From the IMG/VR virus record IMGVR_UViG_3300025421_000003, positions 1 to 40,895 of that record: a DNA stretch of 40,895 bases, one strand, 5' to 3'. The first letter of the stretch is position 1. Each line of letters begins with the position of its first letter. The notes beneath the pieces were generated by a model. That model saw nothing but the letters and a program-made list of their open reading frames with translations, did no database searches and had not been told where the DNA came from. Positions 1 through 40,895 of this stretch are shown here, piece after piece. This DNA comes from a virus. The position numbers were made by a program, and so were the translations under genes.

Positions 1-99
1 ATCTCCTCAGCGGAACGCATCAACCAACCCAGCTCGGACGCCAAGCGGTGATGCTCGGGGCGCTAGGAACGGACAGGTTGGGAAGATTCCACTCAAAGA
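1..99. repeat. Left copy of exact 99-bp terminal direct repeat
   Basis: Bases 1-99 are identical to 40797-40895. The repeat lies inside coding sequence: the 3' end of the terminase gene and the 5' end of the portal gene both cross it. That is what a circular or circularly permuted genome looks like when an assembler leaves one k-mer of overlap; 99 is a common k-mer size. I infer a closed circle of 40,796 bp rather than a genuine short terminal repeat, because no packaging-type boundary is seen at the ends. Confidence 0.95.
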
Positions 100-1897
100 A
101 CCATTCAGCCATCACACAGTCGTCCGTTCGTCCATGAGGATACTTCGTTACCTCGTCAATCAACCTCATTGCGACAACCTTCCCCTCACCCCTGCCGGGG
201 AGTCGGACCCGACCAAAGCGCCAATGAGGTGCGATGGTCTCAACACCGAACTGCGGGTCTGACTTATTCCTTGAGGTGGTGTGCGGAAGAATGTCTACAG
301 AGTGCAAGCTACGCCAACGGCGCACATGGTCATATTGTAGCATGAAGCGTTGCGCAGCATTGGCTTCCACGATCCATGTCGTGATGGGAAAGCCCAGCGT
401 CTTGCTTGCGTCCTGCCACTCGTCCATGATGCCAACGAAGCGACCCTCTTGCGAGGACCAGTCAAGGAAATCGGGGGCGTCCATCTTGCGGCGGAGCAGG
501 TCGATCAGGTAGCGGCGGTCGGAGTTTGGGTCGTAGATCCACCACTGGACAGACCAGAAGTTCGTCGGGGAGGGGTCGGCGGTGGCGATGGAGAGGCATT
601 GGTTGGGATCAAGGCCGGGTGGGATCTCTAGGCGCTCACGCTCACGGTCGATGCAACCCACGAACTCGTCGTGTCCGTACACCCAAGCGTTCGGGACTAA
701 AACCTCGGTTGGGTCCACATCCTCCTGCTGGTAGATGACGTTGAACGTCTCACCACGGTTGGACATAAGGGTAGAAATCTTTGACCAAGGGAGCCTTCGT
801 GGTGAGAGTAGGCAACCTTCGGGGTAGGCGAGAGCTGATTTCTTGTGGTTCTCGGGAGCGCACCTGTCGGCATAGTGACTACGGAAGATGATGTGGTGGT
901 ACTTCTTCGCCTTGCGGTCCTCGCCAATCCGCTCGGTCATCTCCTCCTCGTCCAAGTCATCGTCCTCGTCGGCAGTTGGGGCGTTGAGGTCGAGTGCAAA
1001 TCTATATAGATCGTCCGATGCAATCCGCTGTCCCTGCAAGACAAGGAGGCCGCCCGGTTCCAGTCGGGTCTCGCACACATCCTGGTAGATGTCCTGCAAA
1101 GCTTCTTTCTGCTCAAGGGTCCGCATCTTCCTCGGGTCAACGAGGTCATCCCACATCACAAAGTCGTATCGTCCACCGATGAACGAGGTGTCGATTCCAT
1201 AGGAGGACCAAGTAGGTTCCTTCTCCGAGATGGCTCCCTGATCCTCGTCCTGCATGACGATGAACGCCTCGTTGGTCCAAATCTCCTTGTCCAGCGGGCG
1301 GAAGCGTCCGAAGTCTTGGGCGAGGGTACTGACGGCATCAAGGGCGTCACCACGACGCACAGCGTTGATCTCGCCCTTCTCCGGCTCTACTCGCTCAAGG
1401 GTGCGGCGCAGGCGCATGAGGTTGCGCTTGGCGAGGGACATGGTAGCCGAGCCGATCATTCCACGGATGGCACGGTTGCGGCAGGTCAACCACGCAGGGA
1501 TGTCGTGGACGAAGGTAACCGTCTTGCCGGCACCAGGGGGAGCGTTGATGACCACATACTCCTCATTGGGCGTTTCGAGAAGCTTGGCGATGGACTCCGC
1601 CCCCTCCTTCTGCCACGGGGTAGCGATGCGCCCGAAGTACCGTTCCTGAAAGTACCCGAAGTCCTCTAGTGCTCGTCGTGCCTCGGAGGAGAGTTCGGAG
1701 TGCTTTTTGGGTCCGGGCAGATCCTCCATCTGCTTGACAAGGGTGAGTTCCTTGCCCCGAACAGTGGACTTCTCCCGGCTTTCCAAACGTCGAGCGGTGG
1801 CGACAGAGAACCCTGCTTTTTGTGCAGCGTCGGCCTGGGAGTAGCCAGCCTCCCTCAGCCCAAAGAACTTCTGCTTCTGTCCCGGTGTGATCGCCAT
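20..1897 (-). CDS. terL: Terminase large subunit (TerL)
   Basis: DNA-packaging motor ATPase and nuclease, 625 aa. Residues about 17-39 look like a helix-turn-helix (AGYSQADAAQKAGF), which could replace a separate small terminase; no TerS gene was recognised. Walker A is APPGAGKT at about 119-126 and Walker B is YDFVMWDD at about 244-251. The C-terminal RNase H-like nuclease contains a likely catalytic Asp in ATADPSP and the closing HGRTDDCVMAEWF motif. The start ATG at 1897 was chosen over an in-frame upstream codon at 2038 because conserved-looking sequence begins there and AGGA sits about 10 nt upstream; the upstream extension is low complexity and overlaps the next gene. The stop codon overlaps the portal ATG (TGATG). 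Confidence 0.93.
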   Translation of the reverse strand: MAITPGQKQKFFGLREAGYSQADAAQKAGFSVATARRLESREKSTVRGKELTLVKQMEDLPGPKKHSELSSEARRALEDFGYFQERYFGRIATPWQKEGAESIAKLLETPNEEYVVINAPPGAGKTVTFVHDIPAWLTCRNRAIRGMIGSATMSLAKRNLMRLRRTLERVEPEKGEINAVRRGDALDAVSTLAQDFGRFRPLDKEIWTNEAFIVMQDEDQGAISEKEPTWSSYGIDTSFIGGRYDFVMWDDLVDPRKMRTLEQKEALQDIYQDVCETRLEPGGLLVLQGQRIASDDLYRFALDLNAPTADEDDDLDEEEMTERIGEDRKAKKYHHIIFRSHYADRCAPENHKKSALAYPEGCLLSPRRLPWSKISTLMSNRGETFNVIYQQEDVDPTEVLVPNAWVYGHDEFVGCIDRERERLEIPPGLDPNQCLSIATADPSPTNFWSVQWWIYDPNSDRRYLIDLLRRKMDAPDFLDWSSQEGRFVGIMDEWQDASKTLGFPITTWIVEANAAQRFMLQYDHVRRWRSLHSVDILPHTTSRNKSDPQFGVETIAPHWRFGRVRLPGRGEGKVVAMRLIDEVTKYPHGRTDDCVMAEWFFEWNLPNLSVPSAPSITAWRPSWVG

Positions 1898-1973
1898 TTG
1901 TGGTATCCTAACTGAACCAACTCCCTTGGTGCGAGTGCGGTTCCCGATTCCTCCTCGGTGAACCCTCGCGTCC

Positions 1974-2195
1974 TTACTTGTAGGTGGGAGCGCCGGCGAC
2001 ACCAAGCAGCTTGCCGACCTTGGGGTACTTGTGCTCAAGCGCCCGCACGCCAGCAGCGTAGACAGCAGCAGTCACCGAACCGATGGCCGCAACAATGTCA
2101 GACGACTTTATGCCGAAGTGGGCAAGGATCGAAATGCCAAACCCGACAGCAATGGGGGTGACGGAGCGGACAATGGAGCGGGTGAGATCGGTCAT
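1974..2195 (-). CDS. Small membrane protein, holin-like
   Basis: 73 aa. A short basic N-terminus (MTDLTRSIVRS) is followed by a hydrophobic stretch of about 20 residues (VTPIAVGFGISILAHFG), a second weaker hydrophobic segment (IVAAIGSVTAAVYAAGV) and a basic tail ending in GAPTYK. Small two-helix proteins of this style are common in actinobacteriophages and are often annotated as holins, but no lysis partner sits beside it: the endolysin is about 15 kb away. The start ATG overlaps the stop of the upstream gene (TGATG), so translation is probably coupled. A virion-assembly role beside TerL is an alternative. Confidence 0.75.
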   Translation of the reverse strand: MTDLTRSIVRSVTPIAVGFGISILAHFGIKSSDIVAAIGSVTAAVYAAGVRALEHKYPKVGKLLGVAGAPTYK

Positions 2196-2443
2196 CAGTC
2201 CAGTGTACTGTAGTAACTCTCATCATCATCATCGTCACCAGGACAGTAGATGGCAACCTCGTGAATCCGCAATCCCTCTACAAAACCTTCGATGGTGGTG
2301 GAGTGGATCTCGGTCCCACAGAACTCGCAGACCCAGCACTCCTCCTCCTCAACATTAGTCTCCTCAAGTTGACGATAGTAGAGCCACAGCTCCACAAACT
2401 GCAACACGACAAGTAGGGTGACGAGGCCGATGAGTGTACTCAT
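2195..2443 (-). CDS. Membrane-anchored Cys-containing acidic protein
   Basis: 82 aa, first gene of the leftward packaging/structural operon. An N-terminal transmembrane helix (about residues 3-23) is followed by an acidic linker, a CWVCEFCG cluster with a later Cys near residue 67 suggesting metal binding, and a run of five aspartates at the C-terminus. Function unknown. The start ATG at 2443 is preceded by GGGGGG. A TAGTGT hexamer lies six bases upstream of the ATG, so a leaderless transcript, common in actinobacteria, is possible. Confidence 0.7.
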   Translation of the reverse strand: MSTLIGLVTLLVVLQFVELWLYYRQLEETNVEEEECWVCEFCGTEIHSTTIEGFVEGLRIHEVAIYCPGDDDDDESYYSTLD

Positions 2444-2487
2444 CCCCCCACACTACATGCACAGATGAGGAGTGCGTGTGAAGAAAG

Positions 2488-2504
2488 TTATCCACAGGCT
2501 GTGG
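2488..2504. promoter_or_regulatory. DnaA-box sequence within an inverted repeat
   Basis: TTATCCACA at 2488-2496 matches the bacterial DnaA consensus exactly. It overlaps a perfect inverted repeat CCACAG-G-CTGTGG at 2492-2504, whose right arm extends into a degenerate second box on the opposite strand (TTTCCCACA, two mismatches). A single perfect box can occur by chance in a genome this size, but its position in the only large non-coding region argues for function. Confidence 0.45.
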
Positions 2505-3025
2505 GAAACATCCCCTTGACAGTCGTGATACGGTGAAGCCGCACCGCAGTTCACGAGGAACACCTGCGGCTGAATCGCAAATGGTTACTGTGTCCCTAGC
2601 TCGGGGCGGTGCTCGTGAAGTTATCTTTTCACTTGAGTCTCTAACCGACAACCAAGTAGATCGATAGATCCGTTGTACCGATTCTCGGTATAAGAGGAGG
2701 ATCAAGAAGTAGGAGATCGTAGTCCAGGATCTCCTCAGAGGGGTCTCAGGGCCTCTCAGAGCCATCGAATCTCAAGCTGCTGGGGTTGACAGCCAGTGAG
2801 ATGCAAATGAGCGGTATGTGTGATTGCAGTAACACGGCATATCAGACCCACCCGCCCCGGCACACACCCCGTCAGACTCACCCACCCACGCCGACAGACT
2901 GTAGTAGAACACACTACACACGAACCCGACACGATCACGCGAGAGTGTAGGGGGATGAGAGACAAGTAGGGAGGATGGGGGAGATTTGGCATAGGACCAA
3001 CCTAGGGCCATCCATCCATGACCTA

Positions 3026-3042
3026 GAGCTGGGTGGCAGCTC
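3026..3042. promoter_or_regulatory. Inverted repeat GAGCTG/CAGCTC
   Basis: A perfect 6-bp stem with a 5-nt loop, followed by CCCCC. It lies about 35 bp upstream of the rightward promoter -35 and beside a second palindrome. It could be a protein-binding site or a weak transcript-end hairpin; there is no T-tract. Confidence 0.35.
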
Positions 3043-3054
3043 CCCCATCTGGCG

Positions 3055-3069
3055 GGGAAGATTCTTCCC
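3055..3069. promoter_or_regulatory. Perfect 15-bp palindrome, operator candidate
   Basis: GGGAAGA-T-TCTTCCC is a perfect 7+1+7 dyad. It ends 8 bp before the -35 hexamer of the rightward promoter candidate, the expected place for an activator or repressor site. A central 1-nt spacer cannot form a hairpin loop, so a dimeric DNA-binding protein is more likely than an RNA structure. The ParB-like protein encoded just downstream, with its two DNA-binding domains, is an obvious candidate ligand. Confidence 0.45.
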
Positions 3070-3077
3070 TAATGGGG

Positions 3078-3106
3078 TTGCATTCTGTAGCGCATGAGAC
3101 TACAGT
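3078..3106 (+). promoter_or_regulatory. Rightward promoter candidate for the parB module
   Basis: TTGCAT (3078-3083), 17-bp spacer, TACAGT (3101-3106). Transcription would begin near 3113, placing a CGGGA/TCCCG hairpin (3115-3131, 7-nt loop) at the very 5' end of the RNA, about 20 nt before the first start codon. The match to the sigma70/SigA consensus is moderate (TTG plus four of six in the -10), but the position is right and no better candidate is visible. Confidence 0.45.
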
Positions 3107-3152
3107 GAGACCAACGGGATAGACAGTCCCGCTAGAGATGGGAGACAGTGAG

Positions 3153-3329
3153 ATGCTAGACGCCTACACGATGCGCCACCTTAGAGAATGGTCGCTTCGC
3201 AACGTTCGACCAAGTGAATATGACGCATGGATTGATTATGTGCTCGGGGAGCTTGTGGCAGACCCAACGCTAGTGGACCTTGGATGGGCTACTCACCACG
3301 TCGCTTTCGTAACCAAGGTGGACGCGTGA
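3153..3329 (+). CDS. Small protein of unknown function, first gene of rightward module
   Basis: 58 aa from the ATG at 3153 (MLDAYTMRHLREW...). This start was preferred over an in-frame ATG at 3138 because GGGAGA sits 7 nt upstream of 3153, whereas 3138 has no clear ribosome-binding site. The protein is acidic and aromatic-rich (SEYDAWIDYVLGELVADP) and probably helical, with no recognised domain. Its TGA overlaps the GTG start of parB (GTGA), so the two are probably translationally coupled. A role as a small ParB partner or regulator is possible but unsupported. Confidence 0.6.
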   Translation: MLDAYTMRHLREWSLRNVRPSEYDAWIDYVLGELVADPTLVDLGWATHHVAFVTKVDA

Positions 3330-4195
3330 GACTAGAGACCATTCCTACCGCGGCCATCGTCGCGGATAACTACCGCGAGGCGTTCGACCCGGATGCATTG
3401 CGGGAGCTCGCCGACAGTATTGCCGCCAGTGGCCTGGCGATGCCGCCTACCGTGGAACCCCATGGGGACGGCACCTATCTGCTAGTTGATGGGGAGCGTA
3501 GGCTACGCGCGTGCCGGGATATCTTGGGATGGGAGACCATTCCCGCCACGATCCGCGAGGCTATGAGCACCGCGGAGCGTCTCGCGCTGCAACTCACCGC
3601 CAACGTCTCACGCCGCGACACTCTGCCTTATGAAGATGGCGCTGCCATTCTTGCAATGATGGATGGCGGCGAGACCCTAGAGAACGTGGCGCGTAGGATC
3701 GGCAAGGGTGCAAGATGGTGCCGGGATCGTGTCGATATTGCGCGGGGATGCTCCCCGGCTACTTGTGACGCGATTAGGACCGGGATCGTCGGCGTTCGTC
3801 TCGCCGCTACCCTCTCGCGCCTAGACCACAATAGGCAGAGGATCGCGGTCGCCGCGGTAGTGTCCGGGGATCTCACGCCTAGCGAACTAGCGGCCAAGGT
3901 GGACAAGCTGGCCGCCGATCAGTCGGCAGAATCGGTTGAAGCGTTCGCGTTCGCTATCGAAGAATGGACCGAGGCTAAGCGCGTGACCGTGGCACGAGAG
4001 TCTGCCGCCGCCGATACGATGCCGCTCGGACGTACTGAGATAGCGGAGATGCTCGGAGTACGTACCGCCACGGTAGGGCAATGGATCACCCGCGACCTAC
4101 TCCCGCCGCCCGATGGCCGCATCTCCGGGTCGCCAGTCTGGCACCGTGAGACCGTCACCGCGTGGGCTATCGACACGGGAAGGATGGGCGCATGA
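3326..4195 (+). CDS. parB: ParB-like protein with C-terminal winged-helix domain
   Basis: 289 aa. Residues 1-95 form a ParB/Spo0J N-terminal domain, with the signature GERRLRACRDILGW at about 55-68. A central helix-turn-helix region follows (about 100-150, ENVARRIGKGARWCRDRVDIAR). The last 60 residues look like an excisionase/MerR-type winged helix (RTEIAEMLGVRTATVGQW ... SPVWHRETVTAWA). ParB proteins bind parS sites and spread as CTP-dependent clamps; ParB-like phage proteins can also be transcription regulators. No ParA ATPase was found anywhere in the genome, so classical partition is doubtful. The GTG start at 3326 has AAGGTGG upstream and overlaps the preceding stop; an ATG at 3284 lies deep in the upstream gene. 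The extra winged helix is an unusual addition. Confidence 0.85.
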   Translation: MRLETIPTAAIVADNYREAFDPDALRELADSIAASGLAMPPTVEPHGDGTYLLVDGERRLRACRDILGWETIPATIREAMSTAERLALQLTANVSRRDTLPYEDGAAILAMMDGGETLENVARRIGKGARWCRDRVDIARGCSPATCDAIRTGIVGVRLAATLSRLDHNRQRIAVAAVVSGDLTPSELAAKVDKLAADQSAESVEAFAFAIEEWTEAKRVTVARESAAADTMPLGRTEIAEMLGVRTATVGQWITRDLLPPPDGRISGSPVWHRETVTAWAIDTGRMGA

Positions 4196-4377
4196 GTGAA
4201 CGATCCTACCGGGACCGCGGCCAGCTATTTGGGACCGATGGCACGGTCTCATGGATAGAGCCGGATTTATTCTCCGACCCCGTAGAGATTAGCACCGCGG
4301 AGCTATTGACAGACACGCCGCAAGGCATTAGCGTTACAGACGAGACACAACAGAACCCCGACACGGGGAGAGAGTAG
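4192..4377 (+). CDS. Small acidic protein of unknown function
   Basis: 61 aa, starting MSERSYRDRGQLFGTDG at the ATG that overlaps the parB stop (ATGA). It is polar and acidic, with no Cys, no membrane segment and a probably disordered C-terminal half rich in Thr, Asp and Gln. The tight overlap with parB suggests co-expression and possibly a joint function. No family recognised. Confidence 0.6.
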   Translation: MSERSYRDRGQLFGTDGTVSWIEPDLFSDPVEISTAELLTDTPQGISVTDETQQNPDTGRE

Positions 4378-4382
4378 GCAGG

Positions 4383-4553
4383 ATGATGGCAGACACTTAC
4401 ACTTACAAGTTGACGGGGACCGATGCGGACGGGCGCAGGTTCACCAAGCGGGGGCCGGGGAACTACCTGGCAGCGCACAACGTCTACCGCGGGAACTTGT
4501 GGGAATCCGTGAACGGTGGCCCCTGGCGCAAGGTCCGCACCTGGTCTAACTAG
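4383..4553 (+). CDS. Small basic protein of unknown function
   Basis: 56 aa (MMADTYTYKLTGTDADGRRF...). The sequence looks like a small beta-rich fold, with alternating polar and aromatic residues and three Trp near the C-terminus (NLWESVNGGPWRKVRTWSN). AGG directly precedes the first ATG and GAGAGTAGG lies a little further upstream; the second ATG at 4386 may be used instead. Five bases separate it from the previous gene. Its stop codon lies 8 bases before RNA element A. The basic charge is compatible with nucleic-acid binding but this is not shown. Confidence 0.55.
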   Translation: MMADTYTYKLTGTDADGRRFTKRGPGNYLAAHNVYRGNLWESVNGGPWRKVRTWSN

Positions 4554-4561
4554 GTGAGGCG

Positions 4562-4620
4562 TCCCGCCTTGGAGCTTGGCTAGGTTCGATTCCTAGCGCG
4601 GGAGCGGTGCCACCCGGCAC
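4562..4620 (+). ncRNA. Structured RNA element, copy A (tRNA-like T-arm plus hairpin)
   Basis: Stem P1 pairs TCCCGC (4562-4567) with GCGGGA (4598-4603). Inside it, GCTAGG (4579-4584) pairs with CCTAGC (4592-4597) around the 7-nt loop TTCGATT, which is exactly the size and sequence of a tRNA T-loop. An 11-nt linker replaces the D and anticodon arms. After GCG comes a second hairpin GTGCC-ACCC-GGCAC (4607-4620), then CTAGA and a purine-rich ribosome-binding region leading to the ATG at 4646. Copy B at 5307-5369 has the same architecture with compensatory changes. It probably acts as a leader, RNA-processing site or tRNA mimic between genes; the class is not one I recognise. Confidence 0.6.
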
Positions 4621-4645
4621 TAGACAGAGACAGAACGGAGACAGA

Positions 4646-5134
4646 ATGTCAGACAATGATCAGAAGATGACGGAGGACCACGCCGACGATACCGCTAAGG
4701 GGTTGCGCGCGTGGGATGCAATGATGGCCGCATGGCTCGACGCCGGGCAGGACGCCGACGAGACGCGCGCCATTCTGAACCGCGCCCGCCTCGCTGGTGG
4801 TGACGGATGGCAGGCAAGCCGGGACGCGTTGCGCCTGGCCGATGAGTACGACGCGCTAGAGGACGGGGGACCGTGGGACGCGTTCACGTCCGACCTTCTC
4901 GAAGCCTACGCCGAAGCGCGCGTGTCAATGTCGGGGGAGGTCACCGCTACCGCCCTGGTCTACTTGTTGGGGTTCGGTGGTCCGAACGTCCGCGCCCGGT
5001 ACGATGAGGGCGAGACCGTTACCGTGCTGGTGGACTGGTGGGGGTCGCACGCGTCGCGAACGGTCCACGTTCCCGCCTTGGCCGCATGGATGGCCGGGGA
5101 GCTTGACACGCTTGACGCCGGGGTGAACGCATGA
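4646..5134 (+). CDS. Protein of unknown function downstream of RNA element A
   Basis: 162 aa starting MSDNDQKMTEDHADD, with ACGGAGA about 6 nt upstream of the ATG at 4646; an earlier in-frame ATG at 4607 lies inside the RNA element. The N-terminal two-thirds is acidic and helical (AWDAMMAAWLDAGQDADETRAILNR is one such stretch). A C-terminal part (about 105-160) looks beta-rich and carries ARYDEGETVTVLVDWWG. Codon choice is strongly GC-ending, as in the rest of this rightward module. The stop overlaps the start of the next gene (ATGA). No domain recognised. Confidence 0.65.
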   Translation: MSDNDQKMTEDHADDTAKGLRAWDAMMAAWLDAGQDADETRAILNRARLAGGDGWQASRDALRLADEYDALEDGGPWDAFTSDLLEAYAEARVSMSGEVTATALVYLLGFGGPNVRARYDEGETVTVLVDWWGSHASRTVHVPALAAWMAGELDTLDAGVNA

Positions 5135-5301
5135 CCCGCCCGCATTGGGAGCGCGTGACCGTGGCCGGGGGTATTTGGGGGTTGGTATTCTTCGCCGTCG
5201 CCCTTGGGATCGGGGTCTACCCGTTCGCCGCCGACCTTGCCGCCTTGGGAGGGTTCACCCTTGGCGCAACGGTCGCCCACAAGACCACCCGCAAGCGGTA
5301 G
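5131..5301 (+). CDS. Small membrane protein with two hydrophobic segments
   Basis: 56 aa (MTRPHWERVTVAGGIWGLVF...). A hydrophobic helix spans about residues 11-30 and a second covers about 33-48, with a basic C-terminus (HKTTRKR). The start overlaps the previous stop (ATGA). The stop codon lies 5 bases before the P1 stem of RNA element B. It could be a small inner-membrane regulator, an immunity or superinfection-exclusion protein, or a holin-like protein; the sequence does not discriminate. Confidence 0.6.
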   Translation: MTRPHWERVTVAGGIWGLVFFAVALGIGVYPFAADLAALGGFTLGATVAHKTTRKR

Positions 5302-5306
5302 CGGGT

Positions 5307-5369
5307 TCCCCGCCCTGGTGGGCGTGGCCGGGTTCGATTCCTGGCCGGGGAGCGGTGGCAGGTTGCCAC
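5307..5369 (+). ncRNA. Structured RNA element, copy B (tRNA-like T-arm plus hairpin)
   Basis: P1 pairs TCCCC (5307-5311) with GGGGA (5347-5351). The T-arm-like stem pairs GGCCGGG (5326-5332) with CCTGGCC (5340-5346), including one G-U, around the same TTCGATT loop as copy A. Between them a small hairpin GCCC-TGGT-GGGC (5312-5323) makes a three-way junction. A second hairpin GTGGCA-GGT-TGCCAC (5355-5369) follows, then CTAGA, AGGAG and the ATG at 5390. Stem positions differ from copy A in paired fashion (U-A in A versus C-G in B in the T-stem; C-G versus G-C in the second hairpin), which favours a functional RNA over DNA-level repetition. Confidence 0.6.
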
Positions 5370-5389
5370 TAGAACAGGAGCTAGAGACA

Positions 5390-5548
5390 ATGGGATTCAT
5401 GGAGGATCATTTCATCATCGTCAAGGTGGGAGGGGAGAGCGAGACCGACCACGCCGCCAAGCTTGATGGGCCAGACCCGCGCCACGTTCCCGAGATCTGC
5501 CTGACGTGCCGCAACATCGACGCCGAGCGCAAAAGGGTGGAAGCATGA
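5390..5548 (+). CDS. Small protein of unknown function downstream of RNA element B
   Basis: 52 aa (MGFMEDHFIIVKVGGESETD...). AGGAG lies about 10 nt before the ATG at 5390; a second ATG at 5399 is also possible. It contains a single CLTC pair (EICLTCRNIDAERK) near residue 37, too few cysteines for a zinc ribbon alone unless it dimerises. It is coupled to the next gene by an ATGA overlap. Confidence 0.6.
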   Translation: MGFMEDHFIIVKVGGESETDHAAKLDGPDPRHVPEICLTCRNIDAERKRVEA

Positions 5549-5844
5549 CCGAGAATCAGACACGCGCCGACCGTGCCTATCGTCTCGCCCTGGTCTACCG
5601 GCAATGGGTGGGGGCAGAGGAGGATGACCCCGAGACCGTCCTAGCCGACATCCTCGCGGATATGATGCACGAGAACGGGGAGGACTTTGACGCCGCGCTA
5701 GACCGTGCTCGGAGGAACTACGACGCCGAGAGCGGGCCAACGTGCGAGAGCTGCGCCAGCAACATGCACCCCAACGCCGCAAGCGATGCCGTGGCCGTGT
5801 CGGGGTTCGTGTTGTGCGCCGACTGCATCGAGGTGGGAGCATGA
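5545..5844 (+). CDS. Small protein with C-terminal CxxC pairs
   Basis: 99 aa. The N-terminal 65 residues are acidic and helical (LADILADMMHENGEDFDAA), and the C-terminus holds two CxxC motifs (TCESCASN and LCADCIE) about 22 residues apart, a likely zinc-ribbon site. GGGTGGAAGC precedes the ATG at 5545. Overlaps both neighbours by 4 bases. Probably a DNA- or protein-binding accessory protein; function unknown. Confidence 0.65.
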   Translation: MTENQTRADRAYRLALVYRQWVGAEEDDPETVLADILADMMHENGEDFDAALDRARRNYDAESGPTCESCASNMHPNAASDAVAVSGFVLCADCIEVGA

Positions 5845-6005
5845 CCTACCGCACCGTATCCGAGAGGCTACGCGCCCTGGACGCCCGCAACGCCCGCGAG
5901 ATGGGGAACGCGGGACCGCCTACCGCCGACTGGCCGACCGTCGAGGAGAGGAGAGGAGAGCTGCGCCGGCTCAAGCGGTGGGAGGCCGAACCCGATCCCC
6001 ACTAG
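5841..6005 (+). CDS. Small charged protein, last gene of rightward module
   Basis: 54 aa (MTYRTVSERLRALDARNARE...), rich in Arg and Glu and predicted to be mostly helical, with a Pro-rich C-terminus. The ATG at 5841 overlaps the upstream stop and is preceded by GAGGTGGGAGC. The first copy of the 12-bp intergenic repeat begins 2 bases after its stop. No family recognised. Confidence 0.6.
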   Translation: MTYRTVSERLRALDARNAREMGNAGPPTADWPTVEERRGELRRLKRWEAEPDPH

Positions 6006-6040
6006 TCTTGGCACCGCGGAGGTGCTAAGGTGACACCAGT

Positions 6041-6056
6041 TCGGGGGACGCCCCGA
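6041..6056 (+). other. Hairpin TCGGGG-GACG-CCCCGA
   Basis: A perfect 6-bp stem with a 4-nt loop sits immediately upstream of the main terminator hairpin in the 3' region of the rightward transcript. It may stabilise the RNA 3' end or assist termination. Confidence 0.4.
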
Positions 6057-6062
6057 TTAGAG

Positions 6063-6093
6063 AAGCCCCACGGTCCTGTCTCCCGTGGGGCTT
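6063..6093. terminator. Strong intrinsic terminator, probably bidirectional
   Basis: AAGCCCCACGG (6063-6073) pairs perfectly with CCGTGGGGCTT (6083-6093) around a 9-nt loop, an 11-bp GC-rich stem. The rightward strand continues CTTTCTC; the leftward strand continues TTCTCTAAT. It is placed between the converging 3' ends of the rightward module (6005) and the leftward recombination/modification operon (6296), so it can end both. Confidence 0.8.
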
Positions 6094-6139
6094 TCTCGCG
6101 TCTTGGCACCGCGTGGCTTGGCACCGCGTGGGTCTGGCC

Positions 6140-6226
6140 GGGGAACCTTCGGAGATAGTCAATCCATTCCCCGTTTGACGCAGCTTGGCACCGCGCAGGT
6201 TCCCCGTCACCCCCGAAAGGACGGGG
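6140..6226. other. Nested inverted repeats in the convergent region
   Basis: GGGGAACCT (6140-6148) is a perfect inverted partner of AGGTTCCCC (6197-6205), 48 bp apart, enclosing the fourth 12-mer repeat. CCCCGTC (6202-6208) pairs with GACGGGG (6220-6226) as a second hairpin. Neither has a T-tract, so they are not typical terminators; secondary structure or protein binding is possible. No gene is seen in 6006-6295. Confidence 0.4.
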
Positions 6227-6295
6227 CTAGGCCAGAGAATCGTGTGAGAGGCCCCTAGAATCGTCTCTAAGGCTCTCAAATCTTGGTTGTGGGGG

Positions 6296-6649
6296 TTAGC
6301 CCCCGGCGTTACGGTATCCCGCAGCGAGCGTGCGTAGGCCATCCATCCGTGACTGACTGGCTCGCATGGCATCTCGGGCAGCGGTGAGAGCTCCTGCTGC
6401 GATGAGATGGGTGCGGAGTGCATCGGAGGTGTTGAGTGTCGCTCGATCCTCTACATCCCCGACCGTAAACTTGGTGTTGGAGACGGCAAACAGGTCCCGC
6501 TGCTTCATCCTGGCCTTGGCTATCGCGATCTTGTAGTCCGACTCCGCTTCTGCTGCATCGCCGGCGAGGGTAGCGATCTCCTCGGCAAGCTTGCCGATCT
6601 TCCTGCCCTCGGACTCAATAGCCTCGGCAACCTGGTTGTAACTAAGCAT
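6296..6649 (-). CDS. Coiled-coil phage protein of unknown function
   Basis: 117 aa, last gene of the leftward recombination/modification operon. The first 50 residues form a charged coiled coil (AIESEGRKIGKLAEEIATLA), followed by ADSDYKIA-like and DRATLNTSDALRTHL segments and a helical C-terminus. It resembles a family of phage proteins of about this length that accompany recombination genes and have no assigned function. AAGGAG precedes the ATG at 6649, which overlaps the upstream gene by 8 bases. The terminator at 6063-6093 lies downstream. Confidence 0.7.
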   Translation of the reverse strand: MLSYNQVAEAIESEGRKIGKLAEEIATLAGDAAEAESDYKIAIAKARMKQRDLFAVSNTKFTVGDVEDRATLNTSDALRTHLIAAGALTAARDAMRASQSRMDGLRTLAAGYRNAGG

Positions 6650-6980
6650 CGCGCTCCTTCCATAGCCTGATGAAGTCCTCTAGGGTCAGCACGACATACG
6701 ATCCTGCTGCACCCTTGCCCCGACGCTTGGCGACCACGATGCCATAGTCTGCCTTAGCGTTGACTCTCTCGGTCTCGGCCTCTCGCAGCCAACCGGAGAA
6801 GTCCAGGGTCTTGTGATTCTTGCACTCGATGACCAGCTCCGGCCCCATGCCGGTGATGTCGCCTTTGTCCAGCGTCCCGACAAGTGCTCGACGCTCGGCG
6901 TGAGGGTATCCGTTCTCGTTGAGGTAACGGACCACCTCGGTCTCAAAGGCAGTCCCCTTGATCTTGGGTCGGTTAGTCAT
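6642..6980 (-). CDS. PD-(D/E)XK nuclease, Holliday-junction-resolvase-like
   Basis: 112 aa. The motifs fit the Hjc/VSR-like restriction fold: an N-terminal Glu in GTAFETEVVRYLNENGY, GDITGMGPELVIECKNH holding the Asp and the ExK pair (E and K of IECKNH), and a Gln/Glu-containing helix. Length agrees with archaeal-type Hjc-like resolvases. The start ATG at 6980 (MTNRPKIKG) has GGGAG upstream and overlaps the HNH gene by 8 bases; a longer frame to 7049 lies within that gene and is rejected. It probably resolves branched replication or recombination intermediates before packaging. Confidence 0.75.
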   Translation of the reverse strand: MTNRPKIKGTAFETEVVRYLNENGYPHAERRALVGTLDKGDITGMGPELVIECKNHKTLDFSGWLREAETERVNAKADYGIVVAKRRGKGAAGSYVVLTLEDFIRLWKERDA

Positions 6981-7281
6981 CGTTCTCCCAACTGTGCCGT
7001 GCCAACCCCTCACGGTGGGCGTGGTCGGGGAAGTCCTCCACAAGTCCATTATGGAAGTCGCAGAGCAAGACTACGTTATCCATGTCAGTGATGCTGCCGC
7101 CACGGGATCGTTTCAGGATCTCATGGCCGTGGATCTGGCCGTAGCAACGGGTGTCCATGAACATTGGGGCTGAGCAATGCCAGGTGTCGGGAGGTCCGAA
7201 CCGCTCAATCATCGCAGCCTTGCGTTGTGCGTTCTCACGCCGGCGCTTGGAGCTGACTCGGTTGATGGAGCTACGCTTCAT
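6973..7281 (-). CDS. HNH endonuclease
   Basis: 102 aa. A basic N-terminus (MKRSSINRVSSKRRREN) is followed by a Cys pair region (WHCSAPMFMDTRC) and the HNH core HGHEILKRSRGG ... NVVLLCDFHNGLVEDFP, giving the His, Asn and His of the beta-beta-alpha-metal fold plus a further Cys. The ATG at 7281 overlaps the methyltransferase stop (ATGA). In phages such enzymes assist terminase or act as free-standing nucleases; here adjacency to a methyltransferase also suggests a restriction-like or self/non-self role. The function cannot be chosen from sequence alone. Confidence 0.8.
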   Translation of the reverse strand: MKRSSINRVSSKRRRENAQRKAAMIERFGPPDTWHCSAPMFMDTRCYGQIHGHEILKRSRGGSITDMDNVVLLCDFHNGLVEDFPDHAHREGLARHSWENDD

Positions 7282-7958
7282 GCCAGGTGCTCGATCAGGC
7301 GCTTGCCAACCCATTCGGTGTAGGCAGGCGGGATCGCCTCGCTGAGCTGCTTGATCGTTCCCCAATCCATCTGCATGAGCTCACGGCGCACGGGGATGGG
7401 CGGGGTGTAGCCACCCTTGCGGATCGCAGCCGCCTCCCTGGTCGGAGACCCACCACCGTAGACCCCGCCGATGAGCCAGCCTTCACGCTTCATCTCCTTG
7501 CAACGGCAGGGAGGAGGGTCGCCAAGCGGAATGTTGGACTCGAACAGACGGTGCCGCTTGAGGTGGAGCTTGGTGCCATCGGTATCGGTGGCGGTTAGAC
7601 CAAACATCGTGCCGCACAGGGTCACGGGGTTGTGCATCGGCGCACCGGGGACGTTCTCGATGACGTATGGCAAACGAGTTGCCTCCAACAGCTCACGCAC
7701 CGGCTCCATCAGGTCGGGGTACTCGACGCTGTGAGTGTGCTTGGTGATCGAGTACGACTGGCACGGGGGGCTGGCATGGATCGCATCGAACTTGAATACC
7801 AACCACGACTCGCGCAGGTACTTCAACGCATCGGCCTGGGTGAACGCAAACGGATAGTGCCGTTGGTTGTTGAGGTCCACGCCCTCAACCTTGAACCCTG
7901 CACGGTGGTATCCCATGCCGGCACCGCCAGCTCCGCAGAACAAATCAAGAATCTTCAT
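7278..7958 (-). CDS. dcm: DNA (cytosine-5) methyltransferase
   Basis: 226 aa. Motif I DLFCGAGGAGMG (5-16) binds S-adenosylmethionine; motif IV PPCQ (64-67) supplies the catalytic cysteine; motif VI ENV (101-103) and motif VIII RHRLFE follow; the C-terminal IPPAYTEWVGKRL resembles motif X. It is short for the family (typically 300-400 aa), with a compact target-recognition region of about 60 residues. The ATG at 7958 has GGAGGAG 6 nt upstream; a longer open frame to 8081 overlaps the upstream gene. Probably methylates phage DNA to evade host restriction; the target sequence is unknown. Confidence 0.88.
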   Translation of the reverse strand: MKILDLFCGAGGAGMGYHRAGFKVEGVDLNNQRHYPFAFTQADALKYLRESWLVFKFDAIHASPPCQSYSITKHTHSVEYPDLMEPVRELLEATRLPYVIENVPGAPMHNPVTLCGTMFGLTATDTDGTKLHLKRHRLFESNIPLGDPPPCRCKEMKREGWLIGGVYGGGSPTREAAAIRKGGYTPPIPVRRELMQMDWGTIKQLSEAIPPAYTEWVGKRLIEHLA

Positions 7959-8233
7959 CACTTCTCCTCCAAGATTGCACGACACGCCTGCTGCACGAAG
8001 CACAGGTGGGAGTTGCACCCGCCCTGCTCCTTGAAACAGATCCCGTTGCAGGCATCCTTCACCATCACCTCGGCCATCCACCTCGGGATCTCCACGGTCA
8101 CGGTGTCGGGCTTGTGCTTAGCCCGATGTGCTCGGGATCGGCAGGTGTCGGAACAGTAGATACGGGGTCGGCCTCGCAGCTCACGCCCGATGGTCTCTCC
8201 GCACACGGGGCAGTTGTCACCATCCAGCGTCAT
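7958..8233 (-). CDS. Zinc-finger protein
   Basis: 91 aa. The N-terminal CPVCGETIGRELRGRPR ... YCSDTCR is a CxxC...CxxxC zinc ribbon followed by a basic helix, as in small phage and actinobacterial nucleic-acid-binding proteins. The C-terminal half contains five further Cys (CNGICFKEQGGCNSHLC and a final QQACR). Stop overlaps the methyltransferase start (TGATG). The start at 8233 overlaps the upstream gene by 17 bases and has only a weak GGGGCA ribosome site; an ATG at 8245 is an alternative. Confidence 0.65.
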   Translation of the reverse strand: MTLDGDNCPVCGETIGRELRGRPRIYCSDTCRSRAHRAKHKPDTVTVEIPRWMAEVMVKDACNGICFKEQGGCNSHLCFVQQACRAILEEK

Positions 8234-8456
8234 AGTCTGCCCCATCGTCATCCAGGAAATCGTCGTAGATCGGCTCGGCGTGGCAGCCACAGTCGCAGGA
8301 CTCGCACTCGCACTCGTCCTCATGGCTGCACACATCGCCCTGCTCATCGACGTTCTCGGCCTCATCCACGCACGGGCAGTCCTCGCACCAGTCCGGTGCA
8401 ATCTCGCCAACGTGCATCAGGTCACGCCTGCTCATCCCATCGGGATAGTTACTCAT
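8217..8456 (-). CDS. Acidic Cys-rich protein
   Basis: 79 aa. It is extremely acidic and cysteine-rich: CEDCPC, then CSHEDECECESCDCGCH, then an Asp-rich tail. Ten cysteines and several His in under 50 residues suggest metal binding. GGAGGAGGAG lies upstream of the ATG at 8456. Overlaps both neighbours. No family recognised; a DNA-mimic or metal-storage role is speculative. Confidence 0.6.
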   Translation of the reverse strand: MSNYPDGMSRRDLMHVGEIAPDWCEDCPCVDEAENVDEQGDVCSHEDECECESCDCGCHAEPIYDDFLDDDGADYDAGW

Positions 8457-8574
8457 CTGTCTCCTCCTCCTTCAACGGTGTCATCCGGTTCCTGTTCTTG
8501 ATGCACCTATGGGCTGCTTCGATCATAAGCCCCTTCTGCACCAGGTTGCAATACGGGCAACGGAATGTCCTCAT
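8449..8574 (-). CDS. 41-aa zinc-finger microprotein
   Basis: MRTFRCPYCNLVQKGLMIEA then AHRC and a charged tail. CPYC plus a later His and Cys (HRC) gives a plausible C2HC zinc finger. The ATG at 8574 overlaps the upstream stop (ATGA) and the stop overlaps the next start by 8 bases. This continuity of overlaps on both sides is the main support for so short a gene. Confidence 0.6.
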   Translation of the reverse strand: MRTFRCPYCNLVQKGLMIEAAHRCIKNRNRMTPLKEEETDE

Positions 8575-8795
8575 GCTTCCAACTCTTCTAGCACCTGCCG
8601 CACCTCGCACTCCTCGTCACAGTCAGCGTGCTCCTGCTGCGAAAGCTCAATCAGGCGCTCCACAGCACCGATGCTCAGCGACTTGACGCGGATGGCGGTC
8701 ATCGCCTTGCCTCGCTTCACCATCTTCAAGCGGTAGAAGTAGTCCAAGGACTTGTGCTGGTAGTTCTCATCCACGTTCACAATCGGGGTGCTCAT
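8571..8795 (-). CDS. Small protein of unknown function
   Basis: 74 aa (MSTPIVNVDENYQHKSLDYF...). A basic central part (YRLKMVKRGKAMTAIRVKSL) is followed by an acidic helical C-terminus with two Cys (HADCDEECEVRQVLEELEA). GAGAGGC precedes the ATG, which overlaps the stop of the 51-aa upstream gene (ATGA). Possibly a regulator; no recognised domain. Confidence 0.6.
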   Translation of the reverse strand: MSTPIVNVDENYQHKSLDYFYRLKMVKRGKAMTAIRVKSLSIGAVERLIELSQQEHADCDEECEVRQVLEELEA

Positions 8796-8947
8796 GGGTG
8801 CCTCTCAATCCATTGAGTGATGGCACGCAGAACTAGGTCTGCGGCCTCAGCAAACTCAGCAAACGCCTTGTTCTGCTCCTCCAACTTGATGACTCTCAGT
8901 TGGAGCTTGATCCAGTCATCATCGCTCAGTGTGTCTAGGACGCTCAC
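8792..8947 (-). CDS. 51-aa helical protein, GTG start
   Basis: Translated from GTG at 8947: MSVLDTLSDDDWIKLQLRVI..., ending AITQWIERHP. It is a single amphipathic helix with heptad-like spacing. The GTG overlaps the upstream TGA (GTGA) and GAGGGC precedes it; the stop overlaps the next ATG. A conventional ATG search would miss it. Function unknown; a coiled-coil partner is plausible. Confidence 0.55.
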   Translation of the reverse strand: MSVLDTLSDDDWIKLQLRVIKLEEQNKAFAEFAEAADLVLRAITQWIERHP

Positions 8948-9183
8948 TTGCCCTCCAACGGTCGATCTAGCCCGTCAAGTTCACGCAGCGCATCCATCAG
9001 GCGGGCAAGTTCAGCGCCTTCCATGAAACCAGGATTCCCGATTGAGGAAACGAAGTCTCTCGCTGCCTTCACGACTGCACTTTTCAGGGAGTTCGTGTCG
9101 CGTATCTTCGGGAGTGGGTCGGTGCAGATGTGGCCGGTGCCGTTGTGCCAACGGTTGCAATCGGGGCAATGGTAGAGAGTCAT
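8944..9183 (-). CDS. Small zinc-ribbon protein
   Basis: 79 aa. The N-terminus MTLYHCPDCNRWHNGTGHIC has CxxC plus a His-x-Cys, a compact zinc finger; the remainder is helical (SAVVKAARDFVSSIGNPGF). GGGAGAAGC precedes the ATG at 9183, which overlaps the upstream stop (ATGA); a longer frame to 9219 was rejected because it runs into that gene. Function unknown. Confidence 0.6.
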   Translation of the reverse strand: MTLYHCPDCNRWHNGTGHICTDPLPKIRDTNSLKSAVVKAARDFVSSIGNPGFMEGAELARLMDALRELDGLDRPLEGK

Positions 9184-9470
9184 TGCTTCTCCCAAGGTGT
9201 TTGCTGTGTGAGGAAACACACCGATTCAGTGAACTTCTGCTTTGTTGCCGATGTTGCACGCTTCACGTCACCAGCGTGCGTGGTGTGCTTGACAACACTT
9301 GACTCGCTCATCGCACCCCTACCCTTCTGATCGGTCGCGCCGCTCTGAACCCCTCCCCGTCTGGAACGGTTCGTGATACTTGACCGTTCGTCGGCCTCGT
9401 ACTCTGCCGTTCGTCCGTACTTCACTGCGGCAGTGAACATCGAAAGATCGTGAAGGTTGTGTTGGCTCAT
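9180..9470 (-). CDS. Polar protein of unknown function
   Basis: 96 aa (MSQHNLHDLSMFTAAVKYGR...). It is Ser/Thr/Arg-rich and probably largely disordered, with one late Cys. GGAGACGAAGCG precedes the ATG at 9470, which overlaps the upstream stop (ATGA). An internal ATG at 9311 (MSESSVVKHTT) could also start a 43-aa form. The overlap chain supports it as a gene, but its composition is unremarkable. Confidence 0.5.
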   Translation of the reverse strand: MSQHNLHDLSMFTAAVKYGRTAEYEADERSSITNRSRRGGVQSGATDQKGRGAMSESSVVKHTTHAGDVKRATSATKQKFTESVCFLTQQTPWEKQ

Positions 9471-9655
9471 CGCTTCGTCTCCAGCGCTGCTCGAAGCGCC
9501 GCATCGAGTTCGAGTTCGTGCGGCCTGTCCTCTGCCGGGTAGTAACGGTGGAGCGCCTCTGCTGACTCACGGCTGAGGGTGATGGTCACGCAATCGCAGT
9601 CGCCGTTGTCGTGGGCCTGCTGTGCGACGTTGCGGATCTTGTCGGCTCGGCTCAT
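9467..9655 (-). CDS. Small protein sharing a domain with its upstream neighbour
   Basis: 62 aa. The C-terminal 40 residues (VTITLSRESAEALHRYY ... LDAALRAALETKR) align with the end of the next gene upstream (VTITISREDAERWASDD ... VDKAIRAALEGER), so the two are tandem paralogous domains. The N-terminus contains DCDC. AGAGGGGGAGCG precedes the ATG at 9655, which overlaps the upstream stop. Function unknown. Confidence 0.6.
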   Translation of the reverse strand: MSRADKIRNVAQQAHDNGDCDCVTITLSRESAEALHRYYPAEDRPHELELDAALRAALETKR

Positions 9656-10158
9656 CGCTCCCCCTCTAGTGCTGCTCGGATGGCTTTATCAACGGGTCCC
9701 CAAGCAGTTGCGTGAATGTGATCGTCGTCGCTCGCCCACCGCTCGGCGTCCTCACGGCTGATCGTGATGGTCACGGTGCCGCTACGTTCCACCCCGCTTT
9801 CGGGGTGTGTTGCAGTAGCGAAACTTGAGCCAGCGTCAAGTTTCGTTACACTTGGCTGCTTGTCGGCAATCTCGGACACGAGGTTGATGTACGACGATTC
9901 GGACACGTTCAAGCTGACGAAACGGGTAAGTACATCCACATCGTTGTCCTGTGAGCAAGCGGTCACTTGCGTACCCTGAGAGGTACTGTTCTGGCTCAGA
10001 CCGTCCTGGGTGCTGTCTGGCACCTCGCAATCACACACCATGCAGTAGTCGGGGGTGTGGTCCCCCGCACCGTGGCCGCAGATGCGACAAGTGTTGTTGA
10101 TGATGTCGATGACATCCGGCGACAGGTGGAAATAGGAACCGATCTCGGCGTCACTCAC
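9652..10158 (-). CDS. Two-part protein: Cys-rich N-terminus and duplicated C-terminal domain
   Basis: 168 aa from GTG at 10158 (MVSDAEIGSYFHLSPD...). Near the N-terminus CRICGHGAGDHTPDYCMVCDC forms a probable zinc-binding cluster; a polar middle follows; the last 45 residues match the C-terminal domain of the 62-aa neighbour. GAGAGGG lies about 6 nt upstream of the tandem GTG codons (10161 and 10158). An ATG at 10191 lies further inside the upstream gene and has no obvious ribosome site. Function unknown. Confidence 0.6.
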   Translation of the reverse strand: MSDAEIGSYFHLSPDVIDIINNTCRICGHGAGDHTPDYCMVCDCEVPDSTQDGLSQNSTSQGTQVTACSQDNDVDVLTRFVSLNVSESSYINLVSEIADKQPSVTKLDAGSSFATATHPESGVERSGTVTITISREDAERWASDDDHIHATAWGPVDKAIRAALEGER

Positions 10159-10495
10159 CACGGAGATCCCTCTCAAGCTTGGCCTTCTCACGGGTCAGGT
10201 ACTCATCGTCCTGGCCCTGAGCGATGCGGTCCTCAATCTCCTCCAACGCCTCGATCGCAGCAGCGTAGGCAAGGCTCGGACCGTCGCCGGGGATGGTGTC
10301 GTAGAGTGACGTACCCTCGGCGTACTCAATGCCGTAGCCCCCAGCGTGCTCACGGAAGATCCGGTAGTCCTTCCGCACGATGACGGTGCAGGTCTCCTTC
10401 CCCCACGGGAACTCCTTCCAGTAGAGGACTTCACCGCCCTCCTTGTGGAAACCGAGCTCCTCGATCTCCTGTGCAAGTTGCTTCATGTAGCCCAC
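10151..10495 (-). CDS. Protein of unknown function, first gene after promoter
   Basis: 114 aa from GTG at 10495 (MGYMKQLAQEIEELGFHKEG...). This start follows AAGGGAGA by 5 nt; the ATG codons at 10525 and 10552 lie in or before the promoter. The middle is beta-rich (VLYWKEFPWGKETCTVIV) and the C-terminus is a long helix (AAIEALEEIEDRIAQGQDDE). It heads the transcript from the promoter at 10524-10552. No family recognised. Confidence 0.65.
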   Translation of the reverse strand: MGYMKQLAQEIEELGFHKEGGEVLYWKEFPWGKETCTVIVRKDYRIFREHAGGYGIEYAEGTSLYDTIPGDGPSLAYAAAIEALEEIEDRIAQGQDDEYLTREKAKLERDLRGE

Positions 10496-10523
10496 GATTA
10501 TCTCCCTTGGTAGTGGTGCTGTC

Positions 10524-10552
10524 ATTGAATCATGGATTACGTTTCGTGTCAA
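10524..10552 (-). promoter_or_regulatory. Strong sigma70-like leftward promoter
   Basis: On the minus strand TTGACA (10552-10547) is separated by 17 bp from TTCAAT (10529-10524), with TGA just before the -10, an extended -10 feature. The -35 overlaps the whiB stop codon. Transcription would start near 10517, leaving about 22 nt before the GTG at 10495, with AAGGGAGA in between. It is the best consensus match I found in the window. Confidence 0.7.
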
Positions 10553-11127
10553 CCATCAATATCAATGTTGTTGGCGATCAGCGTCGTCAACTCCATCAGC
10601 TTCTCGGTCGGTGTTCCCTTGGCCTTCTCCACCAACTTCGCTCGGTAGGCTTTGACTTCCTCGGTGGGCTGGTTCTCGTTGCGTTGCAGGGAGCGGCGAA
10701 TGTCGGCACGCTCACGGTGGTCCGTCCCACCCCAAATGCCACGCTCAAAGGAATCCAGGGCCATCTTCAAGCACTGTTCCCTCACGGGACAACGGTTGCA
10801 GTACGACAGCGCCTCCTCCTTGAAAACTTTGCTGGCCTCACTAGACACCGAGCGTGGTCCCGTCGAGGTCTCGTCGTAGGGAAAGAAGATGTTGATGTCC
10901 ACCCCCTTGCAGGCTGCCTCATCCTGCCAATCCAATGCCCCTGACTGTGCTGGCCCGCTTCGATGGTCCACGACAACCGTGCGTCGGCTGTCGGCAGTCT
11001 TGTTACGGATCAGCGCAGCAGCCTCCTTGCACGAGTCACACCGGCACTTCTTCCGGTGGTACATATGCGACGTACCGATCTTGTGGTACGGAGCGGAGCA
11101 GTCGGGGTTGTCACAGCAAGACTTCAT
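10549..11127 (-). CDS. whiB: WhiB-family regulator with Cys/His-rich N-terminal extension
   Basis: 192 aa. The WhiB domain occupies about 66-150: C73, C110, C113 and C119 are the four iron-sulfur ligands, followed by the G(I/V)WGG turn at 130-134 and a basic tail (HRERADIRRSLQR). WhiB proteins are actinobacterial [4Fe-4S] transcription factors that bind the primary sigma factor. Residues 1-35 add a second cluster (CCDNPDC ... HRKKCRCDSC) with seven cysteines, not part of standard WhiB. GAGGAGG precedes the ATG at 11127, which overlaps the upstream stop. It is likely to redirect host or phage transcription. Confidence 0.9.
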   Translation of the reverse strand: MKSCCDNPDCSAPYHKIGTSHMYHRKKCRCDSCKEAAALIRNKTADSRRTVVVDHRSGPAQSGALDWQDEAACKGVDINIFFPYDETSTGPRSVSSEASKVFKEEALSYCNRCPVREQCLKMALDSFERGIWGGTDHRERADIRRSLQRNENQPTEEVKAYRAKLVEKAKGTPTEKLMELTTLIANNIDIDG

Positions 11128-11462
11128 CCCCCCTCCTCGTCTAGCAGGATGCAGGCGATGATGGCGTAGGAGGCAAGGTCGATCAGGGAATCCCGTGCGC
11201 TCTCGTTCTCCAACTTGCCATTCTCGATCAAGCTCTGCAACCGGATGATCTTGTCGTTGGCACGGATCATGGTCCCGATCCAGGGCGAGATCCCCCACCC
11301 TGCACTCGCACGGACGTTGGCAAGAAAGTCATCTCCCGTGCCGTAGTCCGCAGACTTCCTCTCATGCGTTGCCTTCAACTCCGCAAGGATCTTGTGGAAT
11401 CGAGGGTCGCCCTTCTGCGAGGGGGGCATGTAGAACTTCTCGTCGTTGTAATACTCGCTCAT
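11124..11462 (-). CDS. DUF1599/MazG-like helical protein
   Basis: 112 aa. The segment HERKSADYGTGDDFLANVR, then IGTMIRANDKIIRLQSL and ESARDSLIDLASYAIIA, resembles the DUF1599-type nucleotide-modification-associated proteins, all-alpha relatives of MazG/dUTPase pyrophosphatases: an E..xDYG motif, an R..DK..RL helix and an acidic D..DLA.Y helix. Such proteins are predicted to act on nucleotides; the substrate is unknown. The ATG at 11462 overlaps the ssb stop (ATGA). The assignment rests on motif pattern only. Confidence 0.55.
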   Translation of the reverse strand: MSEYYNDEKFYMPPSQKGDPRFHKILAELKATHERKSADYGTGDDFLANVRASAGWGISPWIGTMIRANDKIIRLQSLIENGKLENESARDSLIDLASYAIIACILLDEEGG

Positions 11463-11785
11463 CCGAGACCCCAACGCAGGTTCATCCCCACCTCCTGAGC
11501 GATCAGCTCATGGGACTTGACGGTCTCACCCTGCTTGTTCGTGTACTCGGTGGGCTGCAACTCACCCACGACGATGAGGGACGAACCCTTCGAGGTGCAA
11601 GATGCGAACTGCTCGGCCAGTGCGCCGAACACCTTGAGGTCGCACCAGATCGGAACCGAGGTCCACTCCCCGTCCACCTTCTTGCGCACCTCGATGGCGA
11701 ACCCGACTCCGCACCAGGCGTTGCCTGCCTCCGAGAAACGAAGGGCAGGGTCATCCCCGAGACGACCGATGTATGTGTTCTGCAT
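11459..11785 (-). CDS. ssb: Single-stranded DNA-binding protein
   Basis: 108 aa, an OB-fold SSB: MQNTYIGRLGDDPALRFSEA, IWCDLKVFGALAEQF, KGSSLIVVGELQPTEYTN and the closing IAQEVGMNLRWG follow the family pattern throughout. It is shorter than host SSB (about 160-180 aa) and lacks the acidic C-terminal tail that recruits host partners. AAGGAG precedes the ATG at 11785; an ATG 13 codons earlier has no such site. It sits with ERF and the exonuclease, so it probably serves recombination-dependent replication. Confidence 0.88.
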   Translation of the reverse strand: MQNTYIGRLGDDPALRFSEAGNAWCGVGFAIEVRKKVDGEWTSVPIWCDLKVFGALAEQFASCTSKGSSLIVVGELQPTEYTNKQGETVKSHELIAQEVGMNLRWGLG

Positions 11786-11795
11786 TTCTCTCTCC

Positions 11796-11882
11796 TTACT
11801 TGGCGATTTCGATGGCAACGGCAACCAAGACGGTGCCGATGATGATGATGGATGCTGCGAGTGCGACGAAGAACCGCTCCAT
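11796..11882 (-). CDS. 28-aa single-helix membrane peptide
   Basis: It begins MERFFVALAASIIIIGTVLV and ends AIEIAK, almost entirely one transmembrane helix. The ATG at 11882 overlaps the ERF stop (TAATG) and its own stop lies 10 bases before the ssb start, so it fills the only gap in this operon exactly. A membrane peptide between two ssDNA-handling proteins is unexpected. It is below usual gene-calling length; the coupling and clean hydrophobic pattern support it. Confidence 0.5.
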   Translation of the reverse strand: MERFFVALAASIIIIGTVLVAVAIEIAK

Positions 11883-12604
11883 TAGAACGGCCTCTCATCG
11901 TGCGAGCCGGGGAAGGCGTCTGCGATCTTGTTCATCGTCCCCGACTGCGGTGCCTGAGTGAGCTTGGTGGCGGCGGCGAAAGCGGCGGCGACCTGCTTCT
12001 CACTGAGGAACTTGAACTTCTCACCCTTGCCGTGGATGTCCGTCAGCATCTCGGACGCACCAGGATGCTTTGCTCCCTCAGCGATGGTCGCCCAACGGCT
12101 GTCCTCCAAGGCGTTGATCTTGCCGGCTGGGGGTGCCTGCTTGTTGGCAGCGACGGTTGACCGTGCCTGCTCGATGTGCGGAGCAGGGTCGGCGTGCTTG
12201 GGCTTGATCGTCGGCATCCCCGAGCCGGCGTTGCCATCGTCATCGTCGTCGGCCACCAGACCAAGGACGCTCATGTACGAGTAGCGACGGGCGTAGGTGA
12301 CTGCCGATCCCTGTCCCTGCGGGTCGCTCTTGACCAAGTGCAGGCGCATGGCGTGGGCGATGTACTGCCCCGACTCATGCAGCAGGTAGGTGGTCATCGT
12401 GTCGTTGTCACCCTCCACGCTGATGTGCTGCGAGATCGACAGCCCATGCTTGTTGAGGATGGGCGATGCCACCGCAATCACCACCGGCAGACCGGCGTAC
12501 TTGCTCTTGAAGAACGGATTGGCACTGTCCTTCGGGATGGCGGTGAACTCTGTCTGCGCTGCACACAGGGCCTTCGCCAGTTCGTTGATGCTCTCACTCT
12601 GCAT
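11882..12604 (-). CDS. erf: ERF-family single-strand annealing protein
   Basis: 240 aa. The N-terminal 130 residues carry the ERF signature: INELAKALCAAQTEF, then NPFFKSKYAGLPVVIAVASP, then GSAVTYARRYSYMSVLGLVA. ERF proteins anneal complementary single strands in phage recombination, as in P22. The C-terminal 110 residues are polar, with DDDDDGNAGSG and a helical segment (ASEMLTDIHGKGEKFKFLSE) and end DERPF, an acidic-aromatic tip. The start overlaps the upstream stop (TAATG) and GGAGGAG precedes it. It works with the exonuclease and SSB encoded on either side. Confidence 0.88.
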   Translation of the reverse strand: MQSESINELAKALCAAQTEFTAIPKDSANPFFKSKYAGLPVVIAVASPILNKHGLSISQHISVEGDNDTMTTYLLHESGQYIAHAMRLHLVKSDPQGQGSAVTYARRYSYMSVLGLVADDDDDGNAGSGMPTIKPKHADPAPHIEQARSTVAANKQAPPAGKINALEDSRWATIAEGAKHPGASEMLTDIHGKGEKFKFLSEKQVAAAFAAATKLTQAPQSGTMNKIADAFPGSHDERPF

Positions 12605-12903
12605 TACTTCTCCTCCTTCGGGAGCTTGATGATGTTCTTGAGAGGGACGATGATTTCGTCGTAGTCGTTATCGGGGTCAGCAATGACATCTGCGAGCGGA
12701 ACCGTGTGGTCGTAAATCTTCACCACGACAGACTCCACAACGTCGATGACCACAGCCTCGTTCCAATCGCCGTACTTCGGCTCAGTGTTGATGAGAACGA
12801 TCTCGCCGGGAATCACGGGCAGGTCATCGTAGGCATCGCACGTCACCGCCCCCAACTCGTGAGATGTCTTGGTGTAGCCGCACTTCGTACAGATTGCTTT
12901 CAC
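12604..12903 (-). CDS. Protein with N-terminal Cys motif, unknown function
   Basis: 99 aa from GTG at 12903: MKAICTKCGYTKTSHELGAV then TCDAYDD. CxxC with a later His and Cys suggests a zinc site; the remaining 60 residues look like a small beta barrel (EIVLINTEPKYGDWNEAVVI). GGGGGAGAA precedes the GTG, which overlaps the exonuclease stop (GTGA). It lies between exonuclease and ERF, so an accessory role in recombination is likely but unproven. Confidence 0.6.
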   Translation of the reverse strand: MKAICTKCGYTKTSHELGAVTCDAYDDLPVIPGEIVLINTEPKYGDWNEAVVIDVVESVVVKIYDHTVPLADVIADPDNDYDEIIVPLKNIIKLPKEEK

Positions 12904-13739
12904 TTCTCCCCCTTGATGTGGACGTTGACGGGGGTGTCGGGACCATCGGTGATGCAGGTCTCACGGTACGAGCAGTAGACGCATTGCCAGGACTTGTCGG
13001 TCTCGGGGTTCAGGTGCTCCTCTGCGCCACTGTCGTTGATGGCAAGACGGGGAGGCAGGCGGTCCATGCGGAGCTCATCAAGGATCGTCAACTGACGGGC
13101 GATCTCGGCGTCAGCCAGTGGCTCCCACACTTCCTTCGGGATGATCCACTCGGAGATGCAGCGGTTCCACTCCGGCAGTTCGAGGCGTGATGCCTTCTGG
13201 CGGGAGATGGCTTCGAGGGCGATGTGGCCGATGATGATGGTGTCGCACCCGTTCGCCTGAGCGTTCAGCGCCGACTGCAAGATGGCGGAGTAGCGAGGAC
13301 CACCAGGGGCGTTCATGCCACGCTGTCCGGCACCGATGGACTTGGAGTAAGCAGTACCGCCCATGCTCTTGAACTCAAGCAGCACCTTGCCAAGACCGGG
13401 GACATCGGGGACGATCCCATCGAAGTGACCCGAGGAGGTCACGACCTGGCTCTTGCCCTCAAACGTGGCCTCGGGGTAGCGGCGCAGAATCGCCTCCTGA
13501 ATCCACTCATGGATCATGGTGCCGAGCTCCGTGACCAGCGTGGAGGGACCGTCAAACGGCTCGCCCTCCAAGCCGAGGAACGAGTACGCCATCTGACGCT
13601 CGCACTTGCCGGCGTCGGAGTAGCGGAACGGGGTGTTGAACGCCTGAGCCTTCTTCCCCTTTTCGGCGTTCGCCTGCATCATGTCCTCAAGGAACAGATG
13701 GGTGAACATGGGCTGTCGTGGCTGCATCCAGTCAGACAT
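12900..13739 (-). CDS. Cas4/RecB-like PD-(D/E)XK exonuclease with probable Fe-S cluster
   Basis: 279 aa. The nuclease core shows H77 (GTMIHEWIQ), D107 (GHFDGIV) and E122-x-K124 (LLEFKSM), followed by a Gln-containing helix. C46 (GKCERQM) and the C-terminal CVYCSYRETC provide four cysteines in the arrangement of AddB/Cas4 iron-sulfur nucleases. GGAGGAAGTC precedes the ATG at 13739; an upstream frame to 13814 overlaps the preceding gene. Beside ERF and SSB it is the expected 5'-3' end-resecting exonuclease of a phage recombination system. It is not accompanied by CRISPR genes. Confidence 0.85.
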   Translation of the reverse strand: MSDWMQPRQPMFTHLFLEDMMQANAEKGKKAQAFNTPFRYSDAGKCERQMAYSFLGLEGEPFDGPSTLVTELGTMIHEWIQEAILRRYPEATFEGKSQVVTSSGHFDGIVPDVPGLGKVLLEFKSMGGTAYSKSIGAGQRGMNAPGGPRYSAILQSALNAQANGCDTIIIGHIALEAISRQKASRLELPEWNRCISEWIIPKEVWEPLADAEIARQLTILDELRMDRLPPRLAINDSGAEEHLNPETDKSWQCVYCSYRETCITDGPDTPVNVHIKGEK

Positions 13740-13908
13740 TGACTTCCTCCTTGAAGATGCCGAGAGATGCCTCTCGGTCCTTGATGTCGCTCCACTCTCG
13801 GACCGCATCCTCAAGGATACGGGTCACCAGTGACAGTTCTGTGAGGAGCCTGACTGACGCCTCACCGATACCCAACAGGGCATCGTACTCATCCAGTGAA
13901 ATCTCCAC
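13732..13908 (-). CDS. 58-aa acidic helical protein, GTG start
   Basis: MEISLDEYDALLGIGEASVR..., ending IFKEEVNV. It is first in the recombination operon, 43 bp downstream of the -10 of the promoter at 13951-13979. The GTG at 13908 has AAGGGAGA about 5 nt upstream; the stop overlaps the ribosome-binding region of the exonuclease. The protein is one long amphipathic helix, possibly a coiled coil. No family recognised. Confidence 0.6.
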   Translation of the reverse strand: MEISLDEYDALLGIGEASVRLLTELSLVTRILEDAVREWSDIKDREASLGIFKEEVNV

Positions 13909-13950
13909 TGTCTCTCCCTTGGTTTCGTGACCTCTCGGTCAACACAAGGG

Positions 13951-13979
13951 ACACTACACACGCAGTCGGCGCTCGTCAA
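13951..13979 (-). promoter_or_regulatory. Leftward promoter candidate for the recombination operon
   Basis: On the minus strand TTGACG (13979-13974), 17-bp spacer, TAGTGT (13956-13951). The -10 is weak but the -35 and spacing are good. A 4-bp dyad GACC-TCTC-GGTC (13929-13940) lies just downstream of the expected start site and could be an operator. The 172-bp gap 13909-14080 holds this promoter and no visible gene. Confidence 0.55.
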
Positions 13980-14080
13980 TACTTTCTTTGAGAGAACACT
14001 GATGACCGTGGTGAAGGTCGGCCAGCGTGGAGATCAACCTGCTGGGCTGCGGGAGCTGTGCGAGGGGAGCGATGCGATAA

Positions 14081-14965
14081 CTAGCGGCGCATCGAGGGCA
14101 GGTCACTGTGAGGTACATCTGAGTCCTTGAACTGAGGAGCGTAGGACTTAGGAGTGTAGTCCCTCAGACGCTTGCCTGTATAACGCCTGCACAGGTAATC
14201 CATTGACACGCACATGATGTCGTAGGAGCCATCCTCAACCTGGTGCTTGACGATGATCCCTCGCCAATACGCTTGCTGCGGACCGAGGTAGTCCTCGTCG
14301 TGCATGTAGAACGCACCCGCCACAAGACCGTTCTGCTGCCTGCCGGCAACATATCGGAGTCCATGCAACAGCACCTGCTGGTGACCCATCGTGAAGGAAT
14401 GGCCGATGGTCTTGAGCCTGGTCTCCATGTTGTTCCCACCGTACGGACGACCGTTCATCTGGTTGTAGAACAGGTGTGCGTAGGCGACCCCATCAAGCCA
14501 GAGGATGTGGCGGTAGGGGTGGACCTGCCAACCGCTGCGCTCGTAGTCAAGATCGTCTAGGGAGATAGTGCCTTCCAGCTTGGCATCCAAACTGACAGCA
14601 CGGTCGATCCGGTCCTCATGGTTCCCGAGGGTGAGATGACGCTCAGGGTTCCAACGCTTCTCCTTGTACCGCTTGCGGACTTGGTTGTACTCCACCAAGG
14701 GCTGATTGAGTACAGACCATGCGTAGTTGCTTGCCTTGATGTCGGCTGCATAGCGGCGTCCTTCCATCTCCTTCTTGCCCTTGTCGTAGAGCGAGAGGGA
14801 TTCCATGTCAGCAAAGTCGCCAAGACAGATGATCTTGACGTTGGGCTTGTGGGCGAACTCGTCCACGATGTACTGACCGGCCCACCGAAGGTGGTCAATG
14901 GGGACACCTGGCTTGACTTGACAGTCAGGAATGACCACATGCGTCGTTGGTGCGTAACCCTTCAT
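14081..14965 (-). CDS. Calcineurin-like metallophosphoesterase
   Basis: 294 aa. Metal ligands are visible in order: VVIPDCQVKPG (D14), CLGDFADM (D50), LGNHEDR (N115, H116) and later His residues (SFTMGHQQVLLHG). These match the calcineurin-like fold used by DNA repair nucleases, cyclic-nucleotide phosphodiesterases and protein phosphatases. AAGGGAG precedes the ATG at 14965. It is the last gene of the virion/lysis operon, next to an NlpC/P60-like protein; the substrate is unknown. The ribosome site is part of a small CCCTT/AAGGG inverted repeat (14973-14985). Confidence 0.8.
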   Translation of the reverse strand: MKGYAPTTHVVIPDCQVKPGVPIDHLRWAGQYIVDEFAHKPNVKIICLGDFADMESLSLYDKGKKEMEGRRYAADIKASNYAWSVLNQPLVEYNQVRKRYKEKRWNPERHLTLGNHEDRIDRAVSLDAKLEGTISLDDLDYERSGWQVHPYRHILWLDGVAYAHLFYNQMNGRPYGGNNMETRLKTIGHSFTMGHQQVLLHGLRYVAGRQQNGLVAGAFYMHDEDYLGPQQAYWRGIIVKHQVEDGSYDIMCVSMDYLCRRYTGKRLRDYTPKSYAPQFKDSDVPHSDLPSMRR

Positions 14966-14986
14966 ATGGTTCTCCCTTGGTAAGGG

Positions 14987-15511
14987 TTAGGTTTCAGTCC
15001 ACATGGCAAGCTGAGCCGGCGTCACCTGGTACGGGTCGTAGTCACCGGGGACATCCCAGCCCCCGTGCTCCCATGACCGTGCAACGAGAGCGGAGCAGAT
15101 GAGAGCGGTGCCGTGGCGACGGAAATCAAACCGCAGCCACGATGGGGTGATGAGGTTGAGTGCAATGGAAAGAATGGTCGCAACGCTGTACTTGACTCCG
15201 ACTTGGTGCAAGGCGTAATCAACGGCCCTAACACGATCCACGTTAGCAGGGCAGGGGCGGATCTCGGTGTATCCACGAGGTGCTACATCTTCAATCCAAC
15301 AAGTCTGACCCAACCGTCCCATCTGCACGCACTTGATACCAGATGTGGTATTGACCACCATTGCGGCGTGGTTCCACTTCTTGTACTTCCGCCACGAGGG
15401 ACGGAGCCACTGGCCGAACCGGATCAGGGTAGCGAAGGCACCCTTGTTGTGCGCTAGGACCAGATCACCCGGCTGTGGAGTTTGCTTGGGTCCACCCAAT
15501 GTGTCGGACAT
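14987..15511 (-). CDS. Permuted NlpC/P60-like cysteine hydrolase
   Basis: 174 aa. A PGDLVLAHNKG segment is followed by a catalytic-type His (KKWNHAAMVV, H48) and, later, a Cys at the head of a helix (GTALICSALVARSWEHGG, C139). The His-before-Cys order matches circularly permuted papain-fold proteins of the YiiX/YaeF type rather than classical NlpC/P60. Members act as amidases, peptidases or acyltransferases. Close to the endolysin genes it may assist envelope degradation. AAGG precedes the ATG at 15511. Confidence 0.65.
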   Translation of the reverse strand: MSDTLGGPKQTPQPGDLVLAHNKGAFATLIRFGQWLRPSWRKYKKWNHAAMVVNTTSGIKCVQMGRLGQTCWIEDVAPRGYTEIRPCPANVDRVRAVDYALHQVGVKYSVATILSIALNLITPSWLRFDFRRHGTALICSALVARSWEHGGWDVPGDYDPYQVTPAQLAMWTET

Positions 15512-15630
15512 GACTTACCTTTCTCCACTCGGGAGCAACACTTCTCAATTGTACACTTCCAGCATTTCGTACCTGTAGGAATCTGCGGGTAGAAGAAACA
15601 GGACTCACACTTGGGGAGTAAGGGCGGCAA
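15454..15630 (-). CDS. Possible small Cys-rich protein, TTG start
   Basis: 58 aa if started at TTG 15630: LPPLLPKCESCFFYPQIPTG then TKCWKCTIEKCCSRVEKGKSC. Three CxxC-like pairs in 35 residues strongly suggest a zinc ribbon and they fall in the otherwise unexplained 93-bp gap between two genes. Against it, there is no clear ribosome site, no ATG, and the ends overlap both neighbours by up to 58 bases. Could also be non-coding leader. Confidence 0.35.
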   Translation of the reverse strand: MPPLLPKCESCFFYPQIPTGTKCWKCTIEKCCSRVEKGKSCPTHWVDPSKLHSRVIWS

Positions 15631-15976
15631 CTTGCGCTTCGAGCTTCTTGATCCTTGCGTCCCTGTCGTCGTCCTCGGCGGCATCCTCAGAATCCTCCAT
15701 CCCACTCGCCAACTTCACTGAATGGTGAGTCACGACAAAGGCAGTACAGAGAATGGGAATAATCCCGAGGTAGCCCTTCCATCCGTACCCGTGCGTCAGG
15801 TCGTTGGCGGAGATGGAGAGAATCAGGATCTTGGCGATGTCCCCGAGCACGTCCATTGCCCCGGCCAGGTTGGGTCGGTTGGTGTTGATTGCTCGGACGA
15901 GGAACGTCCCCACCGAATCCTGAATCGCCATCCCGACGCACCCAATGGCCGAGAGCCATGCGATCTCCCCCCACAT
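15605..15976 (-). CDS. Membrane protein of the lysis region
   Basis: 123 aa. Three hydrophobic segments at about 5-25, 38-57 and 68-88 (GYLGIIPILCTAFVVTHH is the last) are followed by an acidic stretch (EDSEDAAEDDDRD) and a short coiled coil. The start overlaps the upstream stop (TGATG). Proteins of this size and topology are frequent beside actinophage endolysins and are candidate holins or spanin-like partners. Confidence 0.7.
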   Translation of the reverse strand: MWGEIAWLSAIGCVGMAIQDSVGTFLVRAINTNRPNLAGAMDVLGDIAKILILSISANDLTHGYGWKGYLGIIPILCTAFVVTHHSVKLASGMEDSEDAAEDDDRDARIKKLEAQVAALTPQV

Positions 15977-16359
15977 CAGGGTTCGTTGCGACGAAGGATC
16001 TGTTGTACGTCCTCAAGGATCTCACTGGTCTCCTCCAACTCCTCGACCTGCTCCTGCTGCAAGAGGACGAGGGAATCCATGACCCCCTGCTGCCGCTCCA
16101 TAATCAGCTCAAGCTTCTTTGCCGTGGCTGCCGAGGACTGAGCGAGGGCGGGCTGGGTGATAGCGGAGTAGACCGTGAGGACCATGAGCAGGACAAAGAA
16201 GTGCGGATCAAGGTCGGGGCGCACGGCCTCCACGATGACAATAATGGCGCAAACAAAGAGGGTCTGCCACACGCACGAGGGAGAGGTGAACCAGACATCA
16301 AACCGCTCAAGCGCACGGGTCTGCCACTTGTGGAACCGAGACTCAGGGCGACCGATCAT
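15976..16359 (-). CDS. Membrane protein with coiled-coil tail, holin candidate
   Basis: 127 aa from the ATG at 16359 (MIGRPESRFHKWQTRALERF...). GGAGG lies 6 nt upstream and the start overlaps the 40-aa gene's stop (ATGA), better than the ATG at 16374. Two adjacent hydrophobic segments (about 28-45 and 52-70) are followed by about 50 residues of glutamate-rich coiled coil (LLQQEQVEELEETSEILED). The layout of two TM helices plus long cytoplasmic coiled coil fits a holin or membrane-anchored lysis regulator. Confidence 0.7.
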   Translation of the reverse strand: MIGRPESRFHKWQTRALERFDVWFTSPSCVWQTLFVCAIIVIVEAVRPDLDPHFFVLLMVLTVYSAITQPALAQSSAATAKKLELIMERQQGVMDSLVLLQQEQVEELEETSEILEDVQQILRRNEP

Positions 16360-16478
16360 CGCTTCCTCCACCAACGGATCGTGCGGACGATCCCTGCCAC
16401 GATTCCGACAAGCGCACCTGCAACGATGAACCCCGAGGCGAGCGCCCCGAGGACGTTGTTCAGGTACGGCCAGTTCAT
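16356..16478 (-). CDS. 40-aa membrane peptide next to endolysin
   Basis: MNWPYLNNVLGALASGFIVA, then GALVGIVAGIVRTIRWWRKR. One long glycine/alanine-rich transmembrane helix ends in a strongly basic tail. The start overlaps the endolysin stop (TGATG) and the stop overlaps the next ATG. This size, topology and position are typical of a small pinholin or antiholin. Confidence 0.65.
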   Translation of the reverse strand: MNWPYLNNVLGALASGFIVAGALVGIVAGIVRTIRWWRKR

Positions 16479-17185
16479 CAGACGCCTAGCGCAGCCCATG
16501 TAGCAGGACCGACAACACCATCTGAGAGGAGGTTGTGGGTCTGCTGAAACATCTTCACGCTTGCGGTGGTGGCGGGACCAAACACACCATCTGCTGCAAT
16601 ACCGAGGTGCTGCTGCAACTTGATGACAGCCATGCCCGTAGCACCCTGCGAGAGAACCGGGAGGGTAGCGGGCGCAGCGGGTCCAGCAGGAGTCTTGCCA
16701 TGATGCAGAAAGGAGATGATGCCGGGGAGCTGATCAAGAACAGGCTGACCAGGGCAACCCTGATGTCCACCACCTGCGTTCCCAAGCTCACCGTGACCCA
16801 ACCACCCCGTCCCGTTGGGATCGAAGGTGCGACGGATCGGGAGGCCGTGAGCCTCACGCGCCCACTTCATCAGGCACGCAAGCGACCACGCCTGCTTGTC
16901 CGTCAGCCGCTCGCCAGCGTAGCCCTCGTGCTCGACCGAGATGGCCTGCCCGTTGTAGTTGGCCTCAGCCCATGCGATGTCGGAAGTGTCAACCCACTGG
17001 TAGATGGTCCCGTCCTTGCCGATGCCAAAGTGCGCCGACACCTGAGCCGAGGGATTGTGGAACCAACCATCGGAACCACCGAGGGAACCCTGCATGATGT
17101 GAACCACACCAAGCTTGATCGGCCCCATCTTCCCACCGATGTTGGGGACAGGACCGTGCCACTGAGCGAAAGGACAAATAGCCAT
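16478..17185 (-). CDS. Endolysin: N-acetylmuramoyl-L-alanine amidase with peptidoglycan-binding domain
   Basis: 235 aa. Residues 1-160 are an Amidase_2 (PGRP-like) domain: GVVHIMQGSLGG with a zinc-ligand His, SAHFGIGKDGTIYQWVD, and GHGELGNAGGGHQGCPG with the second His and the Cys. Residues about 175-235 are a PG_binding_1 domain (VIKLQQHLGIAADGVFGPAT ... GVVGPATWAAL). The enzyme cuts the bond between muramic acid and the stem peptide at lysis. No signal peptide is seen, so holin-dependent release is expected. AGGAG precedes the ATG. Confidence 0.93.
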   Translation of the reverse strand: MAICPFAQWHGPVPNIGGKMGPIKLGVVHIMQGSLGGSDGWFHNPSAQVSAHFGIGKDGTIYQWVDTSDIAWAEANYNGQAISVEHEGYAGERLTDKQAWSLACLMKWAREAHGLPIRRTFDPNGTGWLGHGELGNAGGGHQGCPGQPVLDQLPGIISFLHHGKTPAGPAAPATLPVLSQGATGMAVIKLQQHLGIAADGVFGPATTASVKMFQQTHNLLSDGVVGPATWAALGV

Positions 17186-17193
17186 GATTACTC

Positions 17194-18225
17194 CTAAGTG
17201 AGAGGACCGAGGTAGGTGACGGTGAGAAAGTTCTTGCCCGAGGACTTCGGGACCGTGACGTTGTTCGTTCCTGACGTAATAGTCGTAAGCGAGATGTACG
17301 GGGTGATCGTCTTGGCCGTGTTGGACGGGTTGATCGGAACCACAACCTCAAGCGTCCCCACCGTGTCCACCGCCGAGTTCGCCGTGAACGCAGAACCGTA
17401 GTGAGTGACAGTGGTGGAGCCAGTCGTATCGGGGGTGACGAGGACCGGCATGACGAGGGCGTTGCCCGAGATCGACGTTGCCTGCAAGCCGGTGCGAAGG
17501 GTGATCTTGTACAGCCCTGCACGGTTGATCGTGACCACGTTAGAGGAAACGGTGGGGGTGTTGGTCCCGAGCGTGTAGGTGGAAGCAATGGAGAGCTTGA
17601 CCTGCTGATCTGCCGTGGAGTTGGTGCTGATGGTCTGTGCCGTGCCTGCGCTGTTGTCAAACTGGCCGTGCGGCGGGATGTTTGTCACCCACTGTAGTCC
17701 GGTGCTGGTGGTCTGCAAGGTCGTTCCCTGAACGCCCGCACCGAGCCATGCGGGGACACCGCTGTTGGTGTACAGAAGGGCGTTCTGGCTGTTGGAGCCA
17801 ACTGCGAGGCGGGCGAGGGCGTTCAGCCCGCTGGCGTAGAGCATGTCGCCCGCAGTAGTCACCTGCCCTAGCGTCTGGTTGGCAACCTTGTTCGCCTCGT
17901 ATGCCTCCACAGAGGAGAACACCGGCATGACAACCTCGCCGGCAACGTGGCTTGAAGCAGTCGTGCCATCGTAGCCACGGCTTGCAATGTTTACCTGCGT
18001 CCCGCTGATGCCGGAGCACAGCACTTTCTCCTCGTTGGACCCTCCGTAACCGATGACGCACACGAAGTTGCCCGAGTAGCCAAGCTGCTGCGAAGAACCG
18101 TTGGTCTCAACCCAAGTGGCAGAGTCGGCGCTGGCGATGTTGAACGATGCAACAATATTGTCCATCCCCGCCTGCAACGTAGAAGCCTGGGCCAAGCCAG
18201 AGTAAGAGCGAACAGAAAACGACAT
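17194..18225 (-). CDS. Virion appendage protein with jelly-roll-like C-terminus
   Basis: 343 aa from the ATG at 18225. The N-terminal 100 residues contain SRGYDGTTASSHVAGEVV, a motif that recurs in other tail proteins of this genome. Residues about 200-343 resemble a C1q/TNF-like jelly roll (STYTLGTNTPTVSSNVVTIN, then RAGLYKITLRTGLQ, ending KNFLTVTYLGPLT). Together these suggest a trimeric appendage or receptor-contact protein at the end of the tail cluster. AGGATAG precedes the start. Exact location in the virion is unknown. Confidence 0.7.
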   Translation of the reverse strand: MSFSVRSYSGLAQASTLQAGMDNIVASFNIASADSATWVETNGSSQQLGYSGNFVCVIGYGGSNEEKVLCSGISGTQVNIASRGYDGTTASSHVAGEVVMPVFSSVEAYEANKVANQTLGQVTTAGDMLYASGLNALARLAVGSNSQNALLYTNSGVPAWLGAGVQGTTLQTTSTGLQWVTNIPPHGQFDNSAGTAQTISTNSTADQQVKLSIASTYTLGTNTPTVSSNVVTINRAGLYKITLRTGLQATSISGNALVMPVLVTPDTTGSTTVTHYGSAFTANSAVDTVGTLEVVVPINPSNTAKTITPYISLTTITSGTNNVTVPKSSGKNFLTVTYLGPLT

Positions 18226-18237
18226 CAAACTATCCTA

Positions 18238-20853
18238 TCATCCGGTAATGGTCTTGAGAGTAACAACAAGGTCGCCGTGGTAGCCACCTTGAACCGTGGG
18301 GCGTCGGCGCTCGGGGAGCCATTCAATGAGGTCCACCGTGACGGACGCTGACCACGAACCCTCAACGTAGGTGACTACCTTCTGCTGCTGACGCAACAGC
18401 TCTAGGTACTTGTACTCAACGTAGGGATCTTGGTAGACCATCGTTCCGTCCATGTCAAACGGCTCGTAGAACAGCAGGACAGCCATGATGGTGATACCAG
18501 ATGGGATACCAGGCAGGGCCTTCAAGGTCCAACGGTTGAGCGTCGGGGAGACATAGTTACCATTGGCATCGGTGGCGGGGTAGAGGTCCGTGTAGATGCG
18601 GTACTGCTCACCGAACTGTTGGGTGGGGAACGGAAGCGTGGTCTTGGCAGCAAGGCCGGAGTAGGAACCAATGCTCAAGGCGGCACCATTGTCCACCGCA
18701 ACCTCAAACGCTACCGAGGAACTGGTGGAACCACTGATGTTTTCAATGTTGGCGTCAATGCTGACAGCGTTCTTGAAATCGGGGATGCCGTAGGTGATGA
18801 GGCCGGAGTCCACCTGCCCTTCCTCAACGCAGTTGTCAAGGTCGGCGGTGTAGATGGCGGCGTTCCCCGAGATCGGGTCAAAGGAGATTAGGGGGCTGTT
18901 GTTGATGGGGTCGAAGTCCAACCACGTCACGGTCCCCTGCCCCGAGATCATCAGGTCAGAAGCGTAGGCAGGAGCTTGCGTGTCGATGAAGCTCGTCAGG
19001 TCCATGCGACCCAAGCCCGAGGAGGTGGAGTCGTAGTTGTTCCAGGCGAAGTAGACGTACCTGTCGTAGCCCATGATGGCGGTGACGGGGGAGGAGACAG
19101 GCTGAGTGATATTGGGGATCAGCGGTCCCGACTTGAGATCGCCCGTGTTGCCCGTGGGATCGAGTGCGTTCAGGGTTTCGCACATTCGGATTCCCTTATT
19201 TGTACCCACGAAGATGTAGTTCAAGTAGTTACGAATAGCCGTGGGGTACTCGCCTGCGGGCATTGGAAGGGCGACAACAGGAATGGTCAACCCACCTGAA
19301 ACGGCTACTGCCGTGGTGGAAGATGCCGTGCCAGAGGTCAACGTGCTGCGGTAGACAAGACCAGGATCTTCGGTGTCGTCAGGGTGGCCCGCAAAGTAAA
19401 TCTGTGACGAACCACCTGCGATGCCCGTCCACTTCCACTGTAGGTTCGGGTGGGTGTAGAGCAAGCCCGCTTCTACGGGTTGGACGCCTGCAAAGTTGGG
19501 AACAGCGGCGCTGGTGCTGTTGATGCTGTAGATCGGGGTGCCTGCGTTGTGGGCGGCAGCGATGGTGGAGAGCTGACCACGGGTGACGGTGCCGAGAGAG
19601 GTAGCGCCCATGTTTGGAGAAGAACCGACCTTGATGATCTCGCCTTCAATCTGCACATAAGCACCAGTGCCAAGTGCTGACTGCAAATAGTCAACCGTGA
19701 TTGAAGTCTGAGACGAGTTGATGTTGGCAGCCAAGTAACCAACAATCTTCGCCACGGCAGTTCCCTGCTTTGCACTGGTCAGGTCAAAGACGCTCGAACC
19801 CGTGGGGACGGTCATAACGCTGCTTGAACCGAGGGACTGGATGTTGTTGAGCGCCATGATGAGACGCCCGCCAGCCCATGCAAGCACCCCCGTAAGCGAA
19901 GTCCCGACGAGGGGAGTGAGAGTCCAAGAGGTGAGCTTGGCGCAACCGTCAGTGTTGCCAACGATGGTGTTGAACAAACCAGCGGTGGTCAGCACCCATA
20001 CGTTATATCCATCGGTAACAAAGTCAAGGATCGTCCCCGTGATTCCCGTGGCAAGTGCCGTGTAGGGAGTGACGGTGGTGTTGGTGTGACCTACAACGCC
20101 GGTGTTCTGTTGTCCTCGAACGACCGTGATGTCGTAATATCCCAAGCCGGAGTTGTACGACCACGAACTGACCAACATGACTTCGGAGTCAATGATGATG
20201 TAGAACAGTGATCCACTAGCGGGCCAACCAGCGGTGGACTTGACGCTGAACGTCGTAGTGCCACTACCGACAGGTCCAACGGACTGAGTAATGCCGATCT
20301 GGTTCGGCCAGTAGGAAGTAAAGCGGATTGTGTTGCCGTCCTGCCAGTAGACATAGTTGCCGACTCGAATAGCCTTGACAACATTGGTGCTGTTGGCGGC
20401 GGTGTACTGAACCTTGGTGTCAGGGAGGAGTTGAAGCTGCCACTGGGTCCAGGGGTCAACACCCTTGCTGCGGTAGAAGCGAGCCTCATCGGACTTCTTG
20501 CGGTCAAAGTAAATCTGTCCCGCACCGAGCGACCAGTCCCGCGTCTCACGCCGCCACAGTCCCTCGGTGGAGATGGTGCCATCGTCGGGGTTGTTGGTAA
20601 AGTGGAGCGACTGACGCTGCGGTGGGATGGACTTGTGCTTGAACGCTTCACGGCGGTACGGCTCAAAGGACGTATCCACCATGTAGTTCCGACCGTCAAT
20701 GCTGACAGGGAATCCACCTGTAGGGGGAATAGAGACAGCAACGGACGGGGTGGGGATCTCCTCGCCAAAGCGAAGCAACTCTGTGCCGGCGACAGTACCC
20801 GAACGACTCCGGTAGGGGAGGGTGTAAGAGTGCGTGGGGGTGAGAGCGGCCAC
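18238..20853 (-). CDS. Large tail hub/nozzle-type protein
   Basis: 871 aa from GTG at 20853, whose G overlaps the upstream TAG (TAGTG); a TTG at 20859 is an alternative. The protein has no membrane segments or enzyme motifs. It contains beta-propeller-like repeats with GNYVYWQDGNTIRFTS and TDGYNVWVLTTAGLFN, which resemble podovirus tail nozzle (T7 gp12/tail tube B) organisation, and two inserted copies of the RGxx(G/S)TxxxxH motif (VVRGQQNTGVVGH and VTRGQLSTIAAAH). Position directly after the adaptor gene fits this role. The assignment is by context and size. Confidence 0.65.
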   Translation of the reverse strand: MAALTPTHSYTLPYRSRSGTVAGTELLRFGEEIPTPSVAVSIPPTGGFPVSIDGRNYMVDTSFEPYRREAFKHKSIPPQRQSLHFTNNPDDGTISTEGLWRRETRDWSLGAGQIYFDRKKSDEARFYRSKGVDPWTQWQLQLLPDTKVQYTAANSTNVVKAIRVGNYVYWQDGNTIRFTSYWPNQIGITQSVGPVGSGTTTFSVKSTAGWPASGSLFYIIIDSEVMLVSSWSYNSGLGYYDITVVRGQQNTGVVGHTNTTVTPYTALATGITGTILDFVTDGYNVWVLTTAGLFNTIVGNTDGCAKLTSWTLTPLVGTSLTGVLAWAGGRLIMALNNIQSLGSSSVMTVPTGSSVFDLTSAKQGTAVAKIVGYLAANINSSQTSITVDYLQSALGTGAYVQIEGEIIKVGSSPNMGATSLGTVTRGQLSTIAAAHNAGTPIYSINSTSAAVPNFAGVQPVEAGLLYTHPNLQWKWTGIAGGSSQIYFAGHPDDTEDPGLVYRSTLTSGTASSTTAVAVSGGLTIPVVALPMPAGEYPTAIRNYLNYIFVGTNKGIRMCETLNALDPTGNTGDLKSGPLIPNITQPVSSPVTAIMGYDRYVYFAWNNYDSTSSGLGRMDLTSFIDTQAPAYASDLMISGQGTVTWLDFDPINNSPLISFDPISGNAAIYTADLDNCVEEGQVDSGLITYGIPDFKNAVSIDANIENISGSTSSSVAFEVAVDNGAALSIGSYSGLAAKTTLPFPTQQFGEQYRIYTDLYPATDANGNYVSPTLNRWTLKALPGIPSGITIMAVLLFYEPFDMDGTMVYQDPYVEYKYLELLRQQQKVVTYVEGSWSASVTVDLIEWLPERRRPTVQGGYHGDLVVTLKTITG

Positions 20854-21824
20854 TACCAACCCTCGACTCGGGTGTACTGGCGCATGAGACGATCTGCTTC
20901 CTCACTGATGCGTGAGTTGTACGTCATCATCAAAGCCTGTACAGAGTTGGAGATGGAGCCGGCAGGAACCTCGGGGGCCTTGCGAGGATCGGGCTGGCTG
21001 TTCATAAAGTTCCTGCGGATCTCACGGGGCAGGGTGAGCTGGATCTCAGCGCCGAGGGGCGGGATGTCCACCATTGTCGCAGTCATCCCCGTAGCAGCAG
21101 CCACATCGGACGTGCTCGCCCATGCAGCCGGATCAACCGTGGTGAACGGGGCGCTGTACTGAACGTACATCGGCATACCAGGGTAGCCCGACTCGTAGAC
21201 GACGATGCCTGCGCCCGAGGGGAACACACCGGCGTCGGGGATGGAACGGAGCACCTTCCACTTCTTGATGCTTGGGTAGTTCCTCGTCGGGTACGGGATC
21301 TTGTGGCGAATCTCCATCACGTCGATGAAGTTCGTCGGGATGCCAGCAAGGTCGTAGCCCATGTAGACGGGGTTGTAGGTGATCGTCTCCACGCCCACCT
21401 TGAACAGACCGTTGCCGGGGGAGGACAGGCGGAGGAGTTCGTCATTCAGCGCCACGCCGACATCGAACTTGGTGTACACCGGCTGGATGTAGACAAGCGT
21501 TCCGCCCGTGTGCGCAGCAGCAACGGAACCCTCGTACCCACGAACCACAGTCACCGAGTTGGAGGTGTTGTTGTAGCCCGTGACGTACATGACTTCAAGG
21601 TCAATCGAAAGAACCGCACCCACCCGCAGAGCGTTGGTCGGGACAGTGGAGGGGTTGCTGCCCGATGGGGGGGTGACGGAGAAGGTGATGTCAGAGGAGG
21701 AGATGCCACCGGACCAGGTGTTCGTTGAGGAGTTGTACAAACCAAGCTGCACCGTGGCATCTGCGGAGCCTGAGTAGACACGACGCCAGACCTTCTCGAT
21801 CCAATCGTTGAATGAGGTGGTCAT
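20853..21824 (-). CDS. Head-tail adaptor / tail-tube-A-like protein
   Basis: 323 aa. Helical N-terminus (MTTSFNDWIEKVWRRVYSG) and C-terminus (SRISEEADRLMRQYTRV) flank a beta-rich middle with the VVRGYEGSVAAAHTGGTLV motif. Helical ends around a beta insertion and a location upstream of the large nozzle-like gene match podovirus adaptor proteins (T7 gp11-like). The ATG overlaps the glycosyltransferase stop region in the reverse sense: its start at 21824 forms ATGA with the stop of the upstream gene at 21821. Confidence 0.65.
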   Translation of the reverse strand: MTTSFNDWIEKVWRRVYSGSADATVQLGLYNSSTNTWSGGISSSDITFSVTPPSGSNPSTVPTNALRVGAVLSIDLEVMYVTGYNNTSNSVTVVRGYEGSVAAAHTGGTLVYIQPVYTKFDVGVALNDELLRLSSPGNGLFKVGVETITYNPVYMGYDLAGIPTNFIDVMEIRHKIPYPTRNYPSIKKWKVLRSIPDAGVFPSGAGIVVYESGYPGMPMYVQYSAPFTTVDPAAWASTSDVAAATGMTATMVDIPPLGAEIQLTLPREIRRNFMNSQPDPRKAPEVPAGSISNSVQALMMTYNSRISEEADRLMRQYTRVEGW

Positions 21825-23014
21825 GCTGCGAATCCTTCGTCAATGCTTTGGGGGCGGGGCTTCTCGTAAATCGCCTTCTCAAACGGGTCAACGCAAGAGG
21901 GGTCAACGTACCCAGCGTCGTAGAGAACCCGCTTTACGTCTGCTGTTACATTGTACTCTTTATTGGGAACGAATGAATGAGACCTGTCCCCGATGTTGCA
22001 GTCAATGGGCTTCGTGACCCTGAGGCTGAGGTAGGTCTGCGGGCAGACGAACCACTTGTCCGTCACCTTTCCCTGTTTCGGCAACGCCCGCAGAATCTCC
22101 TGAGCCGTGCGGTCCCAAGTGAACTCACGAATCTTCTCGGCATTCTTGAGGGCGAGGGCTGCATAGTGACCGTAGTTCTCAAACACGGCAATAAGGGTGT
22201 CAAAAGCCTGGTCCTCGCTCGGCTCCCACCAGTTGCCTGATCTGCCAACGATCTCGGTCTCGGCTTTGACTTCACGCCACCCGATTCCAAGTCCGTACTT
22301 GGCAAACTCAGCATGTCCGTGAGCATCGGTAAGGATGGTGGGCTTGCCAGAGGCGATGGTCTGATGCGGGATCATCCCCCATCCCTCACCCCTGCTCAGC
22401 CCGAGGTAGACATGGGCGGAGTCGTAGAGCTTCTTCTCGTCCTCCTCGGACAGCACCTCGTCCACGACGATGATGTCATCGTACTTCTTGGAGAGGTTGA
22501 CGGGAGACTTGATGATAAGCCTCGGGCGAGGGTATCCCTTTCGCACAATGTAGTCAGAGAACCTACGGAACACCTTGATCGAGATGTCAATGCCCTTGCG
22601 CCGGCCACCCCTGCCAGCCGTGATGACAGTAAAAGGGTCCGACATAACGTGCGGCGTTATGCTCCACAGGTCGTAGTCGCAGCCAAGCGTGAACTTTGTC
22701 GTGTTTGGGTTGATCCGAGAGAACATTGACAAGTTCTGCTCCGAGGGAACCAGGACTCGATCAAACAAGGGAACGGCAGTAAGGTGATCCATCGCAAGCT
22801 CAGTGGATTCCCACATCGTCAGCAGGGAAACAGACTGTCCCTCCCACCAACCCTCGGGGCGCTGAGGGGGGCAGGTGAACAGGATCGGATCTTTACAATC
22901 CCGTTCGTAGTCCACCACTTCAACGCCCGCCCGTTCTAGGGCAGCACGGATCTCATGGACCATCCGACCGTATCCGGTCCAACCAATCCTGTCTCCGTAG
23001 ATTTGCAGCCTCAC
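21821..23014 (-). CDS. GT-B glycosyltransferase (GT4-like) with C-terminal extension
   Basis: 397 aa from GTG at 23014. The N-terminal IGWTGYGRMVHEI is the acceptor-side start of a GT-B fold; TAGRGGRRKGIDISIKVFR and LGLSRGEGWGMIPHQTIASG ... TDAHGHAEF are the nucleotide-sugar-binding C-terminal half with its acidic pair. Residues about 320-397 form an extra region (PQTYLSLRVTKP, EYNVTADVKRVLYDAGYVD) not typical of GT4 enzymes. The gene is embedded between tail genes, so it probably glycosylates a virion protein; phage-encoded glycosylation of actinophage virions is known. A host cell-wall target is an alternative. Confidence 0.85.
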   Translation of the reverse strand: MRLQIYGDRIGWTGYGRMVHEIRAALERAGVEVVDYERDCKDPILFTCPPQRPEGWWEGQSVSLLTMWESTELAMDHLTAVPLFDRVLVPSEQNLSMFSRINPNTTKFTLGCDYDLWSITPHVMSDPFTVITAGRGGRRKGIDISIKVFRRFSDYIVRKGYPRPRLIIKSPVNLSKKYDDIIVVDEVLSEEDEKKLYDSAHVYLGLSRGEGWGMIPHQTIASGKPTILTDAHGHAEFAKYGLGIGWREVKAETEIVGRSGNWWEPSEDQAFDTLIAVFENYGHYAALALKNAEKIREFTWDRTAQEILRALPKQGKVTDKWFVCPQTYLSLRVTKPIDCNIGDRSHSFVPNKEYNVTADVKRVLYDAGYVDPSCVDPFEKAIYEKPRPQSIDEGFAA

Positions 23015-23325
23015 CGCTTGGCAAGTTCCTTGACGGTGGTTTCCACCTTGGAGGCAAGACCCTTGTTCCCAAGAAGCTTGCCAGTCTCAATCTCGTGCTT
23101 GGTGTGGGCTTTGTCCTGCAACTCGGCAGCGCCCTTGAGTCGAGCGGGCTGGATGCCCTGCTCACGCATCGCCTTGAAAGCGTCACGGTCCTTGGTCAAC
23201 TGCTTCTCGGCACGGTTCGTCTCGGCAACCGAGTTGTTTCGTGTGGGCATAGACGAGGCCGAAAATGAAACAGAGGCGACCTTGCAATACCAGCAGGTCT
23301 CACCAGGGCAGTCGTGCTCCATCAT
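23011..23325 (-). CDS. Small phage protein with Cys motif and helical body
   Basis: 104 aa. MMEHDCPGETCWYCKVASVS gives a compact Cys-x4-Cys-x2-Cys cluster, followed by SMPTRN and a long charged helix (AEKQLTKDRDAFKAMREQG, then GAAELQDKAHTKHEIETGKL). It resembles a family of small proteins common in actinophage structural clusters with no known function. Two consecutive ATG codons (23325, 23322) both overlap the upstream stop. The stop overlaps the glycosyltransferase GTG. Confidence 0.7.
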   Translation of the reverse strand: MMEHDCPGETCWYCKVASVSFSASSMPTRNNSVAETNRAEKQLTKDRDAFKAMREQGIQPARLKGAAELQDKAHTKHEIETGKLLGNKGLASKVETTVKELAKR

Positions 23326-23570
23326 GGCAGGGTGTTCCCAGCCTTGACGTTCAGTGCCTCTACCCCACCAAGTCCATTGGTGCCGGCGATGCTGTTGCAC
23401 GCACCAGCAAACTCAAGGAATGGGGGAACAGTGATCCCTGCCTTGACGTTGAGGGCGTGGACCAGCTCAAGGTTGGTCGTGCCTGCATAGGCGTTGGCAG
23501 CCCCAGCGGTCTCTAGGTTGGTGGTCCCGGCAAGCTGATTCAGCACGCCAGCAAGTTCACGGTATGGCAT
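23322..23570 (-). CDS. Short tandem-repeat protein (AGTTxLE / ALNxxAG)
   Basis: 82 aa built from about three repeats of roughly 25 residues: LNQLAGTTNLETAGAANAYA, AGTTNLELVHALNVKAGI and IAGTNGLGGVEALNVKAGN. Such repeats occur in small phage proteins next to tail fibres and probably fold as a short helical solenoid. Coupled to neighbours by overlaps on both sides (TGATG upstream). Function unknown; a fibre-associated structural role is likely. Confidence 0.7.
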   Translation of the reverse strand: MPYRELAGVLNQLAGTTNLETAGAANAYAGTTNLELVHALNVKAGITVPPFLEFAGACNSIAGTNGLGGVEALNVKAGNTLP

Positions 23571-24085
23571 CAGACGTACTCCACGTAGTAACCGGCTGCG
23601 GTGAGTGCAGCAGCCTCATCGTTGGTAAGGGGGTGGCGATGACCACCCTCGTATATCTTAGCAATGTACGGGGACAGTGCAGTTGTCGTAACGGTTCCGT
23701 CAATGTTGTACACCGTTGAGTAGGTGTTGGGAAGCGCACCCGTGGGCCAACTAACTTCTGGCCCATAGACAATCTGACCGTTGACGTATGACGGAGGGTT
23801 CCAACCAATCTTTGTTGGGTCGTTGTTCAAGATCCACGGCAGGGGGTAGCCACTGTTTGCGTTCTCGGGGGTGGCGGTGTCCTGCACAAACGTCCCGTCC
23901 GAGAGAAGGTAGACGTTGACCCCTCGATACCTGGTTGCGTAGTGGCGGAACAAACGCACCTGTAGACCGCTTGAATCGGGAAGGTAGGGTGCAATGTCTT
24001 TGACCGTGGGTGGGGTGAAGTATGGCTTTAGCCCAACAGTGACATCAGCATCATACGCACCTACGGCATAGGCGGTGCCGTACAT
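23570..24085 (-). CDS. Structural protein downstream of fibre, unknown function
   Basis: 171 aa (MYGTAYAVGAYDADVTVGLK...), starting at the fibre stop (TAATG). It is rich in Tyr, Pro and Gly and beta-prone. The C-terminal 30 residues (YEGGHRHPLTNDEAAALTAA then GYYVEYV) resemble a short helical/strand motif seen at the ends of phage tail accessory proteins. The region GVNVYLLSDGTFVQDT is compatible with a tail-associated beta-sandwich. No firm assignment. Confidence 0.6.
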   Translation of the reverse strand: MYGTAYAVGAYDADVTVGLKPYFTPPTVKDIAPYLPDSSGLQVRLFRHYATRYRGVNVYLLSDGTFVQDTATPENANSGYPLPWILNNDPTKIGWNPPSYVNGQIVYGPEVSWPTGALPNTYSTVYNIDGTVTTTALSPYIAKIYEGGHRHPLTNDEAAALTAAGYYVEYV

Positions 24086-27000
24086 TATGCAGCTCGGAAG
24101 ATGATCGTCACCGAGCCGGTGCCACCTGCGCCGCCGGCCTTGGCGGCTCCAGACGTGCCGGCTGCACCACCACCACCGCCGCCGCCGCCGCCTGGCTTGG
24201 TGAGCGCCGATGCTCCCGAGCTGTAGACGGATGATTCACCATCGGACCCGACGGTTCCATCGGCAAAGCCGGTGTTAGCGCCGCCAGTTACGGCCCCTCC
24301 GGTTGAAGCGCCACCGGCTCCGCCTTTGCCTCCCGTGGCGCCTGCGCCGCTTGAGGGGTAGCCGCCTGCGCCGCCTGAGGCGCCAAATGGGATAGGGCCG
24401 ACGGTGCTTGAGGCCGTTGTGCTTGAACCGCCAAGGCCACCTGAACCCATTGTGAGGGAAACGTAACCGCTAGGACCGGCGGTGCCGTAAAGCCCACCGG
24501 CGCCGATGCCACCCGACACGCCCACAGAGCCGTAAGCGCCACCCAATGCCGAGTAAGTCTGACTGTTGTGAACGAACGTTGAAGCGGTGCCTCCAGAACC
24601 GTTTGCACCGGCTGCGCCGCCACCACCGCCCGCTCCGACGACGCCCGAGTAGGCCGTGTTGGCGAGGACGGGGACGACCCGAGACAGGACCACGCCAGCG
24701 CCGCCTCCTCCACCACCACCTCCGGCGGCTGTCGAGACTACTGAACCTCCTCCGCCACCGCCACCACCGACGACGATGATCTCCGCTGTCTTGGCCCACG
24801 TTGGCGTTGTGCCGCTGTAAGCGCCTGCGGTGACGTAGAAGTTGGTTTGCACCTGCGATGGGGCGACCGACACCCACGTCCCCGGAGTTCCCGCCACGGT
24901 ACAGATCCAAAGCACACCGGTGGCATCCGGGACAATCTCAAACAGGTTGTGCGTGCCCGAGCTTGGAGCGCCCGAAGCAGTGCCGCCGGGAATGAACACG
25001 TCGTACGGAGTCGTAGCGTTGCCCTTGATTCCAATGCCCGAAGAAGCGTTGGTGAGTCCTGCGGTTGCTCCAGCTGCGAGCGTGCCAGCGGTCGTCTGAA
25101 AAGTCCCGTATGCCTGGACGATCGGGTAGTTGATGAGGGAAGACCCGACCCAACCGCTGTATTGCATTGAGGCGGACGGCGAAACAAATGCAAGGATTGA
25201 CGTGGCTTGCGCTCCGCTGTTCTCCATCTGCCAATTGACGACCGATCCGACGAGGCGGGAAGCGTCCGTGGTCGTGTTGCTCACACCGGGCCTGGGCGTG
25301 CCGACAACAATGCCAACCGGCGGCAGTTCGACGAACGAACCCGAAGCGAAGGTGGCGTTGGCCGTGACCGAGTAGGTGTTGATCGCCGTGGCTGCCGAGG
25401 CGTTGTTGCCGTAGACCATGAAGGCTTGCTGAACGTTGACGGTGCCCGATGCTCCCGAGACTGCCACGGACGCCGAGGTCTGCGTCTGGAACGTCGTGCT
25501 CGAAAGGACTTTGGTGACGTTGGTCAGGAGCGGACCGCCGCTCGGACCTGCGCCTGGGATCAGGACGCTGCATCCCTGCCAGACCGTCGCCGTGTTGCCC
25601 GAAGCGAGCGTGACAATGTTGCTCGAGGACGTGGTGGTCGCCGAGATGGTCGTCGGGTTGACGAGGTTGACGATCTGGCCGTCCTGAACTCGCCAGTTGG
25701 TGCCCGCCGAGGTCGGCAAAGACGTGACGGTGCCTGAGACTGAGCCTGAGGTTATTCCAATGATGGCAGGGCATCCGCTAAACCCGTAGGGGATCAAGAC
25801 GTTGGTGCTGGCGCCCACGGTGCCGCTTGCGTTGGGAGCGATCAGGTTGATCGACGATGAACCTACCGCCTGATACGAGGGACTCGTGAAGTAGACGCCG
25901 CCGATGAGAATGGTCGTGCCCGCCGAGATTGAGACAAGTGTGTTGGAGGCAAGATTGACCGTGATCTGCTGATTAGCCGTGTATGTGGGAGGCGATGCGG
26001 TTGTGGCTGCGAGCTTGAGGCCAGTGGTCAATGCCGTCGTCATCTTTGAGCGGAAGAACGTCCCGCCCTCGGACGAGCACCCCGGCCCAACAACGCCATT
26101 GGCGTTGATTGTGGAGTGGTACAGGAGCGCCGAGACAGTTCCTGAGCCGCGCACCATGAACGCACGAGCGCCCGGCTCGGTGATGCGCACCTGGAAGTTC
26201 TCAAAGTTGGTCCCCTCGAAGGAGTTCGTGCCGGTGGCGGCGTCAATCTCCACGCCGACGAAGCACTTGTCGACGCCTGCGCCGGCGAGGAACTTGGTCT
26301 GCTCGGTGTAGCGGGTGGTCCCGCTGACGATCAGGTTGCGGATGCGCCAGCCACGTCCGCCGGCGTTGCCCGAGGTCGGGTAGGTGGTGTCGGGCACCTG
26401 GTCAAAGTTGGCAACGTAGACGCGATAGATCCCACCGATGCCGGGACCGTGGTCAATGCCAATGTCGCCGGTGCCGGTGAGGTTGCCATTGATGGCGAAG
26501 TCGAGCACCGGGGCGATCTTGGGCGTCGAGATGTTGACCGGCCCGGAGTACCAGTACGCCGTGTCGGTCATTGAGGTCGTGACGCACGCGCCGGGAGTGG
26601 CGGAGACGTTGATCGGGTAGAACGTCGTCTGTTGCAAACCGCCGCCGAGGATCTGGATGGCACTCTGCGCCAGCGTGGTACGAGACAAGATGCCCGTGTT
26701 GAACAGGTAGCCGCCTGCCGGGAAGTAGACGGGCTTGGCTTGTCCGCTGTTGGCGAGGGTGGTGGCCGTAGACCACAAGCTCGTTAGCGCCGTCGAGTTG
26801 TCGGTGCCGAAGATGTAGACGCCTTGGAAGTCGACGGTGGCTGGCGTGGCGGTGATCGTGACTTGCGTGGACGAGATGTAGGTGGCGATGGTGGTGCGGA
26901 ACCAGACGCCGTTTGTCTGCTCGATCCAGATGGACTTGCCGACCGATGCCGAAGTGAACGGTGCCGCCGAGTCGGTCCAAGTGCTGCTTGACAAGGTACC

Positions 27001-27858
27001 GCCCGCGCCGAGGTAGGCATCGTTGACGACGCCGTAGTCGAGGACGTTGAGGACGGACGATGAGGTGATTGCCGACGATCCGAGGCCGAGGTTTGTTCTG
27101 GCGGTTGAAGTGCTGGCAAGGTCGGAGAGGTTGTTTGCCGTCTGAGCTGCGCCCGTAATCCGGCTGTCGTCTCCTGCGGCGACGGTGCCGGTGGTCGTGC
27201 CGACGTTGAGGGCCGCCGCTCCACCGAGGCCGCTGACCTGAGACGAGGCAATCGCCACCGGGTCGGAGCCGACGACGCCGTGCGTCGAGGCGTGAGCGGT
27301 CGGCGTGCGTGGGTTGGTGACGCTGGCGTCCGTGGCGGCAAGCGGTCGCCCGCTTGTGCCGGCGGCGGAGCCTGCGTAGCGGTCGGAGTAGGTCTGCGCT
27401 GCGCTCTGCGCAGATGCGGCAGCACCTGAAGCGTCAGCGCCAACGTCGGTGTAGGTGAGGCCGGTGCCGGTCACGTCGCTCTTGGTAAGCGTGACAGCAC
27501 CCGAGCGGGTGTTGAAAGTGGTAACGCCACTGGTGGAGTTGGCCTCAATGTCGGCAACGTCAGCAACACCAAATCCATGCGTCCACTGGCTACCGACCAC
27601 CCACTGTCCAGCAGTGGTTCCATCACCTGCACGAGTAATCGTGGCAAAAGTAGAACCAGCCGTGTGAGCGGTGACGTAAACGTTCTCCGAGCTGGTGATA
27701 TTGCCGTTGGGGTCTACCCCATACAAACAGATCAGGGCAACATTGGGAGATGCAACCGCACCAAGTCGTGCAAGACCAGGAGACGAGATAGTGGTGGTAC
27801 CAGTATCAAGGGCCGCGTCCAACGCACCCTTGACGGCATCAAACCGCAGACGGGCCAT
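24085..27858 (-). CDS. Tail fibre/spike: beta-helix (pectate-lyase-like) with polyglycine tip
   Basis: 1257 aa. Residues 1-110 form a virion-attachment part with ITRAGDGTTAGQW; 110-250 are Ala/Ser-rich with ADASGAAASAQSAAQTYSD, typical of fibre shafts. From about 270, VLNVLDYGVVNDAYLGAGG then KPVYFPAGGYLF matches the start of pectate-lyase-3 beta-helix depolymerases; long Thr/Ser-rich beta-helix repeats follow to about 1000. Residues about 1095-1257 are glycine-rich (IIVVGGGGGGGGSVVSTAAG), like polyglycine-sandwich receptor-binding tips. AGGAG precedes the ATG. Predicted role: host surface binding, possibly with polysaccharide cleavage. Confidence 0.82.
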   Translation of the reverse strand: MARLRFDAVKGALDAALDTGTTTISSPGLARLGAVASPNVALICLYGVDPNGNITSSENVYVTAHTAGSTFATITRAGDGTTAGQWVVGSQWTHGFGVADVADIEANSTSGVTTFNTRSGAVTLTKSDVTGTGLTYTDVGADASGAAASAQSAAQTYSDRYAGSAAGTSGRPLAATDASVTNPRTPTAHASTHGVVGSDPVAIASSQVSGLGGAAALNVGTTTGTVAAGDDSRITGAAQTANNLSDLASTSTARTNLGLGSSAITSSSVLNVLDYGVVNDAYLGAGGTLSSSTWTDSAAPFTSASVGKSIWIEQTNGVWFRTTIATYISSTQVTITATPATVDFQGVYIFGTDNSTALTSLWSTATTLANSGQAKPVYFPAGGYLFNTGILSRTTLAQSAIQILGGGLQQTTFYPINVSATPGACVTTSMTDTAYWYSGPVNISTPKIAPVLDFAINGNLTGTGDIGIDHGPGIGGIYRVYVANFDQVPDTTYPTSGNAGGRGWRIRNLIVSGTTRYTEQTKFLAGAGVDKCFVGVEIDAATGTNSFEGTNFENFQVRITEPGARAFMVRGSGTVSALLYHSTINANGVVGPGCSSEGGTFFRSKMTTALTTGLKLAATTASPPTYTANQQITVNLASNTLVSISAGTTILIGGVYFTSPSYQAVGSSSINLIAPNASGTVGASTNVLIPYGFSGCPAIIGITSGSVSGTVTSLPTSAGTNWRVQDGQIVNLVNPTTISATTTSSSNIVTLASGNTATVWQGCSVLIPGAGPSGGPLLTNVTKVLSSTTFQTQTSASVAVSGASGTVNVQQAFMVYGNNASAATAINTYSVTANATFASGSFVELPPVGIVVGTPRPGVSNTTTDASRLVGSVVNWQMENSGAQATSILAFVSPSASMQYSGWVGSSLINYPIVQAYGTFQTTAGTLAAGATAGLTNASSGIGIKGNATTPYDVFIPGGTASGAPSSGTHNLFEIVPDATGVLWICTVAGTPGTWVSVAPSQVQTNFYVTAGAYSGTTPTWAKTAEIIVVGGGGGGGGSVVSTAAGGGGGGGGAGVVLSRVVPVLANTAYSGVVGAGGGGGAAGANGSGGTASTFVHNSQTYSALGGAYGSVGVSGGIGAGGLYGTAGPSGYVSLTMGSGGLGGSSTTASSTVGPIPFGASGGAGGYPSSGAGATGGKGGAGGASTGGAVTGGANTGFADGTVGSDGESSVYSSGASALTKPGGGGGGGGGAAGTSGAAKAGGAGGTGSVTIIFRAA

Positions 27859-27866
27859 GTAATCTC

Positions 27867-28049
27867 CTAGTAGGAATCAGTGTCGTTGGTCTGCTCGGTC
27901 CCGCCTTCGCCCTCAAGCTTGGGGTCGGGGATGCCGAAGAAGTCACCACGGATGTCCCGTGGCTTGAAGTTGATTGAGAAGGACGCACCGCAAGAGGGGC
28001 AGCCATCGCCGCACGCCTTACCGCAAGTGTCCACCTGAGACTCGCGCAT
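27867..28049 (-). CDS. 60-aa Cys-rich protein
   Basis: MRESQVDTCGKACGDGCPSCGA is followed by a polar tail (KPRDIRGDFFGIPDP). Cysteines at spacing C-x3-C-x3-C-x2-C make a likely zinc site in the first 22 residues. The ATG overlaps the upstream stop. Four small genes of this kind lie between capsid and fibre; their roles are unknown, perhaps in head completion. Confidence 0.65.
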   Translation of the reverse strand: MRESQVDTCGKACGDGCPSCGASFSINFKPRDIRGDFFGIPDPKLEGEGGTEQTNDTDSY

Positions 28050-28300
28050 CAGACCTCACGCACCTTGAACGGGAAGCCGTGGACCTCGTTGGGGGTCTTG
28101 ACCCCGTTGGCCCAGGAGCCGTGCGAGTCAGCGGAGATGTCCTGAATGACCACCGGCTCCTTGAGCTGCCAGTTGTCGTCTGCCGGACGCATCTTCCCAC
28201 CCATCGCACGGACGTTGGGGAAGGTGTAGTCCTTGTTCATGTGGCCGGAGAGATCCTCAGCCGTGGCAATCTTGGTGTCCTCGACGCGCTGTGGGGTCAT
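28049..28300 (-). CDS. Small structural-cluster protein, unknown function
   Basis: 83 aa (MTPQRVEDTKIATAEDLSGH...), polar, with a central beta-prone segment (KEPVVIQDISADSHGSWANG) and no Cys. Overlaps the upstream gene by 4 bases (ATGA) and ends at the start of the 60-aa gene. By position it might be a head decoration or completion protein. Confidence 0.6.
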   Translation of the reverse strand: MTPQRVEDTKIATAEDLSGHMNKDYTFPNVRAMGGKMRPADDNWQLKEPVVIQDISADSHGSWANGVKTPNEVHGFPFKVREV

Positions 28301-28596
28301 CGGTTGGGCTTGCCCTTCATAATGACCTTAGCGCCCATGAGGGGGTCGCCAAGGTGCGAGCGGGTGGGGTTCGGGTTGAAGTTCGGAAGCATGGTGATCT
28401 TCGTGAACTTGCCATCGTCCTTCATGTCCACACGACCATCGGCAGCCATTGCGCTGTCCATGTCGTGCGTCATGCCGTACTGAGCGTTGTTCGCCGCAGC
28501 ACGGTCGGGACGGTAGCCGGGGAGAGGAGTACCGGGCATACCGGCAAACTCAGGTCCACGCTTCTCGCCGTTGCCGGTTGGTGAGCTGACGCCCAT
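28297..28596 (-). CDS. Small Gly/Pro-rich protein, unknown function
   Basis: 99 aa (MGVSSPTGNGEKRGPEFAGM...), with a mostly extended Gly/Pro/Asn-rich sequence, Met-rich centre (YGMTHDMDSAMAADG) and basic end (GAKVIMKGKPNR). AAGGAGAAC precedes the ATG at 28596. It could be a minor head or head-tail protein; no family recognised. Confidence 0.6.
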   Translation of the reverse strand: MGVSSPTGNGEKRGPEFAGMPGTPLPGYRPDRAAANNAQYGMTHDMDSAMAADGRVDMKDDGKFTKITMLPNFNPNPTRSHLGDPLMGAKVIMKGKPNR

Positions 28597-28743
28597 TTAG
28601 TTCTCCTTCGGGGGGTCGTAGGAGGAGGGGGGGACTGACTTGTGGCCCTTAGCGTGCGTGTGGAGTCCGCATGAAAGGCACTGGTAGTGATCCGTGCCTG
28701 CCATGATGTCGAACGAACCACAGTGCGCACACTGTTGAACCAC
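28597..28743 (-). CDS. 48-aa zinc-ribbon protein, GTG start
   Basis: Translated from GTG at 28743: VVQQCAHCGSFDIMAGTDHY then QCLSCGLHTHAKGHK and a Pro-rich tail. Two CxxC motifs 14 residues apart plus His residues make a clear zinc ribbon. A G-rich ribosome site (AGGGGGGGA) lies about 5 nt upstream. It fills the gap between capsid and the 99-aa gene and ends at the base before that gene's start. Too short for standard gene calling. Confidence 0.6.
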   Translation of the reverse strand: MVQQCAHCGSFDIMAGTDHYQCLSCGLHTHAKGHKSVPPSSYDPPKEN

Positions 28744-28762
28744 GTCAGTCCCCCCCTTCTAA

Positions 28763-29752
28763 CTACTGGTCGATTGCCGGGTCGCTGTAGGTCAGGGACG
28801 AACCGGACTCGATGCGCTGCACCGACGCCTGACGGTAGATGGCGTAGCCACCCAGCCAGTACCAGCCCCACGGCACGAAACGGCGGAGGTAGTCGGTGAT
28901 CGGACCGGGGACCACATGCGGGGTCTCGGTGTTCCCATCGACCATGCTCCACGCCTTTGCGAGCGACTGACGCCCGACGCAGAGGGTGGCGTAGACGTTC
29001 GCACCCACGGTTCCGGTGGACGAACCGCCACCCTGGAACACTGGCGAGCGAGGGGTCTCAATGAAGCGGAAGCCCTCGAAGGCACCCAGCTCACCGGCCC
29101 AAATCTCACCAGGCTGCGAGTAGGTGTGCGGGTCACGCCACGCAGCCGAGCCGGTCTCCGACGTGAAGTCGTAGGCCACGTTCGGGTGGATGTAGGCGGT
29201 GTAGAACCCGTTGAAGTTCGGGACGTTCTGCGAGCGCAGACGAGCCTTCGCAGCACGGACATCGGCAGCCTTGAGAGCGTCGGTGCTGGCGATGCTGGTA
29301 CGGGCGGTCTTGCCGTTCGTGTAGGCCACGTTCGTTCCGGCCTTGAGCACGTCACGGGCAACCTCGTCAATCGAGACACCAGCGTTGTAGCCGATGACGT
29401 TGGCGACGATTGGGTCCACCTCGACGTAGCTCTCACCACGCAGGGCAGCGGTGGTCAGCACGGCGTTACCGTACTCAGCGAGCGTCACGGTGACGGTGCT
29501 CTCGGAGATGGCCGAGGGGGTGACATCCGTGCTCTCGGTCAGCGGGGACGAGGCAATGCTCAGGTCCGAGATGATCGGGAACACAACGGACGAACCGGGC
29601 ATCGACTGGTTCGTGGGCTTGATGTCAGCCACGTTGTCGAAGTACAGCTCAGGACGGAGGGCGAATCGAGCCATCCGGTCGTACGCCTGCTGCGCAAGAC
29701 CAATGGTAGTCGTAGTCGCACCCGTGGTAGTCATGGGTGGCGTGTAAGCCAT
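28763..29752 (-). CDS. Major capsid protein (N4-gp56-like, HK97 fold)
   Basis: 329 aa. Features in order: N-terminal YDRMARFALRPELYFDNVAD, then SGSSVVFPI-like and TVTVTLAEYGNAVLTTAALRG strands, ASTDALKAADVRAAKARLRS helix, FNGFYTAYIHPNVAYDF, and LGAFEGFRFIETPRSPVF. These follow the N4-gp56 family of HK97-fold capsid proteins. Length is typical. It follows the scaffold gene by 34 bp and has AGGAGAG upstream. It will be the most abundant virion protein. Confidence 0.9.
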   Translation of the reverse strand: MAYTPPMTTTGATTTTIGLAQQAYDRMARFALRPELYFDNVADIKPTNQSMPGSSVVFPIISDLSIASSPLTESTDVTPSAISESTVTVTLAEYGNAVLTTAALRGESYVEVDPIVANVIGYNAGVSIDEVARDVLKAGTNVAYTNGKTARTSIASTDALKAADVRAAKARLRSQNVPNFNGFYTAYIHPNVAYDFTSETGSAAWRDPHTYSQPGEIWAGELGAFEGFRFIETPRSPVFQGGGSSTGTVGANVYATLCVGRQSLAKAWSMVDGNTETPHVVPGPITDYLRRFVPWGWYWLGGYAIYRQASVQRIESGSSLTYSDPAIDQ

Positions 29753-29786
29753 TGGGGGACTCTCCTATGAGTCTAGGATTCCCCGG

Positions 29787-30263
29787 TTAGTTGCTTGTTG
29801 GGAAAACGCCACTCTCGGCGCCCGTGGAGCGAATGATCTCCATGATCTCGTCTGCACTACCGGCACCCTCCATCGCTGCAAGAAACTCCTGCATGGGGCT
29901 GGGGCCAGAGTTGCTGGTTCCCGTTGCACCTGCGATGCTGCGGTGACGCTCAAGCTCCTCACGAACCGGGTCAATGCGCTCCTGGTCGCTGGCATTGCTT
30001 CCGAAGATTCCGTACTCCTCGGCGGTCTTGCGGATCGCCTCGGGGTCGGTGTCCCCATCGTATGCCTTGCGAAGAAGTGCTCCAACGCCAGTCTCAGGAA
30101 TCCCTGCCTTGGTGAAAGCCAACTCACGCTTGAGCTGCATCACCTCGTGCTTGGCATCCTCGGCCTCTCGTGCTCGCTCCTTCGACTTGCGAAGTTCGGC
30201 CCGAATGTTGGGGTCAAGGTTACCGGAATCCTGATCGTCGTAGAACTCGTCAGACTCACTCAT
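29787..30263 (-). CDS. Capsid scaffolding protein
   Basis: 158 aa, strongly acidic and helical: DPNIRAELRKSKERAREAED coiled coil, ELERHRSIAG, then a polar linker and a C-terminal helix (QEFLAAMEGAGSADEIMEII). Size, composition and position immediately before the capsid gene match phage scaffolds. First gene after a 178-bp leader, so it heads the capsid transcript. Confidence 0.8.
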   Translation of the reverse strand: MSESDEFYDDQDSGNLDPNIRAELRKSKERAREAEDAKHEVMQLKRELAFTKAGIPETGVGALLRKAYDGDTDPEAIRKTAEEYGIFGSNASDQERIDPVREELERHRSIAGATGTSNSGPSPMQEFLAAMEGAGSADEIMEIIRSTGAESGVFPTSN

Positions 30264-30441
30264 GTTGATCTCTCCATCCCTTACGCATACTCACCGGAGG
30301 AAGTGAATACGGATAGTTGGGTAAGTTGGCATCTACACAATGGGGTTGCCGAGTCCCATCGGGCAGCGGCCTTAGCTCACGGACCAGTCCGGCCAAAGCT
30401 CCACTAGACGTAAGTGTATCAGAAAACGCTACAGCGTGTGT
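30264..30441 (-). promoter_or_regulatory. 178-bp leader upstream of scaffold/capsid, promoter candidate
   Basis: This is the only sizeable gap in about 24 kb of overlapping structural genes and lies just before scaffold and major capsid. On the minus strand an extended -10-like TGATACACT (about 30415-30423) follows the inverted repeat ACGCT-AC-AGCGT (30426-30437), but no good -35 is seen. Further down, CGTATTCAC pairs with GTGAGTATG around an 8-nt loop (9 bp, two wobbles) shortly before the gene. It is a plausible capsid-specific promoter and/or structured leader. No ORF is credible inside it. Confidence 0.5.
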
Positions 30442-31776
30442 CTACTTGCCGGTGCCTTCGCTGCTGGCAGAACCGATACCGAGTCCACCCGAGGCGTTCT
30501 GTGCGTAGCCACCACCACCCTGCAAGCCTGCGGTGCGTGCCTGAGAAGCCAGCTCGATTGCACGCTGAGCCTCAGCCTGTGAGCCGACACCCGGCTCCTT
30601 CAAGCCTGCGAACGTGCCGGCAAGGATCTGCTGCTGCGAGACCGTAGCCTGACCACGCTGACCGATCTGCGCCTGCTCCAACGGCTGTTCACCTGCGGCC
30701 TTGGCAAAGCCCGTCTTGTAGGTGTCCATGCCATACCCACCAGAGGTCATCTGCTTGGACAACTGCTCGGCAGTCTTTTGATCAAGACCATTGAACTTGG
30801 CGTTGTGCGCCTCGGTGTTGATCATGGCAGCCTGGACTTCCTTGACGATCTGCTGCTGTCCATGCTTGGGCGACACCATGTAGGCGAGGAGGTGTCCGGG
30901 CTTCACGCCGTACCAATCCTGCAACGTCTTTTTGATGTACGGATCGGCGTTCTTGACCATCTCGTAGCCCTTCTGCAAACGAGCGGCAAGGTTGCCCTGA
31001 TACACACCGTTGGAAATCAGCTTCCCCATCTCCTCGGGGGTCAGCATCTTGGTAGGGATGCCCGAGTTGGCAAACTGGTCCTGAATGTCCATCTTGTGAT
31101 TGAGGTACTGGTTCTCCGTCATGTCGAGACCCTTGTTCTTGATCTCATCCATACCGGGGAACGCAGCCTTGTACTCAGGGGTTTGTCGAATCTGCTGCAT
31201 GACAAGGCCGGCGTTGAGGTGGTAGCCGGGGTCAGAAATCATCTGCCACGCTTGATCAGAAAGAGATTCAAGCCCCCATGCGCCCAAGTTTCCAAGCACC
31301 TGCGAGTAAGCAGACAACTCCGCACTGGCAGTCATGTCCTGCGCACCGGGACCGGAACTGCCAAAAACAATAGTCGGGTTGGAAGATGGACCCGATGCTG
31401 AGTTACTAGGACTCCTTCTAGTACCGGTGGCTAGGTCATATCCGCCTTGCGTCGGGTACAGCGTGAACAGGCTTGTCTTGGCACCACCCGCAGCAGCGTA
31501 TGCTTTGCGGATTACGTCAATCTCTTGACCAACATTGCCAGACGGAGATTGATTGGTAAGCCAGTTGTAAGCAGCAGCAAGGTCTCCTGGGTGCCGAGCA
31601 AGATTGCCAAGAAAGACATCAAGTGAATCGGCATCGTAGAACGTGCCACCGTTGTAAATCTTCCCTTCCGGCGCACCGGACAGACTGTAGACAGCGGTGC
31701 TTCCACCCCCACCAAGCAAAGATGGCGGAGGAGGCGGCGGCGCTCCACCGCCTGATTTCTTGTTAGTTGCAGTCAT
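30442..31776 (-). CDS. Internal virion/ejection protein candidate
   Basis: 444 aa. A Pro/Gly-rich start (MTATNKKSGGGAPPPPPPSL) precedes a mainly helical body (DQAWQMISDPGYHLNAGLVM, KKTLQDWYGVKPGHLLAYMV) and a Gln/Ala-rich C-terminus (ATVSQQQILAGTFAGLKEPG). No enzyme motif or membrane helix. Placement between the giant internal protein and scaffold, and similarity in style to its 203-aa neighbour, suggest a core protein ejected with the DNA. Confidence 0.6.
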   Translation of the reverse strand: MTATNKKSGGGAPPPPPPSLLGGGGSTAVYSLSGAPEGKIYNGGTFYDADSLDVFLGNLARHPGDLAAAYNWLTNQSPSGNVGQEIDVIRKAYAAAGGAKTSLFTLYPTQGGYDLATGTRRSPSNSASGPSSNPTIVFGSSGPGAQDMTASAELSAYSQVLGNLGAWGLESLSDQAWQMISDPGYHLNAGLVMQQIRQTPEYKAAFPGMDEIKNKGLDMTENQYLNHKMDIQDQFANSGIPTKMLTPEEMGKLISNGVYQGNLAARLQKGYEMVKNADPYIKKTLQDWYGVKPGHLLAYMVSPKHGQQQIVKEVQAAMINTEAHNAKFNGLDQKTAEQLSKQMTSGGYGMDTYKTGFAKAAGEQPLEQAQIGQRGQATVSQQQILAGTFAGLKEPGVGSQAEAQRAIELASQARTAGLQGGGGYAQNASGGLGIGSASSEGTGK

Positions 31777-32387
31777 TACTGCTGACCCCCTGGCGAACTG
31801 AACGCCTGGTTGATGATCTGGTTGAACTGAGCTGCACGCTCATGCGCCTGTGGTGACTTGTCCCAGCCGTGGCCGGGGTGAGTCATCAGATGCTTCCTCC
31901 ACTCATCAAGCGTCATGGGGATGGGTCGATTGGTCTTGGGGTCAATACCGCCCTGTAGTGCAGCACCCCACTTAGGGTCAGACCAGTTCGGCTCCGACAT
32001 CACGGGACCGAGAACCTGCTGCGCCACCTGAATGTACGGGTCAAGAAGGATGCGGGTCGGGATGCCTGCTGCGATCTGTGCAGCAAAGTTCGGGTACATG
32101 CCCTGAGCAACTTGCTCGGCGTACTTCTTGAACTCCTCGGGACCAGCCTTGGCCCACGACTTGATTGCCTGATCCGAAAGGGGAATCACATAGTCATCGG
32201 CAATCTTCTCAATCTCACCCTCAGCGCCTTTGTGAGTTGGTGCCTTGGTGGGATCGGTTGGGATGTCGGGGATGCCGGGAGCACCCTCAGTCGGGGCAGA
32301 CGAATCCATGCCCTCAGTCGGGGCGGGTGAATCCATCCCCTCAAAAGGGGTGTCGGGAAGCGCCGGAGGTGTAGGAGTATCAGCCAT
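31776..32387 (-). CDS. Internal virion protein candidate with short N-terminal repeat
   Basis: 203 aa. The N-terminus carries a tandem repeat (MDSPAPTEG, MDSSAPTEG), then Pro/Thr-rich linker and a helical C-terminal 140 residues (KSWAKAGPEEFKKYAEQVAQ; RILLDPYIQVAQQVLGPV). The stop overlaps the downstream start. Likely an internal core or ejection protein acting with its neighbours; no family recognised. Confidence 0.6.
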   Translation of the reverse strand: MADTPTPPALPDTPFEGMDSPAPTEGMDSSAPTEGAPGIPDIPTDPTKAPTHKGAEGEIEKIADDYVIPLSDQAIKSWAKAGPEEFKKYAEQVAQGMYPNFAAQIAAGIPTRILLDPYIQVAQQVLGPVMSEPNWSDPKWGAALQGGIDPKTNRPIPMTLDEWRKHLMTHPGHGWDKSPQAHERAAQFNQIINQAFSSPGGQQ

Positions 32388-32389
32388 AC

Positions 32390-35300
32390 CTATCCAAGAT
32401 TGTAGAACAGGGAGAGGATGCCCTGCTTGAGTCGGGGGTCATAAGCAATCCACTCATCCATCCACTGCTGCCACCAATACTGAGCATCAGCGGAGTTGGT
32501 GCGACCGGATCGAATGGCAAGCTGCAACTGCTGGTAGACACCGTTACGGTTGTCGGTTCCCATGATCTGATTCCTCAGCTCCATGAGTCCCTGCGTCACG
32601 GGATCGTTGGGGGTCTTGGCAGCCATGTCAGTGAACTGTGCAATCGCCTGCAACTTGCGGGTGGTGCCTTGAGACGAGTTGTAGTTGGACAGCCAGGTGT
32701 TGTTGTAGTTCTGGCCGTACCAGTCAATCATGCTTTGCCGCCATTTGTAGGCTGCGCTGCTGGAATAACGACTGTCTCCTCGCATCTGGTCGTAGGTTGG
32801 CTTGATCCAGTTGTAGTAAAAAGCGTTGCCACTAGAGACAAGCCAACTGTCCACGAAATCCTGCGGGGACTGTCGAGCACGCAGACCGAGGTTTAGCAGC
32901 AGCGTGTTGGCAGGCTGGTAATACTTGGTGTCCTTGGTGAGATCAGGAGCCAGCGCCATTGCTGCAAGGGGGTGTGCTCGGGCAAGATCCTCGTGCGTGG
33001 AAAGCCAGTCATACATTGTCTTGGTGGCGGGGTAGTAGCCACCGTAGACAGACTTTGACTTGGAGATTGTATCAATGGTTGCCCAAGGGTTGTCCTTTGT
33101 GAAAGCGTCAACCGCCTTCATGTAGTTGCCCTTGTACTTGGGGTCTTTGACGTAGTTGTTGAGCTTGGTGATCATTGGAGCATCCGACTGTCCAATGCTG
33201 ATGCTCACCGGGGAACCAAACCCAAGTCCAATCTTGGCAAGCCAAGTGATGCTGGCACGGCGACGAGCCTCGTCAAGAAGTGCCTGCGTGGTGCGGACGC
33301 CCTCGGCAGTGTTGCTGCTCCAACGCTTTGCCTGCCATGCGTAAAAATCTTCTGCTCGCTGCAAGGGAGTGAGGTTCTTGTCGTTTCGCAACGAGTTCCA
33401 ATACTTCTCCGACTCGGAGGAGACAAGGTATCGAGCCGACTCCATCTCGGCCTGCAAGTAGGCGTTGTCAAGGAAGTTGGCGGTGGTGCCTCGAATCCCT
33501 GCTCCACCCATTGCCTGACCCACGGGGATTTCAATGAGGCTGCGAACAAGGGAGTTGGGAATAGCGGACTGGAACATGAACTGCGAGGTGGTCTCGTCGG
33601 TCCCGATTTGGCCGGCAAGCTGACGCTCCGCAAACTGACCAGCCTTGCTCTTTTCAAGTCCAGGGTCCATCCAATACAGTAGCTTTGTGGGGACACTAAC
33701 GACAGGACCGAACTTGGGTTCAATCCAATCAAGAAGGGTCTGCCCCTTGCCGGAAGGCGATGCCATGTCCTCGGTAGTTGAGAACGGGTCCATCGTCTGC
33801 AACGAGGACAGCGAGGCGGTGAACGGCATCCCGTACATGGCAAGCGCAGGGATGGTCTTGATAGCCATGCCGTTCTGGTTGGTGGCGTCTGAGACCAACT
33901 GCTGTACGCCCATCATCAGACCTGCGTACTGCATGAACGCACCGGGGTTCTCTGCAAACAAGCGACCCATACGACGCCACGCCTGGTTCTGCGCAAAGTA
34001 GAACGGCGCAGCGGTGGACATCATCTCCTCAAACTTGGTCTTGTCCTCGGGGTTGTGGATAAAGCGAGACATGCGACGGGTAGCCGTGGTCTCAGCAATG
34101 ACATCTGCCTGATCTGCCGTGATCGTTCCACGGGCGATTGCCTCATCCAACTTCTTGCGCTCAAGCACAAAGTCAGCGATGTACGTTGGCTGGCGGGAAA
34201 GGTAGTTCACCATCGGACCAAGAAACTTCTGATGGCCCATGGTTGAAAGCTTGGAAAGGACATCACGGGTCTGATAGAACTGCGGGCTACGAGAGATCAC
34301 GGTGTTGGGGAAGAACCGACGTTCCATCGGCTGCCCGTCCTCTTGGAAGGCGTACCGCTCGTAGAACTCGTTGGTGTGAATCCCAACATCGCCCTTTGCA
34401 ATGTCCCTGATGAGTTCGTAGTGGGGGCTGTAGAGGTGACTCTCCCTTTGGACGCCTCTTTCCACTTCCTTCGCAGTCTGGTCGATTGCCTCCCTAGGAG
34501 CGGCGATGCCCTCAAGCTTGTCAACCAAACGTCCGGCCCACGATTGAATGGGGTCCATCGTCTCAATGTGTCCGGTGCCGATTCCAACGCTGCGTGCCAT
34601 CGTCTCTCGGATGTCAGCGGGACACTCCTGAATGATCTTGCGTGCGGCAAGAATGGCGGCGTTGTGCAGCTCCTCGCCTTCCATGCCAGCGTCAAGGAAA
34701 CCCTTGTACGCATTGGCCAGCGGGCGACCGAGGTACTGCGACTGAGCAAGGGTGTTGGCGCTGTAGTGCCATCCCTCAAAGTATCCCTTGCCACCGAACT
34801 GCGATGGTGCAAAGTCATGCGGCGACATGAGGACCATCTTGGTCTTGATCTCACCCTTGCGAGATCCGACCTTGTAGGTCTTGGGCTTCTGAATCTCCTT
34901 GCCCGTAACGGGGTCAATCTCCTTCTGACCACCAACCTTGTCAACCCCAACATAATCGCCAGCCATGTCCACGTTGGAGAGCATGGACTTGTGAACCGAG
35001 TCAACTGCCGGGGGCAAGTAGCCGCCGTGTCGGTACATGAGATACGAAGCGGCGTTGATGAACTCGTCCTTACCAATGCCGTGAAGGACTGCCTGCTTCA
35101 TCCCGATGTAGATGCCACGGGCGATCATGTGGAGGTTGTGCGCCTCAACGGGGTCAATGTTGTAGCCGCGGTCCTTGAGGTAATCACTGACCCGAAGGAC
35201 TCCGATTTCATCTGGTGGCATTTGAGGAGTAGTACGAGGTGGAGCAGTAAAACCTGATGTTTTGCCAATGTCAAATCTATCAGCTTCATTGCCCATGCCG

Positions 35301-38161
35301 CTGCCGATAGTCGGCTCAGGGGTGCCAACGTGAGACTTGCTCCATTCAATGTGGTCTAGGAGGGCTTGCAGTTCCTCATGCTTGGCATCGGAGGAGCGAG
35401 TCGGCTGATCCATCGTCTGACCAGTAAAACGTCGGGTGTCCTTGACGAAACCCTTTTCCTGCTGGTCAAGGCGTGCGATCTCTTGACGCACTTCTGAAAC
35501 ACGGGCTTCAAGATCCTTGATGTGGTTCGCCGCTTGCTTCTGTGCGATGGCAAACGCCTTGCGCTCAGACTTGATCATTGACCGAGTGACTGCACCCGCA
35601 AGAAGGTTGCCGGGGCCAAGGCGAGTGACGTTCAGGGCAAGCTCAGACAGGGAGACTCGAAGCGCCCAGCCAGGGGTGAGGAGGGCGAGGGGCTTGAAGA
35701 ATCGGTCGTTCACCCACAAGTCAATGCTGTGGTTGGTACGGAGGGCAGCACCCGAAATGGTGTCGTGGAAGTTTGCTGCACCACTGTTGATGTCCTTCAT
35801 GTTGGAGAACATCTTGTCCAGCTCTTGTGCAAACTGGTGGTAGTTGGGAAGGTTGAGTTCTCCACGCTGGTTCTCAGTCACCGCTGCGCTGCGTCCGTCT
35901 CGAAGGTTGGAGACATTCTTACCATCGGCGTCAAGAACAAACAGACCACTAGGACCACCGGCGCTAGAGTTGCCGACCATGTTGTCCACGGCCTTGTGGA
36001 TGGAATCACGCATGGCGGTGTAAGTGGTTTGGAAACCACGCTGTCCTAGCGCCCTGTCAACTTCCTCTGCCTGTTCCGGGGAAAGAAGCCCGCTGCCAAA
36101 TGCCTTGTGCCACTCCTCGGTATCAAAGCCAAGTGCCTTCATCATGCGCTGGTCAATGATGTTGAAGAAGTTTTCCTTGAGGGCGTTCTTGGTCAGGTTC
36201 TCCCACTTGGTTAGATCCCTAGAGGTGACAAGATCGTTGACCAGTCGAGTGATGTCCGAGGACTTCATGCCGGTCTGCTGCAAAAGCTGTCCAAGCTTGT
36301 ACGCAGCGTTCGGCTCGCCAAGCCGGATCGTGCCGGTGGTCATAATCTGCTTGATGTCATCAATCGCCATTGGCGACTGTCCAAGGATGCGCGACACCCG
36401 AGAAGGAATGTAGTTGTCCGACAACTTGCCAGCGGTCTTGAACGCACCATAGATACCCATTGTGGGCAGCAGGTTCGTCTTGGTCATCATCCCCTGGTCT
36501 GCCAACTCACCAATGCGCTTTGAGATTTGGTAGAGGTCAACATTCCTGCCTTCCTTGGCAGCCTTCTCAACCTCAGCCCTTGCTGCGTCAGCAACGTCCT
36601 TTGCAATCGGTTCAAGAGTTGGCATGGCACGAACGATTGCGCCGGCAATGTTGTTCTTGACTTCCTCGCCCATCGTCCCGTTAGCCATAGAAGCGACTTC
36701 GCCAAGTGCTCGACGGTAGCCAGGACTCTTCCAAAATGCCGTGTCCACGGAAGTTGAATCAACGGCGGTGAGGATGCGACCCATGCTCTCAGAGGACTTG
36801 AGCGCACGACCGAACTCGTATGGAGCGGCAACAAGAGAGGCAATCGCATCGGTAGTGCCGGAAAGCCAAGTGTTCTGCTTGCCAAAGATTTCCTGACTCA
36901 GACCACGACCGATGGTGCTGAGATCCTTGGTTGGCGACTTGGCTTCGTGCCAAATATTGCCAATCTCATTGTTGGAAAGGTAAAACGCCTGATCGGGCGT
37001 CTGAAACCCTGCCATCGTCGGAGAGGTCAACGCATCGGTGACAGCCTTGATCGGGGAACCGATGAGCTTGGACGCCTTGCCAAGAGGACTGTCCATGAGC
37101 ATCTGCGCTCCACGGCGCACGCCAGCCATCTGTGCTTCCTCGGCAACGGTGGGAACGACTCGGTTGGATGCAGCCTCGGCGGTTCTTGTTGCGGCCTGTG
37201 CAGCGGCTTCCTCGGTTGCGGCGTCAGTGACACCAGCAGTCGTGCCAGCAGTAGTTGTGCCAGCGGCAGCGGCCTCGCCAGCGCCGGCAGCGGCTCCACC
37301 GGCAGCAGCCTCACCTGCGGCACCAGCGGCGGCTTCACCAGCAGCACCAGCGGCAACACCGGCTTCACCAGTGGCTACACCAAGCTCGGGGTTGCCAACG
37401 AGTGAACCAGCGGCGGCACCCGCAATAGCAGGAGCAAGAATGGCAGCGACTCCATCCCATCCGTGCTTACGGTAAGCAAGAACAGCAGCACGGTACATAT
37501 GCTGCGGAGTGTCAAAGAGGTTGTTGACAACCGAGAACGCTGCGTGGGTGGCCTGATGCCAAAGACTCGTATCCTGGGGGTGAGCAGCAGTAGAAACCCA
37601 CACACGATTCTTTTGGACGCCTGCTCCACCACCCTTGCCCCCGACGCCACCCATCGTCGTGACATCCTTCCAGTAGCCAGGACCGGAAGGATGCTGAGGA
37701 GGGGTGTCCGAAAACAACGACTTTGTGGCGTTTACGGCATCTTCGCCCAACGTGCTGAGGCTTGAACCAATGATGTTGAGAGAAGTATCAGTGATTGGAG
37801 AGTTGCGGTCATACATCCCCAAACCCTGCAAGGTGTCTTGCCAAGTGAGCTGCTGTCCCTGATTCCCCGTAATGGAGTTCGGAATACCAAGGTATCCGCC
37901 GATACCGTTGATGATGTCCTTGGTGGTGTTGAGTCCGCCAAGCGTGTCATGCCAAGTGTTGTCAAGTCCCGTCTCGGAAAAGTTGCGTCCTACCCAACCA
38001 CCCGTTGCCTTGCCGAACTGCAAAGTTCGATGGGCTGCGTCGGTGGCCCATTGCTCAACGTCACCAAACCAGTTGCCAATGTCGCTGCCAACATTGGTGT
38101 CTGGCTTTGCGCTAACGGCTCTTGGGTTTCCTGCGCTGGGAGCGCCTGCACCACCCGGCAT
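32390..38161 (-). CDS. Giant internal virion (ejection) protein
   Basis: 1923 aa, about 14% of the genome. It has a disordered Gly/Ser/Pro N-terminus, a Gly/Ala repeat region at about 240-340, then predominantly helical sequence with long coiled coils (AIAQKQAANHIKDLEARVSE then VRQEIARLDQQEKGF, near 880-910) and Trp/Tyr-rich C-terminal repeats (KWRQSMIDWYGQNYNNTW). No peptidase, lysozyme or polymerase motif was recognised. Size and position between portal and scaffold match giant podovirus ejection proteins that build a channel across the envelope. The start overlaps the upstream stop (TAATG). Confidence 0.7.
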   Translation of the reverse strand: MPGGAGAPSAGNPRAVSAKPDTNVGSDIGNWFGDVEQWATDAAHRTLQFGKATGGWVGRNFSETGLDNTWHDTLGGLNTTKDIINGIGGYLGIPNSITGNQGQQLTWQDTLQGLGMYDRNSPITDTSLNIIGSSLSTLGEDAVNATKSLFSDTPPQHPSGPGYWKDVTTMGGVGGKGGGAGVQKNRVWVSTAAHPQDTSLWHQATHAAFSVVNNLFDTPQHMYRAAVLAYRKHGWDGVAAILAPAIAGAAAGSLVGNPELGVATGEAGVAAGAAGEAAAGAAGEAAAGGAAAGAGEAAAAGTTTAGTTAGVTDAATEEAAAQAATRTAEAASNRVVPTVAEEAQMAGVRRGAQMLMDSPLGKASKLIGSPIKAVTDALTSPTMAGFQTPDQAFYLSNNEIGNIWHEAKSPTKDLSTIGRGLSQEIFGKQNTWLSGTTDAIASLVAAPYEFGRALKSSESMGRILTAVDSTSVDTAFWKSPGYRRALGEVASMANGTMGEEVKNNIAGAIVRAMPTLEPIAKDVADAARAEVEKAAKEGRNVDLYQISKRIGELADQGMMTKTNLLPTMGIYGAFKTAGKLSDNYIPSRVSRILGQSPMAIDDIKQIMTTGTIRLGEPNAAYKLGQLLQQTGMKSSDITRLVNDLVTSRDLTKWENLTKNALKENFFNIIDQRMMKALGFDTEEWHKAFGSGLLSPEQAEEVDRALGQRGFQTTYTAMRDSIHKAVDNMVGNSSAGGPSGLFVLDADGKNVSNLRDGRSAAVTENQRGELNLPNYHQFAQELDKMFSNMKDINSGAANFHDTISGAALRTNHSIDLWVNDRFFKPLALLTPGWALRVSLSELALNVTRLGPGNLLAGAVTRSMIKSERKAFAIAQKQAANHIKDLEARVSEVRQEIARLDQQEKGFVKDTRRFTGQTMDQPTRSSDAKHEELQALLDHIEWSKSHVGTPEPTIGSGMGNEADRFDIGKTSGFTAPPRTTPQMPPDEIGVLRVSDYLKDRGYNIDPVEAHNLHMIARGIYIGMKQAVLHGIGKDEFINAASYLMYRHGGYLPPAVDSVHKSMLSNVDMAGDYVGVDKVGGQKEIDPVTGKEIQKPKTYKVGSRKGEIKTKMVLMSPHDFAPSQFGGKGYFEGWHYSANTLAQSQYLGRPLANAYKGFLDAGMEGEELHNAAILAARKIIQECPADIRETMARSVGIGTGHIETMDPIQSWAGRLVDKLEGIAAPREAIDQTAKEVERGVQRESHLYSPHYELIRDIAKGDVGIHTNEFYERYAFQEDGQPMERRFFPNTVISRSPQFYQTRDVLSKLSTMGHQKFLGPMVNYLSRQPTYIADFVLERKKLDEAIARGTITADQADVIAETTATRRMSRFIHNPEDKTKFEEMMSTAAPFYFAQNQAWRRMGRLFAENPGAFMQYAGLMMGVQQLVSDATNQNGMAIKTIPALAMYGMPFTASLSSLQTMDPFSTTEDMASPSGKGQTLLDWIEPKFGPVVSVPTKLLYWMDPGLEKSKAGQFAERQLAGQIGTDETTSQFMFQSAIPNSLVRSLIEIPVGQAMGGAGIRGTTANFLDNAYLQAEMESARYLVSSESEKYWNSLRNDKNLTPLQRAEDFYAWQAKRWSSNTAEGVRTTQALLDEARRRASITWLAKIGLGFGSPVSISIGQSDAPMITKLNNYVKDPKYKGNYMKAVDAFTKDNPWATIDTISKSKSVYGGYYPATKTMYDWLSTHEDLARAHPLAAMALAPDLTKDTKYYQPANTLLLNLGLRARQSPQDFVDSWLVSSGNAFYYNWIKPTYDQMRGDSRYSSSAAYKWRQSMIDWYGQNYNNTWLSNYNSSQGTTRKLQAIAQFTDMAAKTPNDPVTQGLMELRNQIMGTDNRNGVYQQLQLAIRSGRTNSADAQYWWQQWMDEWIAYDPRLKQGILSLFYNLG

Positions 38162-38433
38162 TACTGAGCCGCCTTCTCGTGATAGTTCTTTGCTTGTTTG
38201 ATAAGTGCCGTGTACGCCTCGGGGTTGTCCTGCACATGGTTGTGTGCTGCCTTGGCAACGGCAGTGATCAAGTGAAGCGCACCGAGGGCCTGAGCGTTCT
38301 CCTCAATATCCCCACCACCCTGAGCCACGGCAAGAACAAGGTCGGGAAAGTTCTTGAGCGTGGGGGCAGCGTTCAGTACCTTGTCAATGTTGATGGCAAG
38401 GTGATCGTGAACAACTCCGGTGTTCTCAATCAT
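38161..38433 (-). CDS. Small helical head protein, unknown function
   Basis: 90 aa, all helical: HDHLAINIDKVLNAAPTLKN, NAQALGALHLITAVAKAAHN, NPEAYTALIKQAKNYHEKAA. No Cys. Overlaps both neighbours (ATGA upstream, TAATG downstream). It could be a head-completion or core assembly factor for the giant protein encoded next. Confidence 0.6.
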   Translation of the reverse strand: MIENTGVVHDHLAINIDKVLNAAPTLKNFPDLVLAVAQGGGDIEENAQALGALHLITAVAKAAHNHVQDNPEAYTALIKQAKNYHEKAAQ

Positions 38434-38918
38434 GCAATCGACCTTGCAACGGCAGCAAGCTCCTGAACCTGACGAGTTGCGTAGGGTGAGGTGGCGGCGT
38501 CTTGCAGGACACTAGCAATGCGCTGCATTGCCATGCCGGGTGCCTGCGGGTCACGGGTCGGTGACAAGAAATCGTTGTTCGTCGGAGGCGGGTGCTCGGC
38601 AGGGGCGAACAGGTCAACGGAACCCGGCTCGGGAGCAGCAGAAGCCATTGAGACAGGCTGACCGGGGACATCGGGCGTTCCCTGCATAGCCGGTGCTGCG
38701 GAAGCGGGTGCTGCCTGCATAGCGGGGGCTGCGGGGGGAACCTGCACGCCGGCCATCGGGACAGCCTGCTGCGCCTCACGCTGCATTGTCGCCTGTCCGT
38801 ACGTTTGTCCGGGCGCGGTGGTGATCGGCTCGGGGCCTCGCTTGTTCAGATCGGTGCGGTTGGAATAGGCGGTCTGCGCTGACCCCTCCCGTGCTCCACC
38901 CCTACCCTTGCGCGGCAT
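38430..38918 (-). CDS. Head-associated Pro/Ala/Gln-rich protein
   Basis: 162 aa. The basic N-terminus (MPRKGRGGAREGSAQTAYSN then RTDLN) recalls a short conserved opening found in small actinophage head proteins next to portals. The middle is Ala/Pro/Gln/Met-rich and disordered (PAMQAAPASAAPAMQGTPDV), and the last 40 residues are helical. The start overlaps the portal stop (TAATG). Possible portal-associated or internal scaffold protein. Confidence 0.65.
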   Translation of the reverse strand: MPRKGRGGAREGSAQTAYSNRTDLNKRGPEPITTAPGQTYGQATMQREAQQAVPMAGVQVPPAAPAMQAAPASAAPAMQGTPDVPGQPVSMASAAPEPGSVDLFAPAEHPPPTNNDFLSPTRDPQAPGMAMQRIASVLQDAATSPYATRQVQELAAVARSIA

Positions 38919-40816
38919 TAGGCGGGAGCCTGACTGGTGTTGTGCAGCGCACCGAGGAGCTGGCTCAGGTGGTCAAGACCGGGCGACGGAGCGTTTACCG
39001 TGGCCTGACCCTGTTGGTCAGCCGGTCCAGCAGGTGCGCCAGCACTTCCCGGCATCGCCATTCCAGGCTGTCCATCCGGGCTAGCCTCTGGCATTCCGGG
39101 CATTCCTTGAGACATGCCTGAAACATCTGGTCCGCTTGCGGGTTGCTGCTGCTCATTCTGCTTGTCTGCCTGCTCTTTCTGCATTTCCTTGTGGACAGCC
39201 TCAACAGCATCCTCGATGGTGGTGCGACCGTCTCCGACCTTTTGGATGATGCGGGCAATGGTGTGCGGATCAAGCTGTCCGCCAACAGCCTGTTGCTCAA
39301 GTCCCGATAGGAGCGCCTTGCGAAGTCCATCAGCCTGAATCCTCGCCATCTCCATCTCAGGATCACGGACCAGCGGGTCCATCTCCATCGCGGTCTCGGT
39401 GGACATCACACCGATGCCGACCTTCTGACCAATCATAACAGCCATCTGGTTCGCATCCGAGCCGGGGAGGGGGTAGCGAACCTTGACAAGATCAGTCTCA
39501 AAAGTGTCGTTAGGGGTGTAGTCGGGGGGGCCAGTAACCTTGCCATCCATTCCAAGCAGGAACAATGTTGGCTTGGAGCCATAGTATGCCTTCTGAATAG
39601 CAATGGCTCGACGGATCTCGGCCTCCTGCGAGGCGGCAAGAAGTTCCTGCGTCTCCTGGATGTCGGGATCGACAGCGTTGGACATGACCGACTCACCACG
39701 GCGGGCGGTACGGATGTTGCTGCCGGACTCACCACCCCACTCGGCAGGGATTCCTGCGGAGAGACGGGCGCTGCGCTCAAGACGGTCAAGCGTCTGCTCG
39801 GAGTGCTGCCCCGGCTGGGGGTTCATTTGCGTGATCGTGCCGTTCTGAATGATGCCACGCACGCCCGACTTGCCATCGGCGTTCTGCACGATCTTTGGCT
39901 GCAAGCCTTGGGAGTTCGGGTGGGGGACAAGCCACTCGTCGGGGAACACCCCACGCATGACAGCGATGGTGTTGAGGGCGTCAAGCTTGGCCTGACGATG
40001 GAACATACCCATCATTGCCTCAAACTTGGATGCAACGGTGTCTAGCGCGATCCTCGACGGGATGACCACCGGGCAGATGCCCGCTCGGTTCGGTACACGG
40101 TCCAGTACCATCTGAGATACGCCACCCTGAATCTCACCCGAGTACTGATTCTTCGCTTCCCGACGCGCTCCCACCGCCACAAGTACGGTCTCGTCGGCGT
40201 CACAGTATTCGAGGATTGAGAACAGCGTGTCATCAGTGGACTTCCCTGTGTAAAGGACAGAAGCAACCTGCGGGTAGTTCTGCTTGATCCACCGGAGGGG
40301 ACGGGCATCCTCAAAGATGCAATCCATCGGCTCCATGTTGTCGGGATCAATAACGTCAGAGGGGAACGTGGAAAGGGGGTTGCGAACTCGCCAGAACGGG
40401 ATCTCCCGCTTGTCGTTGGGGTTGAGGCTGACGGGGTGGATGGAGACGGGCGAGGAAGCGTAGGCAACCTGGTAACGAGCACGCCGACGCATCTTGATCT
40501 GCATGTCGTTCATGTCATACCAACCAAGCGAGGCGAGCCGGCGCTTGCGGGCAGACTCCACCGAGGAACCGATGTTGCCACGGAGGGCGGGGAAGTCAAT
40601 GTCTGGCATGACGGAGGCGACACGGAGAGAGAACTGGTCAATGCCCTGCGCCAAGAGGTTTGCCACGGCGGGCTTCTCATTGGCATCCAACTCCGGCAGG
40701 GGAACAGTGACCTCGTTGTTGTAGTGCCGGCTGATCTCCTTCATCCGGCCAAGGTACGAACCACGAGACTGAACTCGGGAGGCGTGGAGGGAGACGATCT
40801 CCTCAGCGGAACGCAT
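38918..40816 (-). CDS. Portal protein
   Basis: 632 aa from the ATG at 40816 (MRSAEEIVSLHASRVQSRGS...). KEISRHYNNEVTVPLPELDANEKPA, NLLAQGIDQFSLRVASVMPD and IPFWRVRNPLSTFPSDVID match podovirus-type portals; the C-terminus is Gln/Pro/Gly-rich (EQQQPASGPDVSGMSQGMPG) and probably disordered. An in-frame TTG at 40840 would add 8 residues but lies further inside the terminase; the ATG forms TGATG with the terL stop, so it is preferred. The portal is the dodecameric ring through which DNA enters and leaves. The gene spans the artificial contig join. Confidence 0.88.
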   Translation of the reverse strand: MRSAEEIVSLHASRVQSRGSYLGRMKEISRHYNNEVTVPLPELDANEKPAVANLLAQGIDQFSLRVASVMPDIDFPALRGNIGSSVESARKRRLASLGWYDMNDMQIKMRRRARYQVAYASSPVSIHPVSLNPNDKREIPFWRVRNPLSTFPSDVIDPDNMEPMDCIFEDARPLRWIKQNYPQVASVLYTGKSTDDTLFSILEYCDADETVLVAVGARREAKNQYSGEIQGGVSQMVLDRVPNRAGICPVVIPSRIALDTVASKFEAMMGMFHRQAKLDALNTIAVMRGVFPDEWLVPHPNSQGLQPKIVQNADGKSGVRGIIQNGTITQMNPQPGQHSEQTLDRLERSARLSAGIPAEWGGESGSNIRTARRGESVMSNAVDPDIQETQELLAASQEAEIRRAIAIQKAYYGSKPTLFLLGMDGKVTGPPDYTPNDTFETDLVKVRYPLPGSDANQMAVMIGQKVGIGVMSTETAMEMDPLVRDPEMEMARIQADGLRKALLSGLEQQAVGGQLDPHTIARIIQKVGDGRTTIEDAVEAVHKEMQKEQADKQNEQQQPASGPDVSGMSQGMPGMPEASPDGQPGMAMPGSAGAPAGPADQQGQATVNAPSPGLDHLSQLLGALHNTSQAPA

Positions 40817-40895
40817 CAACCAACCCAGCTCGGACGCCAAGCGGTGATGCTCGGGGCGCTAGGAACGGACAGGTTGGGAAGATTCCACTCAAAGA
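40797..40895. repeat. Right copy of exact 99-bp terminal direct repeat
   Basis: Identical to bases 1-99. Positions 40817-40895 repeat the 3' end of the terminase gene already annotated at 20-1897, so they carry no separate feature apart from the portal 5' end. Confidence 0.95.

Follow-up and report, generated by a model that had tools for sequence, protein, structure and literature searches.

The window analysed here is the whole of an IMG/VR virus record of 40,895 bases. The virus is probably an actinophage, because its major head protein is ~45% identical to Streptomyces phage counterparts and because a terminase large subunit gene and a ParB-like gene (3284-4195) are present; a BLAST search of the window region against phages returned no match. 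A small operon lies 3' of the ParB-like gene, and its two large gaps, running from a TAG at 4551-4553 to the ATG at 4646 and from a TAG at 5299-5301 to the ATG at 5390, each hold one copy of a tRNA-like RNA element. The other nearby junctions overlap or nearly abut, with ATGA overlaps at 5131/5134, 5545/5548 and 5841/5844 and almost abutting frames at 4377/4383 in the open reading frame list. Thus, each copy heads one group of overlapping genes.

The cores of copy 1 (4562-4603) and copy 2 (5307-5351) share a single layout (Table 1), consisting of a closing stem P1 of 5-6 bp, a single strand with TGG, a stem P2 of 6-7 bp and a 7-nt loop, TTCGATT, followed 3' of P1 by G C G, a second hairpin, a ribosome site and an ATG. 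On the 3' side P1 and P2 are unbroken and total 12 bp in both copies, and it is the position of the 5'-side break that differs, giving 6+6 bp in copy 1 and 5+7 bp in copy 2. In tRNA, 12 bp separate the T-loop from the acceptor end, and the GG of the D-loop docks into the T-loop; the TGG of the elements stands at the equivalent place. Both copies are tRNA acceptor/T-arm minihelices in which the anticodon arm is absent.

Table 1. Features of the two element copies and of the gene starts that follow them (window coordinates)
Feature	Position	Strand	Evidence
Copy 1, P1 5' strand TCCCGC, acceptor-stem mimic, pairs with 4598-4603	4562-4567	+	sequence, model R1, homologue covariation
Copy 1, D-loop-like single strand, TGG 4570-4572	4568-4578	+	sequence; xGG common to homologues
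Copy 1, T-arm mimic: P2 GCTAGG/CCTAGC (4579-4584/4592-4597), loop TTCGATT 4585-4591	4579-4597	+	sequence, model, fold
Copy 1, P1 3' strand GCGGGA	4598-4603	+	pairing from sequence and model
Copy 1, G73 C74 G75, discriminator and CCA-like positions	4604-4606	+	C74 conserved in class
Copy 1, second hairpin P3 GGTGCC/GGCACT (4606-4611/4616-4621)	4606-4621	+	pair probability 0.89-1.0; class hairpin register
Ribosome site GGAG 4637-4640 and ATG 4646-4648, gene 4646-5134	4637-4648	+	sequence, ORF list
Copy 2, P1 5' strand TCCCC, pairs with 5347-5351	5307-5311	+	R1 hit, copy 2 outside training set
Copy 2, D-arm-like hairpin GCCC-TGGT-GGGC 5312-5323 (stem 5312-5315/5320-5323, TGG D-loop mimic 5316-5318) and linker	5312-5325	+	minimum free energy (MFE) fold, core z=-3.3
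Copy 2, T-arm mimic: P2 GGCCGGG/CCTGGCC (5326-5332/5340-5346), loop TTCGATT 5333-5339	5326-5346	+	sequence, model, fold
Copy 2, P1 3' strand GGGGA 5347-5351 and G73 C74 G75 5352-5354	5347-5354	+	sequence, model
Copy 2, second hairpin P3 GGTGGCA/TGCCACT (5354-5360/5364-5370)	5354-5370	+	MFE fold; compensatory vs copy 1
Ribosome site AGGAG 5376-5380 and ATG 5390-5392, gene 5390-5548	5376-5392	+	sequence, ORF list

A preliminary description of this locus had listed the shared closing stem, the T-arm stem, the TTCGATT loop, the GCG, the second hairpin and a CTAGA motif, all of which are present in the sequence, and its report that both copies lack an anticodon arm is confirmed. The compensatory stem changes that it noted between the copies are real, and the distance of 5-8 bases from the upstream stop corresponds to TAG codons lying 8 nt (copy 1) and 5 nt (copy 2) before P1. 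The original observation is right, but it understates the case, since the TGG D-loop mimic, the fixed 12-bp sum on the 3' side, the D-arm-like hairpin of copy 2 and the breadth of the class all go beyond it. Folded as a single sequence, copy 1 is weak (z=-0.1; P1 pair probability ~0.39), and support for its fold is comparative and does not come from single-sequence folding. An AGGCG/CGCCUU hairpin at window 4556-4570 competes with P1 of copy 1 and would open it; this hairpin may act as a switch or have arisen by chance.

Comparative evidence comes in part from a covariance model, R1, built from 16 sequences with copy 1 as a training member and copy 2 left out. Within the window R1 matched copy 2 at 5304-5355 (E=4e-5) and its training member, copy 1, at 4559-4607 (E=4.5e-9), and gave no further match below E=0.6. 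Covariance searching, which the preliminary description had put forward as a test of its claim, recovered many covarying homologues. The shared-core pattern led in IMG/VR to L003, a relative of the window in which the 748-nt spacing is kept, and to several phages that are unrelated yet share this layout, and a pattern combining the TCCC/GGGA closing stem, TGG and the T-loop was found in 85 viral stretches. Although this second pattern fixed no more of the T-stem than its closing pair, a T-stem of at least 5 bp was present in 69/76 distinct viral matches (91%) vs 41/84 distinct cellular ones (49%), the lower share being as expected if the cellular matches mix prophages with chance occurrences.

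Other scans left the closing stem or its spacing free. The scan AATGGTTN2-10GGTTCGANTCC, in which the closing stem is free, gave at least 101 distinct matches, and 58 of 86 (gap of at least 5, among the matches listed) formed at least 11 pairs, compared with a mean of 4.1 and a maximum of 9 when 3' arms were exchanged between sequences; the set was not chosen for pairing. With the 3' spacing free, 46 of 66 distinct matches fell at the 12-bp spacing, nine at one less and six at one more, and one extra N in the 3' spacing of the pattern, in effect a control for spacing, brought up pieces of tRNA and sequences that are unrelated. A geometric search of 3.17 million bases, at loci pre-chosen by pattern, yielded 269 matches against one in reversed and none in shuffled sequence. 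The 3'-side sum of P1 and P2 in 205 non-redundant elements was 12 bp in 160, 11 bp in 36 and 13 bp in nine, as split by a scoring that leaned to 12 bp. Across 150 model matches the 12 pairs were standard in 99.1% of cases vs 52.1% in shuffled and at most 57% in slid controls, with 809 two-sided changes vs 250 in shuffles; this 150-row alignment was made by fitting to the model, so the exchange of 3' arms, which involves no such fitting, is the cleaner test. These results show a large, virus-enriched RNA class with near-perfect covariation, carried by hundreds of viruses.

The class looks undescribed, although the idea of tRNA-like cut marks is already known from organelles. The elements carry tRNA-type features, namely a T-arm with a TTCRANT loop and a 12-bp acceptor/T stack, and the copies are accounted for by no Rfam family, tRNA model or ARAGORN call; the preliminary description recognised no described class with this layout. 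Searching the window with Rfam 15 gave no match above gathering score, a permissive Rfam search of it gave noise only (Plastid-ycf2 at 18.7 bits on the opposite strand, SorX at 14.1 bits), and neither RF00005 nor ARAGORN called a tRNA there. In 20 element-bearing records the tRNA matches fall elsewhere than the elements. One open-access literature library, in which preprints are incompletely covered, yielded no description of the class. Carriers include viruses of mycobacteria (isolate records), and matches occur in lactobacilli, enterococci and haloarchaea in genome records, by a pattern scan estimated to be not far above chance, for which reason single cellular matches are left uninterpreted. 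A model search of 148 genomes of one phylum found matches in three, the seed included. Given the breadth of hosts, a universal host factor fits better than a phage-specific protein.

Placement was assessed for 159 viral elements with enough flanking sequence. A ribosome site (SD) with an ATG open frame lies no more than 150 nt downstream in 45% on the sense strand vs 4% on the antisense, with a median element-to-start distance of 44 nt, and an upstream stop lies within 150 nt in 85% (median 16 nt) as against 59% of random places. The window has two copies only; some phages have 7-12, and within one phage all copies lie on one strand. Mycobacteriophage Indlulamithi (L369) carries 12 among genes 40-57, where 11/12 gaps of at least 60 nt contain an element; 11 copies lie 5-13 nt after a stop and one 135 nt after, and for 11 the distance to the annotated start that follows is 35-46 nt. 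For gene 53 (region L369 6257-6360) the start as annotated, 6274, falls inside the twelfth mimic and is probably wrong, an SD-preceded ATG at L369:6337 being likelier. The gap between Indlulamithi genes 49 and 50 (L369 4255-4330) has, in place of a mimic, a tRNA-like sequence that is longer and includes an anticodon-like arm; ARAGORN and Rfam do not call it as a tRNA. A further phage stretch, L123, has seven copies in 4.5 kb, and in the stretches examined of L123, L088 and L071 there are 5-7 copies each, most followed by a palindrome and GAGGAGGAAA. When copy 2 of the window is compared with L003, the element and ribosome site match and the gene changes completely exactly at the ATG; therefore the element is not gene-specific.

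The 3' end of the element was examined in 72 elements whose closing stem had not been selected by pattern. C occupies position 74 in 53/72 and G in 0/72, and A occupies position 76 in 46/72, as would be expected were a contact at the tRNA 3' end preserved; C74 is missing from many members in Lactobacillales and Enterococcus. A hairpin starts 2-5 nt after P1 in 28% of cases vs 7% in shuffled flanks. There is no clear G bias at position 1, no U-richness at -1 and no conservation of C75, so that the RNase P signature is only partial.

A second setting for the element is the array. In L104/L371, L161, L150, L295 and phage LittleE, elements stand in tandem ~100-200 nt apart, and the sequence between them has a 5-nt period, which passed the period test in all but L150, where the tracts are shorter or looser. 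According to a 2026 preprint, VIPR is an RNA-guided system whose vrRNAs consist of YNNGG repeats, and some VIPR types have hammerhead-interspersed arrays (PMC13142463). The phrog_4652 neighbour of the tandem elements matches the solved SUSP1 Vipr, PDB 36pp (phmmer E=1.1e-28; profile E=2.2e-42), and both a Vipr RAMP gene and a YNNGG-type repeat RNA are found in L371, L161, L376 (LittleE) and L295. Vipr was found in 3/20 element-bearing virus records. The window has no phrog_4652 match and no pentamer tract and Indlulamithi has no Vipr; therefore the operon use of the element is separate from its VIPR use.

Five VIPR loci are without annotation as such: L370 (LittleE JF937101) 5330-7110, L371 4610-5171, L161 5566-6070, L150 776-1258 and L295 1081-1780. 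They contain the Vipr gene phrog_4652, a second gene, phrog_5926, and mimic-separated pentamer tracts (NNNGG, NNNAG or NAACN), and LittleE genes 33/34 are annotated as hypothetical. Two more loci, L372 3476-3925 and L374 3396-3925, have pentamer tracts upstream of the Vipr gene that share a non-tRNA, gaactggaaacagtcgatagg-like tail and have no mimics. The mimic lies between vrRNA tracts in some loci, in the place of hammerheads or other tails elsewhere, and it thus fills a slot held in other arrays by a self-cleaving ribozyme, which is the strongest independent hint that the element is a cut mark. The VIPR preprint itself makes no mention of tRNA, RNase or processing in its main text (PMC13142463).

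We consider it rather likely that the element is a minimal tRNA mimic in polycistronic viral RNA, serving as a processing mark for host enzymes at which the RNA would be cleaved. The sequences themselves show the structure, covariation, preferred 12-bp geometry, C74, strand, position, copy number, gene independence and VIPR slot; which enzymes act, where they cut and what then becomes of the RNA we infer. The 12-bp geometry is one that RNase P and RNase Z read in tRNA, the D-loop GG mimic and the canonical T-loop also speak for this reading, and cleavage would be by the host RNase P and probably by RNase Z as well. A cut by host RNase P is expected just 5' of P1 (before 4562 in copy 1) and would create the 3' end of the upstream message; a second cut, by RNase Z, may follow position 73 (after 4604 in copy 1). 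C74 would then be the first nucleotide of the downstream message, which in many phages would carry a hairpin within a few nucleotides of its new 5' end. Hairpins at 5' ends slow mRNA decay, and this one would be expected to slow decay of the downstream message. Within a VIPR array, cutting at such marks would free individual guide RNAs. Of the roles suggested in the preliminary description, a leader RNA, a tRNA mimic processed by RNase P/Z or an attenuator, it is the processed mimic that is favoured, with cleavage presumed.

Binding without cutting would be expected to leave much the same sequence signature, and it is conceivable, if rather unlikely, that the element is an uncut structural part of the mRNA that stabilises the message, blocks exonucleases or insulates genes, perhaps by binding a tRNA-handling protein. 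The hairpins that adjoin the elements and their gene independence agree with this, but a plain stem-loop would suffice without the D-loop GG, T-loop, 12-bp stack and C74, and in VIPR arrays, which call for individual small RNAs, the element stands between guide tracts. The short and fairly constant distance to the start codon (the median and the Indlulamithi range given above) might instead suggest a translational or regulatory leader, in which translation of the next gene is tuned by a ribosome, EF-Tu, a synthetase or a tRNA-modifying enzyme that the mimic recruits; we think this improbable, as the anticodon arm is absent, the downstream gene is exchangeable and the copies within VIPR arrays have no intervening gene.

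Structured RNA within an operon and before several genes also recalls a transcription attenuator or a nascent-RNA antiterminator of the HK022 put type. Neither copy has a + strand terminator-like site, the fold is that of a tRNA, and put-type sites are found close to promoters and not at each gene junction, which leaves this reading very unlikely. We give almost no credence to the suggestion that the elements are tRNA gene debris or attachment sites (tRNA 3' halves in attP), to which the likeness of the T-arm sequence to the 3' part of a tRNA might point: P1 pairs inside the element in many independent copies with its sequence free to vary, there are many copies per phage on a single strand, and RF00005 and ARAGORN make no call. 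A bacterial Y RNA module of the YrlA type, acting with a Ro/TROVE protein, is just as implausible; YrlA RNAs do carry a tRNA-mimicking module, but the elements are short cis elements between genes, have no Rfam match and are accompanied by a TROVE protein in 0/20 element-bearing virus records, a search outside which any host-encoded Ro would fall. Covariation and copy number, the lack of terminator-like sites at the copies and the lack of TROVE in those records together disfavour the attachment-site, attenuator and Y RNA readings.

A processing mark of the kind proposed has counterparts in several known systems. Forner et al. in 2007 reportedly described plant mitochondrial t-elements as tRNA-like marks of mRNA ends. 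According to a later source, these tRNA-like structures in mRNAs are thought to signal the endonucleolytic processing of mRNA ends (PMC8392254). A tRNA-like fold in mRNA between genes is also present here, but t-elements are organelle-encoded and few, whereas the elements described here are viral and minimal, number many per genome and belong to viruses whose hosts are bacteria and probably also archaea; we do not claim that the two are homologous. In mitochondrial polycistronic RNA, intergenic tRNA structures show RNase P and RNase Z where to cut; this punctuation uses real tRNAs, whereas the viral elements are mimics with no anticodon arm or evident amino acid role. The early genes of phage T7 are separated by intergenic structures that are cut by host RNase III, a similar purpose in that polycistronic phage RNA is cut, as we suppose for the elements, but the T7 sites are plain double-stranded hairpins and not tRNA mimics. 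Truncated tRNA mimics with an acceptor and T-arm are also known as mascRNA (MALAT1), which is released by RNase P and Z, the YrlA Y RNA and the tRNA-like domain of tmRNA, all of which differ from the elements in host and function, and Rfam gives no above-noise match at the copies. The start-associated sequences (SAS/ESAS) of Cluster K, marked by a conserved short sequence before start codons, may be distinct; in the elements described here the stem sequences vary freely and it is the fold and loop that are kept.

Whether the class amounts to a virus-wide punctuation code, in which bacterial and archaeal viruses of any gene content would place mimics between genes or VIPR guides for the tRNA-maturation enzymes of the host, is a matter on which our confidence falls a little short of even. 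If the proposal is true, prokaryote viruses possess a tRNA-punctuation system, not found described in one open-access library, that would explain separate messages from long operons in many phages and would let some VIPR arrays mature by way of host enzymes. The class is simple enough for immediate use both as a model for searches and as a compact part for RNA processing.

The window holds one further repeated sequence near the elements. Four exact copies of CTTGGCACCGCG lie in 190 nt 3' of the operon (6007-6195, starting at 6007, 6102, 6117 and 6184), ~2 kb away from the ParB-like gene, and are perhaps operator or partition sites.
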